Below, piece after piece: positions 1 through 64,000 of a stretch of DNA of 64,000 nt; the stretch's first letter is position 1; each line of letters begins with the position of its first letter. The notes below the pieces were generated by a model. It was not told the DNA's origin, made no database searches, and saw only the letters and a list, made by a program, of their open reading frames with translations. Origin of the DNA: Pelosinus sp. UFO1 (GTDB lineage Bacteria > Bacillota > Negativicutes > DSM-13327). The stretch is taken from the NCBI RefSeq assembly GCF_000725345.1, contig NZ_CP008852.1, positions 4,849,001 to 4,913,000 on the forward strand. The letters are read 5' to 3'. Made by a program: the position numbers and the translations under genes.

Positions 1-94
1 GTGGTTTATTGAGAAAAAATAATATTGATTACAAGGGGTAAATATACTAATATCGAATTAATAATAATTACTATAAAATAGGAAGTGCATAAAA

Positions 95-268
95 ATGCTG
101 AATTATGAAGAATTAAAACAATTAGCGAAAAAATACTTTACTGAGGCTAGTGAAGAGCAGATAGAGATACTACTAGGGGATCTTACTAGAGAACTAGAAA
201 TTATGACTCATGCTAAAATTAGAGAGTTAGTTGATTTTGAGAGACGTAAAAAAATAACAGGGCAATAG
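95..268 (+). CDS. Small hypothetical protein, 57 aa
   Basis: An open frame of 57 codons starts at ATG 95 behind a weak AGGAAG ribosome site and ends with TAG. The product is charged and mostly helical in appearance (MLNYEELKQLAKKYF..., ending RRKKITGQ), with no signal peptide or membrane segment. I do not recognise the family. It lies 27 bases upstream of a second small gene on the same strand, so the two may be co-transcribed. The clean ribosome site and amphipathic composition favour a real gene, but its shortness leaves doubt. Confidence 0.45.
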   Translation: MLNYEELKQLAKKYFTEASEEQIEILLGDLTRELEIMTHAKIRELVDFERRKKITGQ

Positions 269-295
269 GGATTTGTCCCCATAGGGAGAATTAAA

Positions 296-481
296 ATGAT
301 TAATAATAAAATTAGAGTAGTAGCTTATGAGAAGTCCAAGAACAACTATTATTTTTTTGAATTACCGCCTGGTTCAAATACTGATGAAGCCCGTGATAAA
401 GTTGTTCAATGGCAATTAAAGTATGGGTTGGCATATATTGAGATATATGAAAATGAAATGTGGGAGAAATACGAATATTGA
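296..481 (+). CDS. Small hypothetical protein, 61 aa
   Basis: The ATG at 296 follows a GGGAGA ribosome site at normal spacing. The 61-residue product is soluble and aromatic-rich (several Tyr, Phe and Trp) with no signal peptide or transmembrane segment. No known domain is recognised. It follows the 57-aa gene by 27 bases on the same strand, and a hairpin lies just downstream (498-556), so the pair could form a small transcription unit. Function unknown. Confidence 0.5.
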   Translation: MINNKIRVVAYEKSKNNYYFFELPPGSNTDEARDKVVQWQLKYGLAYIEIYENEMWEKYEY

Positions 482-497
482 GCGTAAGGTGAAATTT

Positions 498-556
498 GGT
501 AGGTGTATAATGAAGGAGAGCCCTTTGTAACGGATGGCTTTTATTTTATACCTATC
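498..556 (+). terminator. Hairpin after two small genes
   Basis: GGTAGGTGTATAA at 498-510 pairs with TTATACCTATC at 546-556 with one bulged base, and an inner AGCC/GGCT pair sits inside. There is no clear T-run, so terminator activity is uncertain. Confidence 0.35.
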
Positions 557-561
557 TAAAA

Positions 562-668
562 TTCAGTTTATACGTACGGATAAAGAATGAGAAATAATTT
601 GCATTCTGTAGTTGAATTTATTGTTACTACGGAATGTGTATTAGTTAAAGCCGATATACAGGAATACG
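562..668 (+). repeat. Dispersed leader repeat, copy A
   Basis: This block resembles the sequences at 3247-3360 and 43008-43187, and partly 58148-58264. Shared pieces include a start like ATTCARYTTATAYGT, a central GCGGAATGT/ACGGAATGT block and a GAYGATATA/CCGATATACAGG block near the end. Copies C and D lie directly upstream of genes; copy A is followed by no recognisable gene, only by the tRNA fragment, so its gene may have been lost. Confidence 0.55.
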
Positions 669-689
669 TGGTTTGAACATTCGTAATGA

Positions 690-741
690 GTAGATCGCAG
701 GATGCAAAATAGAGCAGAATAAAAACGCATGGCGCAACAGG
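690..741 (+). repeat. 52-bp intergenic repeat, copy 1
   Basis: The block beginning GTAGATCGCAGGAT and ending in an ATGGCGCAACAG-like tail recurs at 2095-2146 with few differences. Neither copy has a convincing reading frame. The two copies bracket the tRNA fragment and the 1072-2023 genes. Confidence 0.6.
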
Positions 742-871
742 GTTAATTATATTGCACCGAAATGACATGAAATGTATGGCCCATTTTAAAGCAAAATGTA
801 ATAGAACATAGATAATACAGGTTAAACGTTGTGGTGCAATGACTCGAATTTTTACAAACATAATGCCAAAA

Positions 872-921
872 GCGCCTTCCCAAGCCGTGGGTCGAGAGTT
901 CGAATCTCTTCACCCGCTCCA
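872..921 (+). pseudogene. 3' fragment of tRNA-Gly (CCC-type)
   Basis: The segment contains a TTCCCAA anticodon loop, an arm reading GAGAGTTCGAATCTCTT (a perfect T-arm with TTCGAAT loop), and the acceptor end CACCCGCTCCA with encoded CCA. The matching 5' half (expected near 850, beginning GCGGGTG with a D-arm) is absent, and the 5' side of the anticodon stem no longer pairs properly. A strong terminator follows. A 3'-only tRNA copy of this kind is what integration of a tRNA-targeting element leaves behind, so this may be an attachment-site remnant. Confidence 0.65.
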
Positions 922-929
922 AGAAATTC

Positions 930-962
930 AAGCCTTCCGGCATTTTGCCGGAAGGCTTTTTT
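930..962 (+). terminator. Strong terminator behind tRNA fragment
   Basis: AAGCCTTCCGGC (930-941) pairs perfectly with GCCGGAAGGCTT (947-958) around an ATTTT loop and runs into a T tract. It is positioned as the terminator of the original tRNA-Gly gene. Confidence 0.8.
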
Positions 963-1071
963 GTGTTTAGAAGGCAATAAATAAACATCAGCATGGTAGG
1001 TAGGAGATCTCTATTAACTCTTCTGGACCTGTATTCTTTCGAATTCATCACATAATTTTAAAAGATTTCTA

Positions 1072-1419
1072 TCATGAAAAAATCGGTCTCGCAATTGTTA
1101 CACCAACTACTTGATCTGCAAAAAGAACTAGAGAAGGCAAGCTAATTTGGCAGCCAGTAGGCTGGCAAACAACTACATCTTTCAATGGAATAATATCGCC
1201 ATTAGTTAAGCTTTCTGCATATACACTTTTTCGTGTAAACTCTTCCGTAATTTTCTGACCAATATCCTCAAACGGTTTAATAAATTCGTTGTCAATTGTT
1301 CCTTGAATAAAACCAATATTTGTAAGGAATGTCACTTCGTACTTATCAGCTTCATTTGCCAATTCCATTCCTTTTGGAATTGCACAAAACATCGTTAAAA
1401 AAAAATTTTTTGCATTCAT
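1072..1419 (-). CDS. Hypothetical protein, 115 aa
   Basis: The chosen start is the ATG at 1419, preceded by a very strong GGAGGAGGTGAT ribosome site; a longer frame reaching 1500 lacks such a site and adds 27 unlikely residues. The protein has a short hydrophobic stretch near the N-terminus (AKNFFLTMFCAIP), a charged middle and a hydrophobic C-terminal third with two cysteines (VVVCQPTGCQ). No signal peptidase site is clear. I do not recognise the family. It stands alone on the minus strand with no obvious partner. Confidence 0.6.
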   Translation of the reverse strand: MNAKNFFLTMFCAIPKGMELANEADKYEVTFLTNIGFIQGTIDNEFIKPFEDIGQKITEEFTRKSVYAESLTNGDIIPLKDVVVCQPTGCQISLPSLVLFADQVVGVTIARPIFS

Positions 1420-1713
1420 GATATCACCTCCTCCATCGTCAAACTTCGAAGAAAGGGAGCTAAGTCCTATGAAAATTTGTAAGGGGTAATTTCTTAACAT
1501 TGCTATAAATGCAGTGCTGGATATAGAGCATAGGAAATTTGCAACATTAAAGTGGTAAAAGTGGCACTGAGGTCAAGTCACAGAAGCTTTTTTCAAAATA
1601 GATCTGGTACTTACTCAATACGTAGTATGTAAAAAAGATGCAAAATATGAGTGGTGATTAAGTGAACTATGAACAAGAGATAATACAAGCAATTTTTTAT
1701 TTAGTTGGGAATA

Positions 1714-1757
1714 TGTAACATTTTTGTAACGTGTTTGTCACATTATATTATTATAAT
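1714..1757 (+). promoter_or_regulatory. Pho-box-like promoter for 1787 gene
   Basis: Three direct repeats TGTAACA (1714), TGTAACG (1725) and TGTCACA (1736) are spaced exactly 11 bp apart, and a perfect TATAAT (1752-1757) begins 10 nt after the last repeat. This is the geometry of a PhoB-activated promoter, where the Pho box replaces the -35 element. The last two repeats match the E. coli box at about 12 of 18 positions, so the case is stronger when seen with the sites at 3402 and 28929. Confidence 0.5.
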
Positions 1758-1786
1758 TTAGCTATACAAAGGGAGGTTATTTAATA

Positions 1787-2023
1787 ATGAAAAAATTGTT
1801 AGTTGTAATGCTTGCTATGCTTATTTTATCTCTGTCTTCAATAGTAAGTGCTCATAGTATTCAAGCAAATTGGTCAAATGCAAATCATCAGATGTATGCG
1901 GGTGATGATCAATCACCTCAACCAGACCAGCATAAACCTGAAAAACATAAACCGCAGCCACAACCACAAGACCCACCTCAACCACCTCAACCAGGTCAAC
2001 CAGATCAACACGATCAGCGTTGA
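1787..2023 (+). CDS. Small secreted Pro/Gln/His-rich protein
   Basis: The ATG follows a GGGAGG ribosome site. Residues 1-22 form a classic signal peptide (MKKLLVVMLAMLILSL, cleavage after VSA). The mature part of about 55 residues is low complexity, rich in Pro, Gln, His, Asp and Lys, in a repeating QPQP/PPQPPQPGQPDQ pattern. Such tails can bind metal or phosphate-bearing polymers or act as wall or surface linkers, but no function can be assigned. The promoter has a Pho-box-like array, suggesting induction under phosphate limitation. Confidence 0.7.
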   Translation: MKKLLVVMLAMLILSLSSIVSAHSIQANWSNANHQMYAGDDQSPQPDQHKPEKHKPQPQPQDPPQPPQPGQPDQHDQR

Positions 2024-2094
2024 TACGGTGTAGATGTGTGCTACATTACTTTGCACGATATTTAGAAAATGAGTATAGGATATACTCTTGTAGA

Positions 2095-2146
2095 GTAGAT
2101 CGCAGGATACAAAATAGAGCGTAATAAAAAAACATGTCGCAGCGAG
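2095..2146 (+). repeat. 52-bp intergenic repeat, copy 2
   Basis: Second copy of the block at 690-741 (GTAGATCGCAGGAT... AAAATAGAGC...). It sits directly downstream of the secreted Pro-rich gene. Confidence 0.6.
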
Positions 2147-2168
2147 TACTAAAATCAGTTTAAAAATA

Positions 2169-2202
2169 AGACGGATTTCCTATTAAGGAAGTCCGTCTAT
2201 TG
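2169..2202 (+). terminator. Hairpin downstream of Pro-rich gene
   Basis: AGACGGATTTCC (2169-2180) pairs with GGAAGTCCGTCT (2187-2198), with one mismatch, around TATTAA. The following sequence is only moderately T-rich. Confidence 0.5.
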
Positions 2203-2274
2203 TTATTTCGTTTCAATTACTTCCATTGGCTCTGCTGACGTTTTTCAACAGACATTGCCAATTTGTTCTGAAAA

Positions 2275-2360
2275 TATAAAAAGAAACAGCCCAGCTCTAC
2301 CTTTGTGAAAAAGTAAAGTGGACTGCTTCCGTACCAATAAACGATGGTGATGCCATTATA
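2275..2360 (-). ncRNA. Candidate short RNA with own promoter and terminator
   Basis: On the minus strand a TGTGGTATAAT extended -10 (TATAAT complement at 2355-2360) is followed about 25 nt later by a hairpin, GGACTGCTTC complement at 2320-2329 pairing with 2283-2292, with an inner CTTTAC/GTAGAG helix, and then TTTCTTTTTATATTTT. Promoter plus terminator with about 70 nt between suggests a small transcript. A 46-codon frame overlaps it, but its ATG has no ribosome site. The -35 region is poor. This is a tentative call. Confidence 0.3.
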
Positions 2361-2506
2361 CCACATTAAAGCAATAAGTTAAAGGAGAAAGCGGTAGTTA
2401 AAAGATTTTGCAGAGAGTTAAGTCAATCAGAGAAGGGCAGTTCTATTTATTGCAGGAATTTATTACTGTTCACCGAAGTATAGTCAAAAATAGAGGAGAT
2501 GATAGT

Positions 2507-2692
2507 ATGGCTGGGGCAGTGATTATTTGGGCAAACGACGACAAGAGTGAACAAATAGTATATTTCAATAATGAATATATCTTGATAACAATAACCGACA
2601 TGAAGAGAATATCACTTGGGGAAACCTTAGAAGATGCGAAAGAAAAATTAAAAGAAATTGACAGATATGATATCTATAAAGAAATAAAATAA
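2507..2692 (+). CDS. Small hypothetical protein, 61 aa
   Basis: The start at ATG 2507 is chosen for its GAGGAG ribosome site; the frame extends upstream to 2408 without one. The product is acidic and lysine-rich with a probable short beta-sheet part (AGAVIIWAND..., IVYFNNEYILITIT) and a C-terminal amphipathic helix (LEDAKEKLKEIDRYDIYK). This pattern resembles the 61-aa protein encoded at 296 in size and in having a DEA/EDAKEK helix, so the two may be distant relatives. No signal peptide. A terminator follows immediately. Function unknown. Confidence 0.55.
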   Translation: MAGAVIIWANDDKSEQIVYFNNEYILITITDMKRISLGETLEDAKEKLKEIDRYDIYKEIK

Positions 2693-2712
2693 GGGCCGTA
2701 AGGCTCTTTTTT
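2691..2712 (+). terminator. Terminator of 2507 gene
   Basis: AGGGCC pairs with GGCTCT (one G-T) across a short GTAA loop and is followed by six T residues. It overlaps the stop codon region of the preceding gene. Confidence 0.7.
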
Positions 2713-3042
2713 CATGTCTTGTATTGCTAGTGGCCAAATCTATTTTAAACAATACAGAACAAGCCCATCAGTAAAACACACAATTAATATTAAGAGAAGG
2801 TGTGAAAGTGATTTATATGATGTTACCCACAGATAATCCCCAAATTGCACAGGGTAAACCATACATTAGCCCCGAAATAATATGATTAAATTGGAGGTTA
2901 TTATTAAAACACCGTTTTTCTTTCGTTTGAGACGGCTTTTAATGAATGAGAAATATAAAATTAGTTACCATATAAGAATTTTTTGAATAAGATATTATAT
3001 CAACATTAGTTATTTCAAGTCAATTTGAAAGGAGAAATTGAT
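2713..3042. other. Gene-poor stretch
   Basis: No convincing gene is seen. A 27-codon frame (GTG 2802, ending TGA near 2884) has only a weak ribosome site. The rest is AT-rich and holds no clear repeat or RNA structure. Confidence 0.4.
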
Positions 3043-3144
3043 ATGTTTTTTAATTCATTTAATAGGGGAATATGGTTCATAATTTTGATCATCAGCCTAT
3101 TCATTCTTTTATTTCCAGATTTCGATGACACTACTTCTTGCTGA
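3043..3144 (+). CDS. Single-span membrane microprotein, 33 aa
   Basis: A strong AAAGGAG site lies 6-7 nt before ATG 3043. The 33-residue product begins MFFNSFNRG, has one hydrophobic span of about 16 residues (IWFIILIISLFILLF) and ends PDFDDTTSC. Short membrane peptides of this type are common in spore-forming Firmicutes, but I cannot place it in a named family. A terminator follows, supporting a real mono-cistronic gene. Confidence 0.6.
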   Translation: MFFNSFNRGIWFIILIISLFILLFPDFDDTTSC

Positions 3145-3183
3145 TAATTATGTACAATAATCAATAGGTCATTACAGATTTAT

Positions 3184-3237
3184 CTACCAACTCACCACCG
3201 CTCCGTCCTCCTTAATTGGTAGGGCGGTGCTTTTTTG
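3184..3237 (+). terminator. Terminator of microprotein gene
   Basis: CACCGC (3196-3201) pairs with GCGGTG (3224-3229), and an alternative outer helix CTACCAA/TTGGTAG exists. A run of six T follows. Confidence 0.65.
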
Positions 3238-3246
3238 TCTATCGAA

Positions 3247-3360
3247 TATTCAGCTTATATGTGCAGATAAAAAATAGGAAAGAAATTTATATTTGTAGTT
3301 AATTTATCGTCAATGCGGAATGTATGTCAATGAAAGACGATATATATATAGGAACACATA
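3247..3360 (+). repeat. Dispersed leader repeat, copy B
   Basis: Matches copy A at 562-668 and copy C at 43008-43187 in order of blocks, starting ATTCAGCTTATATGT and including TGCGGAATGTATGT and GACGATATATA. It precedes the Pho-box-like promoter at 3402. Confidence 0.55.
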
Positions 3361-3401
3361 TCTATTGAATCGATATACGGTTGTATGTAAAATTTACTAT
3401 T

Positions 3402-3435
3402 CCGTCATAATTTTGTCATATTCTAATGTTATGCT
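3402..3435 (+). promoter_or_regulatory. Pho-box-like promoter
   Basis: CCGTCATAATTTTGTCAT (3402-3419) matches the E. coli Pho box at 15 of 18 positions. A -10-like TATGCT starts at 3430, 10 nt after the box, the same spacing as at 1714 and 28929. Downstream is a 12-codon frame with a good ribosome site (GGGGAG, ATG 3462), which looks like a broken gene, and then the secreted DUF5648-like gene at 3717. Confidence 0.5.
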
Positions 3436-3716
3436 TAAATAACAAATTAAGGGGAGTGATAATGCAAATAGGTTTTAGCGTATCAGTAATAGAAGCTTAG
3501 CCGCTACATAATAGATCAATCACAATGAGTGACCTTGTTGAGAATGAAATGCATGACATTGCCGTTTTTAAAATTAGAATTGCAATATGGCTAATTTGAT
3601 GTAACTTGAAAAATTCTACCTATGATAAAAAAATAGAGGCAAATTAGTGGTTCTCAATCTGAGGATTTACTTGAATGCAATCGTATTCGTAAACTACGCT
3701 GAAAGGAAGTTCGATA

Positions 3717-4217
3717 ATGAAGAAGAATTTTATTTTTATTCTGGTGGGTATGTTTTTATTATTGCCAGGCTTAAATGTTTACGCCTCACATCGTCCGAAT
3801 ATAGAGCCTTTACACCGATACTTCAATAGTTCAACAGGTGATCACTTCTATACCACTGATTTCGATGAGCTTGGAGAAGGGAACAACGGCTATGTACATG
3901 AAGGTGTCGAGGGCTATGTATACAAATCTCATATTTCGGGGACAGTCCCTTTGCATAGATACTGGAGCAGCTCAAATGGAGATCACTTCTACACTACCAA
4001 CTTTGATGAGCTTGGTAGAGGGAATGATTCTTATGTATACGAAGGTATCGAAGGTTATGTCTATAGTTCACGCCATCCGCGGACGATAGCTTTACACCGG
4101 TACTACAATAGCTCAACGGGAGATCACTTCTATACCACTAATTTTAGAGAGCTTGGAACAGGGAGAAATGGTTATGTACATGAAGGTGTTCAATGTTATG
4201 TAATTAGAGCTAATTAA
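3717..4217 (+). CDS. Secreted protein with three DUF5648-type repeats
   Basis: The ATG follows GAAAGGAAG. Residues 1-23 form a signal peptide ending VYAS. The mature protein is three tandem units of about 44 residues, each containing the core PLHRYxxSSxGDHFYTT, then an ELGxGxxxYVxEGxxGYV tail. This motif is typical of the DUF5648 repeat found in secreted and cell-surface proteins, where small all-beta repeats pack together; the biochemical role is unknown. The third unit changes GYV to CYV. The Pho-box-like site 300 bp upstream may drive it. Confidence is high for export and repeats, low for role. Confidence 0.8.
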   Translation: MKKNFIFILVGMFLLLPGLNVYASHRPNIEPLHRYFNSSTGDHFYTTDFDELGEGNNGYVHEGVEGYVYKSHISGTVPLHRYWSSSNGDHFYTTNFDELGRGNDSYVYEGIEGYVYSSRHPRTIALHRYYNSSTGDHFYTTNFRELGTGRNGYVHEGVQCYVIRAN

Positions 4218-4287
4218 GCATGAATAGAGGTATCAGCAACCTTTTTTATGATACCGACGAACTGCAAAAGATATAGTATTAAATTGA

Positions 4288-4521
4288 TCTTGGCAGCTGG
4301 TGCTTATCCCGTTTCTTTATGCGGAACCAAACAAGAACTTAAGGAAAGCAAAAGTTACAACTATGCTGGAAGAACTGAACGCTGCTATTAAAGTTGGTTT
4401 AGAGCAAAACAGGCATAATACAGGGCCACGTATTTTACTTACTGGTGTACCTGTTGGGCTAGGCTCAGAAAAAGTAATTAGGCTGGTTGAAGAACTGGGA
4501 GGAACAGTAGTTTGTCAATGA
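4288..4521 (+). pseudogene. Fragment of 2-hydroxyacyl-CoA dehydratase subunit
   Basis: The translated piece includes GPRILLTGVPVGLGSEKV and LVEELGGTVVCQ, the characteristic middle part of the HgdB/FldC/BadD-type subunit of 2-hydroxyacyl-CoA dehydratases and benzoyl-CoA reductases. A full subunit is about 380-430 residues; only about 75 remain. There is no proper start (in-frame TGA just upstream at 4285) and it stops right where the conserved Glu-x-Cys would follow. It is therefore a decayed remnant of a 2-hydroxyacid fermentation gene, next to a cluster with a 2-hydroxyacid dehydrogenase. Confidence 0.7.
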
Positions 4522-4610
4522 AGCCTTTCTTGAAATGATCCAGGCGTGATTGACGCTTTTAGTTGTCACATTACTCTCTATAAGATAAGCAATAACATAT
4601 ATAAATTCAT

Positions 4611-4640
4611 GCCTTCGCAGGTTATTGCGACGGCTTTTTT
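4611..4640 (+). terminator. Terminator after dehydratase remnant
   Basis: GCCTTCGCA pairs with TGCGACGGC (one mismatch) and is followed by seven T residues. Confidence 0.75.
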
Positions 4641-4665
4641 TATTTTCAGGAAGGCAATTGAAGTG

Positions 4666-4743
4666 TTGACAAAATTAAACAGTATGGAATATAATGATTG
4701 ATATTGATAATCGTTATCAATATCAATCATTATATTCCATACT
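4666..4743 (+). promoter_or_regulatory. Promoter overlapping 63-bp perfect palindrome with Fur-like box
   Basis: A perfect 30-bp inverted repeat (4681-4710 and 4714-4743) flanks a 3-nt centre. Its core TGATAATCGTTATCA (4703-4717) differs at one position from the 7-1-7 Fur consensus TGATAATNATTATCA. A TTGACA (4666-4671) lies 18 bp before TATAAT (4690-4695), which is inside the left arm, so a bound Fur-type repressor would cover the -10 and start site. The next gene is the chemoreceptor at 5102, behind the riboswitch. An alternative is that the palindrome is a small mobile-element remnant. Confidence 0.6.
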
Positions 4744-4770
4744 AGAGGTAATTACACGCCATATTTTTAG

Positions 4771-4795
4771 TAATATTAACCAAACGTTAATATTA
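4771..4795 (+). repeat. 10-bp inverted repeat
   Basis: TAATATTAAC and GTTAATATTA form a perfect inverted repeat around CAAAC, between the Fur-like site and the riboswitch. It may be an operator; no binding protein is evident. Confidence 0.4.
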
Positions 4796-4845
4796 TAATA
4801 ATTTATTAGTCTTATAATTATGATATTGTAAATGTAGAAAATTAC

Positions 4846-4932
4846 ATATTTGGCAAACTTACTGAAAGGTAGGGACGCAAAGCTATGGGTCTAAGGACAT
4901 TTGGTCTATGATTGCCAGGTTTCCCTTGAAAA
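4846..4932 (+). promoter_or_regulatory. c-di-GMP-I (GEMM) riboswitch
   Basis: The stretch has the conserved landmarks of the class I c-di-GMP aptamer in order: GGCAAAC, a stem capped by GAAA, then GGGACGCAAAGC, a second stem region with GGTCTAAGG..., and the closing ATTGCCAGGTTTCCC. The GAAA tetraloop and its receptor, needed for folding of GEMM-I aptamers, both appear. An intrinsic terminator directly follows (4944-4967), so ligand binding would switch transcription of the downstream chemoreceptor and perhaps the two enzymes behind it. Confidence 0.9.
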
Positions 4933-4943
4933 AGGTATTGAAA

Positions 4944-4967
4944 CCCAGGCATTCGTCTGGGAATTTT
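4944..4967 (+). terminator. Expression-platform terminator of riboswitch
   Basis: CCCAGGC (4944-4950) pairs with GTCTGGG (4955-4961) around ATTC, then AATTTTT. Its position right after the aptamer suggests it is the regulated terminator; which state is favoured by ligand cannot be read directly. Confidence 0.75.
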
Positions 4968-5101
4968 TGATTTCTTAATGAAATTATGCATGTAGATTAC
5001 GGTTGAAGTATTCCATAACTAGCAACTTCGCAGGAATTATAAATGCATGAGATCATTTACAAATAAATTAGTATTTAGTTTTTAATAAAGGAGAATAAGA
5101 T

Positions 5102-7069
5102 ATGTCTATTAAAGCAAAAACCGTTACGTTGTTAGTGATTGCCCTTCTTATGACAGGGCTTATCGTCGGAGGGTCAGGTATGTATGTTCTCTATGGAAGA
5201 ACATTGAATAACAATCAAGTGGCAATGAATGGCCAGGCTTCTCAGCTGGCGGGTGAGACAAGTGAATTATTTGCTTCATTTTCAAGAAGCGGTAAATATT
5301 ATAGTGAAGATCTTGACCTTAAATCTGGAGATGCTTCCCGTGTACAAGATAAGATCAATGCATATTTCGCAGCCACATGGGGAGTTGATCGTCTGGTATT
5401 TATCAATTCTGCGGGCGCACGATTTGCCATAGCTCCCTACGATGCAAAAACAATAGGGGGAAGTGTGGCTGACCGGGATTTTTTTAAAGACACGATGAAG
5501 GATCAAAAGTCACACATTAGCGATGTAATAGTGAACAGGGCATCAGGAATACCCTCAGTCATAGTTACACAACCTGTCAAAACACAGGACGGTAAAATGG
5601 CGGGATTTGTTGCTCAGTCAATCTCCTTAGAAACCCTACAAAATTTTCTCGAGCAAGTCAAAGTGGGTGAAACTGGAGTGGCAGGTATTGTTGCTCAAGA
5701 TGGATCAATACTAGCTCACACGAATAAAGATTTAATAAAAGAACAAATAAAAGTTCCTGAAAATATGTTACATTCTTTACTCGAGAATTCGGGGAAATTA
5801 ATCCCTTACCCCGATTCTATCGGTCGAGACTCTTTGGCCTTAGCTGTACCAATTAAGAATACCCCCTGGGTGGTAATTGTTAGTATGCCTAAGAGTGAAA
5901 TTATCAGTGACTTTTATGCTAGCCTTACTACTATGGTGATTTCTCTTTTAGTGGCTCTTCTTGTTGTCGGGTTAGTTGCATGGATATTCCTTATTAGACT
6001 ATTACGTCCAATTGAAGAGATTTCTAGGCAAGTTGCGAAGATTGGTGACGGGGATCTCTCTGTAGCTATTACTTCTTCATCTAATGACGAGATTGGTATT
6101 TTGGCGAAGGCCCTATCAACGTCTATTGGGAATTTTAGACAAATGATTGTGAAAGTTCAGGAGGCAAGTGAAATAGTATCGGCTTCCTCTGAAGAGCTTA
6201 CAGCAAGCACAGAACAATTATCTCAGGCGGCAAATCAAGTATCAACTGCAATAACAGGTGTGACTGACGGGACAACACATCAAATGCAGGCTGTAGATAA
6301 CACAATGCATATCGTTGAACAAATGTCTGCGGGTCTTCAACAAATCGCTGCTAATACTGGCAGCGCTTCTGCTACAGCCGAGAAAACATCAAATACTGCT
6401 CAAGAAGGTGGTAAGGCTGTCCAGAAAGTTACGAGTCAGATGACGAATATTGAAACTTCAGTGAATAATTCAGCACAAGTAGTAGCTAAACTTGGTGAAC
6501 GTTCTAAGGAAATCGGGCAAATCGTTGATACTATTGCGGGAATAGCCGGTCAAACGAATCTATTAGCCTTAAACGCTGCTATTGAAGCTGCTCGTGCTGG
6601 TGAACAAGGCCGTGGTTTTGCTGTGGTAGCTGAGGAGGTTAGAAAACTCGCGGAACAGTCTCAAGGAGCTGCGAAAGAGATTGCTGCTTTGATTGGAGAA
6701 ATTCAGGCAGATACGACTAAGGCTGTACTAGCAATGAATGATGGAACTGATGAGGTAAGAAAAGGTACAGAAGTTGCCATAGCCGCGGGACAATCTTTTA
6801 ACGAGATTGCTTTACTTATTGAAGAAGAGTCGGATCAAATCCGTGAAATTTCTGCAGCCATTGAGCAGATGGCTAACGGTAGCCAACAAATCGTATCTTC
6901 AGTAAAGGAAATTACGAAGATTAGTAAGGATGCGACAGGTCAAGCACAAACTGTATTAGCAGCTACAGAAGAACAAACTGCATCTATTCAGGAGATTGCT
7001 TCTTCCAGCACGGATCTGTCTCAAATGGCAGGAAATTTGCAGGACATTGTATCCAAGTTTAAGATTTAG
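5102..7069 (+). CDS. Methyl-accepting chemotaxis protein with Cache domain
   Basis: An inner-membrane chemoreceptor of 655 residues that passes periplasmic ligand signals to CheA/CheW. Order of parts: transmembrane segment about 8-29, a double-Cache-type sensor about 35-275 (with [11 protein letters not shown] and [12 protein letters not shown]), second transmembrane segment about 281-303, HAMP about 304-356, and a cytoplasmic signalling coiled coil. The hairpin tip contains [20 protein letters not shown] near residues 481-500. The start has AAGGAG upstream. It lies 135 nt after a c-di-GMP riboswitch terminator, so its expression should respond to c-di-GMP. Two enzyme genes follow at 49 and 67 nt, probably in the same transcript. 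Confidence 0.95.
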
Positions 7070-7118
7070 GTATAACAGGTATACGGCATATATTCACTTT
7101 TTAAACGGAGGATAGAAA

Positions 7119-8075
7119 ATGACTATAACTGTAATTTATTTTGAAAAAGTATCACCTGAAATACATAAGATGATTGAAACCTATAAGGAACCTACTACAG
7201 AAATAGTCTATTGGCATGATCTAAATGATAGTCAAAAAGAACATTTTTTATCGAGGGCACATTATTTTATTACTGCCGCTTTTCCGATTACACGAAGTAT
7301 TATAGGGAAGGCCCCTAACTTAAAATTGATTCAAAAAACAGGCAGTGGCGTTGATAATATTGATCTAGAAGCTGCAGAAGAAAGGGGTATTTTAGTCGCC
7401 AGCACCCCAGGGGCAAATTCATCTAGTGTTGCCGAAATGACAATCGGTATGATTTTATGTCTCTATCGCAAGCTTCATTTTTTAGATCAAGAAACGAAGC
7501 AAGGGAAATGGCTCATGTGGGAACATCGTCCATTTATGTTCGAAATGAAGGGGAAAACCCATGGGATTATCGGTATGGGCAATATCGGAAAAAAAGTGGC
7601 TCTGTTGTCAAAAGGGTTTGGAACCAATGTAATTTATTTTAATAGAAACCGACTTTCAATTGAAGACGAAAACAAGTTGGGAATCTCCTATACTTCCTTT
7701 AGAGAACTCTTAACAATTTCTGATATTGTGAGTCTACACATTCCGCTACTCGCAGAAACCCGAAATTTGATTGGTGAAACAGAGCTAAACCTCATGAAGC
7801 CCAATGCGATTCTAATTAATGTAGCTCGTGGCAATATCATTGATGAAAAGGCTCTGGTACAAGCGTTGAAAACAGGTAACCTTCTTGGCGTAGGCATGGA
7901 TACATGGTCTTCAGAGCCAATGCAGGCAGATAATCCATTATTACAATTTACAAATGTGTTAGCTACCCCCCATGTAGGTGGTGGAACCCGCGATGTTTTA
8001 GAAAATGTTCTTCGTCTATCCTTTGAAAACATTGAAAAAGTCGAAAAAGCGAAAATGCCTAATAATCTAGTATGA
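7119..8075 (+). CDS. D-2-hydroxyacid dehydrogenase (NAD-dependent)
   Basis: A 318-residue member of the D-isomer-specific 2-hydroxyacid dehydrogenase family, which interconverts 2-oxoacids and D-2-hydroxyacids. Visible features: the Rossmann motif GMGNIGKKVA near 152, the substrate-binding Arg in NVARGN near 236, a Glu near 265 (SSEPM) and the catalytic His in TPHVGGGT near 284. Length is normal. The ribosome site is CGGAGG. It sits between a c-di-GMP-controlled chemoreceptor and an RraA-PilZ gene, 67 nt before the latter. The exact substrate (glycerate, lactate, hydroxyisocaproate or phosphoglycerate-like) cannot be read from sequence; absence of ACT domains argues against SerA. Confidence 0.88.
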   Translation: MTITVIYFEKVSPEIHKMIETYKEPTTEIVYWHDLNDSQKEHFLSRAHYFITAAFPITRSIIGKAPNLKLIQKTGSGVDNIDLEAAEERGILVASTPGANSSSVAEMTIGMILCLYRKLHFLDQETKQGKWLMWEHRPFMFEMKGKTHGIIGMGNIGKKVALLSKGFGTNVIYFNRNRLSIEDENKLGISYTSFRELLTISDIVSLHIPLLAETRNLIGETELNLMKPNAILINVARGNIIDEKALVQALKTGNLLGVGMDTWSSEPMQADNPLLQFTNVLATPHVGGGTRDVLENVLRLSFENIEKVEKAKMPNNLV

Positions 8076-8142
8076 GAAAATCGGTCATAGAATCTAAAAT
8101 TACCTGCTAAATAACCGATAAAAAAGAATGGAGAGATGAATT

Positions 8143-9156
8143 ATGTCGAATGTTGGATTACGCATTTTTACACATAGTAATCGACCGCCCAAGGCTTTAA
8201 TTGAAGGATTTGCAGGAATACCAGTAGCTAATATCGCAGATAATATGAACCGAATGTCTTGTATGGATGCTAAAATTCGTCCAATCAATGACATGCCATT
8301 ACTTGGACCGGCTTTTACTGTTAAGGCACGTCCTGGCGATAATCTTATGCTGCATAGAGCACTTGATCTTGCAAAACCCGGCGATATTGTGGTAGTAGAT
8401 GCGCAAGGCGATTTGACAAACGCTATTATGGGAGAATTGATGGCTTTGTGGGCAATGCAAAGAGGTATTGGTGGTTTTATAATTGATGGGGCGATTCGTG
8501 ATATAGGGGCGTTAAAAAAAATGGGCTTACCTATCTATGCTGCAGGAGTAACTCCCGCAGGTCCCTATAAAGACGGACCTGGTGAAATTAATGTCCCTGT
8601 CGCTTGTGGCGGCGTAGTTGTAAACCCTGGTGATATCTTGGTCGGCGACGAAGATGGTATTGTTGTTATTAACCCGCGTGATGCCGCAGAGTTATTAGAA
8701 AAATCCAGGGCTAAATCCCGAGCTGAAATGCAAACATTGGAAGAGATAGCAACTATGTCATGGGATCGCACTTGGGTCGAAAAGGCTCTTGCGGAGCGGG
8801 GAGCAGTAGTCGAGAATGATAATCGAAGTTTTCCTCGTGCCGATGTCAATGAGCCTGTGAAAATTTTGCTCGACGATTCTGACCATCCTATGGATGCTAT
8901 TGCGACTAATATCAGTATAGAAGGGATATTGTTGCAATCAGAATCTCATTTGGAGCTTAATTCCTTACTTCGGCTGAATTTATCAAATGGGCTGGGGAAC
9001 ATGAATGTCGTAGCAAAAGTTATTTGGCAACAGAACAATAACTTTGGTTGTAATTTTGTGGATCTGTCTGAAGAGTTACAAGCGGTATTGGATCATGTGG
9101 TATATTTTCATTTGCGGCAAAACTTAGATCAACTGAATTTACTAAGAATCAGTTAA
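8143..9156 (+). CDS. RraA-family enzyme fused to C-terminal PilZ domain
   Basis: Residues 1 to about 220 are an RraA-like fold, the family of 4-hydroxy-4-methyl-2-oxoglutarate/oxaloacetate-cleaving aldolases and RNase E inhibitors. The substrate Arg and metal Asp motif DGAIRDIGAL is present near 115, and the glycine-rich PAGPYKDGPGE loop near 142. Residues about 227-330 look like a PilZ domain: FPRADVNEPVKI at its start and NISIEG near 255, matching the (D/N)xSxxG part. The usual second Arg of RxxxR is replaced (RADVN), so c-di-GMP binding may be weakened or lost. RraA proteins are normally 160-230 residues, so the extension is unusual. The uninterrupted frame argues against an artefact. A strong terminator follows. 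Confidence 0.85.
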   Translation: MSNVGLRIFTHSNRPPKALIEGFAGIPVANIADNMNRMSCMDAKIRPINDMPLLGPAFTVKARPGDNLMLHRALDLAKPGDIVVVDAQGDLTNAIMGELMALWAMQRGIGGFIIDGAIRDIGALKKMGLPIYAAGVTPAGPYKDGPGEINVPVACGGVVVNPGDILVGDEDGIVVINPRDAAELLEKSRAKSRAEMQTLEEIATMSWDRTWVEKALAERGAVVENDNRSFPRADVNEPVKILLDDSDHPMDAIATNISIEGILLQSESHLELNSLLRLNLSNGLGNMNVVAKVIWQQNNNFGCNFVDLSEELQAVLDHVVYFHLRQNLDQLNLLRIS

Positions 9157-9204
9157 CCCGAAGAAGCTGTTATCCAGTCGCACCCAACTCATAAGTTTAG
9201 ATAA

Positions 9205-9256
9205 AATGTACCCTGTGGTAGATAAGTAAAAATCTATCATGAGGTACATTTTTTTA
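9205..9256 (+). terminator. Terminator of the MCP-dehydrogenase-RraA cluster
   Basis: A long hairpin with outer AATGTACC/GGTACATT and inner TGGTAGAT/ATCTATCA arms is followed by seven T residues. Confidence 0.85.
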
Positions 9257-9408
9257 TACAGAAAATCAACAAGGTCTGAAGTAAAGCAGACAAAGCTTTT
9301 TTACTACAACTTAATGAATACCAAGGGTTACCACGTAATACATTTATTTACATAATTAATAGGATTTTTTGAGTTTTTGTAGAAGTGTACTTGCTAGGGG
9401 TGATGTTG

Positions 9409-10998
9409 GTGGATTTTATACTTTCCTTTCTAGAGAACATAATCATAGTAATTGGAATTGCTTCAAGTGGGTCTTATATTGGCTCAAAGTATCCTAAACA
9501 TCGGAATTTTGTATGGGGCATCTTGCTTGGGATTGGAACAATATATACCATGCAAAATAGCATTTTGATAGAGCCTGGCAGATTCATAGATTTTCGGTAT
9601 TTAACTATGACCTTAGCAGGTTTTTTTGGTGGATTCGTTCCCGCAATGGTAGCGGCATGTATAAGTGGATTCTATCGGTGGTCACAGGGAGGAGCTGGTT
9701 CCTGGACCGGAGTAATTACAATTTTTATTTTTGCTATGATTGGTTTTTATTTAAGAAAGTTTAAAATTGAAAATTGGGCATTTAAACAGCACGTGCTTTT
9801 AGGGGGAAGTCTTACAACTGTCGTTATAATTATACTGTTGATAGTTCCTCCATGGAGCCCGTCAGCGTTGCAGGTTACCACCAAAGTAGCAGTGCCTTTA
9901 TTCCTATTAGTTCCTATCGGTTCTTATATTTGTTTTAAAATATTTTTTATTTTACAGGATGCAATAGAAAACCAGATGCTACTCCGCGAAGAGATCCGAT
10001 TATTAGACCTAGACCCCGAAACAACAATCATTAGAAATATGGAAGGCGTTATTACCTTCTGGAATAGAAAAGCCGAGGAATTATATGGATGGACTAAGGA
10101 TGAGGCTATAGGGAAATATATACAGGAAATACTCAGCCCCCAGTTTCCTGAGCCATTTGAAGAAATCAATCAGATTTTAGTAAATAAAGGTCGATGGGAA
10201 GGCGAATTAATACATACCCGTAAAGACGGGGGTAAGATTATTTGTAGGAGCTGCTGGCTCTTAAAAAATACTCCCGGGTCATATTCAGTCATGGAATTAA
10301 ACTTAGATATTACAGAAACGAAAAGGATGGAAGAGGAATTAACCCGCCTTGAAACGCTAAATACGGTGGGAGAAATGGCTGCAGGCATAAGCCATGAGGT
10401 ACGCAATCCTATGACAACCGTACGAGGTTATTTACAACTGTTTCTTAGGAAAGAGGATTTTGGCAATTATTATAGGCAAATTCAAACCATGATAGATGAA
10501 TTAGATAGAGCCAATTCAATTATTACGGAATTCTTGTCATTAGCAAAAGATAAGGTTTCAGAGATTAAATCAGATAGCTTAAACGAAATTATTCATGTAC
10601 TATCTCCTTTACTGCAAGCGGATGCCTTTCGTATGGGCCATGAAATTCAATTTAAAACCAGTAATATACCGGATATACCAATGGACAAGAATGAAATAAG
10701 ACAACTTATCTTAAATTTAACGCGGAATGGTTTTGAAGCAATGACTTCCTGCGGAAAAATAATGATACAGACATATCTTGAAGGGGAGAATGTTGTGCTT
10801 ACAATTCAAGATACAGGAACAGGAATACCCGAGGAAGTACTTAGGAAACTTGGCACTCCTTTTGTTACTACAAAGGAAAATGGGACAGGGATAGGATTGT
10901 CCGTATGCTACCGTATTGCTCAAAGACATAATGCAAAAATAACTGCAAATTCATCCCCAGAAGGAACTACTTTCTTTATTAAATTTAGTACATTATAA
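9409..10998 (+). CDS. LytS-type sensor histidine kinase with PAS domain
   Basis: An inner-membrane sensor kinase. The first about 170 residues form a 5TM LytS-type module (with QNSILIEPGRFIDFRYLTM and FYRWSQGGAG signatures), followed by a PAS domain (about 200-310), a HisKA dimerisation helix with phosphoacceptor His in SHEVRNPMTT near 328, and an HATPase domain with NLTRNGFEA, DTGTGIP and GTGIGLSV boxes. I prefer the GTG at 9409, five nt behind AGGGGTGA; a longer GTG frame at 9385 has no ribosome site. No response regulator gene is adjacent. The architecture resembles Spo0A-phosphorelay or orphan kinases of spore formers, which is an inference only. Confidence 0.9.
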   Translation: MDFILSFLENIIIVIGIASSGSYIGSKYPKHRNFVWGILLGIGTIYTMQNSILIEPGRFIDFRYLTMTLAGFFGGFVPAMVAACISGFYRWSQGGAGSWTGVITIFIFAMIGFYLRKFKIENWAFKQHVLLGGSLTTVVIIILLIVPPWSPSALQVTTKVAVPLFLLVPIGSYICFKIFFILQDAIENQMLLREEIRLLDLDPETTIIRNMEGVITFWNRKAEELYGWTKDEAIGKYIQEILSPQFPEPFEEINQILVNKGRWEGELIHTRKDGGKIICRSCWLLKNTPGSYSVMELNLDITETKRMEEELTRLETLNTVGEMAAGISHEVRNPMTTVRGYLQLFLRKEDFGNYYRQIQTMIDELDRANSIITEFLSLAKDKVSEIKSDSLNEIIHVLSPLLQADAFRMGHEIQFKTSNIPDIPMDKNEIRQLILNLTRNGFEAMTSCGKIMIQTYLEGENVVLTIQDTGTGIPEEVLRKLGTPFVTTKENGTGIGLSVCYRIAQRHNAKITANSSPEGTTFFIKFSTL

Positions 10999-11147
10999 AC
11001 TCTCACGATCCGCGTTTGCTACTACGTTAGGATCTATAAAAAAGTTTGGATAAAATAGTGAAAAGGATACCTTCTCATGCAATAAACTAAGTAATGTCAC
11101 GTCATTATTAGTAGTGAAGTTTGATAAAAAAAGTAGGGGGATAAAAA

Positions 11148-11483
11148 ATGGAAGCAAAAGTAATAGAAGCCTTTCATATGATGTGGGATAATTTCCCTGA
11201 GGCGGTCATGCTAATACATAAAAGCAGAGAGATTTTAGCTGTAAATAATGCTTGTCGTAATGCTGGAGGGGTCGTAGGGGGAAAGTGCTCAGAGTTAGGT
11301 GGGTCTGAACGGCATAAAGGGTGCTTAGCTAACCAGGCTATAGCAACGAATAAAGCAACCTACTCGAAAAGTGAAGTGGGAGGAAAGGAGATCATTGGTT
11401 ATTGGATACCTCTCACAGATTATCCAGATATTTATGTTCACTTTGGCGTAGGAATTATGGTCGATTATAATAAATCCTGTTGA
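11148..11483 (+). CDS. Stand-alone PAS-like sensory protein
   Basis: A 111-residue soluble protein that looks like a single PAS domain: AFHMMWDNFPEAVMLIHKS opens like the PAS N-terminal cap, then AVNNACR and the closing strand IYVHFGVGIMV. Cysteines at NACRNA, GGKCSE and HKGCLA might bind a cofactor or metal, but this is speculative. Start has AGGGGG upstream. It stands alone 150 nt after the histidine kinase and could act with it in trans. Confidence 0.65.
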   Translation: MEAKVIEAFHMMWDNFPEAVMLIHKSREILAVNNACRNAGGVVGGKCSELGGSERHKGCLANQAIATNKATYSKSEVGGKEIIGYWIPLTDYPDIYVHFGVGIMVDYNKSC

Positions 11484-11544
11484 GGTAATACTTAAGAATC
11501 ATGTATATGATGTTTTTCATTGAATATCGTATAGTGAAATGCCT

Positions 11545-11565
11545 TTCGATTATACTATAATCGAA
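11545..11565. promoter_or_regulatory. 21-bp perfect palindrome before peroxidase gene
   Basis: TTCGATTATA and TATAATCGAA flank a single C. The site contains -10-like TATACT/TATAAT sequences and lies 29 bp before the glutathione peroxidase start, so it is probably an operator overlapping the promoter. It does not match the PerR consensus well. Confidence 0.5.
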
Positions 11566-11593
11566 TAAAGTATAGGAAAAGGAGTGGGCAGTT

Positions 11594-12142
11594 ATGGGGA
11601 TTTATGATTTCAAAATGAAGTCCATTGATGGTAAAGAAGTATCCTTGGCAGATTATAAGGGTAAGGTCTTACTGATCGCCAACACGGCTAGTAAGTGTGG
11701 ATTTACTCCCCAGTATGAGGAGTTGCAAGAACTTTATAAAACATATCAGGAACAGGGTTTGGTCGTTTTGGGTTTTCCGAGCAACCAGTTTGCCGAGCAA
11801 GAGCCAGGAAGTAATACCGAAGTTCATAATTTTTGCCAAATTAATTATGGGGTTACATTTCCCCTCTTTGAAAAGATGGATGTTCGTGGAAAAGGCGCTC
11901 ATCCGTTATTTACCTATTTGACGGAAAAAGCACCATTCGTAGGTTTTGATTTGAATCATCCCATTGGTGGAAAGTTGCAAGGCGTTTTGCAAGAGAAGTT
12001 TCCAGAATTTCTTGAAGGAAATGACATTAAGTGGAACTTTACTAAGTTCCTTATTGATCGGGAAGGGAACGTTGTAGGACGTTACGAACCAACAACTGCA
12101 CCTTTAAGTATGAAAAAAGATATTGAGAAGCTGCTCAAATAG
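11594..12142 (+). CDS. Glutathione peroxidase family protein (Cys type)
   Basis: A 182-residue thiol peroxidase of the GPx/BsaA family, reducing hydroperoxides, in bacteria usually with thioredoxin. The catalytic residue is Cys in NTASKCGFTPQY near 36, replacing selenocysteine; the catalytic Gln region GFPSNQFAEQEPG and the Trp/Asn of WNFTKF are present. Length and start (AAAGGAG) are normal. It is mono-cistronic with its own terminator and a palindromic operator-like site upstream. Confidence 0.95.
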   Translation: MGIYDFKMKSIDGKEVSLADYKGKVLLIANTASKCGFTPQYEELQELYKTYQEQGLVVLGFPSNQFAEQEPGSNTEVHNFCQINYGVTFPLFEKMDVRGKGAHPLFTYLTEKAPFVGFDLNHPIGGKLQGVLQEKFPEFLEGNDIKWNFTKFLIDREGNVVGRYEPTTAPLSMKKDIEKLLK

Positions 12143-12156
12143 ACTTTCTCTAACTT

Positions 12157-12207
12157 ACCCTTACTATGTATATAATAGGAGTTATATACATAGTAAGGGT
12201 TTTATTT
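12157..12207 (+). terminator. Terminator of peroxidase gene
   Basis: ACCCTTACTATGTATATAA pairs perfectly with its complement across a 6-nt loop and runs into TTTTATTTT. Confidence 0.9.
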
Positions 12208-12258
12208 TGCTGCGAAACTAACCAAAGGAACTTGGATTGACTAAGGAGTCAATCCAAG

Positions 12259-12885
12259 TTAAAAAAAATTCTCATCTTTGGTTTTAGTTGATTGTTGTAG
12301 GGTAGTTTTTATGCGATATTCCGTGAGGAGAATCGAAAGATAAGCTACGCATTCCACGATTTCTTCCATGATTTCGAAGTGCATCAACTTTTCGGCGATA
12401 TTGGCGACGACAAAGGCGAGAATGACTAGCAGGAATTCACCAATAGGGAAGTGGCCTTGCTGAAATAGTTGATATGGGATTGCAAGTAATTTATACTTCG
12501 TAACCGCAAACAGCCATAACAGGATAACCACTCCAATTATAGGATATACGATTGGCGCATAAGGCAGCTGAGAGACAGGTATAAAGAAGGGGCCAGTAGT
12601 TGCATTGATACCTAGAGGATAGAAGACCCTGCCCCAGCTCATTTCCCGGCCGGCCATTAATAGCCATAGGGGGATTGCCCAAGTCAAGAAACGGGCATGA
12701 TGATATCGTGCAGTAGATTTAGCCTCCTGGCGCCATTTGACAGTCAGTAATGCTCCCATGAGAAGAATTACGACTTGTGACCACTCTAATGGACTATTTT
12801 CCCAACCAAAAGATGGCGGCAATTGTTTGCCGATAAAATAGGAAAAGAAAATAATCGTAATAAGAAAATATTTACATAGATACAT
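12259..12885 (-). CDS. Multi-span membrane protein, unknown function
   Basis: A 208-residue protein with about five to six hydrophobic spans. Its loop motif AGREMSWGRVFYP resembles the EEISWGQRIF motif of a broad family of uncharacterised bacterial membrane proteins, and the C-terminal part AEKLMHFEIMEEIVECVAYL carries the acidic helix also seen there. The ATG follows GGGAGTCC. No neighbour suggests a pathway. Function unknown. Confidence 0.7.
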   Translation of the reverse strand: MYLCKYFLITIIFFSYFIGKQLPPSFGWENSPLEWSQVVILLMGALLTVKWRQEAKSTARYHHARFLTWAIPLWLLMAGREMSWGRVFYPLGINATTGPFFIPVSQLPYAPIVYPIIGVVILLWLFAVTKYKLLAIPYQLFQQGHFPIGEFLLVILAFVVANIAEKLMHFEIMEEIVECVAYLSILLTEYRIKTTLQQSTKTKDENFF

Positions 12886-13031
12886 CTAAGGACTCCCTTT
12901 CCGTGGAATAATTTTACATTTGAATTCTACCACAAAAAAAAGCCTTCAGCAAGTAAGGATAGACGTAGTAATGGCTCTGTGCCTTCTTTGTTATTACTGA
13001 TAGCTATATTAATGCTATAATTAATTAGGTG

Positions 13032-13127
13032 ATGAAAATGAAGAAAAAACAAAATTACCAGGTTAAGAGCCCATTGACTGGTGATAAATCGCCACAAGGA
13101 GGAAATAGATTATGGCAGAACCTTTGA
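13032..13127 (+). CDS. Possible leader peptide overlapping alkC
   Basis: A 31-codon frame starts at ATG 13032 (AGGTGATG upstream) and ends TGA at 13125-13127, inside the first codons of the alkylation-repair gene. It is very basic at its N-terminus (MKMKKKQNYQVK). The overlap would permit translational coupling, but coding status is uncertain. Confidence 0.25.
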   Translation: MKMKKKQNYQVKSPLTGDKSPQGGNRLWQNL

Positions 13128-14236
13128 AGGCCATGTACAATGAGGATTTTTTGCGTCAATTTTGCAAAAAGATATATGTCGTATATAGTGATTTTGATAT
13201 AGAGGGTTTTATAGGAAGTTTACTAGACAATACATGGGACGGACTTGCCTTGAAGGCAAGAATGAGGAAGATTACTGAGAGTCTTGGGCGGTTTTTGCCA
13301 GCAAAATATGAAGAGGTTCTGGGCATACTATACGCGATTGACGAGGAGTGTATTGGGTTTCCTTATTTGTTCTTTCCTGATTTTGTAGCGGTGTATGGTC
13401 AGGCGGAGGAACATTGGGAGCTTTCTATGGAAGCACTAGAACGGTTTACGATAAAGTCGTCCTCGGAATTTGCTGTAAGGCCATTTATAATGCGCAATCC
13501 CGAGAAGATGATGCGCCAGATGGTAAAATGGGCGCAACATCCAAACGAGCATGTTCGGCGGCTTGCCAGCGAGGGGTGCCGGCCCCGTTTGCCCTGGGGA
13601 GAAGCACTTTCCGTGTTCAAGCGGGATCCTTCTCCAGTTCTTCAGATATTGGAGCTATTGAAGACCGATCCTTCCCTTTATGTGCGCAAAAGCGTTGCTA
13701 ATAATTTAAACGACATAGCAAAGGATCATCCTTCGGTTGTGCTTGAAATAGCGTGCCTTTGGAAAGGTGTGCATTCCTATACGGACTGGATCCTCCGGCA
13801 AGGCTGCCGAACCTTGATTCGTAAAGCTGATCCTGAAGCCCTGGCTCTATTTGGTTATGCGCAAATGGAAAGTGGGGCTTCACTCACAACCAGCGCTTCC
13901 TTGTTGGTGGAACCGCAAGCTTTAATGATCGGCGAGAGCTCTGAATTGCGATACCAGCTTTGTATTCGGGAAGGTGAGGCAATACACGTCCGTATTGAAT
14001 ACGGGATCGATTTTGTGAAGGCAGGGGGACGTTTATCACGTAAACTCTTTCTGTTATCTGATAAGACGGTACCCGGCGGTGCAGAGCTGAGTGCCACGCG
14101 GAGGCATCACTGGGCAGATCTGACAACCCGGCGTCATTATCCCGGTGAGCATAAAATTGTGCTATTGATTAATGGGCAGGAAATCGCTGATGCAATGCTA
14201 AAACTCTCGGCGAATAGCAAGGGAAATAACATATAG
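13112..14236 (+). CDS. alkC: DNA alkylation repair protein, AlkC type
   Basis: A 374-residue HEAT-like-repeat DNA glycosylase that removes N3- and N7-alkylpurines without base flipping. The N-terminus MAEPLKAMYNEDFL, the WDGLALKARMRKITESLG segment and the helical repeats (HPNEHVRRLASEG, DPSLYVRKSVANN) are typical of the AlkC branch of the AlkC/AlkD family. Residues from about 265 on form a beta-rich extension, consistent with the Ig-like domain known from several AlkC proteins. Ribosome site AAGGAGG. It may be coupled to a 31-codon leader frame. A bidirectional terminator follows. Confidence 0.9.
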   Translation: MAEPLKAMYNEDFLRQFCKKIYVVYSDFDIEGFIGSLLDNTWDGLALKARMRKITESLGRFLPAKYEEVLGILYAIDEECIGFPYLFFPDFVAVYGQAEEHWELSMEALERFTIKSSSEFAVRPFIMRNPEKMMRQMVKWAQHPNEHVRRLASEGCRPRLPWGEALSVFKRDPSPVLQILELLKTDPSLYVRKSVANNLNDIAKDHPSVVLEIACLWKGVHSYTDWILRQGCRTLIRKADPEALALFGYAQMESGASLTTSASLLVEPQALMIGESSELRYQLCIREGEAIHVRIEYGIDFVKAGGRLSRKLFLLSDKTVPGGAELSATRRHHWADLTTRRHYPGEHKIVLLINGQEIADAMLKLSANSKGNNI

Positions 14237-14244
14237 GACGTATT

Positions 14245-14300
14245 AATAGAGGCCAACTATCCAAACACATTGGGGGTGTTTTAGATAGTTGGCCTCTATT
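14245..14300. terminator. Bidirectional terminator
   Basis: AATAGAGGCCAACTATC and GATAGTTGGCCTCTATT are perfect complements about 20 nt apart. It separates the convergent alkC and 14327 genes. Confidence 0.8.
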
Positions 14301-14326
14301 GCTATAAATCTCCAACGTTGATCAGA

Positions 14327-14695
14327 CTATTTTGCATAGGCGTCTACTTCGGTGATTGTAGCGGTAACTGTTCCAGCAGGAGCAGGTGGATAAAACTTAA
14401 ATTTAGCCAGTTCATTTTTTGCAACGTCGCGGACAATTACAAGGCCATGATCAAGTTCCACGCCCTTTCCATCAATAAAAGCACACCTAAGACCAATAAA
14501 TTCGACATCTCTACCAGCAGTATTCTGAAGAGTTCCAATAAAAATATTTACCCCTTTGGTATCGGTTTCCCAGCCCGTCCCTTGGAACTTTATCAAATCG
14601 GGACTGATTTTTTCAGAAGCCCCACAAACTGCTATTGTTAGATTCAGCATAAGTACTACAACTAAGAATCGATAAAACGATTTTTTAAATTTCAT
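14327..14695 (-). CDS. Exported FxLYD-like domain protein
   Basis: A 122-residue protein with a signal peptide of about 26 residues ending VCGASEK. The mature part is one small beta-sandwich: FQGTGWETDTKG, IFIGTLQNTAGRDVEF, then LDHGLVIVRDVAKNELAKFKF, which fits the FxLYD-type extracytoplasmic domains that carry conserved L-N and K-F positions. Export and domain type are supported; function is unknown. AGAGAGG ribosome site. It is mono-cistronic. Confidence 0.7.
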   Translation of the reverse strand: MKFKKSFYRFLVVVLMLNLTIAVCGASEKISPDLIKFQGTGWETDTKGVNIFIGTLQNTAGRDVEFIGLRCAFIDGKGVELDHGLVIVRDVAKNELAKFKFYPPAPAGTVTATITEVDAYAK

Positions 14696-14770
14696 GATTG
14701 TAACCTCTCTTTTTACTGTTTTTAGTTAAATAAAAAATTATCCTTTATAATGTATTTCCCATTAAAATAC

Positions 14771-14812
14771 AAATTCCTGCAAGATCTCTTAGGAGTTCTT
14801 GCAGGAATTTTA
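14771..14812. terminator. Bidirectional hairpin terminator
   Basis: AAATTCCTGCAAGA pairs with TCTTGCAGGAATTTT across 12 nt and ends in T-rich sequence in both directions, between the FxLYD gene promoter side and the ilvE end. Confidence 0.6.
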
Positions 14813-14874
14813 GTTTCTGTTGCAGGTTTATTTTATAAGCCCTATATTACTTTGTCTTTGGATAAAGAAGACTT

Positions 14875-14906
14875 GATTCAGATGGAGTTTTAACTCCATC
14901 TGAATC
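14875..14906. terminator. Perfect hairpin downstream of ilvE
   Basis: GATTCAGATGGAGTT and AACTCCATCTGAATC form a 15-bp perfect stem with a TT loop. Together with a second hairpin at about 14931-14980 (CCGCTCTTAACTCCCA with TGGGAGTCTTAGAGCGG, one base bulged) that overlaps the ilvE stop, it probably ends or stabilises the liv-ilv transcript. Neither has a strong T tract. Confidence 0.5.
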
Positions 14907-14967
14907 TTAGTCGCACTTATCCAGGGACTTAGCCGCTCTTAACTCCCACTTATAGAAGATGGGAGTC

Positions 14968-15900
14968 TTAGAGCGGTTTAGTCATCGGATAAACGGGTGT
15001 GCAGAAATCCGCATATTTTTCTATCTTAGCAATGGTAGTTTTAAAGAATAATTCTTTCAGTTTTTCGCAGATAGGTCCTTTATGACCATTACCAATTTTC
15101 CGATCATCCAATTCAACAACAGAGACAACCTCCATCGCAGTGCCACTAAAGAAGACTTCATCTGCCCCATATAACTCTGTTCTGGTAATGCTGCGCTCGA
15201 CAACTTCTATTCCTAACTCCTGGCGGGCTAATAGCATAACCGTGTCTCTAGTAATGCCTTCAAGAATGTTGTCAGCAGGTGGTGGCGTAATTATCTTTCC
15301 ATTACGTACCATGAATACATTTTCTCCTGGGCCTTCGCAAACATGCCCATTTCGTGTTAGAAATAAGGCCTCATCATACCCTTTGCTTACAACTTCTATA
15401 GAGGCTAATGCAGAATTGAGATAAGCAGCTGTTGGTTTGGAACGGGGTGGTATCATATTGTCTCCTAAACGTTCCCACGTAGTAAAGGCAGCGCGAAGTT
15501 CATCTTTGCCAGCAAAATTCCCCATAGGCTGACAGTAGATGATAAGCCGATTGTCATCATCTAATAGAGTAGGTGCAATATGGTTTGAGCCCTTAAAGGC
15601 AAGAGGCCGAATATAAGTGGTGGTCTGAAAGTTATTTTTCTTAAGTAATTCAAGAGTAGCCTGACATAATTCATCGACAGTATAAGGAATATTGATAAAT
15701 AAGGTTTTACAAGACTGCAAAAGGCGTTCATAATGTTCCCGCAAGCGAAATACATGCAATTGTTTTTCCGTCTCATCCCAGTAAGCTCTTATTCCTTCAA
15801 AGCAGCCAAGACCGTAATTAAACCCTTTACATCGCACACTGATATTTACCTCATTCTCCGGAATAATCTTTCCTTCATAAAAAACATACATAGTATCCAT
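14968..15900 (-). CDS. ilvE: Branched-chain amino acid aminotransferase
   Basis: A 310-residue class IV PLP aminotransferase that interconverts Leu/Ile/Val and their 2-oxoacids with 2-oxoglutarate. Visible: YGLGCFEGIRAY near the N-terminus, the PLP-Lys region RSKPTAAYLNSALA (the subfamily replaces the usual GGN after Lys with TAA), and CEGPGENVFMV. The final gene of the T-box-controlled liv operon, 44 nt after livF. Ribosome site GGAGGAG. Its place behind a leucine-type uptake system suggests it serves BCAA synthesis or catabolism under leucine control. Confidence 0.93.
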   Translation of the reverse strand: MDTMYVFYEGKIIPENEVNISVRCKGFNYGLGCFEGIRAYWDETEKQLHVFRLREHYERLLQSCKTLFINIPYTVDELCQATLELLKKNNFQTTTYIRPLAFKGSNHIAPTLLDDDNRLIIYCQPMGNFAGKDELRAAFTTWERLGDNMIPPRSKPTAAYLNSALASIEVVSKGYDEALFLTRNGHVCEGPGENVFMVRNGKIITPPPADNILEGITRDTVMLLARQELGIEVVERSITRTELYGADEVFFSGTAMEVVSVVELDDRKIGNGHKGPICEKLKELFFKTTIAKIEKYADFCTPVYPMTKPL

Positions 15901-15943
15901 TTCTATAACTCCTCCAATCCTATTAAATTAGCTTTGCGAATCG

Positions 15944-16657
15944 TTAGCCTGTTTTCTTTCCACCTAGATAGGCTTCCATTACCCGAGGGTTATTCGCTAT
16001 ATCCTTTGCTGGCCCATGAAGAATCATTTTCCCTGTTTCTAGCACATAGGCGTATTGGGCGATCTTTAAAGCCTGCCTTACATTTTGCTCAACAAGTAAG
16101 ATGGTCGTTCCTTCTTGGTTAATTTCCTGGATTACCTTAAAGATATCGGCTACCACTAATGGTGCCAGCCCCATAGAAGGTTCATCAAGCAGGAGTAGCT
16201 CAGGCCTTGCCATTAAGGCTCTGCCGATAGCAAGCATCTGCTGCTGCCCGCCAGAAAGGGTTCCTCCCAGTTGTTCTTTGCGTTCTTCCAAGATAGGAAA
16301 TCGACGAAAAATGCGCTTCATATCATCCGTGACTTCATTATCTCTACGTTGACATGCTCCCATCTCTAAGTTTTCCAGTACTGTCATCCGCGTTAATATA
16401 TTGCGTCCCTCAGGCACAAGAGAAAGTCCTGTACTAACAATCTTATGAGTTGCCATACCACTAATATGTTGCCCTTTAAACAAGATGCGGCCGGAATCTG
16501 GTTTAATAAGTCCCATAATAACCTTCATCGCGGTGGTTTTCCCAGCGCCATTGGCACCGATCAAGGAGACGATAGAGCCTGCTGGAACAGTTAGGTCAAT
16601 GTTTTTAAGCGCCTTAATATTTCCATAGCCAGCGGCAAGCTGTACAATTTTCAGCAT
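15944..16657 (-). CDS. livF: BCAA ABC transporter ATP-binding protein LivF
   Basis: One of the two cytoplasmic ATPases of the high-affinity branched-chain amino acid importer. Walker A GANGAGKTTAMK, signature LSGGQQQ, Walker B LLLDEPSMG and the H-loop-like region ILLVEQNVRQAL are all seen; 237 residues is the usual LivF length. One base separates it from livG. The EQN in place of EHD is the LivF hallmark. Confidence 0.95.
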   Translation of the reverse strand: MLKIVQLAAGYGNIKALKNIDLTVPAGSIVSLIGANGAGKTTAMKVIMGLIKPDSGRILFKGQHISGMATHKIVSTGLSLVPEGRNILTRMTVLENLEMGACQRRDNEVTDDMKRIFRRFPILEERKEQLGGTLSGGQQQMLAIGRALMARPELLLLDEPSMGLAPLVVADIFKVIQEINQEGTTILLVEQNVRQALKIAQYAYVLETGKMILHGPAKDIANNPRVMEAYLGGKKTG

Positions 16658-16658
16658 G

Positions 16659-17420
16659 TTACTCTTCCTCCTTGCCTAAATAGGCTTCTATTACTGCCGG
16701 ATTATCCTGCACAAATTGGGGAATTCCTTCCGCAATTTTTTTGCCAAAGTTAAGTACCACCAATTTATCACAAATGTTCATTACTAAGCCCATATCGTGT
16801 TCGATCAGGATAATGGCTGTGCCCAGACTCTGGATTTTCTTTATTAGCACTTGTAGATCATCCGTCTCACTCTCATTCATGCCAGCGGCTGGTTCATCAA
16901 GGAGGAGTAAGTGGGGCTGAGATGCTAAGGCTCTGGCAATTTCCAAGCGGCGTTGCTTGCCATAGGGTAAGGCTGCTGCGAGGGAAGTTTCATCTTTACC
17001 GATCCCTACCAAATGTAGCAATTCTCTTGCTTTCTCGCGAGTGTTTTTTTCTTCTTGCTGCTGGGCCTTAGTATGCCACAAGCCTTGCCATAGACCGGCT
17101 CTAGTACGGCAATGTGCACCTACAAGTACATTATCTAAAGCCGTGAGATGACCGAACAACCGGATGTTTTGAAAGGTTCTAGCAATGCCGAGCTCCGTAA
17201 TTTTATGAGGCTTTAAACCGACCAAGGGACGATTTTGATAAAGTATCTTACCGGAACTGGGTGGCAATACACCGGTAATCAAATTGAATAAAGTAGTCTT
17301 GCCAGCACCGTTCGGCCCAATGACTCCGACAATTTCTCCTGGGTTGACGGTGAAATTTACATCTGCTAAGGCCATCAGACCTCCGAATTGTTTTGTTACT
17401 TGCTCAACTGCTAAGGTCAT
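16659..17420 (-). CDS. livG: BCAA ABC transporter ATP-binding protein LivG
   Basis: The partner ATPase of LivF. Walker [13 protein letters not shown], signature region [14 protein letters not shown], Walker [15 protein letters not shown] and IEHDMGLVM are present in 253 residues. Its start overlaps the end of livM by 4 bases, indicating translational coupling. Confidence 0.95.
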
Positions 17421-18397
17421 TTTGTCGCCCTCCTCGGAAGTTCCTCTTGCTTAGAAGCTAGTGGTTTTGCGGTAAGTTTTTTTTGCCAAAAGCGCAAAGT
17501 ATCTTCGCTAATAAGCCCTTGAGGGCGAAAAGCCATCATAATCACCAAAATACCGCCATAAATCATTTCCCGATACTCCGTAGCAAAGCGCAGTACTTCA
17601 GGCAATAATGTGAGGATTACTGAACCTAAGAGGGGGCCCCAGACCACATCGCTACCACCAAGAACAGCAAATAGCAAGATTTCTACGGCTCGATGGTAAG
17701 CAAAATCCTTTGGACCAATATAAAAGGTGATATGAGCGGCCAAACCACCAGCAATACCAGCCACAAAAGCACCCATAAAAAATGCTAATAGTTTATAGTA
17801 GCGAGTATCAATACCTGAAACTTCCGCAGCGTGCTCATCTGCTTTAATCGCAGCAAAGGCTCTGCCGAGGCGAGAAGTACTTAAGCGTAATGCAAAAAAG
17901 ACCAAGAACCCTAAAATCAATGCAAGAATAAGAATGACGGAAATGCTGCCTAACTGCCGTACGCTGATTCCACCAATCCCTGCTGCTAATCCCATAGAAG
18001 CGAGTCCTTTACTGAGCATGACACTCATCGAAGGAATACCTGAAAGACCTAACGCACCATTCGTGATACCAAGGTTTAGAATGATTACCCGCACAACTTC
18101 ACCAAAACCAAGGGTAGCAATTGCTAAATAGATGCCCCGTAATCTGGTGGTAGGAATACCAATCACCGCTGCCATCAGGCACGCAGCAGCACCACCGATT
18201 GGAACAGCTACATAAAGGGGTACGCCAGCCTTCAAGGTCAGAAGTGCCGAAACATAGGCTCCAATACTCATAAATCCAGCATTCCCTAAGGATAATTGCC
18301 CTGTTGATAGGGTCAGATAGATGCTAATGCCCAGAATCGCATTGATGATAATAAACATTATGATTTGCAAATAATAGGGATTCAATAAAAAATCCAT
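17417..18397 (-). CDS. livM: BCAA ABC transporter permease LivM
   Basis: Inner-membrane permease of 326 residues with about eight to ten hydrophobic spans. The conserved [33 protein letters not shown] and [14 protein letters not shown] segments identify LivM. It overlaps livG by 4 bases and follows livH by two bases. A basic tail ([11 protein letters not shown]) faces the cytoplasm. Confidence 0.95.
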
Positions 18398-18399
18398 GT

Positions 18400-19281
18400 C
18401 TATCGTCCTCCTTGCTGCTCTTGACTGCCAAAAAGCCCTTGGGGACGTATAAATAGCAATACAATAATTAATCCAAAGGCTACTGCATCTCGATAAGAAG
18501 AGACGCCATAAGCCACGCTGAATACTTCTGCCACACCGAGTAGTAATCCGCCAACCATGGCTCCAGTAATGTTACCTAAGCCTCCTAGAATCAATACTGC
18601 CAGCCCCTTGAATCCCATTGTGATTCCCATGGTTGGTTCGATCGCATTAAATGCCAAACCGACAAGAACTCCTGCACCGCCCCCCAAGGCGGATGCCAAC
18701 ATCACCGTTAATACAATGATTTTTTGTGTATCAACACCTAACAGATTCGCCGTTTCAATATTTTCCGCTGTAGCGCGAATTGACTTGCCTAGTTGCGTCT
18801 TTGACAACCAGAAACGTAGTACTAACATCAAACCAAAGGAAATGGCTAAAATTAGTATTTGCACTGCGGAGATTTTAAGTCCGCCTATCTCAAAAATTTG
18901 GGTGGAATAGACTGGGGGAAAAGATTGGGCCTCAGGGCCAAACAGGCGAAGTGCCAAGCTCTCTAAGAAAATAGATACCCCAATTGTGCTAATTAGTGGA
19001 GCCAGTTCTGACACTTTGCGGCGCCGGAGTGGCCTAAGTGCCAGCCGCTCCATTAAGTATCCCAGCCCAGCTCCAGCCACCATGGCTCCTAATAAGGCAC
19101 CAAAAATACCAATATTGAATTTTGTAGCTAGAATCAAGCCAATAAAGGCCCCAAACATAAAGATTTCACCATGAGCCATATTAACGATATTCAGTACACC
19201 GAAGATCAAAGTATATCCTAAAGCAATCAAAGCATAGGTACTGCCTAGCGTGACGCCGTTAACCATTTGCTGCCAAAACAA
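18400..19281 (-). CDS. livH: BCAA ABC transporter permease LivH
   Basis: Inner-membrane permease of 293 residues. The LivH landmarks LGSTYALIALGYTLIFG, NMAHGEIFMFGA and AIRATAENIETANLLGV-like region (as SIRATAENIETANLLGVD) are seen, with eight or so spans. It pairs with LivM to form the channel. It lies 32 nt after livJ. Confidence 0.95.
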   Translation of the reverse strand: MFWQQMVNGVTLGSTYALIALGYTLIFGVLNIVNMAHGEIFMFGAFIGLILATKFNIGIFGALLGAMVAGAGLGYLMERLALRPLRRRKVSELAPLISTIGVSIFLESLALRLFGPEAQSFPPVYSTQIFEIGGLKISAVQILILAISFGLMLVLRFWLSKTQLGKSIRATAENIETANLLGVDTQKIIVLTVMLASALGGGAGVLVGLAFNAIEPTMGITMGFKGLAVLILGGLGNITGAMVGGLLLGVAEVFSVAYGVSSYRDAVAFGLIIVLLFIRPQGLFGSQEQQGGR

Positions 19282-19313
19282 GGTAAATCCCCCCAGTCAA
19301 ACTTGCCTACTGA

Positions 19314-20480
19314 TTATTTTAATTCCGTGAACTGACCATCTTTTACGACGAGTACAGTAACATCCATGGCTGGATTACGTTTTTCATCAAATGAAAATTT
19401 ACCCGTCACACCAGAATAATCTTTTATCGTAGCTAATGTATCTCGTAATTTTTTGGAGTCAGTTACAGATCCTGATTTTTCAATTGCGATTGCCATGATT
19501 TGCAATGCATCATATGCCTGTGCGGCAAATTGGTCAGGCTCTTTATTATATTTCGCTTTATAAGCCGCAATGAAATTCTTAACCTTTGCATCATCTTTTC
19601 CTGGGAACCAAGGGCTAGCTACAACAGCACCATTTGCTGCACTGCCAGCGGATTTGATAAGCTGAGGTGAATTAAACCCATTGTTGCCGATAATGGGAAC
19701 TGTGATCCCAATTTCCCGTGCTTTTTTTAGAATCAGTGCTCCTTCTTGATACAGTCCAGCGACTACCACGGCATCAGGATTAAGGGTAGCTATTTTGGTC
19801 AACTGAGCAGAGAAGTCCGTATTTTTATCTTGAAAAGTCTCTACGGCAATCATTTCAATTCCATTTTCCTTCAATGCTTTTTCAAAAATCTTAAAACCTG
19901 CAACCCCTAAATCGTTATTATCGGAATACATCACAGCTACTTTTTTCAAATTATATTTTTCTTTGGCCTTTTTTACCGATTGAGGTATAGCCGCGAACTC
20001 CGGCAAAGAATTACGGAAAACATAATCACCAATTTCAGTAATTCCTTCTACCGTCAAAGAGGTTCCCATGATAGGTATGCCTTCTTGATTGACAATGGGG
20101 CCAACGGCAAACATTTCACCGCTAAGTGTTGGGCCAATAATTCCTAATACATTGTCTTTATGAATCAGCTTATTTACTGCATTAATTGCTTCATTTTTCT
20201 CGCCCTTAGAATCTTCAAAAATAAGTTCTAGTTTCACTTTTCCATTGGCGTTGATCTCATCTCTCGATAACTCTAAACCTTGACGAATGGATTCACCATA
20301 TGCCGCGCCAGCTCCTGTAAGGTAAGAAACAACTCCTAACTTCGCGGTCCCTTTAGCAGAGGTCTGATCTTGGGTAGCTGGCTTTTCACTGCTACTACAG
20401 CCTCCAATTAGAATCATCAATGAAAGTACTAGAAAGCTCACGATCCAATTCTTTTTCAACATTTGTTTTTTCCCTATCAT
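19314..20480 (-). CDS. livJ: BCAA-binding lipoprotein LivJ/LivK type
   Basis: The substrate-binding protein (388 residues) of the importer. A lipoprotein signal with lipobox LIGGC places Cys near residue 28, followed by a Ser-rich linker. The mature part is a periplasmic-binding fold of the LivJ type (GPTLSGEMFAVGPIVNQ, DAVVVAGLYQEGALI, DQFAAQAYDALQIMA). It is the first gene after the T-box leader, with GGTGGAG as ribosome site. Specificity among Leu, Ile and Val is not readable, but the leader points to leucine. Confidence 0.93.
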   Translation of the reverse strand: MIGKKQMLKKNWIVSFLVLSLMILIGGCSSSEKPATQDQTSAKGTAKLGVVSYLTGAGAAYGESIRQGLELSRDEINANGKVKLELIFEDSKGEKNEAINAVNKLIHKDNVLGIIGPTLSGEMFAVGPIVNQEGIPIMGTSLTVEGITEIGDYVFRNSLPEFAAIPQSVKKAKEKYNLKKVAVMYSDNNDLGVAGFKIFEKALKENGIEMIAVETFQDKNTDFSAQLTKIATLNPDAVVVAGLYQEGALILKKAREIGITVPIIGNNGFNSPQLIKSAGSAANGAVVASPWFPGKDDAKVKNFIAAYKAKYNKEPDQFAAQAYDALQIMAIAIEKSGSVTDSKKLRDTLATIKDYSGVTGKFSFDEKRNPAMDVTVLVVKDGQFTELK

Positions 20481-20553
20481 TTTTCTTCTCCACCTTTCCT
20501 TATACCTAATTTACACTTTGCCAAATCACCGCTACGTTCTATCATTACAAAAC

Positions 20554-20815
20554 AAAAAGCCCCTATCGATGCTTTTGAAAGCATCGATAGGGGCGACGAT
20601 ACGCGGTACCACCCTACATTAGACTCATAACGCCTGTTAATCAACAGACTTCCGAATAACGCTCGGCAGCGCTTTTGCTTACCAATACCTGCAGGTATTA
20701 TTTCACCAAAAGAGTTCCTAGGTGAGAAGACTGCAACAATGTTACTCTGGCTCACACCACCCGCCAGCTCTCTGAAGTACTTATTGATTGCATCGCTCCT
20801 AGTCATTACTTTTTA
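20554..20815 (-). promoter_or_regulatory. T-box leader of liv-ilvE operon (probably leucine)
   Basis: On the minus strand the leader has the stem I AGAGAG element (near 20770), the GGGTGGTGTGAGCC distal loop, the T-box AGGGTGGTACCGCG (20602-20615) and a terminator with a 16-bp stem (CCCCTATCGATGCTTT arm, 20554-20595) followed by a T tract. Uncharged tRNA would stabilise the antiterminator. The likely specifier is CTC in CTTCTCACC, a leucine codon, read by position relative to ACC; this reading is tentative. A frame of 109 codons covering the leader is an artefact. Confidence 0.9.
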
Positions 20816-20868
20816 GTATTAAGTTTGTCGAAATTACAAGATTGATTAAACCTTGTAATATTATATAC

Positions 20869-20897
20869 ATTATCACAGGACATTGATCTTTTGTCAA
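20869..20897 (-). promoter_or_regulatory. Promoter of liv-ilvE operon
   Basis: Minus-strand TTGACA (20892-20897) and GATAAT (20869-20874) are separated by 17 bp, a near-consensus sigma-A promoter about 55 bp before the T-box structure. Confidence 0.75.
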
Positions 20898-20984
20898 TAG
20901 CGTTAAACTTATTGTAAGTTTTAAAACTATGTAATTTTGTAAATGTACTATTCGAGACGAAGGGACGGAGAATCTTATGTATTA

Positions 20985-21045
20985 GTAAAATAATACTTAT
21001 AATGTAAAAGTTAGCAGGGATTAGCATTTATCCAAGAGAAGCTAT
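20985..21045 (+). repeat. Partial copy of hairpin repeat H1
   Basis: The left part of the H1 element is recognisable (AAAATAATACTTATAATG, AGCAGGGATTAGCATTTAT, AGAGAAGCTAT), but the right arm is missing, so no hairpin forms. It lies just before the methyltransferase gene. Confidence 0.5.
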
Positions 21046-21082
21046 AACGTGAAATTTGCAAATAATTCTTGGAGGTAAAAGA

Positions 21083-21715
21083 ATGACTGACCCAAGGATA
21101 TATTGGAATAAACAGTACATAGCCAGCGACAATAAAAGAGTTACATACGACCTATGGTTGGATAAATATAAACATATCTTAAATGCTTCAAAAGATACTC
21201 CAATAATTGATCTAGGCTGTGGGCTTGGAAATGATACAATGTACTTGTATGAACGCCATTACGAGATTATTTCCTGTGACTATTCGGAGGAAGCGTTAAA
21301 GAAGCTAGAACTTTTTATAGATGATCCGGTTACAAAACTTTTTGATATGAAGGATGGATTACCTTTTGAAAGTGAGAGTGTAAAAGTAATTATTGCAGAT
21401 CTGTCATTGCATTATTTCTCCTGGGCTGAAACTAGAGAGATAGTGAATGAAATAAAAAGAGTTTTAAAAGAAGACGGCTTTTTATTATTAAGAGTTAACT
21501 CAGTTAAAGATACTAACTATGGAGCGGGTAAAGGCATTACAATAGAGAAGAATTACTATAATATAGACGGAAATCTAAAACGTTTTTTTGATAAGGAGCA
21601 ATTAGAAAAACTTTTTGTAGAGTGGGATGTTGAATATATAAAAGAATATGAAATGAATCGATATACAAATAGTAAAATGCTTTGGGAGATGGCTGTGAAA
21701 AAGGTGAACGATTAA
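21083..21715 (+). CDS. Class I SAM-dependent methyltransferase
   Basis: A 210-residue soluble methyltransferase. The SAM-binding motif I PIIDLGCGLGNDTMYL and a motif IV-like IIADLSLHYFSW are visible, with LKEDGFLLLRVNS after. The start at 21083 is chosen because TTGGAGG lies 7 nt upstream; a longer frame to 21056 has none. The substrate is unknown; this general type includes tellurite-resistance (TehB-like) and thiol/metabolite methyltransferases. Mono-cistronic with own terminator. Confidence 0.85.
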   Translation: MTDPRIYWNKQYIASDNKRVTYDLWLDKYKHILNASKDTPIIDLGCGLGNDTMYLYERHYEIISCDYSEEALKKLELFIDDPVTKLFDMKDGLPFESESVKVIIADLSLHYFSWAETREIVNEIKRVLKEDGFLLLRVNSVKDTNYGAGKGITIEKNYYNIDGNLKRFFDKEQLEKLFVEWDVEYIKEYEMNRYTNSKMLWEMAVKKVND

Positions 21716-21751
21716 GACGTATAACTGTAATTCGAATCATCCTTCAAAATA

Positions 21752-21788
21752 AATACTCCTGCAAAGAGCTTAGCTTTGCAGGAGTATT
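21752..21788 (+). terminator. Terminator between convergent genes
   Basis: AATACTCCTGCAAAG pairs perfectly with CTTTGCAGGAGTATT across 7 nt. T content after the stem is modest. Confidence 0.65.
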
Positions 21789-21850
21789 ATGCCTTATAAG
21801 TATATGGCAGACATGGGCAAGATGAATTTTCTATAGGTTTTGGTTGTTCA

Positions 21851-22618
21851 TTAGGATTGAGGAGCTTTGACTGTTAACCACTGTTGTGTTTTTTGACCTT
21901 TTGGCAGCATATGGGCGTCAAACCACATGTAGTAGAATTTTTCTACTGGATTAACAACGTAGCCGTCCTGGAAGTGATCTGCAGTATCATAAGAGTCTGC
22001 TAAGATAAGGACATCATCTGCTACTGTCTCTGTTCCCATAGTATCATAGCCGATAATAACTCTCCAATGTCCACCCCAATCAATATTTTCCACCATTATA
22101 GGAGTATTATTTTTTAAGTTCGAGGTTACAAATTCTTTAAAATCGGTAACGCTTGAAAAAGTCGTGCCATCTTTCTTAGCTGTAGTTAGACTGGATTTAA
22201 CATCCCAACCAATAGACTTGAAGAATGTAACCATCCCACTCGTATCCGTACCGATTGCCTTTTTTGTGCCCATTATTTTGGCGATCTTAAGTTCATCCCA
22301 TTTTGTGTCCCCTGAATAATACAGCACAGTTAAAGCAGCTGCGGGACCGCAAGTGATTTCTGTTGTTTGCTGATAGGTTTTATAATTTGGTAGGATTGTT
22401 AACGTATCCGTTGATTTCATATTGTAAAAATCGACAACTTTGTAATAGGGAGAGTCTTTAACATTACCCACACCGCTATAGGAAGATGCACCTTCACTAG
22501 TAAGATCATAGCCGGAAGGATAAGGAATAACACTATTTTCTGCAAAAACCATATTCGCCGCACCAAAACTAATTCCTAAAAAAATGTAAGTAAGTAGTAA
22601 ATACAATCGTATCTTCAC
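21851..22618 (-). CDS. Secreted C39-like cysteine peptidase
   Basis: A 255-residue exported protein: signal peptide about 1-26 (ending MVFAEN). The mature part has the papain-like C39_2 layout: catalytic Cys in TTEITCGPAAALTVLYY, His in DWGGHWRVIIGYD and Asp in LILADSYDTADH. Such enzymes act outside the cytoplasm on peptides or peptidoglycan-linked substrates; the target is not known. It stands alone, convergent with the methyltransferase. Confidence 0.8.
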   Translation of the reverse strand: MKIRLYLLLTYIFLGISFGAANMVFAENSVIPYPSGYDLTSEGASSYSGVGNVKDSPYYKVVDFYNMKSTDTLTILPNYKTYQQTTEITCGPAAALTVLYYSGDTKWDELKIAKIMGTKKAIGTDTSGMVTFFKSIGWDVKSSLTTAKKDGTTFSSVTDFKEFVTSNLKNNTPIMVENIDWGGHWRVIIGYDTMGTETVADDVLILADSYDTADHFQDGYVVNPVEKFYYMWFDAHMLPKGQKTQQWLTVKAPQS

Positions 22619-22766
22619 GTTATCACTCCATTCTTAAGTTTAGTCGTTGTTAGTCTTTCATACATTGTAATGCTGATTCCTCTCGTTTATGCTACCGTTT
22701 CCTGCGTTATTACAAAAAATCGAATTTATATCGGAAATGTACTTTCTAACATTCTCTTGTTTTCGG

Positions 22767-23729
22767 CTAAAACTCAAACTTAATCGGCCTCAAAAACAAA
22801 TCCAGTAATTTTTCTTTTGGATCTGCATTCTCAAAAATAATTTCGTAGAGAGCATCACAAATCGGAAGTTCTACTTCATATTTCTGTGCTAAATGCCTTA
22901 CTGCTTCTAGTGTAGAAACACCTTCCGCTAATTTATCAAATTTTTCACCACTTACAAAGGCTTGCCCAAATCTTCGATTGTTGCTATGCGGAGAAAAGAG
23001 TGTTGCCTCATAATCTCCCAAATGACTTAATCCGTAGATCGTTGTATCATTACCGCCCATGGCTCTCACAAGACGTGATATTTCTCTTGTGCCTCGTGAC
23101 ATGAGTGCACCTTTCAAACTGCTATAGCATAACCCATCTAACATTCCTGCCGCTAGTCCTATCACATTTTTCGCAGCAGCCCCAATCTCATTTCCAATTA
23201 GATCTTGACCATAATAGAACCGTATTAAGGAACTGTTGAATTCTTCCACTATTTTTTTTGTTACCTCAATGTCATCAGAACCGATTACCATACAATTAGG
23301 TATTTCCTTAACAAAATCCTGTACATGGCCTGGACCTACCCAAATTGCTATGTTTTGGCTCCTTCCCATTTCCTCACTAAATACTTGCGATAATCTTTTG
23401 CCACTGTTGGCTTCGATGCCTTTCATACATAAGATAAATATTTTATTACCTAACTCTTGCAGTAAGCTTATCTCATGTGCAAATGAGCGTAACTCCTGAG
23501 CGCTAATTGAAATAATAATGATCTCACCAAAAGATACTGCTGCTTCTAATGAATTACTTAATAGAATATCTTGTGGTAATGTTAGATAATCGTTCGCTCT
23601 AGATTCTTTTAGTTTTAAATAATTCTTGGAATTTTCTCTGCCCCATAACATTACCTGATGCCCAACTCGATTCGCATACCAAGCTAAAAAGGTCCCCCAA
23701 CGGCCGCATCCTAATACAGTAACCTTCAC
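22767..23729 (-). CDS. Glycerol-3-phosphate dehydrogenase, GpsA-like
   Basis: A 320-residue NAD(P)-dependent dehydrogenase. N-terminal Rossmann motif GCGRWGTFLAWYANRVGH; the GpsA C-terminal domain shows GNEIGAAAKNVIGLAAGM with the catalytic Lys and a diverged GLSHLGDYEATLFS in place of GLAGLGDLxxTxxS. It would make sn-glycerol 3-phosphate from dihydroxyacetone phosphate for phospholipids. The divergence in the second block hints that it is a second, specialised paralogue rather than the housekeeping GpsA. No neighbour in the same pathway. Confidence 0.8.
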   Translation of the reverse strand: MKVTVLGCGRWGTFLAWYANRVGHQVMLWGRENSKNYLKLKESRANDYLTLPQDILLSNSLEAAVSFGEIIIISISAQELRSFAHEISLLQELGNKIFILCMKGIEANSGKRLSQVFSEEMGRSQNIAIWVGPGHVQDFVKEIPNCMVIGSDDIEVTKKIVEEFNSSLIRFYYGQDLIGNEIGAAAKNVIGLAAGMLDGLCYSSLKGALMSRGTREISRLVRAMGGNDTTIYGLSHLGDYEATLFSPHSNNRRFGQAFVSGEKFDKLAEGVSTLEAVRHLAQKYEVELPICDALYEIIFENADPKEKLLDLFLRPIKFEF

Positions 23730-24013
23730 TACGTCACCATCCTATCATCATCACTCAAATATTATCAAAATCCATTGATTATCGTACTATTTAAGTTCTC
23801 TAAGTTTCCAGTAATTATTCCATAAGCTCATCAGCGTTTCCTGCTGAAGCAATCACAATAGATACCAAAGTAATTCTTGTGTCCTTCTTATAATTTAATT
23901 TTACTGGTGCAATGGTTGGCAGGAAAGAGGATACAATAGGAAGAAACAGAGTTGCATAGTACTTTTGAGTCAGTTCAATAGGGATTCTGCAATAACGATG
24001 AGGAGGGGCTACA
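23730..24013. other. Intergenic stretch
   Basis: About 285 bases between divergent gpsA-like and 5'-nucleotidase genes. A minus-strand frame (23815-24081) overlaps the nucleotidase start and lacks a ribosome site; I regard it as non-coding. No repeat or RNA structure is evident. Confidence 0.4.
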
Positions 24014-25591
24014 ATGAATCGTATATCTTTCTGCAGGAAATGGATGATGTCCACTGTTTTGATGTTCACTATGCTGCTCATTTCAGGGCAGGCGATGGCC
24101 GAGGGTAGGGGCGAGAATCAGGATGTCGTTCAATTACAAATTCTAAGTATCAATGACTTTCATGGTGCATTAACGGAAAGTGGTAAGAATCCGGGAGCGG
24201 CTAAAATGGCAGCTTATATTGAGAAAGCCAGGGATCAGAACCCGAAAGGAAGTATAGTCGTCAGTGCCGGAGACATGTTTCAAGGCAGCCCCGATTCCAA
24301 CCTTCTGTATGGGAAAACAGTGGTTGATGTAATGAACTATACACACTTCGATGCTATGACCCTTGGGAATCATGAATTTGACTGGGGCATTGATGTGTTA
24401 AAACAGCGTATTCAGCAATCGGCTTTTCCGTATATTTGCGCCAATGTAATTGATAAGCGGACAGGGAAACCAGCTGATTTTGTAAAACCCTACATTGTGT
24501 TAGAACGTAAAGGAGTAAAAATCGGTATAATCGGTATCGCTACACCGGAAACGGCTTATAAAACCAATCCGAAAATGATAGAAAATTACACTTTTGCAGA
24601 TCCTATCGCAACAGTCAACAAGTTAGTTCCCGTATTAAAAAAACAAGGTGTACAAATCATCATAGCGTTGACTCATCTTGGCAGCGAAATGGATAGTCAG
24701 GGAAATCTTCATGGAGACGCCGTTCAGCTGGCCCAGGAGGTAGATGGATTGGATGCCGTTATCTCAGGACATTCCCATCAGGAGGTATTTGGTCAGGTAC
24801 ATAGTGTGCCAGTGGTGCAAGCCTATTATAATGGTCGGGCAGTAGGAAAGATTGATATTACCTATAATAAGAGAAACAGAAAGGTTGAAACTGCGGTTGC
24901 CAGTGTTACAACCCTTTCTTCTATGGATCAGCTAACCGATCAACAAGTCAAAGCAATGATTGAGGATTCACAAAAGGAAATAGCACCCGTTAAAAATATT
25001 GTGGTAGGTCATACTCTCAATGCCTTGCCCCATGACCGCAATGAAATGGCCCAAACGACTTTAGGCCAGTGGGTAACGGATACGTTAAGACAGACGGCAG
25101 GCGCGGATATTGCTTTTCAAAATACGGGAGGACTGCGTACCGGGATTATGTCCGGAGACATTACCATGGGCAATCTTTATGAGGTTATGCCCTTTGACAA
25201 TACTTTGTTCACGGTAGAGATGACCGGTGCACAGGTTATGCAAGTCCTTGAATATGGCATCGGCAATAAAAAAATAGGCATGCTACAGTATTCGGGTTTA
25301 AAAATAGCCTATGAAACGCTTTCTCCGGCAGGGGTACGTATTGCCGCTGTGATGGCAACAGACGGTACTTTGCTGCAATCAGAGAAAAAATACAAAGTTG
25401 TCATCAATGATTTCATGGCCGTTGGCGGTGATGGATTTACCATGTTCCGGGAAGGGACGAATCTGCATGATACGGGTATTCCTGTTAGGGATATTATCGC
25501 TGAAGCTTTACGCAAGCAGCAAGTCATTGACTTTTTGCCAGATGACCGGTGGCAGGCGGCACCTTCCAGTGAGCTTCAGGATGCAGCCTGA
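24014..25591 (+). CDS. Secreted bifunctional metallophosphatase/5'-nucleotidase
   Basis: A 525-residue exported enzyme of the UshA/YfkN family that hydrolyses nucleotides or other phosphate esters outside the cytoplasm. Signal peptide about 1-28 (ending QAMAE). N-terminal calcineurin-like domain: SINDFHGAL, SAGDMFQGS, TLGNHEFDWG, SGHSHQE hold the two-metal site. C-terminal 5'-nucleotidase domain: AFQNTGGLRTGI and VNDFMAVGGDG-like end (VINDFMAVGGDGF). Start has GAGGAGG. No anchor motif follows, so it may be released in the periplasm. Its Pho regulation was looked for but no clear Pho box is seen. Confidence 0.93.
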   Translation: MNRISFCRKWMMSTVLMFTMLLISGQAMAEGRGENQDVVQLQILSINDFHGALTESGKNPGAAKMAAYIEKARDQNPKGSIVVSAGDMFQGSPDSNLLYGKTVVDVMNYTHFDAMTLGNHEFDWGIDVLKQRIQQSAFPYICANVIDKRTGKPADFVKPYIVLERKGVKIGIIGIATPETAYKTNPKMIENYTFADPIATVNKLVPVLKKQGVQIIIALTHLGSEMDSQGNLHGDAVQLAQEVDGLDAVISGHSHQEVFGQVHSVPVVQAYYNGRAVGKIDITYNKRNRKVETAVASVTTLSSMDQLTDQQVKAMIEDSQKEIAPVKNIVVGHTLNALPHDRNEMAQTTLGQWVTDTLRQTAGADIAFQNTGGLRTGIMSGDITMGNLYEVMPFDNTLFTVEMTGAQVMQVLEYGIGNKKIGMLQYSGLKIAYETLSPAGVRIAAVMATDGTLLQSEKKYKVVINDFMAVGGDGFTMFREGTNLHDTGIPVRDIIAEALRKQQVIDFLPDDRWQAAPSSELQDAA

Positions 25592-25614
25592 TCCCATATA
25601 CCTGAAATAGAAAC

Positions 25615-25750
25615 CTTGCCTTGGTAAAATAATGTATATAAATCAGTAAAGGGAAGCTACCCATAATCTGTCTTAGTATTAGATTAAGGGTAGCTTCCCT
25701 TTAGATTTGACATGGCGATCAAATAAGAACAATTTAGAGTTAACATCTCT
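25615..25750 (+). repeat. Hairpin repeat H1, copy with GGGAAG stem
   Basis: Contains the H1 left flank (CTTGGTAAAATAATGTATAT) and a hairpin at 25648-25702 in which the usual GAGAAG/CTTCTC outer stem is changed to GGGAAG/CTTCCC on both arms. The right flank (TTAGATTTGACATGGCGATC) is also shared. It can act as terminator of the nucleotidase gene. Confidence 0.7.
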
Positions 25751-25893
25751 AATAAAACTAAACTGTTCTGTGTCCCAATCGTGAACAAACAAATGATATA
25801 ATACTCGTATAAATTGTTAGGCTGTGGTCATTGTGGTTTGATTCAGGTTCTAGCGCAGTATGGCAGTCTAATAGAATTAGGTAGGTAAAGTAT

Positions 25894-26703
25894 ATGAAGT
25901 ATAAATGGACGATTGGTGAAATGGCAAAACTGTTCGATGTGTCAACCGATACGTTGCGCTATTATGAGAAGGCCGGATTACTTTCGTCGGGCAGACACCG
26001 CGATAATGGGTACCGGTATTATTCCTATGATGACCTTGTAGTTCTTTTGGATATTTTACTTTTCCGTAATCTAGAGGTAGCCGTTAAAGATATTCGATCG
26101 ATGGTAACAACGATGGATCTTGGAGATATTAAACAGATACTGATACAAAATGAGAGACTTGTTGAGGAGAAAATTGAAGCTTTAATTAGGCAAAGGACAC
26201 TGCTCGCGCAAATGACTGCCCAATATGAACTATGTGAACAGCATCTCGGCAAGTTTTCGATTGTTCCGGCGCCCACATTTAAATGCAAATTTTGGAGCGC
26301 ACAGGAGGAGGATCTGCTTACGATTATTCGTCAATATAAGAAGCCGGATCGGACTTGGCTGAATACGATTCGCTATACTTTGCTGCTGCCGCTGGACGAA
26401 CTGCTCAATAATCGGAGTTTTGATTTGGCGCAAATTGGCATCAGCTTTGATGAAGATACGCTGAGCAGACTTGATGTTTCTGAGCAACAAGAGTTCTCTG
26501 CTTTGCCGGCAAAGGATTGCCTGTATACGGTATTGGGTACAGATTATTCCAGTCAAGAAAATGCGGTGCTGGTTGAAGCACTGGCTTGGCTGAAAGAGCA
26601 GGGCAGGCAAGTTGAGGGGCCTTTGCTTGGACGATACCTGGCAAGTGTTCATAAAGACGGTCTTGATTACTACGAAATTTGGATTGTATTACATTCTACT
26701 TGA
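25894..26703 (+). CDS. MerR-family regulator with effector-binding domain
   Basis: A 269-residue transcription activator of the BmrR/TipA-like type. N-terminal MerR HTH (TIGEMAKLFDVSTDTLRYYEKAGLL) is followed by a coiled-coil dimerisation helix (about 75-120) and a GyrI-like C-terminal ligand domain (about 130-269). It is immediately followed, after a hairpin, by a MATE-type efflux gene in the same direction, so it probably senses a cationic drug-like compound and activates that pump. No metal-binding cysteines typical of MerR/CueR are seen. The start lacks a strong ribosome site (AGGTAGGT). Confidence 0.88.
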   Translation: MKYKWTIGEMAKLFDVSTDTLRYYEKAGLLSSGRHRDNGYRYYSYDDLVVLLDILLFRNLEVAVKDIRSMVTTMDLGDIKQILIQNERLVEEKIEALIRQRTLLAQMTAQYELCEQHLGKFSIVPAPTFKCKFWSAQEEDLLTIIRQYKKPDRTWLNTIRYTLLLPLDELLNNRSFDLAQIGISFDEDTLSRLDVSEQQEFSALPAKDCLYTVLGTDYSSQENAVLVEALAWLKEQGRQVEGPLLGRYLASVHKDGLDYYEIWIVLHST

Positions 26704-26733
26704 CCTTGGAGTTGCTCCAAGGTTTATTCTTTT
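26704..26733 (+). terminator. Hairpin between merR-type and MATE genes
   Basis: CCTTGGAG pairs with CTCCAAGG around TTG and is followed by TTTATTCTTTT. It could attenuate read-through into the efflux gene. Confidence 0.65.
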
Positions 26734-26750
26734 GTATAGGGGTGAGCTAT

Positions 26751-28088
26751 ATGAAAGAAAATATTTTGGGTACAGAAAGTATTAACAAGTTATTTTTACA
26801 CTACAGTATTCCGACCATTGCAGCCATGTTGTTTTTAGGCTTGAATACAATTGTGGACGGATTATTTGTAGGCCACTATATAGGGGCCGATGCTTTGGCT
26901 TCTGTTAATATTGCGATGCCTTTCAGCAGTTTCTTGTTTGCACTTAGTGTGGTTATTGGCATTGGGACACAAAGTTTGATTGGCAGAAAACTGGGGGCGG
27001 GCAGTGTCGTGGAAGCTAATAACGCCTTTACAACAGCGGTGGTGCTCGCAGTTGGAGCTTCGCTGCTGTTTACGGCAGCCGCTGTGGTCTTTCCTGTACA
27101 GATTGCGTATTTTCTGGGGGCCAATGAACATTTAATGCCGCAGGTAGCGGCATATATTCGTTATTTAGGGATGTTTCTGCCCTTTCTGGCGCTCATGATG
27201 GTGTTGGATTATGTGCTCAAGACGACGGCTATGCCTGTTTATGCCATGCTGGCTCTGGTGGTTGCCGTCAGCAGTCATATATTACTGAATTGGCTTCTTC
27301 TTGCCAAGCTGGCATTGGGTATTAAAGGGGCGGCGATTGCTACTGGGATTGCCTATAGTATTGCATTTGGTATGGCAATCTTGCCGTTTTTTCGCAAAAA
27401 GGCAGTGCTAAAACCGTTTGCCGGCAGTTTTGATAAACATACAGCCCGCCATATTCTCTACAGCGGTTCATCAGAAGGGTTAAGTGAGATGGGAACAGGG
27501 ATTACCACTTTTTTATTTAATATTACGCTGATGCGTTATGTGGGAGAAATGGGGGTGGCTGCCTTTACGGTCATTAGTTACTTGTCGTTTATTGGCAACA
27601 ATGTACTCCTCGGGTTATCCGACGGCGTAGGAGCGATCATCAGCTACAATTACGGCAGCCGTCAGATGGCACGGGTAAAAAAAGCCTTAAAGCTGGTTTC
27701 TGCTACTGCTTTTGTAATTGGCTTGGTAATTTTTATTGCGATTTTTGTTTTTAGCAAAGAAGTCATTGCGCTATTTTTAAATGACGGACATGAAGAGGTG
27801 CTTGCGTTTGCTGTGTATGGTGCCAAAATGTATGCATTTGCCTTTCTGGTAAATGGCTTAAATATTGTTGCAGCCGGTTATTTTACTGCCATTGGCACTC
27901 CGAAGCAGGCGGTATTCATCGCTTTGAGCAAAGGGATCATATGGATAGCGGTCGGCATTACTGTGTTGCCGCTTTTGCTTGGTATTCATGGCATCTGGCT
28001 GACGGTACCCATAGCAGAGATTGTTACCGCTGTGTTGTCTGGATTCTTACTGTATCGACATTTTAAACATCAAACTCCCAATAAATAA
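26751..28088 (+). CDS. MATE-family multidrug efflux transporter
   Basis: A 445-residue inner-membrane antiporter with 12 hydrophobic spans in two six-helix halves. The N-terminal LNTIVDGLFVGHYIGADALA and mid-protein VISYLSFIGNNVLLGLSDGV segments are typical of MepA/DinF-like MATE proteins. The start at 26751 follows AGGGGTGAG; a longer frame to 26679 overlaps the preceding gene without a ribosome site. Expected to export drugs or metabolites with Na+ or H+, under the upstream MerR-type regulator. Confidence 0.92.
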   Translation: MKENILGTESINKLFLHYSIPTIAAMLFLGLNTIVDGLFVGHYIGADALASVNIAMPFSSFLFALSVVIGIGTQSLIGRKLGAGSVVEANNAFTTAVVLAVGASLLFTAAAVVFPVQIAYFLGANEHLMPQVAAYIRYLGMFLPFLALMMVLDYVLKTTAMPVYAMLALVVAVSSHILLNWLLLAKLALGIKGAAIATGIAYSIAFGMAILPFFRKKAVLKPFAGSFDKHTARHILYSGSSEGLSEMGTGITTFLFNITLMRYVGEMGVAAFTVISYLSFIGNNVLLGLSDGVGAIISYNYGSRQMARVKKALKLVSATAFVIGLVIFIAIFVFSKEVIALFLNDGHEEVLAFAVYGAKMYAFAFLVNGLNIVAAGYFTAIGTPKQAVFIALSKGIIWIAVGITVLPLLLGIHGIWLTVPIAEIVTAVLSGFLLYRHFKHQTPNK

Positions 28089-28090
28089 AG

Positions 28091-28137
28091 AATACTACTC
28101 ACAATCTACCTGATTAGTAGATTATGGGTAGTTTCTC
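28091..28137 (+). repeat. Degenerate hairpin repeat H1
   Basis: A short H1 relative: ACTACTCACAATCTAC pairs imperfectly with GTAGATTATGGGTAGT. It directly follows the MATE stop and may serve as terminator. Confidence 0.5.
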
Positions 28138-28242
28138 ATTTACACTTAAATAATAAAATGATTCTGCCTCCTTTTTATGGGAATAGCGATCTGAATCTTG
28201 GGGCAATTTATAATTATTATCACTCTTTAGTAGGGGGAACTT

Positions 28243-28875
28243 ATGGATAGTTTTACATTGATTCGGCAGCTTCGACTTCAAGCTTCGGATATTAAAGACC
28301 AACTATGGATGCAGAATTTTCTAACCGCTCACTGGTGGCTCATAGCAATCACGATTGCTGCTTCCTATATTATTTGGTGGAAGTTTGTGGACAAACGCCG
28401 TGTAATCGAGATACTTCTCTTTGGCTCGTATATTGCCGTTTGCCGACTTATCTTTGATAATTGGGGCATTTCTTCAGGACGCTGGACTTATACCTTCGAC
28501 CTACTTCCAATTGGATATAGTCTATTTTTAAATGACCTAACTGTGGTGCCTCTTTTTCTTATGTTAGTCTATCAGTATTCTCTTGACTGGAAAACCTTCT
28601 TAGTTTGGCTTTTAATAGTCCAAGGCATTTTCTCATTTGCGCTTTTGCCGCTTCTTACTTATTTGGGCATCCTTAAAATATATAACTGGACCTACTATGG
28701 TTCATTTATTTTTATGCTGGTAACAGCAATCGTGATGAGAGCTATCATGATTTTCGGACTGAGTCTCCAAAAGGAAAGTAGAGTGAATCATCCAGTACCA
28801 AGCCCTTCTACACTCGTATCACAACCTGCGATGAAACCAATGGAAACCAATGATGATGGAAAAGAAGGACACTAA
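28243..28875 (+). CDS. CBO0543-like membrane protein
   Basis: A 210-residue protein with about five hydrophobic spans. Features WGISSGRWTYTFDLLPIGYS, NDLTVVPLFLMLVYQY and WTYYGSFIFML recall the CBO0543 family, small integral membrane proteins of spore-forming Firmicutes with unknown role. The C-terminal about 40 residues are hydrophilic. Ribosome site AGGGGG. It stands alone; downstream lies a T-run. Confidence 0.7.
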   Translation: MDSFTLIRQLRLQASDIKDQLWMQNFLTAHWWLIAITIAASYIIWWKFVDKRRVIEILLFGSYIAVCRLIFDNWGISSGRWTYTFDLLPIGYSLFLNDLTVVPLFLMLVYQYSLDWKTFLVWLLIVQGIFSFALLPLLTYLGILKIYNWTYYGSFIFMLVTAIVMRAIMIFGLSLQKESRVNHPVPSPSTLVSQPAMKPMETNDDGKEGH

Positions 28876-28928
28876 AATGGTCTTTTTTTTTGCCCCAAAG
28901 CATAGAAGAGAGTTATCGACTTCTTTGC

Positions 28929-28962
28929 ATGTCATATGACTGTCATATCCTTCCTGTAAAAT
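28929..28962 (+). promoter_or_regulatory. Pho-box-like promoter upstream of TPR gene
   Basis: ATGTCATATGACTGTCAT (28929-28946) matches the E. coli Pho box at 16 of 18 positions. A -10-like TAAAAT begins at 28957, 10 nt after the box. This is the best of three such sites in the window. About 190 bases separate it from the TPR gene. Confidence 0.6.
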
Positions 28963-29151
28963 AAACAATGCTTTAAGTATATTCGGTTAGGTACAATTGC
29001 TTGATTGGCAGTCTCCAAAGTGATCGATAGTTTGCTGATAATCTCTATATCTTTCTGCAGATGTTATAGTAATCTATAAATGATATAGTTAAATTTAAAA
29101 AAACAATAGGATAAGTAGAAAAGAATGTTCTATTATAAGGAGTAGTAAAAC

Positions 29152-29871
29152 TTGAAAAAAAGATTGATAATAATTGTTGTTTATCTAATTAGTTTAAGTA
29201 GTTTACCCTTTTTCCATTCAACAGGATATGCACAGGAGGCGGAGCAAGTTGAGGCGATAACTAAGCAAATAGAGGCAAGACCCAACTCTGCCATTCTATA
29301 TTTTTTACGTGGATTTCAGTATGCAGAGGCAAAGCAATACCATCTTGCAGTCAATGACTATAGTAAGGCAATCGAATTGCAGCCTCAAGGATCGCTGTTT
29401 TACATTTGTCGTGCCTATTCCTATTCCGAGCTGAAAAAGTATGATATGGCGATGACTGATTGTAATAGGGCGATTGATTTAGACCCGAAGAATGCTGAAT
29501 ATTATTCGGAGCGTGGCTATACAGAATGGAAAATCGGTAATTTCTCTCGATCGATTGATGATTTTACAAAAGCCATTGAATTAAACCCTGCTGCTCATTT
29601 TTATGATGGTCGTGGAAATGCATACGGATGTATGGGGAAATATAATGAGGCCATTCGTGATTTTGAAAAAGCCGTACAATTAAATCCCAAAGAAGGCATG
29701 GCATATTTTAATCTAGCGCAAGCTTATGATCAATTAGGGGATAAGGAACGCGCTCTCTCAAATTATCAGCAGGCATCTGAAATCGGAGTTCCAAATCTAT
29801 CCGAGGCAGGCCAAGTAAAACTTGAGGCACGTTTAAATGGAGATTGGAGTAATTTTAAGGAATGGATATAG
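29152..29871 (+). CDS. Exported TPR-repeat protein (paralogue 1)
   Basis: Starts at TTG 29152 with AAGGAG six or so nt upstream. Residues 1-27 are a signal peptide ending STGYAQ. The rest is five to six tetratricopeptide repeats (for example FYICRAYSYSELKKYDMAMT, AYFNLAQAYDQLGDKERALS), a protein-protein interaction scaffold acting outside the cytoplasm. It is a clear paralogue of the gene at 39977, sharing the same ending GDWSNFKEWI/GDWSKYKEWI and the same upstream and ribosome-site sequences. Its downstream partner is missing: homology to the second locus ends after the would-be TTG start, where an H1 repeat begins. Confidence 0.85.
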   Translation: MKKRLIIIVVYLISLSSLPFFHSTGYAQEAEQVEAITKQIEARPNSAILYFLRGFQYAEAKQYHLAVNDYSKAIELQPQGSLFYICRAYSYSELKKYDMAMTDCNRAIDLDPKNAEYYSERGYTEWKIGNFSRSIDDFTKAIELNPAAHFYDGRGNAYGCMGKYNEAIRDFEKAVQLNPKEGMAYFNLAQAYDQLGDKERALSNYQQASEIGVPNLSEAGQVKLEARLNGDWSNFKEWI

Positions 29872-29907
29872 AATAAAGAGGTGAAACATTGAAGATGACT
29901 TGGTAAA

Positions 29908-30057
29908 ATAAGTTTACAGTGTAAAAATTTAAAAGGATTTAGCATTTATGAAAGAGAAGATATCCATAATCTACCTTGTTAGTAGATTTATGGGTATCTT
30001 CTCTTTAGATTTGCATAACGATGAAATAAAGGAATTTAAAGTTAGCCCTCTAAGAGA
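29908..30057 (+). repeat. Hairpin repeat H1, full copy
   Basis: Shows the left flank (CTTGGTAAAATAAG), the GGATTTAGCATTTATG block, the hairpin 29951-30005 with altered AAGATATCC/GGGTATCTT arms, and the right flank TTTAGATTTGCATAACGATG. It sits exactly where the lost second gene of the TPR pair would begin. Confidence 0.75.
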
Positions 30058-30088
30058 GGCCAATATATTATTGAAGGAGGAATAAAAA

Positions 30089-30490
30089 ATGCCATTTGTT
30101 AATTTAAAACTGGTTAAAGGACAAACAACTTCAGAACAAAAAAAGCTAATAATAGAAGGTATAACTGATTTAATTGTAAATATCATGGGTCGAGACAGGA
30201 ATTTTACTGTAATCACAATTGATGAACTAGAGAAGGATCAATGGGCTATCGGAGGGGAAACCTTTGATCATTTATCTTTTGAAAAAAGGATAGTGTCCTT
30301 TGTAAATATTAAGGTTTCGAAAGGAACAACTAATCCTAATGAAATGGAGCGAATGATGAAAGCTACCAAAGAATTAATGATAAGTATTTTAGGAACATGC
30401 GATGAAACTAGTTACTTTATAATTGATGAGCTTAATCCAGATGGCTGGGGATTTGATGGAATGTCAATGTCTGAGCGCAATAAAGGGTAA
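30089..30490 (+). CDS. Fused tandem tautomerase (4-OT family)
   Basis: A 133-residue protein made of two about 62-residue 4-oxalocrotonate-tautomerase-like units. The first starts MPFVNLKLVKGQTTSEQKK with the catalytic Pro exposed after Met removal; the second begins near residue 69 (SFVNIKVSKGTTNPNE) and has no N-terminal Pro, so only the first unit is likely catalytic. Both contain the I-D-E-L...W-GG/W-GF strand. Fused 4-OT proteins are known. It is followed, after 19 nt, by an AhpD/CMD-like gene, suggesting a joint role in a small-molecule or stress pathway. Confidence 0.85.
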   Translation: MPFVNLKLVKGQTTSEQKKLIIEGITDLIVNIMGRDRNFTVITIDELEKDQWAIGGETFDHLSFEKRIVSFVNIKVSKGTTNPNEMERMMKATKELMISILGTCDETSYFIIDELNPDGWGFDGMSMSERNKG

Positions 30491-30509
30491 TATAACAGGA
30501 GGAATAATG

Positions 30510-30851
30510 ATGGACATTAAAGAAATGAAAGAGTATCGAAAAAAGTATAATTTGAAACTTGTTGAAGCTGATGACTTCTTTAAGGAATTTGGAGCATTGG
30601 ATGATAATACATATTCTGCTGGTGCGATTGATAAAAAGCACAAAGAACTTATGGGATTAGCCATTTCAGTAGTTAGCCGTTGCAACGAGTGTATTTGTTA
30701 TCATATAGAAGGTTGTATAAATGCTAAAGCAAATGTAGACGAGATTATGGAAGCAATAAAGATTGGCGTTATTGGTGGCGGTTCTATAACTTATCCTAAT
30801 GCGAGATTCGCTATGAAAGTATTAGAAGAATTTACATCGTTGGAAATATAG
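30510..30851 (+). CDS. Carboxymuconolactone decarboxylase/AhpD-like protein
   Basis: A 113-residue helical protein of the CMD family. The motif SRCNECICYHIEGCINAKA holds CxxC and His, the pattern of AhpD-type alkylhydroperoxidases rather than of true decarboxylases. Start at ATG 30510 (or the ATG at 30507) with AGGAGG upstream. It lies 19 nt after the fused tautomerase and 26 nt before a PagL-like gene, so the three may form an operon. Confidence 0.88.
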   Translation: MDIKEMKEYRKKYNLKLVEADDFFKEFGALDDNTYSAGAIDKKHKELMGLAISVVSRCNECICYHIEGCINAKANVDEIMEAIKIGVIGGGSITYPNARFAMKVLEEFTSLEI

Positions 30852-30877
30852 AAAACTCATACGGGGAGTGTCGGAGT

Positions 30878-31438
30878 GTGCGTAGGTTAATTTGTTTCGT
30901 AATGGTTATTAATATTTTGCTGATTTTCATGCCGGGAAAATCATATTGTGCCGAATCCAAGGTTGAACTAGATTGGGACTACTTGACTCATGCGAGCTTC
31001 AAAGATCGTTATATTGATACGGTATCGCTACATATACTTGAAAATATTTCGAAAAAAGAGAATAGGTCTATCTATAGAGGCATTACAATTACTCGGCCGT
31101 ATGGGTACATAAATAATGATAATCATCAGAGGAAAGACAGTTCCGCAGTCGGTGTCGGGCCTGTTTACATGATTCGCAATGAAAAAAAGCTTTCTGGAAA
31201 ACTATCTGAAGCATTAGATATGAGCGGCGGATTTATTGTATATGACAAAACATTTCCGGCTGAAGGAAGACCTTATAATTTTATGTGGCGGATCGGGCCT
31301 CGATTCATTTATAAAATCAGCGAGAACTCTTCCGTAAGTATCGGGTATATGCTAATGCATGTTTCCAATGGTTTTAGAGCTCATAATCCTGGATATAACG
31401 GCCAAGGATTTTCAGTGGGCTTTGTGGAAAAATTTTAA
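30878..31438 (+). CDS. PagL-like lipid A 3-O-deacylase (outer membrane)
   Basis: A 186-residue exported beta-barrel protein starting at GTG 30878. Signal peptide about 1-24 (ending SYCAE). The C-terminal part contains MHVSNGFRAHNPGYNGQGF, the catalytic His-x-Ser and NPG-N motif of PagL, which removes the 3-O-linked acyl chain from lipid A. The terminal Phe (VEKF) fits an outer-membrane insertion signal. Presence of this gene is strong evidence for a diderm host. It is last in the tautomerase/CMD group. Confidence 0.85.
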   Translation: MRRLICFVMVINILLIFMPGKSYCAESKVELDWDYLTHASFKDRYIDTVSLHILENISKKENRSIYRGITITRPYGYINNDNHQRKDSSAVGVGPVYMIRNEKKLSGKLSEALDMSGGFIVYDKTFPAEGRPYNFMWRIGPRFIYKISENSSVSIGYMLMHVSNGFRAHNPGYNGQGFSVGFVEKF

Positions 31439-31504
31439 GTGGAATACATAAAAAAAACTGCTCCGGCGAAGTGAACTGAACCTCTAAAAAAGAAGTATGA
31501 TTAT

Positions 31505-31615
31505 AATATAAAGAATTAGCACGAGTTAGCAATTTCTAAAGAGAAGCTAGCCAGAATCTACTTACTTGTAGATTCTGGCTAGCTTCTCTTTTAGATATTG
31601 AAATAGTAGTCAAAT
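31505..31615 (+). repeat. Hairpin repeat H1, perfect 22-bp stem
   Basis: Hairpin 31539-31591: AGAGAAGCTAGCCAGAATC pairs perfectly with GATTCTGGCTAGCTTCTCT. Both arms differ from the common form (CCCATAATC/GATTATGGG) at matching positions. It is followed by TTTTAG. It lies between convergent PagL and LysR genes. Confidence 0.75.
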
Positions 31616-31689
31616 ATAGAAAATTTCAAGTTATCATTTAATAGGAACAACTAACCTGCCCCCGTGTCTCATGTAGGGTTACTCCAAAT

Positions 31690-32574
31690 TTAAGGTAGCT
31701 TTTCGATATTCGAGATCAAATACTCAATAAAATATTTGCTCGCAATTGGCAAACTAGTTTTATCTTTGAAGCCGATAGCAATTGTTCTGAGAATAGGGGG
31801 ATCAACCGGCAGCATGACAATATCATAATTCGTGCGACGTAGCACAAGCTCTGCCAAAATGCTGATACCCAATCCTGCTTCTACCATTGTCATGATAGCA
31901 TAATCGTCATGGATACAAAATTTTATGTTTGGTTCTAAATTGCAAGCATGAAACGCTTCCATAGGTTCACTAAAATGACCTTCCTCTAACAAAATAAATG
32001 GCTCGTTCACTATCTCATGCAAAGTAACAGTACTATGGGAAGCCAATCTATGATTTGCTGGCAAAATCGCTAACATGCTTCCTTCTTTTATAGTAATTGT
32101 ATGGAAATCAGTTACGGCAGGAGGAGTGATAAAGCCGAAATCTACAGCCCCAACTTTTATCCACTCCTGTATAGAACTATAATCTCCTTGATGAAGAATA
32201 AATTGCACATTAGGATAAAGTACTTGAAACTCTTTTATTAGCTGTGGCATCCAGTGGCAGGAAATACTTGAAATCGTACCTATGCGGATGACTCCTGTTT
32301 CTAAGCCTTTTATCTCGTTTGCTTTTTCCTGCATGGCTTGATATTGAAGAATGGTTCTCTGAATAAATGGATATAAATCTGCGCCCTCTAATGTCAGCTT
32401 TACCCCCACACGGGAACGATATAGCAATGTAATAGACAATTCATCTTCTAACGATGAGATCATCTGGCTCATAGCAGATTGCGTGTATCCAAGGGCTTCC
32501 GCTGCCTTGGTAAAGCTCCCAAGCTCCACAATTTTTTGCAGTGCAAAATATCGGTTCATAGTTTTACGAATCAC
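31690..32574 (-). CDS. LysR-family transcriptional regulator
   Basis: A 294-residue regulator with winged HTH at the N-terminus (GSFTKAAEALGYTQSAMSQM) and the periplasmic-binding-like effector domain after about residue 90. It is divergently transcribed from the YbaK gene with about 95 bases between, the classical layout for a LysR protein and its target. Effector unknown. Confidence 0.9.
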   Translation of the reverse strand: MIRKTMNRYFALQKIVELGSFTKAAEALGYTQSAMSQMISSLEDELSITLLYRSRVGVKLTLEGADLYPFIQRTILQYQAMQEKANEIKGLETGVIRIGTISSISCHWMPQLIKEFQVLYPNVQFILHQGDYSSIQEWIKVGAVDFGFITPPAVTDFHTITIKEGSMLAILPANHRLASHSTVTLHEIVNEPFILLEEGHFSEPMEAFHACNLEPNIKFCIHDDYAIMTMVEAGLGISILAELVLRRTNYDIVMLPVDPPILRTIAIGFKDKTSLPIASKYFIEYLISNIEKLP

Positions 32575-32669
32575 CTTTTCTAATGTTTATATAAGATATA
32601 TTTGTTTTACTTATATTAAAGAGCAGTATATACTACATAATAAAAAAACACAAGAAAAGGTGATGAAAT

Positions 32670-33146
32670 ATGTCTTTTGAAAAAGTTAAAAAATATTTTG
32701 ACGGAGTTGGTTTAGGTCAGCGTGTCGTGGAACGGGAACAGATCGGCGCCACAGTGGAACAGGCGGCGGTGTCGATTGGTTGTGAGCCGGCACGGATTGC
32801 AAAAACAATGTCGGTTTTTCTCGATGAGAAAGCTGCTCTGATTGTAATGGCAGGTGACGCCAAAATAGATAACGCAAAATATAAAGCCTGCCTTCAGCAA
32901 AAAGCAAAAATGATACCTGGCGAACTGGTAGAAACCTATATAGGCCATTTTCCGGGCGCGGTTTGCCCTTTTGCTGTCAAGGTCGGTGTACGTGTATTTC
33001 TGGATGTATCCCTCAAACGCTTCGACATTATATATACGGCTGGAGGCAGCTTAAACAGCACAGTAAAATTATCGTTAGAAGAGCTTGAAACCCATTCCGC
33101 ATCTGCAGGCTGGATCGATGTGTGCAAGGGATGGTTTGTAAATTAA
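32670..33146 (+). CDS. YbaK/EbsC-family aminoacyl-tRNA editing protein
   Basis: A 158-residue stand-alone editing-domain protein that deacylates mischarged tRNA (Cys-tRNA-Pro or related). The conserved VEREQIGATVEQAA, GDAKIDNAKYK and FPGAVCPFAV segments mark the fold; the catalytic-type Lys is in GDAKID. Start follows AAAAGGTGATG. Divergent from the LysR gene and followed by a PhzF-like gene, so both may be under LysR control. Confidence 0.85.
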   Translation: MSFEKVKKYFDGVGLGQRVVEREQIGATVEQAAVSIGCEPARIAKTMSVFLDEKAALIVMAGDAKIDNAKYKACLQQKAKMIPGELVETYIGHFPGAVCPFAVKVGVRVFLDVSLKRFDIIYTAGGSLNSTVKLSLEELETHSASAGWIDVCKGWFVN

Positions 33147-33251
33147 AATGAATAGTAAACGTGCGCTTACTGTATCCATCTTGGCAAGAGGAGTCTTTGT
33201 GAAAAGAGGCTATTGCTTAATTCAATAATAAGAAAGGTGGTAAATGAACGA

Positions 33252-34028
33252 ATGAAATACTATGTTGTAGATGCATTTGCAGAAGAAATTTTTGAGGGAA
33301 ACCCTGCCGGTATCTGTGTTTTAGAGAACTGGCTATCAGGCGAGCTTATGCAGAAAATCGCAATGGAAAACAATCTTTCTGAAACAGCGTTTGCGGTCAA
33401 GGAAAATAACAGTTACCGTCTGCGTTGGTTTACTCCCGGTGGAGAGATTGACCTTTGCGGCCATGCAACATTGGCAACCGCATTTGTACTGGCAAATTTT
33501 GTAGAAACGGCTTCAACTGAATTTGTTTTTGAAACGCTTAGCGGGAAAATAACTGTAGTACGCAAAGGTGATTTATACGAGATGGATTTTCCCGCTTATC
33601 ATTTGTCACCTGTGCCTGTTACTGATAAAATGACAGAAGCGATAGGTGTACGTCCGGTGGAAGCATGGATGGGCCGGGACTTGGTTTGCGTATTAGAAGA
33701 AGAAAATCAAGTCTTTGATGCACAGCCTGATCAGGCAAAACTAAAGACGCTCGATGGTCTGCTGCTGCAATTGACGGCAAAAGGGACAGAATATGACTGT
33801 GTTACCCGCAGTTTTGCCCCCAAATTAGGTGTGGAAGAAGATCCAGTTTGTGGTTCTGGCCATTGCCATGTGATACCTTTGTGGGCTAAGAAATTAGGAA
33901 AAAATACGCTGGTAGCCCGTCAAGCCTCCCGACGTGGTGGCACTTTGTATTGTCAGGATTGCGGCGAGCGGATAAAAATTTCAGGTAAAGCCGTCCTATA
34001 TGCTACGGCGGAGCTCCATATTAAATGA
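33252..34028 (+). CDS. PhzF-family isomerase
   Basis: A 258-residue protein of the PhzF family of cofactor-free isomerases. Seen are FEGNPAGICVLE, the catalytic Glu in NLSETAFAV, FTPGGEIDLCGHATLATAF and the C-terminal DPVCGSGHCHVIPLW, giving the two-domain diaminopimelate-epimerase-like fold. Substrate is unknown. The start at 33252 gives the standard family N-terminus (MKYYVVDAFAEEIFEG); a ribosome site AAAGGTGG lies 11 nt upstream. Confidence 0.9.
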   Translation: MKYYVVDAFAEEIFEGNPAGICVLENWLSGELMQKIAMENNLSETAFAVKENNSYRLRWFTPGGEIDLCGHATLATAFVLANFVETASTEFVFETLSGKITVVRKGDLYEMDFPAYHLSPVPVTDKMTEAIGVRPVEAWMGRDLVCVLEEENQVFDAQPDQAKLKTLDGLLLQLTAKGTEYDCVTRSFAPKLGVEEDPVCGSGHCHVIPLWAKKLGKNTLVARQASRRGGTLYCQDCGERIKISGKAVLYATAELHIK

Positions 34029-34206
34029 GGTAAACAAAATGTCAGTAGAAAGAGTAAAGTCTTCTCTGCGATTTTATCCTACATTTTCTTGCATGAAGTG
34101 TTGAATGTAAAAGGCTATATAGGCGCAGCACTTATTTTGGGCAAACAACCTGTCCCCATGTCCCATTCTTCATGCTATGTCTGCATAATAGGAAGGGTAT
34201 CAAAAA
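34029..34206. other. Intergenic stretch with REP-like fragment
   Basis: No gene seen. A fragment ACCTGTCCCCATGTCCCA near 34148 belongs to the GGGAC/GTCCC repeat group found widely in the second half of the window. Confidence 0.4.
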
Positions 34207-34235
34207 AACAGGCTATTTTTAGCCTGTTTATTTTT
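34207..34235. terminator. Bidirectional terminator
   Basis: AACAGGCTA pairs with TAGCCTGTT around TTTT, with A/T-runs on both sides; it ends both the PhzF-side transcript and the convergent small gene, whose stop codon lies in it. Confidence 0.75.
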
Positions 34236-34404
34236 GTGTAGTTTTTCCTTTTACTTTTTCTAAGAATGTATTCATGAGTGCTGTTTTATTAGGATGATTA
34301 GTAGGTTTATTGCTAAAACTGGTATCATTCTTTTGATTGTTTTGTTCTCTAGACTTCTTTAGTCCAAAAGCATCATTAGCCTTATTTACTTTTTTTTGAC
34401 CCAT
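34228..34404 (-). CDS. Small basic protein, 58 aa
   Basis: The ATG at 34404 is chosen for its GGGAGGCGAT ribosome site; the frame extends upstream without one. The product is very basic and rich in Lys, Asn, Gln and Ser (MGQKKVNKANDAFGLKK..., ending KVKGKTTQK), likely unstructured, resembling small acid-soluble or nucleic-acid-binding peptides of spore formers only in size. No family recognised. A terminator overlaps the stop. Confidence 0.55.
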   Translation of the reverse strand: MGQKKVNKANDAFGLKKSREQNNQKNDTSFSNKPTNHPNKTALMNTFLEKVKGKTTQK

Positions 34405-34596
34405 AAGTATCGCCTCCCTAATTATTATCTGCATTACAATAAATTAAATTCAAAAAGGAAGGCTACTAGTTTAATAACGAAGCAATCCCTCAGATTTCGA
34501 GTCATATACGGAGTCATAACCATAACAGAAAAACACGATAAATTCAAGCAGAATCCATCCAATTGTCCAGCTGAACATATGTGAGTAGAAAAGTAA

Positions 34597-34770
34597 ATGG
34601 GACACAGGGACAGGTTGTTTGTCCCGAGAGATGGAAGAGGCAATATGATAATTAAGATAATCCTAAGCTATGATTCTTATTGGGATTAAAGAAACTGTCA
34701 ATGATAAGAAACCTGAAACAGAGCCTTGCTTTGGTGAAATAACGCTTATAAAAAATATAGCAGGATTTAG
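34597..34770 (+). repeat. Duplicated intergenic unit, copy 1
   Basis: The unit starting GGGACACAGGGACAGGTTGT and continuing through CCGAGAGATGGAAGAGGCAA, GATTCTTATTGGG and TTGATAAGAAACCTGAAAC-like sequence recurs at 44241-44410. Its right part runs into an H1 element. Confidence 0.65.
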
Positions 34771-34860
34771 CATTATGAAAGAGAAGCTACCCCTAATCTA
34801 CAGTTAGTAGATTTATGGGTAGCTTCTCTTTTATTTAACATATCAATAAGATAAAGACAA
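34690..34860 (+). repeat. Hairpin repeat H1, full copy
   Basis: Includes AAGAAACCTGAAACAGA, CTTGCTTTGGTGAAATAA, AGCAGGATTTAGCATTATG and the hairpin at 34778-34832 (GAGAAGCTACCCCTAATC with GATTTATGGGTAGCTTCTC, two mismatches) followed by TTTT. Confidence 0.75.
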
Positions 34861-34976
34861 TTTAGACGTATTGTTTTTTAATTGGGACAATGAAACTGTC
34901 CCCGTATCCCTTTGTTTGGAACATAGGTATTGGAAATATCTTTTTTGGCAAAATATCGTCGCTATGTGAAGAAAGC

Positions 34977-35756
34977 TTACTCGCCTTTAAAATTTGCTGG
35001 GCGTTTTTCTAAAAATGCAGTAATCGCTTCTTCATAATCATGGCTGTCATAAACCTTCCGCCGCATCCCCTGTACTCGTTCAAAAGCGGATGGAGTGATA
35101 GAATATGCTTTTGATAAAACACGGAACTGTTCTTTAATTACCTCAATAGATAAAATCGACCGTGTGCTAATTGTCGCAGCTAAATTTAATGTAAAAGGGA
35201 GAAGTTCTTCTTCTGCAACTAAATGATTGATAATGCCTACATTTAAAGCCCGTTCCGCAGGTACTAATTCAGCAGTAAAAAACATCTCTTTAGCAATATT
35301 AATCGGTAAACGATTCATAAAATGTAAAATACCTGTAGAATTATATGGAACCCCAAGCTTAGCAGGAGTCATGGCAAACTTAGCCGTCTTATCGGCGATC
35401 ACCATATCACAAGTCATTATTAAGTCGCAAGCACCACCATAGACACTGCCGTGTACCATTGCAATAACCGGACCAGGGTATTCTTCCACAGCCCGTAAAA
35501 GTACCTCAAGTGAATCGTAATAACTTAACGGATCTCTCATTTTTAGCGGTAATTCTTTAACATCATGACCTGCCGACCATATCTTAGATCCATCCAGAGC
35601 ACGCAAAATAATGATATGTATCTTCTGCTTTTGAAAATTATCAAGTGCTTCAATAATATCATCGACGAGTTCAGCACTTAATGCGTTTAGTTTTTTGGGA
35701 TTATTTAGCGTAATAATCCCCACTTTTTCTGAGAATTCTACTTTGACTAATGACAT
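34977..35756 (-). CDS. scpB: Methylmalonyl-CoA decarboxylase (enoyl-CoA hydratase family)
   Basis: A 259-residue crotonase-fold enzyme closely resembling E. coli ScpB (YgfG), which decarboxylates methylmalonyl-CoA to propionyl-CoA. Shared blocks include WSAGHDVKELP, RDPLSYYDSLEVLLR, MVHGSVYGGACDLIM, GVPYNSTGILHF, ERVQGMRRKVYDS and FLEKRPANF. The oxyanion-hole region GSVYGG and the usual length are intact. It stands alone here; propionate formation from succinate is common in Negativicutes. A truncated second copy of its 3' end lies at 57011-57198. Confidence 0.9.
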   Translation of the reverse strand: MSLVKVEFSEKVGIITLNNPKKLNALSAELVDDIIEALDNFQKQKIHIIILRALDGSKIWSAGHDVKELPLKMRDPLSYYDSLEVLLRAVEEYPGPVIAMVHGSVYGGACDLIMTCDMVIADKTAKFAMTPAKLGVPYNSTGILHFMNRLPINIAKEMFFTAELVPAERALNVGIINHLVAEEELLPFTLNLAATISTRSILSIEVIKEQFRVLSKAYSITPSAFERVQGMRRKVYDSHDYEEAITAFLEKRPANFKGE

Positions 35757-35837
35757 AATTAATCCTCCTAAATTAGCATAACTTATAAAACTATTATATG
35801 ACTCAGTTGCTATAGGGCTTTAGAGACTCTCTGCTTC

Positions 35838-36120
35838 TTAACCTGCCAATAAGGCACCAAAGTGGAGTATATCTTCTCCGTTGAATGTACTTAAAATACA
35901 GTATACTGAATACCTATACCTTATCTTTATTATATTCCTACTATGAAAATAACTGAAATATTGAATAATCATGGTATGATAACTATTGGTTATAATGATA
36001 TTTATAGCCTGTCCCAATGTCCTATTTTTTAAAAAAAGGATTTTGCTAGCCAAACGCCTACACTAACGTTTTGTTGGGAGTAAGAAAACTACAATAGGAC
36101 ATTATTTTAGCAAATATGTA
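35838..36120. other. Gene-free stretch
   Basis: No supported gene. A 71-codon minus-strand frame has no ribosome site or recognisable sequence. A GCCTGTCCCAATGTCC fragment near 36006 belongs to the GTCCC repeat group. Confidence 0.4.
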
Positions 36121-36205
36121 AAAATATAGAAGGAATTAATATTTATAAAGAGAAGCTACCATAATAAATTAGTTAGTAAATTTATGGGCAGCTTCTCTTT
36201 TAATT
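36121..36205 (+). repeat. Hairpin repeat H1, diverged copy
   Basis: AATATAGAAGGAATTAATATTTAT flank followed by the hairpin 36147-36202 (AAAGAGAAGCTACC with GGCAGCTTCTCTTT, imperfect inner part) and TTTT. Terminator-like for the minus-strand small gene next to it or a neutral repeat. Confidence 0.6.
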
Positions 36206-36276
36206 GATATGAGAATTTCGCGGGTTTTTTGTTGTGTTTTTTTTAAAGGTTTCGGATAGCTTCACCAAGTAATAAT

Positions 36277-36798
36277 TTTACTTAAATAGAAAACATGGTG
36301 CCTATTAATACGGAATTTTGAATTTAGCTAGAATAGTTATAGTCAAAGAATCTGCCATATTACGAAGTGAGAATGCTTAATATTGTTTGGATGTTTTTGT
36401 TGAGGGCGTCAATTGCCGCAATATTTAAGGGATTATTCGCAATTTCTAAAAAAAGAAGTTCACTAGTTCGAACTAATAAATCCAATTGCTTATCGATTAG
36501 ACTCCTGTGGTCTTTACAATCCCATGGTTTTCCTTTAAGTTGCTCACATTGATCGACTACTTTAATAGTTGCGTAAATTTCTCTGTAAGCTGAAGTTATT
36601 CTGCAGATATTAGGAGGGTCGTTTCCGCCAGTTCCAGCGAGTATCACAACAATATTAGTTGTTAAGGTAGCAATTTCCTTATTAGTCATACCACATCACC
36701 CCTGAAGTGATTTTACTTACCCTTACCTGATGTATCTATCTTTATGGGGGGGTTAATAGAGGTAAAATACCATCACAAGGATGGCATTCAAGATGCCA
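36277..36798. repeat. Tandem duplication, unit 1 (about 522 bp)
   Basis: This block is nearly identical to 36845-37366 at an offset of 568 bp and carries the first copy of a small gene. The few differences include a 3-bp in-frame deletion in unit 2. Confidence 0.9.
36360..36689 (-). CDS. Hypothetical protein, tandem copy 1 (109 aa)
   Basis: Start ATG 36689 behind AGGGGTGATGTGGT. The product is a soluble, mostly helical protein (MTNKEIATLTTNIVVIL..., then NICRITSAYREIYATIKVVDQ, ending ALNKNIQTILSILTS) with two Cys near DQCEQLKGKPWDC. No family recognised. It differs from copy 2 by K4/Q4, a one-residue insertion (AGTGG against ATGG), S/N, A/T and T/S changes. Both frames are intact, so both may be made. 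Confidence 0.65.
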   Translation of the reverse strand: MTNKEIATLTTNIVVILAGTGGNDPPNICRITSAYREIYATIKVVDQCEQLKGKPWDCKDHRSLIDKQLDLLVRTSELLFLEIANNPLNIAAIDALNKNIQTILSILTS

Positions 36799-36840
36799 AA
36801 ATTATAGGGGATTTTGTATCCTCCATGCGTATATCCATAC
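36797..36840 (-). pseudogene. Short fragment of Gly/Tyr-rich gene
   Basis: The junction between the two tandem units holds about 44 bases identical to part of the Gly/Tyr-rich remnant at 37597-37755 (minus-strand reading YGYTHGGYKIPYN). This shows that the duplication copied or was inserted into that gene. Confidence 0.5.
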
Positions 36841-36844
36841 TTAC

Positions 36845-37366
36845 TTTACTTAAATAGAAAACATGGTGCCTATTAATACGGAATTTATTGAATTTAGCTA
36901 GAATAGTTATAGTCAAAGAATCTGCCATATTATGAGCTGAGAATGCTTAATATTGTTTGGATATTTTTGTTGAGGGCGTCAATTGCCGCAATATTTAAGG
37001 GATTATTCGTAATTTCTAAAAAAAGAAGTTCACTAGTTCGAACTAATAAATCCAATTGCTTATCGATTAGATTCCTGTGGTCTTTACAATCCCATGGTTT
37101 TCCTTTAAGTTGCTCACATTGATCGACTACTTTAATAGTTGCGTAAATTTCTCTGTAAGCTGAAGTTATTCTGCAGATATTAGGAGGGTCGTTTCCGCCA
37201 GTAGCGAGTATCACAACAATATTAGTTGTTAAGGTAGCAATTTCCTGATTAGTCATACCACATCACCTCTGAAGTGATTTTACTTACCCTTACCTGATGT
37301 ATCTATCTTTATGGGGGGGTTAATAGAGGTAAAATACCATCACAAGGATGGCATTCAAGATGCCAA
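36845..37366. repeat. Tandem duplication, unit 2
   Basis: Second unit of the 522-bp direct repeat (see 36277-36798). Confidence 0.9.
36930..37256 (-). CDS. Hypothetical protein, tandem copy 2 (108 aa)
   Basis: Paralogue of the adjacent 109-aa protein, with about five changes over its length and the same AGAGGTGATGTGGT-type ribosome site. Function unknown. Confidence 0.65.
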   Translation of the reverse strand: MTNQEIATLTTNIVVILATGGNDPPNICRITSAYREIYATIKVVDQCEQLKGKPWDCKDHRNLIDKQLDLLVRTSELLFLEITNNPLNIAAIDALNKNIQTILSILSS

Positions 37367-37395
37367 TGGTTCAATCTCCTTTTTTCCTCTAGTAA

Positions 37396-37437
37396 AAAGA
37401 CAATACAAGGTTCTGTGAGCCTTGTATTGTCTTTTTT
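37396..37437 (+). terminator. Strong hairpin terminator
   Basis: AAAGACAATACAAGG pairs perfectly with CCTTGTATTGTCTTT around nine bases, then T7. It has A/T runs on both sides and may work in both directions; no intact gene ends next to it on the plus strand. Confidence 0.7.
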
Positions 37438-37596
37438 TGCTAAAGTAGCTTCTTTGGGCTCAAGTATACTAATTTATGCTATTCAAATGATTTCGCATCT
37501 GAACTGTACCTGATTATAAATATAATACGATCTATTTAATTACATTTTTATAGAGAAAATCATGTGATATCCTCTATGGAAATGATATCTCTAAAT

Positions 37597-37755
37597 TCAT
37601 AGTTTTAGCATGCAGATAAATGTTGTAATTCCAGAGTAGTGGCAAGTAGCACTACCGGGGCCACTATAGTAATTACAATAACCACCATAATTATAGGGGA
37701 TTTTGTATCCTCCATGCGTATATCCATAGTTACGATACCCATTATAGTAATTATG
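37597..37755 (-). pseudogene. Remnant of small Gly/Tyr-rich protein gene
   Basis: A minus-strand frame reads HNYYNGYRNYGYTHGG, then YKIPYNYGGYCNYYSGPG and ends FICMLKL. An AAGGAGGAG ribosome site lies upstream, but the in-frame codon before the frame is TAG and no start codon remains at the right distance. Gly/Tyr-rich short proteins are typical spore-coat or surface components. I judge it inactivated at the start; part of it was copied to 36797-36840. Confidence 0.5.
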
Positions 37756-37869
37756 CTATATACCTAGCTCCTCCTTATGTCCTTTATTACATTTTATGTA
37801 ATAAAGGACATAAGTGTACTCATTAGCTATGATTCGCTCTGACATTGTATACATATTTTCTCATAATAG

Positions 37870-37950
37870 TACTAAAGGAACGTCCCTTCTGTCTCATTTC
37901 ATAAGGTAAAGTAAAAAAGTTGACAAAAAGGAACGTCCCCACTGCCACTC
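37870..37950 (+). repeat. Two GGAACGTCCC repeats (H3)
   Basis: AAAGGAACGTCCCTTCTGTC at about 37873 and TTGACAAAAAGGAACGTCCC at about 37919 belong to the H3 repeat group, with inverted GTGACA/TGTCAC-like ends. Other copies lie at 44751, 48392, 52779 and 60300. Confidence 0.6.
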
Positions 37951-37984
37951 CATTAAAAAACAAACTCTATTTTTTAACACAAAA

Positions 37985-38022
37985 ACCGCCCTTACTCTCA
38001 ACATTCTGAGGATAGGGGCGGT
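37985..38022 (-). terminator. Terminator of beta-propeller gene
   Basis: ACCGCCC and GGGGCGGT form the outer stem and CTCTCA/TGAG the inner part; on the minus strand GGGCGG is followed by TTTTTG. It lies about 110 bases after the stop at 38131. Confidence 0.6.
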
Positions 38023-38130
38023 TCATCATTATCTAACTGCTGCTAATAACTATTTAATCTTCAATGGCTTCACTTTAATATGGATTTTTACAATAATACC
38101 TTAGCGATATCTCAGGCAAGGAAATTCCTA

Positions 38131-39033
38131 TTATTTTCGAGGGACCATCTTATATGTATAGACTTCAGAGATTTCCTTAGTATATCCAGGATAGAGCCCC
38201 TTACCCATACCAAGAACAATGCGAGCGCCTCTGTTGAAATGAACTAATAGCTCACCTGTCTTAGGATCAACAGTAAGTCCTTCGATTTCTCCCTGTTTCT
38301 TTACCTCAGTAAATGTTTTTTCTAGAACAACAGTAGCAAAGGAGTTATCAGATACATCTACACGATAGAGATGATCAGGCTCATCAAGATCGGCAGTACC
38401 GTCATCGGCAGTTAAATATATAGAACCTTTGTAGTAAAATATCCCCTGAACCCACTGCGGAACTGGCTGTAAGTGTATTTTACGCAGATATTCTCCCGTA
38501 TCTAAGCTATACTCATACAGATATCGGCCACTCTCTTCTCCAACCCACGAACACATCCACACCGTTCTTTTATCTCTATCTACAGTGATACCAGATACTT
38601 CTTCTTGTCCACTAGAAGGTTCAAATTTAAAAGTTCGCTTTAATTTTAAAGTTTCAGCATCATGAATAGCAATCTGAATATCTTTACCTACACCATCCAT
38701 GAAATTTTCAGCACTAACAAAAACTTCGCCATTAAAAACATCAATATCCCCAATATGGTTGGAAGCAATGGCATATCCTTCAAAAGGATTTTCATTTGCA
38801 AGAAGGAGTTTTCCAGTCTTGTCATACTTATACAAAGCTTTACTGCCACTTACATAATAAAACTCTCCATCAGTAGCGATACCCTGACGGCCCTTAACTT
38901 CAAAAGACCCTACCAAGTTATAATCATAAGTCGGAAGTTCACTCATTTTCTTAGGAGCTTCTTTTGCAAAAGCACCAGTTGCAAAAAGGCTCAAGCTCAG
39001 GACAACTAACAGTACAGCATATCGTTTTAACAT
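38131..39033 (-). CDS. Exported beta-propeller-like protein
   Basis: A 300-residue protein with a signal peptide of about 23 residues (ending GAFAKE). The mature part alternates short beta blades (GIATDGEFYYVSGSKALYKY, IDVFNGEVFVSAENF, GITVDRDKRTVWMCSW, GIFYYKGSIYLTADDG, GLTVDPKTGELLVHF), suggesting a six-bladed propeller acting in the periplasm or outside. No catalytic motif is recognised. Ribosome site CAGGAGG. Mono-cistronic. Confidence 0.75.
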   Translation of the reverse strand: MLKRYAVLLVVLSLSLFATGAFAKEAPKKMSELPTYDYNLVGSFEVKGRQGIATDGEFYYVSGSKALYKYDKTGKLLLANENPFEGYAIASNHIGDIDVFNGEVFVSAENFMDGVGKDIQIAIHDAETLKLKRTFKFEPSSGQEEVSGITVDRDKRTVWMCSWVGEESGRYLYEYSLDTGEYLRKIHLQPVPQWVQGIFYYKGSIYLTADDGTADLDEPDHLYRVDVSDNSFATVVLEKTFTEVKKQGEIEGLTVDPKTGELLVHFNRGARIVLGMGKGLYPGYTKEISEVYTYKMVPRK

Positions 39034-39475
39034 AATTTACCTCCTGTTTTTAATTCATATTAAAGGTATTACTTACTATCTCAGTATTTCACAAATCAAA
39101 TACTATGTGAATGAGGGAATTTTCTGATTTTAACGTAAGGGTTCTTCTTACAATAAATTTTATCGTTTTGCAATGGATCTATAAGAGTTCTCTTATCTGA
39201 TTTAGAGATGTCACAGGGACGGAGATGTCAGAGGGACGGGGGTTGTCGACAATGCAATCGTTGAAGGTTAGTGTCAATAACCCCGTCCCCTTGGCAATCT
39301 AAGGTGGTTACTGGTGCTTTTCTTATGGTCAATTTTAGGACATGTCAAGGAATAGATTGGGGTAACATATAAATATTTTGTTTCTGAAGGCTTCTATACC
39401 TTTCTACAGATGCCATATTAATCCATGACTGATATAGTTGAGAGTAGAGTTAAGATATGGGAGTAAAAGCGTAAG
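39034..39475. other. Intergenic stretch with REP element
   Basis: Divergent promoter region for the propeller gene and the 39476 gene. It holds an H2 repeat (39226-39296). The last 80 bases resemble the sequence before the other TPR locus (CTTTCTGCAGATG at about 29050, CTTTCTACAGATG at about 39408). Confidence 0.5.
39226..39296 (+). repeat. REP-like hairpin repeat H2
   Basis: Reads CAGAGGGACGGGGGTTGTCGACA, with GACAATGCAATCG centre and TGTCAATAACCCCGTCCCC right arm. The same layout occurs at 44417, 52450, 55613, 57201 and 59021. Confidence 0.75.
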
Positions 39476-39928
39476 ATGAATTTGATAAAATATATATTAT
39501 ATAATCAAGTAAAAATAATTACTAATAGGAATCCGGATGAAGCAATAAAATTATTAAAAAGTCATATTGATGGTAATTCTTCACTTTTTGAGGGATATAT
39601 CAATGGTTATAAATTTGATATGTATAAAAGACTTGAAAAATTTAATCGAAATTCATTTGTGCCTGTAATTAAAGGAGCTATTAGAGAACATTGGCAGGGT
39701 TCAGAAATCAATGTAGTAATACGTCTTAATTTACTGGTTATTATTTTTATGGTTCTTTGGACGTCTGTTATATTAATAAGTGTTTTAAAAAGTATTATTC
39801 TTTATCATAACTTTCTCCCAATATTCTTCTTGGGCATTCTTTGTATTGTTTGGCTGATTTGCTGGCAGATATATGACGGTGAAGTTACTCAAGCAACAAA
39901 TTTTTTAAAACGGTTATTTTGTGAATAA
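39476..39928 (+). CDS. Membrane protein of unknown function, 150 aa
   Basis: About 80 soluble residues (with FEGYINGYKFDMYKRLEKF, SFVPVIKGAIREHW) are followed by two hydrophobic spans (about 84-106 and 113-133) and a short tail. The layout FxGxIxGxxFxxxR...PVIxGxI resembles an uncharacterised group of bacterial membrane proteins, but no name can be given. It precedes the exported TPR gene by 48 nt and likely belongs to its operon. Start codon lacks a strong ribosome site (AAAGCGTAAG). Confidence 0.6.
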   Translation: MNLIKYILYNQVKIITNRNPDEAIKLLKSHIDGNSSLFEGYINGYKFDMYKRLEKFNRNSFVPVIKGAIREHWQGSEINVVIRLNLLVIIFMVLWTSVILISVLKSIILYHNFLPIFFLGILCIVWLICWQIYDGEVTQATNFLKRLFCE

Positions 39929-39976
39929 ATCTAAATGATACATAAAAAAGATATCCCTATAGTAAGGAGTGTTAAC

Positions 39977-40720
39977 TTGAAAAAGATATTGATGCCTTTT
40001 AGTCTTTTAAATGTAACTTTAATTGTTGTTTTTCTAATTAGTTTAAGTAACTTTGTATTTGCTGCCCAAACTGGATACGTGGAAGAAGAGGAAAATAATA
40101 AGAGTGATGCATTTTCTAAACAAGCAGAATTGCCCGATTCTACTGCTATGAAATATTTTCTTCGAGGGCTAGATTATTTTGAAAAAAAACAATATGACAT
40201 TGCAATCGCTGATTATACCAAGGCAATAGAATTGCAACCAGGAAGGGCTATTATTTATTATTGTCGTGCATATTCATATTCTGAGTTGAAAAAGTACGAC
40301 TTGGCTATAAGTGATTGCAATAAGGCTATTGATTTAGAACCTAATAATGCTGACTATTATTCAGAACGTGGTTATGCAGAATCGAAAAAAGAACTATTTT
40401 CTTACTCAATTAATGATTTTACAAAAGCTATTGAATTACAACCTAATACTTCTCGTTTTTATGTTGGACGTGGTAATGCATATGGAGGCATGGGAAAATA
40501 TAACGAGGCTATTAAGGATTTTGAAAAAGCATTACAATTAAATTCGAAAGACGGAATGGCATACTTTAATCTTGCTCAGGTATATGAATTGTTAGGAGAT
40601 AGGGAAATCTCTCTCTCAATGTATCAGGAAGCATCAAAATATGATCTACTTGAAATAGATCAATCTAAAATTAAGGCTCGTCTAAGTGGGGACTGGAGCA
40701 AATATAAAGAATGGATATAA
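39977..40720 (+). CDS. Exported TPR-repeat protein (paralogue 2)
   Basis: The TTG at 39977 is taken as start because AAGGAG lies upstream exactly as in the 29152 paralogue and because it gives a proper signal peptide (KKILMPFSLLNVTLIVV..., ending FVFAAQ). A longer frame to ATG 39935 has no ribosome site. Five to six TPR units follow (FYVGRGNAYGGMGKYNEAIK and others). The last codons overlap the frame of the next gene, suggesting coupling. It is likely an extracytoplasmic scaffold; role unknown. Confidence 0.85.
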   Translation: MKKILMPFSLLNVTLIVVFLISLSNFVFAAQTGYVEEEENNKSDAFSKQAELPDSTAMKYFLRGLDYFEKKQYDIAIADYTKAIELQPGRAIIYYCRAYSYSELKKYDLAISDCNKAIDLEPNNADYYSERGYAESKKELFSYSINDFTKAIELQPNTSRFYVGRGNAYGGMGKYNEAIKDFEKALQLNSKDGMAYFNLAQVYELLGDREISLSMYQEASKYDLLEIDQSKIKARLSGDWSKYKEWI

Positions 40721-40737
40721 AAGATAGAGATAAAACA

Positions 40738-41676
40738 TTGAAGAAATTAACCAGATGTTTATTAGTTTTATTTTTGTTAATTAGCTTTCAAGCAACGGTA
40801 TCTGCGGAGCAAATGGACTTAGGTGAGCTAAAAGATTCAAGATATCGGAATAATTATTTTGGATTTACCATACAAATTCCTACTAAATGGAATGTAATAA
40901 GTAAAAATAGAATTGAACAAGTATATGAGAAGGCAAAAGACATTGTTTCAAAAAATGACGATAACATTAAAACCGTAATGGAAGGAAATAACAAGCCAAT
41001 CTATTTATTATGGCTGTCAAAGTATCCTATCGGAACCACAGATCTTAATCCTAATCTTAGTATTGTTGAGTTAGATTTAAGTGGCACAGTAGGGATAACC
41101 AGAGGAAAACAGTTATTTGGAAGTATTACAAACTTATTTGCAAATACTGGACTAACTTATGAGATGACAAAAGAGAGTGAAGAAACTATTGATGGGATTA
41201 ATTTTGACACAATCGAATTACAGGCTAATATTGGAGAAAAAATTACAAAAACTAAATGTTCTATAGCAATATTAAGAGGACATGCACTAATCCTCAATTA
41301 TGCTTACTCTTCAGAAAATGAATCCCAGGAATTAAATTCAATAATTCAATCACTTAATTTCGATAGGTGGTTCTTAATTGATAAAGATCAATATATGCGA
41401 GTTTATCTCGATACCTCATCAGTTGTTGTATCAGGAGAATACATTTCTTGCTGGATAATGATAGATGCTTGGAATTTTATCATATCTCATCATATGCTTA
41501 TTAAAAATACAGGTGCTTTCAGAACAATGGAAAGCACTTGGCCTAACCAGAGTGGACAAGAGCATACTACTGTTTGGGATGAACATTGGGAAAGTGAAGA
41601 TTCAAACCTTATAATGGGACGAAGGATAAAGAAATGTGTTCAATGGATTGAAGATCACAATCTTTCTCAAAATTAA
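40738..41676 (+). CDS. Exported protein of unknown function
   Basis: A protein of about 312 residues. I prefer TTG 40738, which gives a clean signal peptide (KKLTRCLLVLFLLISF, ending VSAEQ); an in-frame ATG at 40711 overlaps the TPR gene by 10 bases and would add nine charged residues. The segment YRNNYFGFTIQIPTKWNVIS is typical of exported PsbP-like domains (about 35-215), and a second domain of about 95 residues follows (FLIDKDQYMRVYLDTSSV). It is the downstream partner of TPR paralogue 2. Confidence 0.65.
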   Translation: MKKLTRCLLVLFLLISFQATVSAEQMDLGELKDSRYRNNYFGFTIQIPTKWNVISKNRIEQVYEKAKDIVSKNDDNIKTVMEGNNKPIYLLWLSKYPIGTTDLNPNLSIVELDLSGTVGITRGKQLFGSITNLFANTGLTYEMTKESEETIDGINFDTIELQANIGEKITKTKCSIAILRGHALILNYAYSSENESQELNSIIQSLNFDRWFLIDKDQYMRVYLDTSSVVVSGEYISCWIMIDAWNFIISHHMLIKNTGAFRTMESTWPNQSGQEHTTVWDEHWESEDSNLIMGRRIKKCVQWIEDHNLSQN

Positions 41677-41714
41677 TTGTAATCTACCTTGTTAGTCTGA
41701 CGTCCCCACTGTCT

Positions 41715-41795
41715 TATATGCAATTCCTAATCGGAATTTTAATGATAGTATGCAATCCGTTATTGGACGGCTTTTATTTGGTAGATCTATACCTT
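41715..41795 (+). repeat. Duplicated short block, copy 1
   Basis: ATGCAATTCCTAATCGGAAT and the bases after it recur at 44503-44578. The second copy encodes a 24-codon hydrophobic peptide (MQFLIGILMIACLPLL...); here substitutions break it. Both are probably gene-end fragments. Confidence 0.5.
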
Positions 41796-41922
41796 TTGCT
41801 AGAGGTAATGATTTCAAAAAACATCTATTCTATAAAAAGAACAGTGTTTATTCGTTAATAATATCCAGCGCGACTGGATTCAAATGGTTGCTCTGCAGTG
41901 TATCTAGGATGGGAGTGATAGG

Positions 41923-42705
41923 GTGTTCATTTTATATATCGTGTTACTGGTGGTATATTTGGGATTTGGATTTCTAACTGCGCCTGACTTGCCACGTTTA
42001 TGGAGTTGGGGATGGGGGCCTAGTAGCCTAGAGTTTCAGATGAACGTTATTATAGTGCTAGTAGTTGTTTTATACTCTTGGGGCGCGATTAAAATCTTGT
42101 CTAAAATACTGCGACTGCGAGGAGTAGAGGAAAATCCAATGATACAAAGCAACTACAAAACAGCAGGAATACTAGCTTTGTTATTAGTTTTTAGTTCGTT
42201 TTTGTGGGAGCGTAATAGTTTAGGTGGTATTCTTACAGCTATGGTAGTGGTGCCGTATCTTTTAATAATGTTACGGAATTTGATGCTCGAAAAGGCACAA
42301 TACAAGCAGTCTATTACAGTGGCAATCTATTTACTTGTGTTGCTAACTGTCTTAGGACCGATTCTTATATTTAGTGGATACTATAAAGGTGTATTTCTAG
42401 TGCTTACTGCTAAGGGACTAGGGTATGTTACGTTGGGTTCCTTAATACTAATTGAGTGGCGTGTATATAACATCTTAATGCGAAGTATCGCCTTGTTAAA
42501 AATATTTTTAGGACTAGCATATGTCCATACCTCCCTTTTCTCCGTTTACCCACAAACAGTGATGTTTATGACAAAAAGTAATTTAGAATTTTATGGTGAG
42601 TTTAAGTTGCTGGTGTTATTAATAATTTATATGCTCTTAGGGATTACTTTTTTACTTGCTCACAGAAAACACGAAAGTGAGACTTCTAGCGATGCAATTT
42701 CATGA
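41923..42705 (+). CDS. Multi-span membrane protein, unknown function
   Basis: A 260-residue protein starting at GTG 41923 with GGGAGTGAT upstream. About seven to eight hydrophobic spans cover nearly the whole length; the only long loop is basic (SKILRLRGVEENPMIQSNYK). The C-terminus is hydrophilic (HRKHESETSSDAIS). No family recognised. It stands alone between repeat-rich segments. Confidence 0.6.
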   Translation: MFILYIVLLVVYLGFGFLTAPDLPRLWSWGWGPSSLEFQMNVIIVLVVVLYSWGAIKILSKILRLRGVEENPMIQSNYKTAGILALLLVFSSFLWERNSLGGILTAMVVVPYLLIMLRNLMLEKAQYKQSITVAIYLLVLLTVLGPILIFSGYYKGVFLVLTAKGLGYVTLGSLILIEWRVYNILMRSIALLKIFLGLAYVHTSLFSVYPQTVMFMTKSNLEFYGEFKLLVLLIIYMLLGITFLLAHRKHESETSSDAIS

Positions 42706-42834
42706 TATTATTCACTTTTTATATTTTACACCATGTTTCTTAAAAGGTTTACGAGCTTCTTCAGGAGATCCCGAATTGGATCATCAATCAAGTTCAGTGG
42801 CTGTTTCAATATTTCTTTTGCTTATAATGCAAAA
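42706..42834 (-). other. Possible gene fragment
   Basis: On the minus strand a 31-codon stretch ending near 42734 reads LNLIDDPIRDLLKKLVNLL, resembling the first residues of MATE transporters (DDPIxxLLxKxA). Without a start or the rest of the gene it is at most a relic. Confidence 0.2.
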
Positions 42835-42960
42835 ATATAGCAAAATTTAGTGTTTATCGAAAGAGAAGCTACCCATGATCTACCTTGTTAGTAGATTTAT
42901 GGGTAGCTTTTCTTTGACGTAGCGGTGAAATGTAGACAATTTAAATTTAGCATCTAAGAT
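42835..42960 (+). repeat. Hairpin repeat H1, full copy
   Basis: AAATATAGCAAAATTTAGTG flank, hairpin 42860-42915 (AAGAGAAGCTACCCATGATC with GATTTATGGGTAGCTTTTCTT) and the shared right flank GACGTAGCGGTGAAATGTAG. Confidence 0.75.
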
Positions 42961-43007
42961 ATTGGCGAGTCAAAGAACCGCCACCTGACTCTTGCGTGCC
43001 TATCTAA

Positions 43008-43187
43008 GATTCAACTTATATGTATGGATAAAGAATGAGAAACAAATTTGCATCTGGTAGTTTAAATTAGATTTACTACGGAATGTACATTAGTGAAAGT
43101 CGATATACAGGATACACACAATTAAAATAAGAGGTCCTTAGCTATGTTGGTTTTACAATAATAAAAAATAAAAGGAGATGTTTCATT
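43008..43187 (+). repeat. Dispersed leader repeat, copy C
   Basis: Contains ATTCAACTTATATGTATGG, CTACGGAATGTACATTAGTG, GTCGATATACAGGA and ACACACAATTAA..., the last parts shared closely with copy D at 58148. It runs straight into the ribosome site of the tail-collar gene. Conserved lead sequences before two different surface-type genes suggest shared regulation. Confidence 0.65.
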
Positions 43188-44141
43188 ATGACAAAATTTG
43201 AAACAAATTTAACCGAAGTAATTGAGGAATTACAAGTAAAGGATGTAGAGCTAGAAGCAAAAGATGTTGATTTGCAGAATCAAATTGACAGTGAAGTCGT
43301 CGCACGTACTGATGCTGATACCAAGTTGCAGGCTAACATTGATGCTGAAGCTAACGCAAGAAATGTTACAGACAAAGATTTACAAGATCAGATTACTAAA
43401 GAAGTCATTGCCAGAACTGATAGTGAGAAGGCACTTCAAACTAACATTGATGCTGAAGCTAACGCAAGAAATGTTGCAGACAAAGATTTACAAGGTCAGA
43501 TTACTAAAGAGATAGCGGCACGAACCGAAGGAGATAAGGCACTACAGTCCAGTATTGATGCAGAAATAGTAGCACGGGCTGACGCAGATAGTAAATTGCA
43601 AATCGCTATCAATACTGAGGTCGATGCTAGAACTAAGGCGGATCAAGGTTTGCAAGTACAGATTGATGCATTAAATATTGCTGGGACTGTTCAGTATTTT
43701 GCACGACAAACGGCACCAGATGGATGGTTAAAAGCTAACGGTTCAGCGGTTTCAAGAGCACAATATGCTAAGTTATTTGCCGCAATAGGCACTTTGTTTG
43801 GCGCAGGTGATGGTAGCACAACATTTAATTTACCAGATCTTCGAGGTGAGTTTGTGCGTGGATTTGATGATGGGCGCGGAGTGGATGCAGGGAGGACACT
43901 AGGGGGCATGCAGAACAGCCTTTTGGGAACTCACTATCATGCATTATTAAATGCCAATTTAAATGCTGGTGGTATGATAGGGGCGGCTCCAGGGGATGGA
44001 AATGTATATAATGATTCTATTAGTCAAGTGGTTACTAAAACTTCAGGCGATCCTGTGATAATTTGGGCAAATACCAGCCCAACTGGTGGCGCTGAAACCC
44101 GTCCCCGCAACATAGCTTTACTAGCTTGTATTAAATATTAA
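43188..44141 (+). CDS. Coiled-coil/tail-collar domain protein
   Basis: A 317-residue fibre-like protein. Residues 1-155 consist of heptad-like repeats of about 22 residues (DLQDQITKEVIARTDSEKAL and near copies), a trimeric coiled-coil type stalk. The C-terminal about 150 residues are a phage tail-collar domain: FARQTAPDGWLKANG, FNLPDLRGEFVRGFDDGRG. There is no signal peptide and no phage gene nearby, so it may be a chromosomal tail-fibre-like or spore/surface-appendage protein. Strong AAAGGAG site. It shares its leader with the C1q-like gene at 58265. A terminator follows. Confidence 0.85.
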   Translation: MTKFETNLTEVIEELQVKDVELEAKDVDLQNQIDSEVVARTDADTKLQANIDAEANARNVTDKDLQDQITKEVIARTDSEKALQTNIDAEANARNVADKDLQGQITKEIAARTEGDKALQSSIDAEIVARADADSKLQIAINTEVDARTKADQGLQVQIDALNIAGTVQYFARQTAPDGWLKANGSAVSRAQYAKLFAAIGTLFGAGDGSTTFNLPDLRGEFVRGFDDGRGVDAGRTLGGMQNSLLGTHYHALLNANLNAGGMIGAAPGDGNVYNDSISQVVTKTSGDPVIIWANTSPTGGAETRPRNIALLACIKY

Positions 44142-44160
44142 TAGTAAGAATGTGACTGGT

Positions 44161-44196
44161 CGCCTTACCTTTCGGGGTGAGGCGGCTTTTTATTTT
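44161..44196 (+). terminator. Terminator of tail-collar gene
   Basis: CGCCTTACC pairs with GGTGAGGCG around a TTTCG loop and is followed by CTTTTTATTTTTATTT. Confidence 0.8.
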
Positions 44197-44240
44197 TATT
44201 TAATTAGGAATTGTGTATCATAGTTGTAATATTTTACCGT

Positions 44241-44410
44241 TATGAGTGGGACACGGGGACAGGTTGTTTGTCCCGAGAGATGGAAGAGGCAATATAATAA
44301 TGAAGATAATCTTAAACTACGATTCTTATTGGGGTTAAGAAACTGCTAATTGATAAGAAACCTGAAACAGAATATTGCTTTGGTAAAATAATGCATATAA
44401 TGTAAAAGTA
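44241..44410 (+). repeat. Duplicated intergenic unit, copy 2
   Basis: Second copy of 34597-34770, followed by the left part of an H1 element (CTTTGGTAAAATAATGCATA, TATAATG) whose hairpin is missing; an H2 element takes its place at 44417. Confidence 0.65.
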
Positions 44411-44416
44411 TGAGTA

Positions 44417-44488
44417 TGTCACAGGGACGGGGTTGTCGACAATGCAATCGGTTGAAGGTTAGTGTCAATAACTCCGTCCCCTTGGCAT
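44417..44488 (+). repeat. REP-like hairpin repeat H2
   Basis: GTCACAGGGACGGGGTTGTC and TGTCAATAACTCCGTCCCC arms around the common GACAATGCAATCGGTTGAAG centre. Confidence 0.75.
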
Positions 44489-44502
44489 CTTCTATAAAAA
44501 TA

Positions 44503-44578
44503 TATATGCAATTCCTAATTGGAATTTTAATGATAGCATGCCTTCCGTTACTGGCGGCTCTTTTATTTGGTAACTATT
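44503..44578 (+). repeat. Duplicated short block, copy 2
   Basis: Near-copy of 41715-41795; reads as a 24-codon hydrophobic peptide with no ribosome site. Probably a gene fragment moved with the repeats. Confidence 0.45.
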
Positions 44579-44600
44579 AAATTTTGTCTTACATGAACGG

Positions 44601-44760
44601 ATACTTATTGGTGGAAGAGAACCATATGAAGTAGCATCGTGGCCAAGGTTAAAACGCAATGATGTAAATAGGCGACTAAAAGAAGACTGGACTATCGATA
44701 CGTCAAATTGAGCGAGCAACAGGAATATCGCGAGGTATAATAGCAAAAGGGTGACAAAAA
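44601..44760 (+). pseudogene. 3' remnant of REP-associated tyrosine transposase
   Basis: The end of this stretch reads LSIRQIERATGISRGIIAKG and stop, the helix-turn-helix tail typical of RAYT (Y1/IS200-like REP transposases). Upstream codons in another frame read ASWPRLKRNDVNRRLKEDW, also RAYT-like, so one extra base has shifted the frame. The catalytic part with HUH and Tyr is absent. An H3 repeat begins at the stop codon (GTGACAAAAAGGAACGTCCC), the usual REP position. Confidence 0.65.
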
Positions 44761-44954
44761 GGAACGTCCCTTCTGTCACTTCTTGCCATATTACCCTTGG
44801 CATCTTATAGCTTTAAAGGATATTGGAAGAGTAATCAGAAATAATAGTAGAGAAGTTTTACATATCATATCGGAGGGTAAAATGTCCCGTGTCCCTTACA
44901 ATCTCGGAGCGAAAACAGATGATGCTGGAGCGTAAAAAGAAAGAGGGGGGTCAA

Positions 44955-46232
44955 ATGAATAACGTAAGTAACGGAGTACTATTTTCAGATGGACTATCAC
45001 AAGAAATAAAAGAGTGTTTTTATTATGTAGATAATGATCCAATTTTGGGTGAACGGCTTTTCTTTGCGAATGCTGGAGGATCATTTAGACTCAAAAAAGC
45101 AGTAGATACATTTGCACGAATAGATTCTATTCCAGATTATCCAGGGCTCATTCATGAGAGGGCACGTTATTTAGAAAAAGTACAAGAAGATGGACTTAAC
45201 GATATCAGAATTATATTAAATGCAAAAGCTGGCAGTATCTTAACAACACTTACAGCTTCACAGGCTATGTTCGATATGGTGAGGGCAATTGCTGAAAATG
45301 TCAGTGGGACAAATATGGTAACATCAATACTCGAACATCCTTCGGCATATGATTCCATGGAGTATTATGCTGAAAAATTGAAAAAGGAATTTAGAGTAGC
45401 AAAAAGCAATCCTGTTACGGGCGGCGTGGATGTTGATGAACTTATTAAACTGGTAGATAAAGATACATGCCTCTTAAGTGTAATGTATGCATCTAACATT
45501 TCAGGTGCAATTTTCGACATTGAAACTATCGTAAAAAAAGCTCGCGCTATCAAACCCGATTTATATATTATTGTAGATGCAGTACAACATACTCCTCATA
45601 GTGTAATCGACCTTCAAAAGATTCCTGTGGATGGTATTAATTTTGCTCCCTATAAATTTTTCGGGTGTAGGGGTTTGGGGATTGCTTGGTTATCTGAACG
45701 TGCCGCCGTGCTTCCACATCATAAGATGACTGCTAAAGGAGCAAATGTATGGGATCTTGGAAGTCCTGCAATATCACAATTTGCTGTAGTTACTGAAATT
45801 GTCAATTATGTGTGCTGGATCGGCGGGAAATTTATTAATAGTAATGACAGACGTGAACTATTTGCATATGGCATGGAAAGGATTGCATTACACGAAAGAG
45901 CTTTAATGGCTAGAATGCTTAATGGTACCGATGAAATCCCTGGACTTCGTAATATTAAAGGAGTTAAAGTATTCTTAGACTATGAAGACCTTACCAAAAG
46001 AGATTTCATAATTGCAATGGGATTTGATCATCTGGGATATGAGCAAGCAGTTCAAGAGTACGATAAAAAAGGAGTCATTGTATATGAAAGATTGACTTCT
46101 AGCCCCTATTCAAAGAGGATGCTTGATTCATTCAAATTAGATGGTGCCCTTAGAATTGCACCGCTGCATTGTCATTCAGTTGCAGATATTGATAAATTCT
46201 TAATAGCAACAATGGAATTGTCTCGATTATAA
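44955..46232 (+). CDS. Class V aminotransferase-like PLP enzyme
   Basis: A 425-residue cysteine-desulfurase-fold PLP enzyme. The start at 44955 follows AGAGGGGGG; a longer frame begins inside a repeat. The motif SILEHPSAYDSMEYYAE, the cofactor-binding Asp-His pair region IIVDAVQHTPH and the PLP Lys in NFAPYKFFGCRGLGI are visible. It lacks the flexible Cys loop of NifS/IscS, so a lyase, isopenicillin-epimerase-like or aminotransferase role is as likely as sulfur transfer. No neighbouring partner. H1-type hairpin follows as terminator. Confidence 0.82.
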   Translation: MNNVSNGVLFSDGLSQEIKECFYYVDNDPILGERLFFANAGGSFRLKKAVDTFARIDSIPDYPGLIHERARYLEKVQEDGLNDIRIILNAKAGSILTTLTASQAMFDMVRAIAENVSGTNMVTSILEHPSAYDSMEYYAEKLKKEFRVAKSNPVTGGVDVDELIKLVDKDTCLLSVMYASNISGAIFDIETIVKKARAIKPDLYIIVDAVQHTPHSVIDLQKIPVDGINFAPYKFFGCRGLGIAWLSERAAVLPHHKMTAKGANVWDLGSPAISQFAVVTEIVNYVCWIGGKFINSNDRRELFAYGMERIALHERALMARMLNGTDEIPGLRNIKGVKVFLDYEDLTKRDFIIAMGFDHLGYEQAVQEYDKKGVIVYERLTSSPYSKRMLDSFKLDGALRIAPLHCHSVADIDKFLIATMELSRL

Positions 46233-46235
46233 TAT

Positions 46236-46276
46236 AAAAAAGAAGCTGCTCATAATCTTATGGGCAGCTTCTCTTT
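46236..46276 (+). repeat. Short H1-type hairpin
   Basis: AGAAGCTGCTCATAA pairs with TTATGGGCAGCTTCT with a tiny loop and is followed by CTTT. A to G and T to C changes on opposite arms (GCTGC/GCAGC against GCTAC/GTAGC) keep the stem paired. It works as terminator between convergent genes. Confidence 0.7.
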
Positions 46277-46301
46277 ACAGTTGACACAGTTAAGCTCCCT
46301 T

Positions 46302-47216
46302 TTACTGATTCACAACTTTTTTAGTGTTAAAATAATTTGTGCCAATAACACCGATAAGGATAAGCGAGCCGCCAATGAGGTGAAAGTATTGTAATTTTTC
46401 ATGCAAAACAAGGACGCCGGCAATAATGGTAATCAGCGTAGCTAAATTACTAAATACGCTCATTTTTGAAGCTTCTAGTTTGGACAAGGCATAATTGGAT
46501 AAAAAAGAAGTACCAAGCGAGGAGAGTATGCCTAAATAGAAAATGGAGAGTAAGAATTCTTGGTTACCAAAAGGGGCAAAAAAGTAACTAAGAGTATGGT
46601 CTATGTTATGCTGGATGATCGCGATAATATTAAAAGTAATAAAACCGATCATTGTCATGATATAGGTTAACTTATAGAGTGCATATCGTTTAGTCAAATT
46701 CCTAGCCAAAACATTATAACAAGCTGCAGACAAGGCGGATAAGAGAATAAGAAGGGCTCCTTGTAGATTCGCTACTTCCAGACCAGAGCTTTTCATAAAA
46801 AAAATATAAATGACTCCCATGACGGATAATAAAATGGATATTTTTTGCTGGGTGGTTGGATATTCATTTAAAAAGTGTCCTGCGAGAAATACTGTGAATA
46901 ACGGAATTACAGCTTGTATAATCCCGGCTTCGGATGAAGAGATGTATACCAAACCAAAGGCTTGAAAAGTAAAAAACAATGTTGGATACAGTATCGCCAA
47001 CGGGAGTATAGCTATTAAATCCTTGTAGTTCATATTTAATTGAGCTTTTTTAGCGAGAAAAGGAATAGAGGCAATCAAAAAAGAAATGGTAAAGCGGTGG
47101 GCCAAGGTATCCATGGGACTGGCTATGGCTAATGCTAATTTTGTGAACATAAAAGAAAAACCAATAATTAAGCTATAGACAAAAGCCGCTAGATAGGCTT
47201 TTTCACTTTGCAACAT
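46302..47216 (-). CDS. EamA/DMT-family transporter
   Basis: A 304-residue inner-membrane protein with ten hydrophobic spans in two EamA repeats, the drug/metabolite exporter type. ATG 47216 is chosen because GGAGGATATTTATC precedes it; the longer frame runs into the opposite regulatory gene remnant. Family members export amino acids or other metabolites. A decayed MocR/GntR-type regulator lies divergently upstream, the usual partner of such exporters. Confidence 0.88.
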   Translation of the reverse strand: MLQSEKAYLAAFVYSLIIGFSFMFTKLALAIASPMDTLAHRFTISFLIASIPFLAKKAQLNMNYKDLIAILPLAILYPTLFFTFQAFGLVYISSSEAGIIQAVIPLFTVFLAGHFLNEYPTTQQKISILLSVMGVIYIFFMKSSGLEVANLQGALLILLSALSAACYNVLARNLTKRYALYKLTYIMTMIGFITFNIIAIIQHNIDHTLSYFFAPFGNQEFLLSIFYLGILSSLGTSFLSNYALSKLEASKMSVFSNLATLITIIAGVLVLHEKLQYFHLIGGSLILIGVIGTNYFNTKKVVNQ

Positions 47217-47249
47217 GATAAATATCCTCCGATTTTCATAATTCTTATT

Positions 47250-47445
47250 TGAGTTTATGGTAATCGAATTAGAGCGAATGTACAATAGTAATAAAAGCAG
47301 ATTGTATGATTCAAACCACTCAATACGAAGCGGGAGCAAAACTACCTTCTATTCGTGGCTGTCCGAACAATATCAATGCAGTATAAATACAGTGATTAAA
47401 GAATTTCTACTAACGTCATTTGTATTTGAAATGACAGATACTTAT
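47250..47445 (+). pseudogene. Remnant of GntR/MocR-type regulator
   Basis: In one frame the sequence reads YEAGAKLPSIR, in another LSEQYQCSINTVIKEF; joined by a frameshift they reproduce the winged-helix core of GntR proteins (xGxKLPSxRxLSxxxxxSxNTVxxA). The rest of the gene is missing, and sequence after about 47450 is unrelated. It is divergent from the EamA gene, which was probably its target. Confidence 0.6.
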
Positions 47446-47534
47446 AATAGCCTACGATTATCTAAATTCGTTGTGTAATCCTTACTCAACGGGGCAGAAG
47501 AAACAATATCTGAATGATAAAAGGAGGAAGAGTT

Positions 47535-48104
47535 ATGTCAAATAACGTAAAACAGAGAAGAATAATTTTAGATTTAGCAGTTACTTTAGATGGTTTTATT
47601 GAAGGGAAAAATGGAGAAGTTGATTGGTGCATTATGGACCCTGATATGGGGTTCACTAATTTCTTGAATCAAATTGATGCTATTTTATATGGTAGAAAAA
47701 GCTACGATCTATGGGGACAATATATTCCAAAAACTAAAGACTCTGATACCGAAAAAGAAATTTGGAAATTGGTTCATAGTAAAGAGAAATATGTATTTTC
47801 CAGAACACAAATAGAGACTGATAATCAAGCAATATTTATAAATGAAAATATTCTTGAAGAAGTAAATAAATTGAAGAATAAGCCTGGTAAAGACATCTGG
47901 CTATATGGCGGAGCAAGTCTCATTACAACTTTTATAAATTTAGGGCTTGTTGATGAATTTAGATTATCGATTCACCCTGTTATTTTGGGAGAAGGAAAAC
48001 CGATGTTTATTGATATAAAACAGAGGTTGAATTTAAAAATGGTTAATACAAGAACGTTCTCTTCTGGCGTTGTGCAACTAATCTATCATTGGAATGGTAA
48101 TTAA
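47535..48104 (+). CDS. RibD/dihydrofolate reductase-fold protein
   Basis: A 189-residue protein of the RibD C-terminal/DHFR-like family (as in B. subtilis YyaP/YwjB relatives). Seen: LDLAVTLDGFIEGKNGEVDW at the N-terminus, AILYGRKSYDLWGQY, and KDIWLYGGASLITTFINLGL with the NADPH-binding Gly-Gly, then SIHPVILGEGKPMF. Start has AAAGGAGG 9 nt upstream. Substrate unknown; probably an NADPH-dependent reductase. Confidence 0.88.
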   Translation: MSNNVKQRRIILDLAVTLDGFIEGKNGEVDWCIMDPDMGFTNFLNQIDAILYGRKSYDLWGQYIPKTKDSDTEKEIWKLVHSKEKYVFSRTQIETDNQAIFINENILEEVNKLKNKPGKDIWLYGGASLITTFINLGLVDEFRLSIHPVILGEGKPMFIDIKQRLNLKMVNTRTFSSGVVQLIYHWNGN

Positions 48105-48215
48105 TAATATCGTTCATTACAATGATAAATTGTAATGAATATCATAAGGTAATACTCGATAGTAGCTGTCACTTATTCTACTAATGGATAGAGTTATTGC
48201 AATAAGAATGGGAAA

Positions 48216-48420
48216 CCCTTATATAATGGGTTTCCCTTAATATTATAAAATTATCAACATTAAATTTTAACAGAGCCTATATTTTAAGGCGTAAATTAAT
48301 TTCGGGAAGCAAGAGAACCGTCCCCTTGCTTCTGATTGATACGTCAAATTGAGCGAGCAACAGGAATATTGCGAGGTGTAATAGCAAAAGTGTGACAAAA
48401 AGGAACGTCCCTACTGTCAT
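48216..48420 (+). repeat. 205-bp intergenic duplication, copy 1
   Basis: Starts TATAATGGGTTTCCCTTAAT and runs through CATTAAATTTTAACAGAGCC, a GCAAGAGAACCGTCCCCTTGC mini-hairpin and a RAYT 3' tail to an H3 repeat. It is nearly identical to 60125-60330. Confidence 0.8.
48336..48395 (+). pseudogene. RAYT 3' tail fragment
   Basis: Reads LIRQIERATGILRGVIAKV then stop, the C-terminal helix-turn-helix of a REP-associated transposase. The H3 repeat GGAACGTCCC follows at once. Confidence 0.6.
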
Positions 48421-48594
48421 CCCACTCCCGACTCACTCGACTCCTTATAATAGCTTCAATAACTTTTTTCGTTGTTTTCTCCATTCAGGGGCAATTTCTC
48501 TTTGTGCCATATTAAAACCTCCAAGTTGATGTCTCTATTTACACCATCTTGGAGGTTTACAGAGTTTTTGGGATAGTCTCAGCGTATTTCTAAT
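48421..48594. other. Intergenic stretch with hairpin
   Basis: On the minus strand AACCTCCAAG (about 48549) and CTTGGAGGTT (about 48517) form an inverted repeat just before a 21-codon frame (MAQREIAPEWRKQRKKLLKLL) that looks like the start of a lost, perhaps transposon-related gene. Nothing else is seen. Confidence 0.3.
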
Positions 48595-49614
48595 TTAGTA
48601 TGTAATTGGCAAAAGTTTTCTTTTTTTATAAGCTTCCATGGTTGTGAACGCAATTTGTGTTGACTTAGTTCCATCGTAAACGGTAATTTCTGGCTTGTCT
48701 TTTTGCTGTATACAATGGATAAAGTTTTCCATTTCAATACGATAGGCATCGGCAAATCGTTCAGGAAAACCACTAACACATTCTTTTACGGCTCCATGTT
48801 GATCATAAATCATGCAAAGGTTTTTTTCTGGAACAGGACTAATACGTATAGTTCCTTCTGTCCCAATGATTTCTGTTTCTACATGATATCCATGAGGCGC
48901 CGTTCTCCCCACATGTACAAACGCAATAGCACCATTAGCGCATTTATACATAGCAGCTCCGGTTTCGTCATCACCAACAGCCTTGAATTCTGGATGTTTA
49001 AATGTAGCACCCGCAGCATATACCTCTACTGGATCGGATTCTAAAAACCAGCGGATAAAATCAATATCATGTATAGCCATATCAATAAAAATCCCACCAG
49101 ATTTTGACGCAAACTTAATAGCTCCTTCAACTAAAGCCTCTGGATCAATACCGGTTGCTTTCAACATGTAAGGCTTACCAATAGCTCCTTGTTTAATTTT
49201 TTCTTTTGCATGAGAATAAGATGGATCAAATCTTCTCATGAATCCTAAAAAGAAAGTAAGTTCTGGATGGCGTTCAACTGCCTTTTCTGCTATTTTACAT
49301 TCTTCTATCGTTACGCCTAGCGGTTTATCAGTAAAGACATGCTTTCCCGCATCAAGAGCAGCAGCAATCTGCCAACAATGTTGATCGCTCGTCGTCACAA
49401 TAACTACCGCTTCAATATCAGCATCTTTTAGCATCTCGTGAAAATCCAGATAGACTTTCTCTAGACCAAGCTCTTTTTTCGCATATTCCAATTCGCTAGG
49501 AACAATAGAACAAGCGGCTGTAAGTTCAGCATTAGCAATTTTAAAGGAAAGATTTTTCGCATGCTCTTTTCCTAATCTGCCCAACCCCGCTATGCCAACT
49601 TTAATTTTTTCCAT
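48595..49614 (-). CDS. Gfo/Idh/MocA-family dehydrogenase (inositol-type)
   Basis: A 339-residue NAD-dependent sugar/inositol dehydrogenase. N-terminal GIAGLGRLGKEHAKNLS binds NAD; the DKPLG motif (usually EKPL) and the catalytic region IFIDMAIHDIDFIRWF fit inositol 2-dehydrogenases (IolG/IolX type). Its ATG overlaps the stop of the sugar-transporter gene by one base, so the two are co-translated and probably handle the same cyclitol or sugar. An AraC-type regulator lies upstream. Confidence 0.88.
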   Translation of the reverse strand: MEKIKVGIAGLGRLGKEHAKNLSFKIANAELTAACSIVPSELEYAKKELGLEKVYLDFHEMLKDADIEAVVIVTTSDQHCWQIAAALDAGKHVFTDKPLGVTIEECKIAEKAVERHPELTFFLGFMRRFDPSYSHAKEKIKQGAIGKPYMLKATGIDPEALVEGAIKFASKSGGIFIDMAIHDIDFIRWFLESDPVEVYAAGATFKHPEFKAVGDDETGAAMYKCANGAIAFVHVGRTAPHGYHVETEIIGTEGTIRISPVPEKNLCMIYDQHGAVKECVSGFPERFADAYRIEMENFIHCIQQKDKPEITVYDGTKSTQIAFTTMEAYKKRKLLPITY

Positions 49615-51038
49615 TATAAAGTATCCTCCGTTTTATGCTCTATTTTAAATGTTTTTTTACCATAGTGATGCATGAAAAATTCCTCCAACTGTTCCAAAGA
49701 CTGTCCTTTGGTTTCCGGTAGACATTTGACGACAAACCATATAGACAGTACACTCATTAAAGAAAACGTAAAAAATGTATTAGCTAGACCTACATGCTCA
49801 AGCAATATAGGGAATGTTAAGCCTACACAAAAATTGGCAATCCATAATACACAAACGGCAATCCCCATTCCCAGTCCCCGAAGTCTTAAAGGAAATATTT
49901 CAGAAATAATTAACCAATTTACCGGTCCAATTAAACCTTGGAAAAAAGCAAGATAAACAATAATCAGTGACAAAATTATAAAGGGGAAATAACTAGCATT
50001 ATGTAAAACATTTGAAGCCACTCCGATGAGAAAAAGCGTCACTGTAACTCCTATTAACCCGGTAATAATCATTGGACGCCGTCCAATTCGATCCATCATA
50101 CAGATTCCGCAGTACATAGCAATTAATGAAATAAGCCCATTGGCTATATTGCCAATTAGTGCCGCTTCTGTACTAAGTCCACAATTTTTAAGAATTTCTG
50201 TTCCATAATACATAATAGAATTTATTCCCGTAAACTGATTGATCAATGCCATACCAACACCCAACAATATCAAATATCTAACCCAGGGTATGCCTAAATC
50301 TCTAACTGTCATTTGTTGAACAGCGGCTCCTCTTTCTATACTCTTTTTTATTTCATTGACTTCATCTTCGGCTTCCTTTGGTAACCGAATTTTTTCTAAA
50401 ATTTCAGTCCCTTCCTGTACTCGATTTTTACTAATAAGCCATCTTGGACTTTCCGGCATCTTAAGCATTCCTATTCCCAGAATAACCGCTGGAACAGCAG
50501 CTAGAGAAAGCATATAGCGCCAAACCCCGTCATTCTCACCCCAAGTAATGCCAATAATGGCATTACAAGTAAAAGCAAGAAGCTGTCCAAATACAATCAT
50601 TAACTCATTTTTTGTCACAATTTTGCCTCGCCGATTGAAAGGAGATATTTCGGCTAAATAGGTTGGAACATTTACCGAAGCACCACCTACCGCCAAGCCA
50701 AGCACAAATCTGGAAATAACCATAGCTGGTACATTCGGAGATAGTGCGCAAGAAATAGTTGTAACAAAAAACAGTAAGGAAAGCATAATTAATGTTTTTT
50801 GTCTACCATATATGTCCGTAATTCTTCCAATAGCTATTGCTCCCACTGCAGCGCCTAATTGCAAAATAGCCACAACCAATCCCTGCGTAAATGAATTTAA
50901 ATTCAACTGATTCGGCATTGACATATAAGGCAATGCTCCATTGACTACACCTGTATCATAACCAAATAGTAAGCCACCAAATGTAGAAATAAAAATGATT
51001 ATCGATAAATTTTTACTTGGATTTTTATTTTGCATCAT
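49614..51038 (-). CDS. MFS sugar/inositol symporter
   Basis: A 474-residue sugar-porter-family transporter with 12 spans. GRITDIYGRQK (loop 2-3), PESPRWLISKNR after TM6, and PETKGQSLEQLEEFF at the C-terminus are the family signatures. QFTGINSIMYYGTEI in TM7 is typical for IolT/XylE-like proteins. It precedes and overlaps the inositol-type dehydrogenase, suggesting H+-coupled uptake of inositol. Confidence 0.92.
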   Translation of the reverse strand: MMQNKNPSKNLSIIIFISTFGGLLFGYDTGVVNGALPYMSMPNQLNLNSFTQGLVVAILQLGAAVGAIAIGRITDIYGRQKTLIMLSLLFFVTTISCALSPNVPAMVISRFVLGLAVGGASVNVPTYLAEISPFNRRGKIVTKNELMIVFGQLLAFTCNAIIGITWGENDGVWRYMLSLAAVPAVILGIGMLKMPESPRWLISKNRVQEGTEILEKIRLPKEAEDEVNEIKKSIERGAAVQQMTVRDLGIPWVRYLILLGVGMALINQFTGINSIMYYGTEILKNCGLSTEAALIGNIANGLISLIAMYCGICMMDRIGRRPMIITGLIGVTVTLFLIGVASNVLHNASYFPFIILSLIIVYLAFFQGLIGPVNWLIISEIFPLRLRGLGMGIAVCVLWIANFCVGLTFPILLEHVGLANTFFTFSLMSVLSIWFVVKCLPETKGQSLEQLEEFFMHHYGKKTFKIEHKTEDTL

Positions 51039-51187
51039 TTTCCTCCGTTTAAGTTATTCACCATTTAAATTAACAGAACGTTCTATAAATTAATAATAAT
51101 CAAAATACACTCAATTGTCATTGCGTTAACTTGCTCAAAAGTTTACACGATTTGCTCAAATAAGAACCGAAAATACCCAAAAAATAA

Positions 51188-51234
51188 CAGGAATGTTTCT
51201 ATAGATGATAAGTTTATCTATAAAAACATTCCTG
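51188..51234 (-). terminator. Terminator of araC-type gene
   Basis: CAGGAATGTTT and AAACATTCCTG with further TATAGAT/ATCTATA pairing form a long stem; on the minus strand TTATTTTTTGG follows. It lies 13 bases after the stop of the regulator. Confidence 0.7.
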
Positions 51235-51246
51235 CTATTTACAAAT

Positions 51247-52101
51247 TTATGAATTGAGAAAAATGCTGCGAAATTTACTAGGCGTCAGATTTGTCGCTTT
51301 CTTAAATGCACGAATAAAGTAGGATGAACTTTGAAAGCCGCTTTTTTTTGCTATATCCTCAATGCTATCGGAAGTTTCGCATAAAAGTTTTTTGGCATAA
51401 ATTAACCGCATATTTAACAAATACAAATGCGGTGATGTAAGCATTACTTTTTTGAATAGCCTTGTAAAATAAAACAGACTAAAATTAACATGCTCTGCAA
51501 TGTCAGTAATCATGATCTGTTGATGAAAATTTTCTTGCATAAAATGGATTGCCTCGTTTATCACCATTATATTTTCACGCGAAGAGATAGTTGAGACTAG
51601 CGGAGGAGTTGCTGCCTCACATAAAATATTATAAATATTTTGCGAAAAAAAGATTTCATTTTCATCTTCAATTTTTATTGCCATTATGATCTTGTCTACA
51701 TATCGATCTATTTTGAACGCTTTTCGACTTAAAAAATGTCCATTACCATTTAGTTTATAAATATATTCTAAGATTGGTTTTATAGCATTGCCATTAAAAT
51801 GAAACCATTTTACCTGTGATGGGATTTCTGCCCAATAATGATTGGGTTCATGACAATCTAAAAGAACAAACTCATTTTCTGTAGCAATAAAATGCTGCCC
51901 GCGCAATTCAAAATGAACTTCTCCTTTTGTGATATACTGCAACATATAGGCATCCATATAGCTTCTTTTCACACGATAAGGAGTATCAAGATTATAGGTT
52001 GCTCCCCATAAAATATAAAAAAGATTATTTTTTGCAAATAAACTAGTAGAGCGAAAATATATCCCGTCTTTCCAAATTACACCTTTTTCCTCTTTTTGCA
52101 T
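51247..52101 (-). CDS. AraC-family transcriptional regulator
   Basis: A 284-residue regulator with an N-terminal cupin-like sugar-sensing domain (about 30-150, VHFELRGQHFIATENEFVLL) and two HTH motifs at the C-terminus (ITDIAEHVNFSLFYFTRLFK and IEDIAKKSGFQSSSYFIRAF). It lies just upstream of the MFS-dehydrogenase pair on the same strand, 208 bases away, and likely activates it in response to the transported sugar. Confidence 0.9.
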   Translation of the reverse strand: MQKEEKGVIWKDGIYFRSTSLFAKNNLFYILWGATYNLDTPYRVKRSYMDAYMLQYITKGEVHFELRGQHFIATENEFVLLDCHEPNHYWAEIPSQVKWFHFNGNAIKPILEYIYKLNGNGHFLSRKAFKIDRYVDKIIMAIKIEDENEIFFSQNIYNILCEAATPPLVSTISSRENIMVINEAIHFMQENFHQQIMITDIAEHVNFSLFYFTRLFKKVMLTSPHLYLLNMRLIYAKKLLCETSDSIEDIAKKSGFQSSSYFIRAFKKATNLTPSKFRSIFLNS

Positions 52102-52449
52102 AGGCTACTCCTCGTCTTTACAATATTTTCCTTAAATATAATTATTATAGGCTTTTTTCATTATTATTTTTTATAGCAAAGACAAAGTTGATCAAAACTT
52201 ACATGACAAATGATGACGAAATAGTCAAAAAAAGTAATTTTGTTAACATGTTACCAAAGAGTGAAGGTAAAATCTAGTTTTATTTAGATTTAAATTTCAA
52301 CTTATAGAATTGCCCGGGAGAAATTAATCGGTTAACAGAGGTTTATAATGCTAGTATCCGCCAAGATTCTGTTATTCAGATATTCTTTATAACTACTATA
52401 TTTATAATCTTCCATTTTTTCTACCATACCTGCTTTAACAGGGTTTTGA
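52102..52449. other. Gene-free stretch
   Basis: About 350 bases upstream of the AraC gene without a supported gene. AT-rich; no clear structure before the H2 repeat at 52450. Confidence 0.4.
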
Positions 52450-52522
52450 TGGTCATAGGGACGGGGTTATCGACAATGCAATCGGTTGAAGGTTAGTGTC
52501 AACAACCCCATCCCCGTGACAC
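52450..52522 (+). repeat. REP-like hairpin repeat H2
   Basis: GGTCATAGGGACGGGGTTAT arm and TGTCAACAACCCCATCCCC arm around the common centre. The paired changes GTTAT and CCCCAT are not fully compensatory. Confidence 0.7.
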
Positions 52523-52532
52523 TTCTAAGGGG

Positions 52533-52664
52533 CTGACTTTAGGAGGCTTGAAAAAGAAACAGGAGGCAATCGATAACTATAATAAATTCCTTCAATATGC
52601 CGACCCAAATGATTTGAGGATTGATATGGTTAAAAAAAGTATTACAGATCTTGAGCAAAGGTAG
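52533..52664 (+). pseudogene. C-terminal fragment of a TPR protein gene
   Basis: The 43 codons before TAG read LTLGGLKKKQEAIDNYNKFL and continue QYADPNDLRIDMVKKSITDLEQR, the closing part of a TPR protein. The frame has no start and begins right after an H2 repeat, while an H1 repeat follows the stop. Only this end of the gene remains. Confidence 0.6.
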
Positions 52665-52745
52665 AGCAAAATTTAGTGTTTATGAAAGAGAAGCTACCCA
52701 TAATCTACCTTATTAATAGATTATGGGTAGCTTCTCTTATATTTG
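52665..52745 (+). repeat. Hairpin repeat H1, perfect stem
   Basis: AGAGCAAAATTTAGTGTTTATG flank, hairpin 52684-52738 with AAGAGAAGCTACCCATAATC paired to its exact complement, then TTAT. Confidence 0.75.
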
Positions 52746-52775
52746 ATATAGAAATATAGTCTGTCTCCGTGTTCC

Positions 52776-52806
52776 TTTCGACAAAAAGGAACGTCCCCAT
52801 TGTCAC
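52776..52806 (+). repeat. H3 repeat
   Basis: CGACAAAAAGGAACGTCCCC followed by ATTGTCAC, with inverted GACA/TGTC ends. It precedes the end of the FAD enzyme gene. Confidence 0.6.
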
Positions 52807-52820
52807 TTACTTTAACTGTA

Positions 52821-54116
52821 TTATTGGCTTGCTGCAAATATATCCGTCATCTGTGCCTGCCTGACTCTAAGCTTGATTTCTTCAATATCAGTAGTGTAAA
52901 GATGTCTATTTTTCATTCTTTCGAAATAAACAGACCCTGAAAAAGTATATTTATTAGCTAAGCCTTCTGGCGTCTCCATCTCCGCTCTCACATGGGCTAT
53001 CGCATCACCACAGGCCAAACTTGTTGGGATTGCAAGCAAATCAGTCGCGCGAGTATATCGTGCGGCATTATATCCGGCAAGAGTGCCTGTTACAATGGCT
53101 TCGGTATGGCCTACAAGCAAGCCGGCTTTTTCGCCGCAGCAGAACACATTCTGCAAACCATTCACTTGTAAGTAATTATCCCGGGGCAGCATGCCGAAAT
53201 ATCGCATAGAATTGCCAATTCCCCCCGCGTAGGGATCTTCAAAGCGGGCGTTTTCAAGTCCTGTGATTTGGCGAAGAATTTCTAGAGGATAATAAGCTGT
53301 CATTAATTTGGCATGTCCAGTATCAAGTAAAACGATATTTTCAACAAATTCTTGTGATGCATATTGTTGGCAGGCTTTTTGTCCAAGGGATGCTAGACTC
53401 TTTTGCAAATGAGCAGGTATAGGAATAACGCATACCCCTTTACTGTCTAATTCTTTCTTGAGATGAAGTCCCAAAGAGTCTTTATGAAGTTTGCAGGAAC
53501 CGCTCATAGCTCCCAATGTCCCGTCTGGTTTTATAGAGATAATCTCCTTGATCCCGGCTTTTGCTGCAATACTGAAACGAGGACCAAAAGTTGGACAGCG
53601 ATAGATGCACATTGCACATCCATTGCCATATTTAATACAATTCTTGATTGGACCAGCAGTACCAGACCCATCGACAAATGCCGCTCCTTCGACAGTCACT
53701 GTGTCACCATGTAATTGGTCAGCAACTATTTTGGTAATAACTCCATGATTAGTTTCAATGTCTGTAACACGAGTTTTAAAATGAATTTTTACACCAACGT
53801 TTGCCAGTTCTGTACGCACCGCTGGTTCAATAGTTGCTACATCGTACAAATTAGCATGATAATGTCCCGGGAATTCAATGTTTTTGTGCCGCGCATGTTC
53901 ATCAGCAATGATAAACAGATCACCACCGCCCATGGCAATCATTTCCTCAGTAGCAGTAAAGCGGCCGTTGTTACGCATTATTCCACCGACCAATCCGGTA
54001 CCAAGCAGCATGTCGGTTCGTTCAAATAATTCTACATCACACCCCATTTTACGGGCTGCTAATGCCGCGGCACAACCAGCCCATCCGGCACCAACAATTA
54101 CTACTTTTTTAGCCAT
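52821..54116 (-). CDS. FAD-dependent oxidoreductase, GidA-like
   Basis: A 431-residue flavoprotein. The N-terminal dinucleotide motif VGAGWAGCAAALAARKMG binds FAD, and the C-terminal LQNVFCCGEKAGLLVGHTEA completes it, an arrangement like TrmFO/GidA-type oxidoreductases. A Cys cluster GNGCAMCIYRCP (near 186) might bind a metal or Fe-S centre. Substrate unknown. Start has GGGGAC only; it stands alone. Confidence 0.75.
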   Translation of the reverse strand: MAKKVVIVGAGWAGCAAALAARKMGCDVELFERTDMLLGTGLVGGIMRNNGRFTATEEMIAMGGGDLFIIADEHARHKNIEFPGHYHANLYDVATIEPAVRTELANVGVKIHFKTRVTDIETNHGVITKIVADQLHGDTVTVEGAAFVDGSGTAGPIKNCIKYGNGCAMCIYRCPTFGPRFSIAAKAGIKEIISIKPDGTLGAMSGSCKLHKDSLGLHLKKELDSKGVCVIPIPAHLQKSLASLGQKACQQYASQEFVENIVLLDTGHAKLMTAYYPLEILRQITGLENARFEDPYAGGIGNSMRYFGMLPRDNYLQVNGLQNVFCCGEKAGLLVGHTEAIVTGTLAGYNAARYTRATDLLAIPTSLACGDAIAHVRAEMETPEGLANKYTFSGSVYFERMKNRHLYTTDIEEIKLRVRQAQMTDIFAASQ

Positions 54117-54538
54117 ATTCGTCCCCTTAATTCTTTCTAATAATGGTAGTTTATGTTCTTATTAGTGTAAACAAAATAGGAGGAATAATATACATACATA
54201 ATCCAACTTATCAATGCTTTATATAGTTCTTTCAGGATAACTAATTACGCTAGGGTATCAGAAATCTGTGTAACTTACCATGAAGATCTAAGAGGAGCTT
54301 CTGCTGCGTATGCTAGTGAGTTTGCAGTTTTAACACCTGCAAAGACAGCATCTACGCCGACTGTGAATTTTTCTGGAAACAAAAGGGGAATAATGATAAC
54401 ATCATAGTGGGCTTCAAGCATCAAAAATGAAATCATATTGGTTTGACAAATTGATTTTTGCATAGAGTCCTCGGGCATTAAATTTTATGGTTTTGATGAA
54501 AAAGAAATGTATGTATTAGAATAAAGGATGTACACTAC
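54117..54538. other. Intergenic stretch
   Basis: A minus-strand frame (54275-54478) ends in a sequence reading VDAVFAGVKTANSLAYAAEA, which looks protein-like but is not recognised and lacks a ribosome site; it could be a gene remnant. Nothing else is supported. Confidence 0.3.
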
Positions 54539-55456
54539 ATGAAGATACCATTTTGGCTATTTAAAAGATTCTTACATAACTATCCAAATCGAAGACCGCA
54601 TCAGCCAATTCCTGTGGAAACCATAAATCTGGATGACATGTTACATGCGAAGCAGTCTAAAGCCGTATGGTTTGGTCATTCCACGGTTTTTATGCAGCTC
54701 GGAGGGAAGACGATCCTGTGTGATCCGATCTTTTCGAACCTTTTCTGGTTTTTTTCTCTATTTACGGGAAAACGGTTTACAGAACAATTGCCGATTGTAC
54801 CGCAGGAACTCCCAGAAATAGATGTTGTTCTGTTGTCGCATGATCATTACGATCATATGGATTATCGTTCTATTATGGAAATCAAAGATAAAGTACATAG
54901 GTTTTGTGTGCCGCGCGGCGTTGGCGCCCGGCTGCGGCAGTGGGGGATTGCAAAGGAAAAGATTGCAGAATTGTCATATGGAGAAACCTCGTGCTTTGAC
55001 GAGCTGATATTTACCTGTACGCCAAATCAGCATTTTTCAGGAAGAGGCTTGTTTGACCGCAATAAGACCTTATGGTGTTCCTGGGTGATTACCAGTAAGA
55101 AGGAAAAGATTTTTTTTAGTGGTGATGGTGCCTATGGTCCGCATTTTAAGGAAATTGGTGACAAATATGGTTCATTTGACTTGACTCTTATGGAATGTGG
55201 CCAAGCTATTGAAAGCTTCGGGGCGATTCATATGACTCCTGAAAAAGCAGTGCAGGCACAACTTGATTTACAGGGTCAGCTCATGCTGCCGATTCATTGG
55301 GGAATGTTCAGCCAATCGAATATTGAATGGACACGTCAGATAGAGCGACTGCTAATAGAGGCCGAAAGGCGAGCGGTAAAAGTAGCTACACCGAGAATCG
55401 GTGAAATTGTCACCGTTGGTGCTGAGCGATATCCTTGTACATCCTGGTGGGAATAA
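54539..55456 (+). CDS. MBL-fold hydrolase (NAPE-PLD/UlaG-like)
   Basis: A 305-residue metallo-beta-lactamase-fold enzyme. The metal motif SHDHYDHMD and further His in NQHFSGRG, FFSGDGAYGPHF and MLPIHWGMF are present. The overall layout (WFGHSTVFMQLGGKTILCDP) matches NAPE-PLD-like and UlaG-like hydrolases, which act on phosphodiesters or lactones. No signal peptide. A large inverted repeat follows as probable terminator. Confidence 0.88.
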   Translation: MKIPFWLFKRFLHNYPNRRPHQPIPVETINLDDMLHAKQSKAVWFGHSTVFMQLGGKTILCDPIFSNLFWFFSLFTGKRFTEQLPIVPQELPEIDVVLLSHDHYDHMDYRSIMEIKDKVHRFCVPRGVGARLRQWGIAKEKIAELSYGETSCFDELIFTCTPNQHFSGRGLFDRNKTLWCSWVITSKKEKIFFSGDGAYGPHFKEIGDKYGSFDLTLMECGQAIESFGAIHMTPEKAVQAQLDLQGQLMLPIHWGMFSQSNIEWTRQIERLLIEAERRAVKVATPRIGEIVTVGAERYPCTSWWE

Positions 55457-55484
55457 ATTAGATTCAAAAGACAATTAGACAAAA

Positions 55485-55545
55485 GGGACGTCAGGCTGTG
55501 CGAAAACGATAGTCACTCTATCGTTTTCGCACAGCCTGACGTCCC
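55485..55545. repeat. 28-bp perfect inverted repeat
   Basis: GGGACGTCAGGCTGTGCGAA (start 55485) and its exact complement (ending 55545) surround TCACT in a 28-bp perfect stem. The outer GACAA/TTGTC adds more. Its ends GGGACGT/ACGTCCC resemble the H3 repeats, so it may be a larger member of that group. It follows the MBL gene. Confidence 0.85.
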
Positions 55546-55612
55546 CGTTGTCTCCCGAAAAATTGAAGAAGGGGTAAAGCGAATAGTAAAAGAAATTATA
55601 AGAAGTAAAAGG

Positions 55613-55684
55613 ATGTCATTGGGACGGAGTTGTCGACAATGCAATCGTTGAAGGTTAGTGTCAACAACCCCGTCCCCGTGACAC
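55613..55684 (+). repeat. REP-like hairpin repeat H2
   Basis: GTCATTGGGACGGAGTTGTC and TGTCAACAACCCCGTCCCCG arms with ACAATGCAATCGTTGAAGG between. Confidence 0.75.
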
Positions 55685-55782
55685 TTACAAAATATGTACT
55701 AAACATATTGGCTATAATAAAGTTTTCTAGATCGTTGGATGACGTCCCTGAATGTGTACAATTTAACTGAAGGAGGATCATT

Positions 55783-56937
55783 ATGGCTGTTGAACGTTTT
55801 CGTATCCAAATTGCGAAGGAAGTACTTGACGATCTCACATATAGACTCGATCATGTCCGCTGGCCAGATCAATTAAAAGACTCAGGTTGGGAACGAGGTA
55901 CTGAAATAGGTTATTTGCAATCCCTCGTGTCGTATTGGCGGGATCATTTCGATTGGCGCGCACAAGAGCAGGAATTGAACCGCTATTCTCAGTTTCACTG
56001 TAATGTCGATGGGATCGATGTGCACTTCGTGCACGAACGTGGTAAAGGTTCAAATCCTTTGCCCATTATACTTACCCACGGATGGCCGGACAGTTTTATA
56101 CGATACAAGAAAATCATCTCTCTTCTGACGGATCCAGCACGTTATGGCGGTGACCCAGAGGACTCTTTCGATGTGATTGTTCCTTCGATCCCTGGATTTG
56201 GTTTCTCGAGTCGCCCTGACCATAGCGGCATCAACAATTCTCGTGTTTCCGAGCTCTGGGCAAAACTAATGACAGAAGAACTCGGCTATGGAAGATTTGC
56301 TGCTGCAGGTGGAGATATGGGCTCTGGTGTCACTAGATATCTGGCATTAAACCATCCAGAACTTCTAGTGGGAATCCACCTCACTGACATCGGTATCATT
56401 AGAGATCTCATGACTTCTAACGATCAGGCAGGTCTATCAAAAGAAGAATTAAATTACAAGATAAGTGCTCAGAAATGGGTTTCTCAAGAGGGAGCCTATA
56501 TGTCAATCCAATCGACGAAACCCCAGACTCTTGCGTACGGACTTTCCGATTCACCAGTGGGTTTGGCTGGTTGGATTGTTGAAAAATTCCGTGCATGGAG
56601 TGATTGTAATGGTGATCTTCGGCAGATATTTAGCGAGGATGAACTGCTTACTAATATAATGATTTATTGGGTAACAAATACTATAGGGTCGTCAGCACAT
56701 ATGTATTATGAAAACATGCATTCTTTGCCATCTATGGGGCCTATAGAAGTCCCGACAGGCATTGCACTCTTTCCGGCTGATATACTGTTACCACCTAAAG
56801 AATGGGCTGAGCGAAATCTAAATATAACTCGCTGGACGTTAATGCCTCGCGGTGGACATTTTACGGCTATGGAGGAACCGGAACCTCTCGCTGATGACAT
56901 TCGTGCATTCTACAGGCCCTTTAGAACCAAAAAGTAA
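55783..56937 (+). CDS. Epoxide hydrolase (microsomal type)
   Basis: A 384-residue alpha/beta hydrolase with N-terminal EHN domain (about 1-110, FRIQIAKEVLDDLTYRL, VRWPDQ). Oxyanion motif ILTHGWPDS, nucleophile Asp in AAGGDMGSGVTR and catalytic His in PRGGHFTAMEEP identify it; the lid Tyr residues fall between. It opens epoxides to diols. Ribosome site AAGGAGGAT. It stands alone; a truncated scpB copy lies downstream on the other strand. Confidence 0.9.
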   Translation: MAVERFRIQIAKEVLDDLTYRLDHVRWPDQLKDSGWERGTEIGYLQSLVSYWRDHFDWRAQEQELNRYSQFHCNVDGIDVHFVHERGKGSNPLPIILTHGWPDSFIRYKKIISLLTDPARYGGDPEDSFDVIVPSIPGFGFSSRPDHSGINNSRVSELWAKLMTEELGYGRFAAAGGDMGSGVTRYLALNHPELLVGIHLTDIGIIRDLMTSNDQAGLSKEELNYKISAQKWVSQEGAYMSIQSTKPQTLAYGLSDSPVGLAGWIVEKFRAWSDCNGDLRQIFSEDELLTNIMIYWVTNTIGSSAHMYYENMHSLPSMGPIEVPTGIALFPADILLPPKEWAERNLNITRWTLMPRGGHFTAMEEPEPLADDIRAFYRPFRTKK

Positions 56938-57010
56938 CGTCTGCCTTGTCTGGAAGAAACCTGCCCTTGCGGCGGGTTTTCCTGTTCTTATGAGAGAAGT
57001 ATCGAGGAAC

Positions 57011-57198
57011 GCTTACTCGCCTTTAAAATGTGCCGGACGTTTTTCTAAAAATGCAGTAATCGCTTCTTCATAATCATGGCTGTCATAAACCTTCTGTCGC
57101 ATCCCCTGTACTCGTTCAAAAGCGGATGGAGTAATAGAATATGCTTTTGATAAAACACGGAACTGTTCTTTAATTATCTCAATCGATAACATCGACCG
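57011..57198 (-). pseudogene. Truncated 3' copy of methylmalonyl-CoA decarboxylase gene
   Basis: This 188-base block is about 95% identical to the 3' end of the intact gene at 34977, including the stop codon, and reads in the same frame (FERVQGMRQKVYDSHDYEEA, ending HFKGE). It ends sharply at TCGACCG, two bases before an H2 repeat. No start or N-terminal two-thirds are present. Confidence 0.9.
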
Positions 57199-57200
57199 GA

Positions 57201-57266
57201 GATGTCACAGGGACGGGGTTGTTGACAATGGAATCGGTTGAAGGTAGTGTCAATAACCCCGTCCTC
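57201..57266 (+). repeat. REP-like hairpin repeat H2
   Basis: ATGTCACAGGGACGGGGTTG with a TGTTGACAATGGAATC centre and TGTCAATAACCCCGTCC right arm. It abuts the breakpoint of the scpB fragment. Confidence 0.75.
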
Positions 57267-57301
57267 TATCCCATACTGTCATTTAGAAAAGGGGGATAAA
57301 T

Positions 57302-57790
57302 TTGGAAGTAGTAAATGTAACTCATGAAAGTATAGATATTTTTTCAAAGGTTTTAAATGACTCTTCCGTATGGCTTAATTCTATAAATCAACCAATGTGG
57401 AAGTATGAAGATATAACAAGTGAAGAATTACTAAAGAAATATCGTGTCGAGGATATGAAATTATGCTATGAGAAAGGCAATTTAATTGGAGTATATATTT
57501 TGCAATGGTATGACCCTCTATTTTGGGCGAGCTTACAGGAGAATGAATCTGGTATACTACACAAGTTAGCTGTTTGTAGAGAAAGTGCAAAGAAGGGTTA
57601 TGGAAGCAAACTAATAGAATCTGCTGAATTAATATGCAAAGAGCGTAACATAAAATGGTTGAGGTTAAATTGCGGTACATTTAGAAACAGACTGCGAAAC
57701 TTTTACGAAAGCAATGGTTTTAAAATGGTAGACAGGGTCTTTATTGATAATAGAGACCAAATTAGATATGAAAAATTTCTAAATCTATAG
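57302..57790 (+). CDS. GNAT-family N-acetyltransferase
   Basis: A 162-residue acetyltransferase starting at TTG 57302, with GGGGGAT upstream. Acetyl-CoA binding motif LAVCRESAKKGYGSKLIESA and the closing RNFYESNGFKMVDR are typical. Substrate unknown. No partner gene next to it. Confidence 0.82.
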   Translation: MEVVNVTHESIDIFSKVLNDSSVWLNSINQPMWKYEDITSEELLKKYRVEDMKLCYEKGNLIGVYILQWYDPLFWASLQENESGILHKLAVCRESAKKGYGSKLIESAELICKERNIKWLRLNCGTFRNRLRNFYESNGFKMVDRVFIDNRDQIRYEKFLNL

Positions 57791-58147
57791 GAAATAGAAA
57801 TAAATTTGCTTTTAATAGTAGTTGGGTAGCTTTCTAATATTAACATTACAGATGGAAAATCCTACCTGTAATTCTTAAGGTTATATTTCAACATTATATT
57901 AAAACATATTACTAATGATATTATAGGCAAGACAGAACCACCGTCCCCATGTCTCATGCCAGATTTGAAGAAATTAAGATCAGATTCATGATTACATAGT
58001 CGTCAAAATGGAACGTAGTAGATGACAATTTGGCGACAGTTTTTTGACTTTAGTTGTGGTAAAATGATAATAAGTTAAAAAAGATTGAAAAGAGGCATCC
58101 TTCGGGGTGCTTTTTCTTATTCCTAAAATAATTATATCTTCCCAGTT
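57791..58147. other. Intergenic stretch
   Basis: No gene seen. It contains a REP-like fragment (GCAAGACAGAACCACCGTCC at about 57929) and, near its end, a short hairpin terminator (58093-58118). Confidence 0.4.
58093..58118 (+). terminator. TTCG-capped terminator
   Basis: GCATCC pairs with GGGTGC around the stable TTCG loop and runs into TTTTTCTTATT. The upstream transcript is not obvious. Confidence 0.6.
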
Positions 58148-58264
58148 TAAATATCATTATCACAAGAATGTATATCAGTGAAATCCGATATACAGGAAAC
58201 ACACAATTAATAATAAGAGTTCTTTAGTTATATTGGATTTACAATAATTAGAGGAGATGTTTAA
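58148..58264 (+). repeat. Dispersed leader repeat, copy D
   Basis: Shares AGTGAAATCCGATATACAGG, ACACACAATTAATAATAAG and TTTAGTTATATTGG-like pieces with copy C at 43008, also immediately upstream of a gene and with a similar AGGAGATGTTT ribosome-site context. Confidence 0.65.
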
Positions 58265-58846
58265 ATGTCTAGAACAGTAAATATCACAGAAGAAATCATT
58301 GTAGTATCAGAAGGTAAAAAGGATATTGGTAAGCTTGCATTTTTAGGCAATGACGGTAAGTTTGATCCGAGTGTTATTCCAATGCAAAGTGTAAGCATAT
58401 CTCAATGTGGAGTGAATATGTCTGCTGATTTATCGATACCTAATGATGCTTGGACAAATGTTACATGGGGGAAAAAGGAATATGATTCAGCGCAAATTTG
58501 TAATAGTGATCAAAAAGGCTTTACAGTAGACGCAGATGGACTGTATTTAATCGAGGCATCTGTTTGTTTTGAAATAAATGCAACAGGTGTAAGATATATT
58601 GGAATTACTAAAAATGGTTCTTTTATAGCAAACCAAGATCTACTAGCGGCACCTCAGCTATATTATAGTTACCTTCCCGTACAATATGTAGGTAGACTAA
58701 AAAAAGGTGATGTACTGCAAATTTACGTGTATCAATCATCAGGTGGGGCGCTTGCTGTTTTATCAGCTCCTCATGGTGGTATAGATCAAGCACACGCCGA
58801 TGGTGGTGGTCAACCTCGATTTACTTTAACTCAATTAAGTAATTAA
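58265..58846 (+). CDS. C1q/TNF-like beta-sandwich protein
   Basis: A 193-residue protein. The first about 45 residues may be an attachment arm (ITEEIIVVSEGKKDIGKLAF, FDPSVIPMQSV resembles phage-fibre linkers). The rest has the C1q-like jelly-roll pattern: DGLYLIEASVCFEINATG, ITKNGSFIANQDLL, YVGRLKKGDVLQIYVYQ, the fold also seen in BclA-type exosporium tips and phage fibre tips. No signal peptide. It shares its leader sequence with the tail-collar gene at 43188, so both are likely parts of the same kind of surface or fibre system. Confidence 0.75.
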   Translation: MSRTVNITEEIIVVSEGKKDIGKLAFLGNDGKFDPSVIPMQSVSISQCGVNMSADLSIPNDAWTNVTWGKKEYDSAQICNSDQKGFTVDADGLYLIEASVCFEINATGVRYIGITKNGSFIANQDLLAAPQLYYSYLPVQYVGRLKKGDVLQIYVYQSSGGALAVLSAPHGGIDQAHADGGGQPRFTLTQLSN

Positions 58847-58855
58847 GAGGAAATG

Positions 58856-58885
58856 GGAGTGAAGAGAAATCTTCACTCCTTTTGC
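58856..58885 (+). terminator. Terminator of C1q-like gene
   Basis: GGAGTGAAGA pairs perfectly with TCTTCACTCC around four bases, followed by TTTTGCTTT. Confidence 0.85.
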
Positions 58886-59020
58886 TTTGGGTAAGCTCCC
58901 TAAAGTGCTTTTACTTGCATAAAACACGGTTGACTAAACACGTCGAGAGGAGTATTTTTTTATGTCCCCCAATAAGATCGAGCAGTCATTTAGAGTTGCA
59001 ACTAAAGGTAACAGGGAGTA

Positions 59021-59092
59021 TGTCACAGGGACGGGGTTGTCGACAATGCAATCGGTTGAAGGTTAGTGTCAACAACCCCGTCCCCGTGGCAT
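59021..59092 (+). repeat. REP-like hairpin repeat H2
   Basis: GTCACAGGGACGGGGTTGTC arm and TGTCAACAACCCCGTCCCCG arm; the most regular member of the group. Confidence 0.8.
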
Positions 59093-59213
59093 TGGGTATA
59101 TAATCATAAAGATAAAGTAACTGTAAAAAGAATCCTTGGCGTAAAAGCTGAGGTTTTTTGAATTTTATGCCTAAAAAATTGAGATATTGGGAAGATGTTT
59201 TCATAAAACAATT

Positions 59214-59284
59214 GCAATATTTATATAAAAAATAATATTTTTTATATAAATATTATTGCTTTTTTATATTATTCTGTTATACTC
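59214..59284 (+). promoter_or_regulatory. Palindromic operator and promoter before RHH-like gene
   Basis: A near-perfect palindrome of about 40 bp (AATATTTATATAAAAAATA and its complement, 59216-59254) is followed by TTGCTT (about 59257) and TATACT (59279-59284), 16 bp apart. The site lies 33 bp before the RHH-like gene, fitting autoregulation. Confidence 0.5.
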
Positions 59285-59316
59285 AAAATATAAGAAATGT
59301 TTTCCAGGAGGTAGGC

Positions 59317-59733
59317 ATGAAACAGGATACTAAAAAAACAATTAGTGCAAGGGTAAATGAATCGATAACAGATATATTAAGTGAGCAGGATCTCCCAACA
59401 TCACAAATTGTTGAAGCTGGCATAATACATTTTTTAAAGCTTAAGGAAGAAGAAAAGATAGCATTTATAGCTGAAAATAGTGCGGAAGTTACAAATGAAA
59501 AAGATTTAGTAGTTATGCAAAAAGTGTGGCCAGATATTCTTAGAGATTATACAGGAACAACTAGGTTTAAAGATTTGATTGAAATTGCAAAACTAGCAAA
59601 GTCTGCTGGAGTAGGATTTCATGTAGTAAGAGAAAGTCTGAAATCAACAGGTATGTTAAGCATTGGTGCTGGTATTGTTGCGGGTTCAATGATGTCTCTA
59701 GCTAAAGTTTTAATGCAAAATAAAAAGAAATAA
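59317..59733 (+). CDS. RHH-like protein with hydrophobic C-terminus, 138 aa
   Basis: The ATG follows CAGGAGG. Residues 6-50 (TISARVNESITDILSEQDL, SQIVEAGIIHFLKLKEEEK) look like a ribbon-helix-helix DNA-binding unit: strand, then two helices. The middle is helical, and residues about 113-132 are a glycine/alanine-rich hydrophobic segment (MLSIGAGIVAGSMMSLAKVL) that could enter a membrane. A DNA-binding head with a membrane-active tail is unusual. It is followed after 16 nt by a small membrane protein gene. Family unknown. Confidence 0.65.
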   Translation: MKQDTKKTISARVNESITDILSEQDLPTSQIVEAGIIHFLKLKEEEKIAFIAENSAEVTNEKDLVVMQKVWPDILRDYTGTTRFKDLIEIAKLAKSAGVGFHVVRESLKSTGMLSIGAGIVAGSMMSLAKVLMQNKKK

Positions 59734-59749
59734 TAAGGGGGATTCTTAA

Positions 59750-59953
59750 ATGTACGAAAAAATTATTGAAAAAGGCCTTGAAACTGTAACTTCTGAAAAC
59801 ATTGTAAAACTATGTGCTGTCGTTGGTGTCGTTGCTTGTGTTGATCTTACTCTAAAGGCATCAGCTCCAATAATTAATGCTATCGCTAATAAAATTGATA
59901 ATCTTAAAGATATAAAACAGAACGCAGATGGGTCAACTATTTTAAACTTTTAA
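59750..59953 (+). CDS. Small membrane protein, partner of RHH-like gene
   Basis: A 67-residue protein with one hydrophobic segment (IVKLCAVVGVVACVDLTLKA, about 18-37), a short amphipathic N-terminus and a polar C-terminus. Ribosome site AAGGGGG. It follows the RHH-like gene by 16 nt and has its own terminator, so the two form a compact operon resembling a toxin-antitoxin or phage-exclusion pair in layout. No homology is recognised. Confidence 0.6.
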   Translation: MYEKIIEKGLETVTSENIVKLCAVVGVVACVDLTLKASAPIINAIANKIDNLKDIKQNADGSTILNF

Positions 59954-59956
59954 TAA

Positions 59957-59992
59957 AAAAACGACTAGAAATTAAATTTTAGTCGTTTTTTA
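59957..59992 (+). terminator. Terminator of the RHH/membrane pair
   Basis: AAAAACGACTA pairs with TAGTCGTTTTT across about 12 nt, then TTATT. Confidence 0.8.
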
Positions 59993-60124
59993 TTATCTTA
60001 CCTCAAACTCTAATATTGTTATTAAGTTAAATTGTTTATAAAAGTACACAAAGCTGTGCAGTTTTACTTTGCATGAGCTGAAAGATGAAAGAAGTTGCAA
60101 GACGGAACCACCGTCCCCATGTCT

Positions 60125-60330
60125 TCGGCTATAATGGGTTCCCCTTAATATTATAAAATTATCAACATTAAATTTTAACAGAGCCTATATTTTAAGGCGT
60201 AAACTAATTTCGGGAAGTAAGAGAACCGCCCCCTTGCTTCTGATCGATACGTGAAATTGAGCGAGCAACAGGAATATTGCGAGGTGTAATAGCAAAAGTG
60301 TGACAAATAGGAACGTCCCTGTTGTCACCC
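60125..60330 (+). repeat. 205-bp intergenic duplication, copy 2
   Basis: Near-identical to 48216-48420, including a RAYT 3' tail and an H3 repeat (GTGTGACAAATAGGAACGTC). The bases upstream (GCAAGACGGAACCACCGTCC) are another REP-like fragment. Confidence 0.8.
60244..60303 (+). pseudogene. RAYT 3' tail fragment
   Basis: Reads SIREIERATGILRGVIAKV and stop, followed immediately by an H3 repeat. Same kind of remnant as at 48336. Confidence 0.6.
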
Positions 60331-60334
60331 ATTG

Positions 60335-60490
60335 ATAAGAAACCTGAAACAGAACATTGCTCTGGTAAAATAATGCATATAATGTAAAAATATAGCAGGA
60401 TTTAGTATTTGTGAAAGAGAAGCTACCATGAATCTACCTTGTTAGTAGATTCATGGTAGCTTCTCTTAGATTTGCAATAGTGGTGAAATA
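60335..60490 (+). repeat. Hairpin repeat H1, perfect stem
   Basis: The most complete copy: TTGATAAGAAACCTGAAAC-like start, CTCTGGTAAAATAATGCATA with TATAATG, AGCAGGATTTAGTATTTGTG, then a hairpin at 60413-60468 with a perfect 22-bp stem (AGAAGCTACCATGAATC and complement), then the right flank TTAGATTTGCAATAGTGGTG. Confidence 0.8.
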
Positions 60491-60542
60491 TAACCTGTCT
60501 CTTTTAAAGGCACAAGTCACAAGGGGAAATGGAGGTATAAGC

Positions 60543-60719
60543 ATGAAAAATATTGATATGGTCGTTGAGGGAGATATTTTAACAATAAAGGTAGATTTAT
60601 CACAGCGTTTTGGCAAGTCAAGTAGTGGCAAATCAATTATTATTGCCAGCACAGAGGGGAATCAATCTATACCTAGTAATGATGATATAAAGATTGGATT
60701 AAATATCTATACGAAATAA
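60543..60719 (+). CDS. Small conserved-type protein, 58 aa
   Basis: ATG 60543 follows ATGGAGG; the frame runs further upstream through the H1 repeat but without a ribosome site. The product (MKNIDMVVEGDILTIKVDLS, then QRFGKSSSGKSIIIASTEGN) is a small beta-rich protein with a conserved-looking GKSSSGKSIIIASTEG centre of the type carried by phages and mobile elements. Role unknown. It lies at the head of the defence-like island. Confidence 0.7.
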   Translation: MKNIDMVVEGDILTIKVDLSQRFGKSSSGKSIIIASTEGNQSIPSNDDIKIGLNIYTK

Positions 60720-60802
60720 TAATGGGGATGGAGGTGGTGTCAGGCAATAAGGGAGTTGTTGAAAGAAGTTGCAAGACAAAACCTCCGTCCCCGCGTCTTG
60801 TG

Positions 60803-60880
60803 ACGAAAGAAGACTGGCTATCGATACATCAAATTGAGCGAGCAACAGGAATATCGCGATGTTTAATAGCAAAAGGGTTA
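60803..60880 (+). pseudogene. RAYT 3' tail fragment
   Basis: Reads KEDWLSIHQIERATGISRCL then IAKG, the same transposase tail as at 44601. It is in frame with the next gene, and the frame stays open across the junction, but the next gene has its own start at 60938. A diverged H3 repeat (AAAGAACGACCCTTTTGTCC) follows. Confidence 0.6.
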
Positions 60881-60937
60881 CGAAAAAGAACGACCCTTTT
60901 GTCCTCCGAAAGTTATTTCTTGACAGGGGGCGTTTTT

Positions 60938-61621
60938 ATGGGGAATCAGGAAATTATTGAACGAATTAAAAATGAATTTGCAAATTTTAAAGCAAGCGGA
61001 AATATGAGTGTTTCAGTGGATTCGGTTCTTACCTATCTTGACGTACTTGAAAAAGATATATCACATAATGTTCAAGATAAAGAAACACAACGTTTTTTAA
61101 CACAACTAGCACACGAAAGAAAAATAGAACTTTGCAAAGTAGATAATCAAGTCAGGATCGCTAATGTGGATCGCTTGGAAGAATGCCAAAGGCTTATGCT
61201 TAAATCGGCAATTGAGATAGGTCAGAACGCATTAAAGTATGTAATGCTCATTAATGGTGGCGCAGGTGTTGCGATGCTTGCTTTTGCAGGAAATATTTTA
61301 TCAAAAGGCTCTGCAATTAATTGCTTTTTAATCTGGAGCCTTACATCCTTTGCGGTAGGCGTATTGGCTGCTGCCGTTTCTAGTGGTGCAGGATATTTTA
61401 GTCAATGCTACTATTCTTGTTCGTATGAAAAGCAAAAAAATAAGTTGGTTGACATTATAAATACAGGAAAGAATGATGGTAAAGCTACATCAGATTTTGA
61501 TAGTGGTTCCGATGAAAAGAACGGAAATTGGTGGCGTAATGCGGCTATAGGCGCGGCAGTTTTAGGATATGTACTTTTCTTGTTTGGTGTTATTACTGCA
61601 TATAACGGCTTAAAAATCTGA
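60938..61621 (+). CDS. Membrane protein with cytoplasmic helical head, 227 aa
   Basis: Start at ATG 60938 with CAGGGGG seven nt upstream. Residues 1-105 are helical and charged (ETQRFLTQLAHERKIELCKV), followed by two hydrophobic spans (about 107-125 and 130-155, YVMLINGGAGVAMLAFAGNI and LIWSLTSFAVGVLAAAVSSG), a polar stretch of about 50 residues and a final span (about 203-222). No family recognised. It neighbours an abortive-infection gene; a membrane effector role is possible but unproven. Confidence 0.65.
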   Translation: MGNQEIIERIKNEFANFKASGNMSVSVDSVLTYLDVLEKDISHNVQDKETQRFLTQLAHERKIELCKVDNQVRIANVDRLEECQRLMLKSAIEIGQNALKYVMLINGGAGVAMLAFAGNILSKGSAINCFLIWSLTSFAVGVLAAAVSSGAGYFSQCYYSCSYEKQKNKLVDIINTGKNDGKATSDFDSGSDEKNGNWWRNAAIGAAVLGYVLFLFGVITAYNGLKI

Positions 61622-61665
61622 TAAATCCTACAATAAGATGCGAGTTAATAAAGGATGGTGTGTTT

Positions 61666-61731
61666 ATGGGAGATAATAAATTCAGCGTTCTTTATTTGTG
61701 CGTTCAAGAGCCAAATATAATTACTTTTTAA
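61666..61731 (+). CDS. Short frame, probably truncated gene (21 aa)
   Basis: ATG 61666 follows AAAGGATGG. The 21 codons (MGDNKFSVLYLCVQEPNIIT) end in TAA. The good start and abrupt end suggest the beginning of a deleted gene rather than a functional peptide. Confidence 0.25.
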   Translation: MGDNKFSVLYLCVQEPNIITF

Positions 61732-61885
61732 AAAGCATTGCTTTTATATGACGAAATAAATTTTATTGACAGACCGTCGATACAAATTAAGGTGTCAATC
61801 ACCCCGTGCCCTTGACACCAATAAGACGCATCTAACGTCCCCGCGTCTTATAGTCAGGGTGGAATAAGTTTTAGGAGGACAAAAT
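61732..61885. repeat. Degenerate REP-like sequence
   Basis: ACAGACCGTCGATACAAATT, GGTGTCAATCACCCCGTGCC and CTTGACACC resemble a decayed H2 element; AACGTCCCCGCGTCTT follows. Confidence 0.45.
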
Positions 61886-62803
61886 ATGCCGGATAAAAAA
61901 ACAAAATCTCCCTACGAGTTATTAAGAAGTAAAGCAATTCTTTCAATTCTTGATGGAGACACACAATTCGGCGAGATCGACGATGTAAAAATATCAATGC
62001 CATATTTGAGTGGGCCTATAATTGTAGATATTTCACAACAGTTTGGGTTATCAGCTACATATGGATGGAGTGGTGGAGCACAAAGCAGATGGGCTTACTT
62101 GGATGACCTTATTGTTCATTGTATTGCTAACAATAGGGGTGGTGACCTATTGTCATATCTGTTTTTCAAACAACAATTTGAAGAAAAGCTAAGAGGGAAA
62201 TCCCCTGAGCAGATAGATGATATTTACAACCATATTACTAACACTATAATAGAGCAGATTAATGGTGCCCTTTATTTTGGTGGTAATAAGCTTGTCATCA
62301 GCAATAAAAAGTTTTTCATTGTACCTATAAATGGTACCGTAGAGATTACAGCGCCTGCAGTAAAAAACATCGACCGAGATTATATAAAAGACATATCTGA
62401 TAGAGCCATGCAAGATGTCGTAAGTAAAAATTATGATAGTGCAATTACAAAATCCAGAACATTGTTGGAAGAAGTATTTTGCTATGTCATTGAAAAGAAA
62501 AATGAAACACCATCAGGCTCTGGAGATATTGGAAAATTGTATAAACAAGTTAAGGATTTATACAATATGCATACAGATAAAGATATTGATAGAAGAATTA
62601 ATTCCCTGCTCTCTGGTTTGGAAAAAATTGTTTTATCTATTGCGGAAATGCGTAATTCAAACAGTGATGCCCATGGTGTAGGAAATCGAAGAATAAACAT
62701 TGCCGAGCATCATGCAAGACTTCTTGTAAACTCGGCAATGACAATGGCTGAATTTGTTCTATCCATTGGAAGCAAAACCCAACAAAATGATGCATTAAGC
62801 TAG
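61886..62803 (+). CDS. Abortive-infection family protein
   Basis: A 305-residue soluble protein. The C-terminal part, SLLSGLEKIVLSIAEMRNSN, SDAHGVGNRR and EHHARLLVNSAMTMAEFVL, matches the Abi C-terminal domain found in phage-exclusion proteins (AbiJ-like and related), with the conserved R-N...DAHG motif. The N-terminal about 150 residues are specific (with SGPIIVDISQQFGLSATYGW) and may sense or act. RBS AGGAGG. It probably stops phage growth by harming the infected cell. It lies next to two phage-repressor-like genes. Confidence 0.85.
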   Translation: MPDKKTKSPYELLRSKAILSILDGDTQFGEIDDVKISMPYLSGPIIVDISQQFGLSATYGWSGGAQSRWAYLDDLIVHCIANNRGGDLLSYLFFKQQFEEKLRGKSPEQIDDIYNHITNTIIEQINGALYFGGNKLVISNKKFFIVPINGTVEITAPAVKNIDRDYIKDISDRAMQDVVSKNYDSAITKSRTLLEEVFCYVIEKKNETPSGSGDIGKLYKQVKDLYNMHTDKDIDRRINSLLSGLEKIVLSIAEMRNSNSDAHGVGNRRINIAEHHARLLVNSAMTMAEFVLSIGSKTQQNDALS

Positions 62804-62877
62804 TCTTTTAATGTACATAATCTTTACCTAACCATTGATACCCTCTTTCCTATTTACAGAAAAATTTTCGAATTATA

Positions 62878-62923
62878 AAAGAAGCAGGAAAATCGATTCA
62901 CGATTCTTCCTGCTTCTTTTTTT
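62878..62923. terminator. Bidirectional terminator
   Basis: GAAGCAGGAA and TTCCTGCTTC form the outer stem, AATCG/CGATT the inner one; T-runs on both strands (A-rich before, T8 after). It ends the Abi gene and overlaps the end of the convergent repressor gene. Confidence 0.8.
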
Positions 62924-63278
62924 GTTTTATATCCCAAAAGATAATGTCAAGCGATGCTTTAATTTTGGCTTTATCTTCTTTGGTCAGCAACATACCGTCT
63001 AGTGAGACTTCTGGCTGGTCAAGAAATTTAATTAAGTCCTTATGTGTCGTCGTTTCGTTAGTTGAAGAAAGAAGCGTAATGTTATCACGGCCTATTAAAT
63101 AATCAGTAGTTGTATTATAAAAATCTGCAAGACGCCGAAGTGTATCAGTATCTATATCACGTCTGTTTGTTTCATATAGAGCAATTCGTGAACGAGAAAT
63201 ATTTAGTAATTTTGCCGCTTCTTCTTGTGTTAAATCTTTTGCATTTCTCAGTTGTGATAAGCGCTCTCCTAGTGACAA
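62898..63278 (-). CDS. XRE-family repressor
   Basis: A 126-residue regulator. TTG 63278 is chosen as start (AGAGAGGTGAT at proper distance); a GTG three codons upstream overlaps that site. N-terminal HTH (about 3-58): LGERLSQLRNAKDLTQEEAA, LLNISRSRIALYETNRR. The C-terminal about 60 residues may dimerise. It is divergent from a second XRE gene, with palindromic operators between, like a phage or mobile-element switch. Confidence 0.85.
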   Translation of the reverse strand: MSLGERLSQLRNAKDLTQEEAAKLLNISRSRIALYETNRRDIDTDTLRRLADFYNTTTDYLIGRDNITLLSSTNETTTHKDLIKFLDQPEVSLDGMLLTKEDKAKIKASLDIIFWDIKQKKKQEES

Positions 63279-63334
63279 ATAAATCACCTCTCTAAGAAAT
63301 ATTATATGTTACAAGAAGAAACAATTGTATATTT

Positions 63335-63413
63335 GTTTCAGAAAGTAATAATTATTATTGACAGTTTCAAAATGAAACTTTATAATGGAGTTGCAAATGT
63401 TTCAAAGTGAAAT
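63335..63413 (+). promoter_or_regulatory. Promoter with GTTTCA-TGAAAC operators
   Basis: TTGACA (63358-63363) and TATAAT (63381-63386) are exactly 17 bp apart, a full consensus. The spacer is filled by the palindrome GTTTCAAAATGAAAC (63364-63378). A second site GTTTCAAAGTGAAAT lies at 63399-63413 and a half-site GTTTCA at 63335. Another such sequence (TTTCAAAATGAAAC) lies within the downstream gene at about 63626. A repressor bound here would block the plus-strand promoter. Confidence 0.85.
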
Positions 63414-63430
63414 AATTGGGGGGCGTGCAT

Positions 63431-63766
63431 ATGCGCAAATCATTAGTTATGCTAAGAAAAAGTAAAGGCATTACTCAAGCGGAAGTTGCTGAATCTATTG
63501 GTATTTCTCGGAGTTTTTATGCATTAATAGAATCAGGTTTCCGGTGTCCTACTTATCGAATAGCAAAGCAATTAGCAATAATATTTGATCATGAAGTAGA
63601 AGAACTTTTTTTTGACATTGATGATTTCAAAATGAAACAAATTGATTATGAATTATTAAAATCAAAGTCAATTAGGGAGGTGAAGAATTGTTCTCTAACG
63701 CTCAATCATGCCAAGAAAGAAAAGCAACAATTAGAAGTCCTTCCAGTTGAAATCGAAAAGAGATAA
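63431..63766 (+). CDS. XRE-family regulator, Cro/ArpU-like
   Basis: A 111-residue protein; ATG 63431 follows GGGGGGCG. HTH at about 3-55 (KSLVMLRKSKGITQAEVAES, SFYALIESGFRCPTYRIA), then LAIIFDHEVEELFF typical for small phage-type XRE regulators, and a basic tail of about 45 residues. It is driven by the consensus promoter with GTTTCA/TGAAAC operators, and likely competes with or is repressed by the divergent XRE protein. Confidence 0.85.
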   Translation: MRKSLVMLRKSKGITQAEVAESIGISRSFYALIESGFRCPTYRIAKQLAIIFDHEVEELFFDIDDFKMKQIDYELLKSKSIREVKNCSLTLNHAKKEKQQLEVLPVEIEKR

Positions 63767-63901
63767 CTTCATCAAATCTCGTTACCTAGATTATACCAGT
63801 AATATTTGTAAAATTCTGCATTTAATTCTCGGAAAGGAGGCTCGCATTTTAGCCACGGTACATATCATCTAGATCTTACATCAAAAAGGAGACGACAAAC
63901 C

Positions 63902-64000
63902 ATGAAAGTCATAACCCTGGAATCACCGCTAAAAATTGGTATCAAAAAAAACATCCCTATGCCAGAACGCAAGAATGACAATGAAGTTCTCATCAAAGTC
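63902..64000 (+). CDS. Zinc-type alcohol/polyol dehydrogenase, 5' part
   Basis: The window ends after 33 codons. The start MKVITLESPLKIGIKKNIPM and ...NDNEVLIKV is the typical N-terminal strand pair of medium-chain zinc dehydrogenases (sorbitol or threonine dehydrogenase-like). An AAAAGGAG site lies 9 nt upstream. Catalytic residues lie beyond the window. Confidence 0.7.
   Translation, partial: MKVITLESPLKIGIKKNIPMPERKNDNEVLIKV

What the first reader, a model, noticed from the sequence alone, without database searches (positions are those of the whole stretch)
8143..9156. RraA enzyme fused to a PilZ domain, in a cluster led by a c-di-GMP riboswitch
Seen: one open frame joins an intact RraA domain (DGAIRD site) to a C-terminal domain with PilZ-like features (FPRADVNEPVKI, NISIEG). 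The same-strand cluster starts behind a c-di-GMP-I aptamer with terminator and also holds a chemoreceptor and a D-2-hydroxyacid dehydrogenase. Known: PilZ binds c-di-GMP, and RraA proteins are aldolase/decarboxylases or RNase E regulators. Inference: c-di-GMP may act twice, on transcription and on the enzyme, tying 2-oxo/2-hydroxyacid metabolism to motility. The second Arg of the PilZ RxxxR motif is missing, so the domain may be a degenerate protein-interaction version.
Basis: partly seen in the sequence, partly recalled or inferred. Interest (0 to 1): 0.78.

Follow-up and report, generated by a model that had tools for sequence, protein, structure and literature searches.

The report
RraA-PilZ enzyme under c-di-GMP control
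A Pelosinus bacterium makes one protein that joins an intact organic-acid-cleaving enzyme (RraA/aldolase type) to an intact sensor domain for the signal molecule c-di-GMP, in an operon that also starts with a c-di-GMP-sensing RNA switch and a chemoreceptor; the arrangement is conserved across several bacterial families and suggests that this signal controls an enzyme's production and perhaps also its activity.

Summary
The frame at 8143-9156 encodes an RraA-like domain (Pfam E 3e-51) fused to a PilZ domain (E 1e-12). The aldolase residues (E98, R119, D120, E195) are intact here. The fusion occurs in six families of the class (Negativicutes). In seven of ten cases the cluster has a c-di-GMP-I riboswitch and a chemoreceptor; in two relatives a riboswitch lies directly before the fusion gene. 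Neighbouring genes encode 2-hydroxyacid dehydrogenases or BASS-type transporters. The likeliest reading is a c-di-GMP-binding class II pyruvate aldolase/oxaloacetate-type decarboxylase, transcriptionally attenuated (probably switched OFF) by c-di-GMP and tuned by the same signal through PilZ. Allosteric control is inferred, not shown. Against it: PilZ is lost in some intact clusters, and a Pelosinus side branch lost catalytic residues but kept PilZ, which suits a scaffold/signalling role there. I found no published RraA-PilZ fusion in the held library. New variant of a known kind.

The parts
4666..4695 (+). Promoter-like site, TTGACA-18-TATAAT (12 of 12), conserved in relative G008
   Evidence: alignment
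4842..4927 (+). c-di-GMP-I (GEMM-I) riboswitch aptamer
   Evidence: Rfam RF01051, 72.1 bits, full length
4944..4969 (+). Intrinsic terminator of the riboswitch (CCCAGGC-AUUC-GUCUGGG then U-run); its 5' arm with flank (GAAACCCAGGC) can also pair with the aptamer's 3' strand GCCAGGUUUC
5102..7069 (+). Methyl-accepting chemotaxis receptor, dCache_1-HAMP-MCPsignal, 655 aa
7119..8075 (+). D-isomer-specific 2-hydroxyacid dehydrogenase, 318 aa
8143..9156 (+). RraA-PilZ fusion protein, 337 aa
8227..8667 (+). RraA-like (class II pyruvate aldolase-like) domain, residues 29-175
   Evidence: PF03737
8434..8436 (+). E98, aligned with D102 of 3noj (acid of the D-X20-R-D motif)
8497..8502 (+). R119-D120, aligned with catalytic R123 and metal-binding D124 of 3noj
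   Evidence: residue roles from PMC5065237
8725..8727 (+). E195, aligned with metal-binding E199 of 3noj; invariant in all 20 sequences aligned
8821..9105 (+). PilZ domain, residues 227-321
   Evidence: PF07238; fold match to c-di-GMP-bound PilZ structures
8824..8838 (+). RxxxR motif, R228-S-F-P-R232
8908..8925 (+). NxSxxG motif, N256-I-S-I-E-G261
9203..9256 (+). Long hairpin with T-run, likely operon terminator
   Evidence: sequence; fold

Best explanation
RraA-PilZ is a c-di-GMP-binding form of the metal-dependent class II pyruvate aldolase / oxaloacetate-type decarboxylase family. It belongs to a small 'sense, import and break down an organic acid' operon headed by a chemoreceptor. Step 1 (shown as anatomy): the operon is transcribed through a c-di-GMP-I riboswitch with an intrinsic terminator. 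Step 2 (inferred, about 0.7): c-di-GMP stabilises the aptamer and leaves the terminator free to form, so high c-di-GMP (sessile state) turns the operon off. Step 3 (inferred from intact residues, about 0.75): the RraA domain cleaves or decarboxylates a 2-oxo acid, most plausibly an oxaloacetate-like C4 acid, giving pyruvate. Step 4 (inferred from the complete motif, about 0.85): the PilZ domain binds c-di-GMP. Step 5 (inferred, about 0.45): binding reorders the RxxxR loop, which begins 33 residues after the metal ligand E195 on the preceding helix, and so changes activity or oligomer state of protein already made.
For: Both domains match by sequence and fold. Catalytic and metal residues are intact: E98, R119, D120, K143, E195 (roles from PMC5065237). 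RxxxR and NxSxxG are intact in 10 of 10 full-length fusions across six families. The riboswitch - MCP - RraA-PilZ order recurs in distant families. In G318 a second aptamer lies between the MCP and the fusion gene, and in G295 an aptamer lies directly before it. Seven of ten fusion loci have a riboswitch, against 0 of 7 unfused outgroup RraA loci. Partner genes fit organic acids: D-2-hydroxyacid dehydrogenase here, malate/lactate dehydrogenase Ldh_2 in Sporomusa malonica, BASS/SBF transporters in several. The closest unfused outgroup clusters pair RraA with an aminotransferase and a Na+:dicarboxylate symporter, plus aspartate ammonia-lyase in one of the two. Both domains are under purifying selection between the window and G008 (dN/dS 0.14 and 0.27). 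All 12 cluster riboswitches are followed by a terminator that does not overlap the aptamer; with the aptamer enforced, terminator pairs are at 0.99-1.0.
Against: No binding or activity data. PilZ is absent (G300, G299, G302, Lucifera, S. ovata) or truncated (S. malonica) in clusters with the same MCP-RraA(-transporter) order, so it is dispensable there. A Pelosinus side branch (G005, G006, G009) has E98K in all three and R119C/D120N in two, but keeps the fold and PilZ motif. Domain orientation is uncertain (pTM 0.59). Free RNA also favours the terminator at equilibrium, and antiterminator complementarity was no better than shuffles in most cases.
Confidence: 0.5

Rival explanations
1. Scaffold reading: the RraA domain serves mainly as a trimer/hexamer platform that presents several PilZ domains, and the protein signals c-di-GMP to a partner such as the co-encoded chemoreceptor; catalysis is secondary or lost.
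For: In the Pelosinus side branch (G005, G006, G009) the fusion gene is always next to an MCP gene, active-site residues are changed (E98K in all three, R119C/D120N in two, loop glycine changed), the PilZ motif is kept, and the RraA part still evolves under constraint (dN/dS 0.22-0.27). An MCP neighbours nearly every fusion.
Against: The window protein and the other six riboswitch-linked fusions keep every catalytic residue tested. Their neighbours are dehydrogenases and organic-acid transporters. In G302 and Lucifera the unfused RraA stays in the same cluster without PilZ.
Confidence: 0.25
2. The fused PilZ does not bind c-di-GMP and is a protein-interaction or stability domain.
For: Some PilZ domains are known not to bind c-di-GMP (own knowledge; no tool result here supports it).
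Against: RxxxR and NxSxxG are complete here and in all ten full-length fusions; the fold matches c-di-GMP-bound PilZ structures with Z up to 14.6.
Confidence: 0.1
3. RNA-decay reading: the protein is a c-di-GMP-responsive regulator of RNase E/G, like E. coli RraA.
For: The genome encodes an RNase E/G family protein, and E. coli RraA has the same fold.
Against: The protein is closer to the aldolase (3noj, E 7e-36, Z 23.4) than to E. coli RraA (E 5e-12, Z 15.1), keeps the aldolase motif, and lies among organic-acid and chemotaxis genes.
Confidence: 0.05

Closest known systems
HMG/CHA aldolase / oxaloacetate decarboxylase (3noj, Pseudomonas putida; PF03737)
   Same: Fold, R119-D120, E195, K143, H71 and the loop glycine; Z 23.4 over 219 residues
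   Different: E instead of D at position 98; extra C-terminal PilZ domain; different gene neighbourhood; substrate unknown
YcgR / MotI-type PilZ flagellar brakes
   Same: C-terminal PilZ with RxxxR and NxSxxG
   Different: N-terminal domain is an RraA-like enzyme, not PilZNR; this genome has a separate 228-aa PilZNR-PilZ protein
BcsA/Alg44-type PilZ-regulated polysaccharide machines
   Same: PilZ domain linked to a catalytic protein (BcsA); c-di-GMP switches activity
   Different: The catalytic partner here is a soluble carbon-metabolism enzyme, not a membrane glycosyltransferase; activation not shown
c-di-GMP-I (GEMM-I) riboswitches controlling chemotaxis genes
   Same: Aptamer at 72 bits with adjacent terminator, upstream of a chemoreceptor; several of the genome's 11 aptamers precede MCP-like or CheY/CheA-like genes (the latter read from sequence by eye)
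   Different: The operon also encodes a PilZ protein, so the same ligand can act on RNA and on product

Membership tests
PilZ domain (PF07238) | Profile match over the curated cut-off | tested here: met
   48.3 bits against 22.5
PilZ domain (PF07238) | RxxxR and (D/N)xSxxG c-di-GMP motif | tested here: met
   R228..R232 and N256..G261; kept in 10 of 10 full-length fusions
PilZ domain (PF07238) | PilZ beta-barrel fold | tested here: met
   AlphaFold model, pLDDT about 90 there; Z 14.6 to 5y6g
PilZ domain (PF07238) | c-di-GMP binding | not testable with these tools
   needs a binding assay
RraA-like / HMG-CHA aldolase (PF03737) | Profile match and fold | tested here: met
   174 bits against 24.5; Z 23.4 to 3noj
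RraA-like / HMG-CHA aldolase (PF03737) | Catalytic Arg and metal-binding Asp (R123, D124) and Glu (E199) | tested here: met
   R119, D120, E195 (roles in PMC5065237)
RraA-like / HMG-CHA aldolase (PF03737) | Acid before X20-R-D (D102 in 3noj) | tested here: inconclusive
   Glu (E98) in place of Asp; acidic, so a metal site is plausible, not proven
RraA-like / HMG-CHA aldolase (PF03737) | Aldolase or oxaloacetate decarboxylase activity | not testable with these tools
   needs an enzyme assay
LigK/HMG-CHA aldolase proper (NCBIfam equivalogs TIGR02798, NF006731) | Score over the equivalog cut-off | tested here: not met
   143 of 304.5 bits and 165 of 179 bits; it meets only subfamily NF004850, 298 over 231
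E. coli-type RraA (RNase E regulator) | Score over the equivalog cut-off | tested here: not met
   NF006875 89 of 136 bits; TIGR02998 45 of 241 bits
c-di-GMP-I riboswitch (RF01051) | Covariance-model score over gathering, full length | tested here: met
   72.1 against 35, positions 1-87 of 87
c-di-GMP-I riboswitch (RF01051) | Ligand-dependent control of the downstream operon | not testable with these tools
   terminator present; polarity inferred only
YcgR/MotI flagellar brake | N-terminal PilZNR domain | tested here: not met
   N-terminus is RraA; the genome's PilZNR protein is elsewhere

The most novel reading that the evidence does not exclude
c-di-GMP directly gates a carbon-metabolism enzyme through a fused PilZ domain while also gating its transcription through a riboswitch in the same operon, so one second messenger switches chemoreceptor and organic-acid breakdown together on two time scales.
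Probability: 0.4. Interest if true: 0.75.

Novelty: new variant of a known kind. Interest (0 to 1): 0.6.

Why it matters
Known c-di-GMP effectors mostly act on motility, polysaccharide export or transcription. A PilZ domain fused to a soluble aldolase/decarboxylase would be a direct handle from c-di-GMP onto carbon metabolism, comparable to c-di-AMP control of pyruvate carboxylase (own knowledge). The architecture is conserved over six families yet simple enough for a one-protein assay. The relatives form a natural series for testing what PilZ adds: fused and active-site-intact, fused and catalytically altered, PilZ truncated, PilZ lost.

Tried and rejected
(1) 'Second Arg missing': rejected, RSFPR is a full RxxxR. 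(2) Fusion by frame error: rejected, ten genomes carry it. (3) 'Only two PilZ proteins in the genome': rejected as a miss by the search's first look; a 228-aa PilZNR-PilZ protein exists at 2.68 Mb, so counts from that tool are lower bounds. (4) Statistical proof of an antiterminator: complementarity between the aptamer 3' strand and the terminator 5' arm against shuffled arms gave p 0.03-0.96, so the OFF polarity rests on geometry, not on that test. A PilZ-plus-linker alignment had no stretch conserved enough to scan with. (6) The receptor's ligand: its dCache domain matches amino-acid and other receptors weakly (PctC E 4e-8, KinD E 4e-4), no call made. (8) Literature: no relevant paper holds both RraA and PilZ, and the lists for PilZ + aldolase and c-di-GMP + oxaloacetate decarboxylase showed no title about such a fusion; most subscription papers are not held.

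Full report
OBSERVATION. The frame 8143-9156 encodes 337 aa with an RraA-like domain (PF03737, residues 29-175, E 2.9e-51) and a PilZ domain (PF07238, residues 227-321, E 1.3e-12). NCBIfam places the first part in subfamily PRK06201 (298 bits, cut-off 231); it falls short of the LigK/HMG-CHA aldolase equivalogs and of E. coli-type RraA. An AlphaFold model (pLDDT 82, pTM 0.59) matches the HMG/CHA aldolase 3noj (Z 23.4, 219 residues) and c-di-GMP-bound PilZ domains (5y6g Z 14.6). The c-di-GMP-I aptamer is at 4842-4927. A perfect promoter-like site at 4666-4695 and a terminator hairpin at 4944-4961 flank it. No terminator-like site lies between the three genes; a long hairpin with a T-run closes the unit at about 9203-9256.

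CORRECTION. It is not: R228-S-F-P-R232 is followed by N256-I-S-I-E-G261, and both motifs are present in all ten full-length fusions.

ACTIVE SITE. Alignment to 3noj puts R119-D120 on R123-D124 and E195 on E199. Arg-123 is essential and Asp-124 and Glu-199 bind the metal (PMC5065237). E98 stands where 3noj has D102. H71 and K143 match H75 and K147. So the window's RraA domain looks catalytically competent. From memory (abstract of Mazurkewich et al. 2014, cited in PMC5065237): RraA-like proteins with the metal motif have aldolase and oxaloacetate decarboxylase activity, E. coli RraA does not.

DISTRIBUTION. The window lies in a 5.1-Mb Pelosinus genome (same genus as G006, whose contig is Pelosinus propionicus DSM 13327). 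Among 380 genomes of the class, full-length fusions occur in ten: the window, G008 (91% identity), G318 (77), G096 (76), G295 (70), G078 (69), G092 (Propionispora, 69) and three other Pelosinus (64, 60, 59), from six families. No fusion turned up in a sample of about 400 genomes of the phylum other than the window's own.

GENE ORDER. Riboswitch - MCP - dehydrogenase - RraA-PilZ is found in the window and G008. Riboswitch - MCP - RraA-PilZ is found in G096, G078 and G092. G318 has riboswitch - MCP - riboswitch - RraA-PilZ. G295 has riboswitch - RraA-PilZ - riboswitch - second RraA-like - DUF441 - MCP. A BASS/SBF transporter gene follows in G318 and S. malonica by Pfam and in G096 by NCBIfam, and look-alike proteins follow in several others. 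In S. malonica the PilZ is cut after about 35 residues and a malate/L-lactate dehydrogenase gene follows. G302 and Lucifera keep the riboswitch, MCP and an unfused RraA; G300, G299 and S. ovata keep MCP - RraA without riboswitch or PilZ. Seven unfused outgroup RraA loci have no such riboswitch. The nearest unfused outgroups, G001 and G289, pair RraA with an aminotransferase and a Na+:dicarboxylate symporter, G001 also with aspartate ammonia-lyase. That points to an oxaloacetate-like substrate; this is inference from neighbourhood.

EVOLUTION. In a tree of RraA domains the fused rows and the three unfused rows from the same cluster form one clade (94/88). The label needs 3 changes against 10.3 in shuffles, which fits one fusion and later losses, though the order is not proven. 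In the Pelosinus side branch (G005, G006, G009: no riboswitch, fusion gene followed by a gene for an MCP of about 699 aa) E98 is Lys in all three and R119-D120 is Cys-Asn in two, with the PilZ motif intact. The RraA part is still constrained (dN/dS 0.22-0.27). G004 has only a 97-aa remnant without RraA and without RxxxR.

RIBOSWITCH POLARITY. In all 12 cluster riboswitches a terminator starts after the aptamer and does not overlap it. With the aptamer enforced in the window, terminator pairs have probability 0.99-1.0. The aptamer's 3' strand GCCAGGUUUC can pair with GAAACCCAGGC, which holds the terminator's 5' arm. This is the layout of an OFF switch. The antiterminator is weak at equilibrium (0.04-0.15) and its complementarity is mostly no better than shuffles, so I put OFF at about 0.7. 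At least three other aptamers in the genome (L002, L005, L008) are followed by AACCTGGCA, complementary to their own aptamer 3' end, the opposite layout (read by eye).

JUDGEMENT. Shown: intact fusion, intact motifs, conserved synteny, riboswitch with terminator. Inferred: enzyme activity, c-di-GMP binding, OFF polarity, allosteric coupling. The geometry makes coupling plausible: the metal ligand E195 sits on the helix (178-203) that leads through a short linker to the RxxxR loop at 228-232. The genome also has a YcgR/MotI-type protein and a glycosyltransferase with a PilZ domain, so this PilZ is an additional effector and not the flagellar brake. I found no report of an RraA-PilZ fusion in the held literature.

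Noticed in passing
window 4681-4743: Near-perfect 63-base inverted repeat (30-base arms, 3-base loop) overlapping the -10 of the operon promoter; its centre TGATAATCGTTATCA resembles a Fur box. In G008 the repeat is imperfect.
   Followed up: partly
L046 9021-10031, L047 5149-6159, L045 8197-9207, L048 9340-9633: Pelosinus side branch of RraA-PilZ with altered active sites (E98K; R119C/D120N in two) next to a 699-aa MCP; in G004 the RraA part is deleted and only a PilZ remnant remains.
   Followed up: yes
L078 6228-8514 (minus strand): Two c-di-GMP-I riboswitches within 1.5 kb, one before RraA-PilZ and one before a second, distant RraA-like gene, DUF441 and an MCP.
   Followed up: partly
L009, L006, L002/L051: Other c-di-GMP-I riboswitches of this genome precede CheY/CheA-like genes, a protein with RTX-like repeats, and a cluster that includes a PilZ-containing glycosyltransferase.
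   Followed up: partly
L053 3860-8635 (minus strand): Unfused RraA in a cluster with aspartate ammonia-lyase, an aminotransferase, a Na+:dicarboxylate symporter and MCP fragments; a hint to an oxaloacetate-like substrate.
   Followed up: partly
window 20586-20815 (minus strand): T-box leader (Rfam RF00230, 93.7 bits, just over gathering).
   Followed up: no

Follow-up and report, generated by a model that had tools for sequence, protein, structure and literature searches.

Type II toxin-antitoxin modules of the RelBE/ParDE type place a ribbon-helix-helix (RHH) antitoxin gene first and the toxin gene second, with a short gap between them and an operator at the module's own promoter, and the gene pair described here (A and B) shares this arrangement. 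The accessible part of PMC11980606 describes RelB as an RHH antitoxin; it calls ToxM-ToxR, which resembles A-B in that an upstream RHH/HTH antitoxin gene is co-transcribed with a membrane toxin gene, the first possible membrane-associated type II toxin-antitoxin complex. As far as this source goes, membrane-associated type II pairs are rare. In SpoIISA-SpoIISB/C of Bacillus, according to the accessible part of its description, a membrane toxin is neutralized by a small partner, as is proposed below for A and B. Phage morons and superinfection-exclusion cargo have their own terminator, lie between late genes and are absent from relatives, which is also true of the phage copies of the pair. The A-B pair was found in a 64,000-nucleotide stretch of Pelosinus sp. 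UFO1 DNA (the window), and we compared it with these systems by means of its operon signals, predicted structure, relatives and genomic settings.

Operon anatomy and the two proteins

Gene A (59317-59733, + strand) encodes 138 residues with an RHH head and a hydrophobic C-terminal helix, and gene B (59750-59953, + strand) encodes 67 residues with one hydrophobic span, a candidate membrane effector. As the first-pass annotation had stated, the two short genes lie 16 nt apart, and both open reading frames have good Shine-Dalgarno sequences (AGGAGG at 59306-59311 for A and AAGGGGG at 59735-59741 for B, + strand). The palindrome it had placed 5' of the pair was confirmed as an AT-rich, strandless probable operator at 59203-59267, the 32-nt arms of which (59203-59234 and 59236-59267) are 81% complementary; the ungapped stem score of its best core (59216-59254) is 19 against a shuffle mean of 7.3, and none of 300 dinucleotide shuffles equaled it. 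The intrinsic terminator 3' of the pair (59956-59991, + strand) was likewise recovered, by a terminator scan and an inverted-repeat search, as a 15-pair stem followed by a T-run, with 18-nt repeat arms (89%); two terminator-like sites were found in the scanned stretch against 0.3 ± 0.6 expected. The promoter claimed in the same annotation did not hold up in this way: a sigma-70 scan returned 5 promoters where 5.4 were expected, i.e. not above chance, and the possible extended -10 element just 3' of the palindrome (TGn-TATACT, TGTTATACT, 59275-59283, + strand) is a reading by eye. The overall layout is that of a type II toxin-antitoxin operon, a tight gene pair with the predicted DNA-binding antitoxin first and a putative operator palindrome upstream. 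Based on the Shine-Dalgarno sites, the spacing, the palindrome and the terminator, we conclude that the A-B unit is real.

The head of A together with a third helix (residues 1-56; 59317-59484, + strand) was delimited from an AlphaFold2 model and comparison with solved structures. Modeled alone, the head reached a pLDDT of 89.1, with helices at residues 15-23, 28-41 and 44-55 after an extended stretch, and the same three helices, the third at 44-53, appeared in a whole-A model built on an 18-sequence alignment. The strand followed by helices of about 10 and 14 residues is the order of an RHH fold. When entries drawn from Foldseek's top 21 chains were compared with the head by VIA-align, all 11 solved entries listed were, as far as known, RHH proteins (CopASO, two of AtaR, TacA3, Reg576, three of CopG, Arc and two of PutA; Z = 2.8-3.9). 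Low Z scores are expected, since the compared domain has just 40-50 residues. Foldseek itself returned nothing at E ≤ 0.001 for the whole A model or for the head, and whole-A structural matches with Z up to 4.5, which lay mostly in the helical C-terminal half, were rejected as common helical arrangements.

Sequence comparisons of the head were less informative. In hhalign against 15 RHH_1 proteins the register was right, with a score no better than that of shuffles; A had no match above the curated cut-off to the RHH families of Pfam (RHH_1, RelB and others); and a PDB sequence search with two profiles gave no usable match. When 10 members were scanned, the matches that came closest to an RHH assignment were DUF6364 (E 0.034), presumably an RHH family, and RHH_3 (E 0.14). 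The RHH call therefore comes from structure and not from sequence, and on the predicted models the head very probably has an RHH fold. The RHH-like head named in the first-pass annotation is thus borne out, and the structure prediction that was to reveal a missing fold returned strand-helix-helix.

The hydrophobic segments of both window proteins are just moderately hydrophobic. The tail of A has a possible membrane segment at residues 114-132 (59656-59712, + strand), with a hydropathy maximum of 1.61 over 19 residues, a value that 217 of 2000 shuffled versions of this tail attain as well; AlphaFold2 places a helix at residues 120-136 at low pLDDT. The tail proposed earlier is therefore present as a low-confidence helix but is weaker than had been claimed. 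B does have 67 residues and one hydrophobic span (residues 17-35; 59798-59854, + strand; hydropathy 1.98), as annotated, but 237 of 2000 shuffles reach the same value.

Neither A nor B matched a fitting family in Pfam, PHROGs, NCBIfam or PADLOC, and the earlier statement that neither protein is recognized holds for these four libraries. B had no Pfam match at E up to 1, including to SpoIISA, a family for which we assume Pfam holds a model; its best PHROGs match (E 0.017) was to a PHROG with no assigned function. In the same four libraries no recognized toxin fold was found in B, with no ParE/RelE match, and no exclusion-protein family for either protein. Sub-threshold matches to archaeal RNA polymerase B, MerD and PHROGs with no assigned function were rejected as chance. 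No match was obtained by tblastn with A against plasmids and phages or with two A relatives against phages. No relatives of B were detected in 59 other genomes, and searches of viral contigs for B relatives recovered, apart from the loci used as queries, four matches of 14 residues.

Relatives of A and the terminase-portal slot

Among the 380 genomes searched in this class, 12 contain relatives of A, counting the genome of A itself, and none of these is one of the seven other genomes of the genus. This count comes from 15 matches (13 genomes) after removal of one, L013, dropped as chance (E 7e-4) because it overlaps ordinary genes in other frames; L013 and two weak matches, L035 and L036 (E 2e-4 and 7e-4), are excluded from all counts of relatives. 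The head occurs in two settings. In 11 Negativicutes loci (L002, L004-L012 and L014) it belongs to single proteins of about 285-330 residues, and all three long proteins scanned (L004, L009 and L012) contained TPR repeats (TPR_12, E 5e-13 to 4e-17). This layout follows the plan of the HTH-TPR peptide receptors of the RRNPP group, except that the HTH is replaced by an RHH head. Since the head is also found in these RHH-TPR proteins outside toxin-like pairs, it is no antitoxin-specific domain. In the other setting, an RHH head is joined to a hydrophobic tail, as in the window and at four further loci (L024, L025, L027 and L028), all four of which lie in phage or prophage DNA. Two loci fit neither setting: L003, a 105-residue head protein followed by a 250-residue gene product with hydrophobic segments and a zinc ribbon, and L015, a 205-residue head protein followed by a 41-residue hydrophobic ORF.

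In the viral contigs L024 and L025, the A-like gene is accompanied by a small single-span gene (111 and 70 residues, respectively). The pair is flanked by the genes for the terminase large subunit and the portal, as PHROGs confirmed, and a terminator hairpin follows it in both contigs. In the bacterial contig L027, the A-like gene, followed by a 49-residue single-span ORF, lies beyond an endolysin gene and a gene for a small membrane protein assigned to the PHROG 'bacteriocin production or immunity'. In the prophage L028, of which the viral contig L032 holds an identical copy, it lies beside two serine recombinase genes that come after holin and endolysin genes, and hydropathy of the neighboring products revealed no membrane partner. 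A small hydrophobic gene thus lies 3' of the A-like gene in four of the five loci of this setting, window included, with L028 as the exception, and a small single-span neighbor is present in three of the four others. The B proteins of the four pairs are 9-24% identical, without a convincing alignment or detectable sequence homology, and a profile scan with the B protein of L024 found no toxin family. Joint conservation of A and B is therefore supported by the recurrent small hydrophobic neighbor but not by sequence comparison of the B proteins, nor by the orphan at L028.

Compared with composition shuffles, tail hydropathy is clear in L025 (6 of 2000), L027 (0 of 2000) and L028 (2 of 2000), modest in L024 (110 of 2000) and poor in the window (217 of 2000); the membrane tail of the window protein is the weakest among the five. 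The spans of the B proteins were equaled by 92 to 473 of 2000 shuffles in the four pairs, and that of the L015 neighbor by 59 of 2000, none of them beyond doubt. Upstream of the head genes, GTATTAC/GTAATAC sites, a motif chosen post hoc, were observed 8 times against 0.69 expected in 18 upstream regions. They were present in four of these, L024 (1262-1342), L025 (3853-3952), L004 and L005, with a spacing of 20-22 bp in L024, L025 and L004, and absent at the window. A shared operator was rejected, given that the window has no such motif and that an unbiased 7-mer count was no higher than in shuffles.

The terminase-portal slot was surveyed by tblastn with the L025 portal protein, which matched 2098 phage records, and the region was fetched for 16 of the 25 matches listed. 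The junction was empty (10-23 nt) in nine (H3, H5, H6, H9, H11, H14, H19, H20 and H21) and held cargo in seven (H1, H2, H4, H10, H13, H23 and H25). In two of these phages related to L025, H2 and H25, the slot is occupied by a gene for a RelB antitoxin and, after it, one for a ParE-type toxin (E 1e-12 and 2e-16; 9e-11 and 8e-11). The other five cargoes are not confirmed toxin-antitoxin pairs. H4 and H10, from gut phages, carry PAPS-reductase-like genes (L059 1725-2501 and L060 1638-2336), the former also matching SspD of the Ssp defense system (E 4e-27); H13 has two small ORFs without known family; and H23 has an HTH-IrrE protein behind two small ORFs, a cargo that we presume to be HigBA-like. 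H1 (L056 1857-2351, Erysipelothrix phage phi1605) carries a gene annotated as aminoglycoside nucleotidyltransferase, from which the slot may also hold resistance-like genes. The phage copies in L024 and L025, as distinct from the window copy, have the attributes of moron cargo: terminators, late-gene flanks and a slot that is empty in 9 of 16 relatives, with promoters read by eye. A toxin-antitoxin-like role is argued for most strongly by position: in related phages, one and the same slot accommodates RHH-antitoxin/toxin pairs as well as the RHH-tail/membrane pair.

Chromosomal site of the window copy

The window pair lies in a site (56986-63672, no strand) that was delimited by flank comparison with a congener, G006. 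The left flank is 97.5% identical up to 56985 and the right flank 81% identical from 63673, with different genes in between; the site is therefore variable, and in this sibling it is defense-rich. Between the shared flanks, G006 encodes among others a protein with a TIR domain (TIR_2, E 2e-18; PDC-S66) and one of the PDC-S21/DUF4917 type. Common to both sites are a piece of an XRE gene (62861-63042, 87%) and short repeats. In two other congeners, the right flank alone is common to the window within the compared stretch. The Abi gene reported beside the pair was identified as AbiJ (61886-62803, + strand; PADLOC AbiJ, E 1.2e-87; Pfam Abi_C, E 1.1e-20), about 2 kb downstream. As to the neighboring phage-type repressors of the first-pass annotation, the HTH genes near the pair are of XRE type, and no phage structural genes were seen by eye in the last 9 kb of the window and the following 18 kb. 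The window copy is accordingly placed in a chromosomal island and not in an intact prophage; a prophage reading was rejected, with ordinary chromosomal genes, again read by eye, on both sides.

Several other features of this region were recorded. The G006 site (L082, G006:C5:236500-250000) holds a 447-residue fusion of a ParA-like ATPase with TIR (AAA_31 and TIR_2), together with the PDC-S21/DUF4917 protein and a DUF6680 protein. Short REP-like repeats lie between genes at 55609-55683, 57202-57267, 59020-59093, 60088-60125, 60331-60490 and 60715-60804; several of them have arms of the GGGACGGGG type, and they are 84-95% identical to copies in the G006 site. Directly before AbiJ, 60722-61621 encodes a 299-residue protein that has no family above cut-off and whose C-terminal half contains hydrophobic segments. 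The 193-residue product of 58265-58846 weakly resembles the C-terminal domain of BclA, with an E value of 0.001 that falls short of the cut-off.

Possible roles and comparison with known systems

We tentatively favor the reading, to which we would give somewhat less than an even chance, that A-B is a self-contained, mobile cargo cassette of toxin-antitoxin type, membrane-acting and autoregulated. It builds on the operon anatomy, the palindrome, the predicted RHH-like fold of the head and the recurrence of head-and-tail proteins as phage or prophage cargo, and it is preferred because of the antitoxin-first order, the RHH head and the RelB/ParE-type company in the slot. A would be antitoxin and autorepressor, its dimeric RHH head binding the palindrome and holding down its own promoter, while its C-terminal helix would reach the membrane and pair with B; B would be a small membrane effector that disturbs the membrane once A is lost or titrated, e.g. 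when another phage infects. What we infer here is that A binds the operator, that the proteins insert into the membrane (weakest for the copy in the window), that A and B make contact, that B is toxic and that the pair acts against phages. Against a toxin stand the B proteins with neither homology nor toxin family, the orphan L028 and the reuse of the head in TPR proteins. The likeness to toxin-antitoxin or phage-exclusion pairs suggested in the first-pass annotation is thus upheld by position (the phage cargo slot, RelB/ParE-type pairs in 2 of 16 relatives, AbiJ), but not by the B proteins, which share no detectable homology. An extended version, which we consider unlikely, would make A-B a phage and defense-island toxin-antitoxin family with both partners in the membrane: the RHH head of A would be cytoplasmic, its tail would neutralize a tiny toxin helix-to-helix, and membrane disturbance caused by infection would be read directly at the operator.

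The phage cargo positions, the nearby AbiJ and the defense-rich sibling site support a toxin-antitoxin or an exclusion role alike. A superinfection-exclusion or lysogenic-conversion pair would need no toxin; both membrane proteins would block phage entry or DNA injection, and the RHH head would keep expression low and steady. Cargo position with its own terminator, the prophage-end positions of L027 and L028 and the membrane segments of the phage copies are consistent with this, but neither protein matches an exclusion family in the four libraries, such cargo of known type as that slot contains belongs to other classes, and the window copy is outside a prophage; we rate it as somewhat unlikely. 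That A is a membrane-tethered transcription regulator or sensor controlling other host or phage genes, with B as its membrane partner or signal protein, appears distinctly unlikely: the cassettes are isolated and have their own terminators, even though Negativicutes proteins combine the head with TPR as a second domain and its structural neighbors include PutA, an RHH protein able to bind either DNA or the membrane.

RHH proteins also serve as centromere binders, and the sites that precede L024, L025 and L004 at a spacing of 20-22 bp would suit a DNA-membrane tether or partition cassette in which an RHH protein binds repeated upstream sites and its tail anchors the DNA to the membrane. However, the sites are few, their motif was chosen post hoc, the window, itself chromosomal, lacks them, and no ParA-like gene was noticed beside the pair; we regard such a cassette as very improbable. 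Equally improbable is that the two genes are neighbors by chance, A being a soluble autorepressor of the usual kind and B a small ORF with no relation to it. Shuffles reach the hydropathy of the window tail and B span, and B relatives were not found in the 59 other genomes or the viral contigs, but the two genes share a terminator and tight spacing, B has a good Shine-Dalgarno sequence, and the order of an A-like gene and then a small membrane gene is repeated in three phage or prophage loci.

If the favored toxin-antitoxin reading is true, an unannotated family would be added to phage and defense-island cargo. In the literature searched, mostly outside subscription journals, we recognized no description of an RHH antitoxin with a membrane tail. 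Where RelBE/ParDE antitoxins have a soluble segment that wraps the toxin, A has a hydrophobic tail, and B differs from their toxins as a small single-span protein without a ParE/RelE domain. Unlike morons, the window copy is on the chromosome near AbiJ, and exclusion by A-B is putative. The DNA-binding domain of PutA, a structural neighbor of the A head, resembles it as an RHH in a membrane-associating protein; PutA, however, is a large peripheral-membrane enzyme, whereas A has 138 residues and no enzyme domain. The nearest published ideas found, as far as their accessible accounts go, are SpoIISA and ToxM-ToxR. In the accessible part of PMC4803016, the SpoIISA antitoxins are small and cytosolic, with one promoter per gene, unlike A-B, and are described there without an RHH head, unlike A. 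ToxM combines a cytoplasmic BECR-fold toxin domain, fused to a transmembrane domain, with a periplasmic domain in the accessible part of PMC11980606, whereas B has 67 residues and matches neither the toxin nor the periplasmic domain. Compared with ToxM-ToxR as described there, the RHH partner A itself carries a membrane-like tail. If the proposal is true, an antitoxin that both binds DNA and has a membrane tail of its own would let a single small protein couple transcription to what happens at the membrane.
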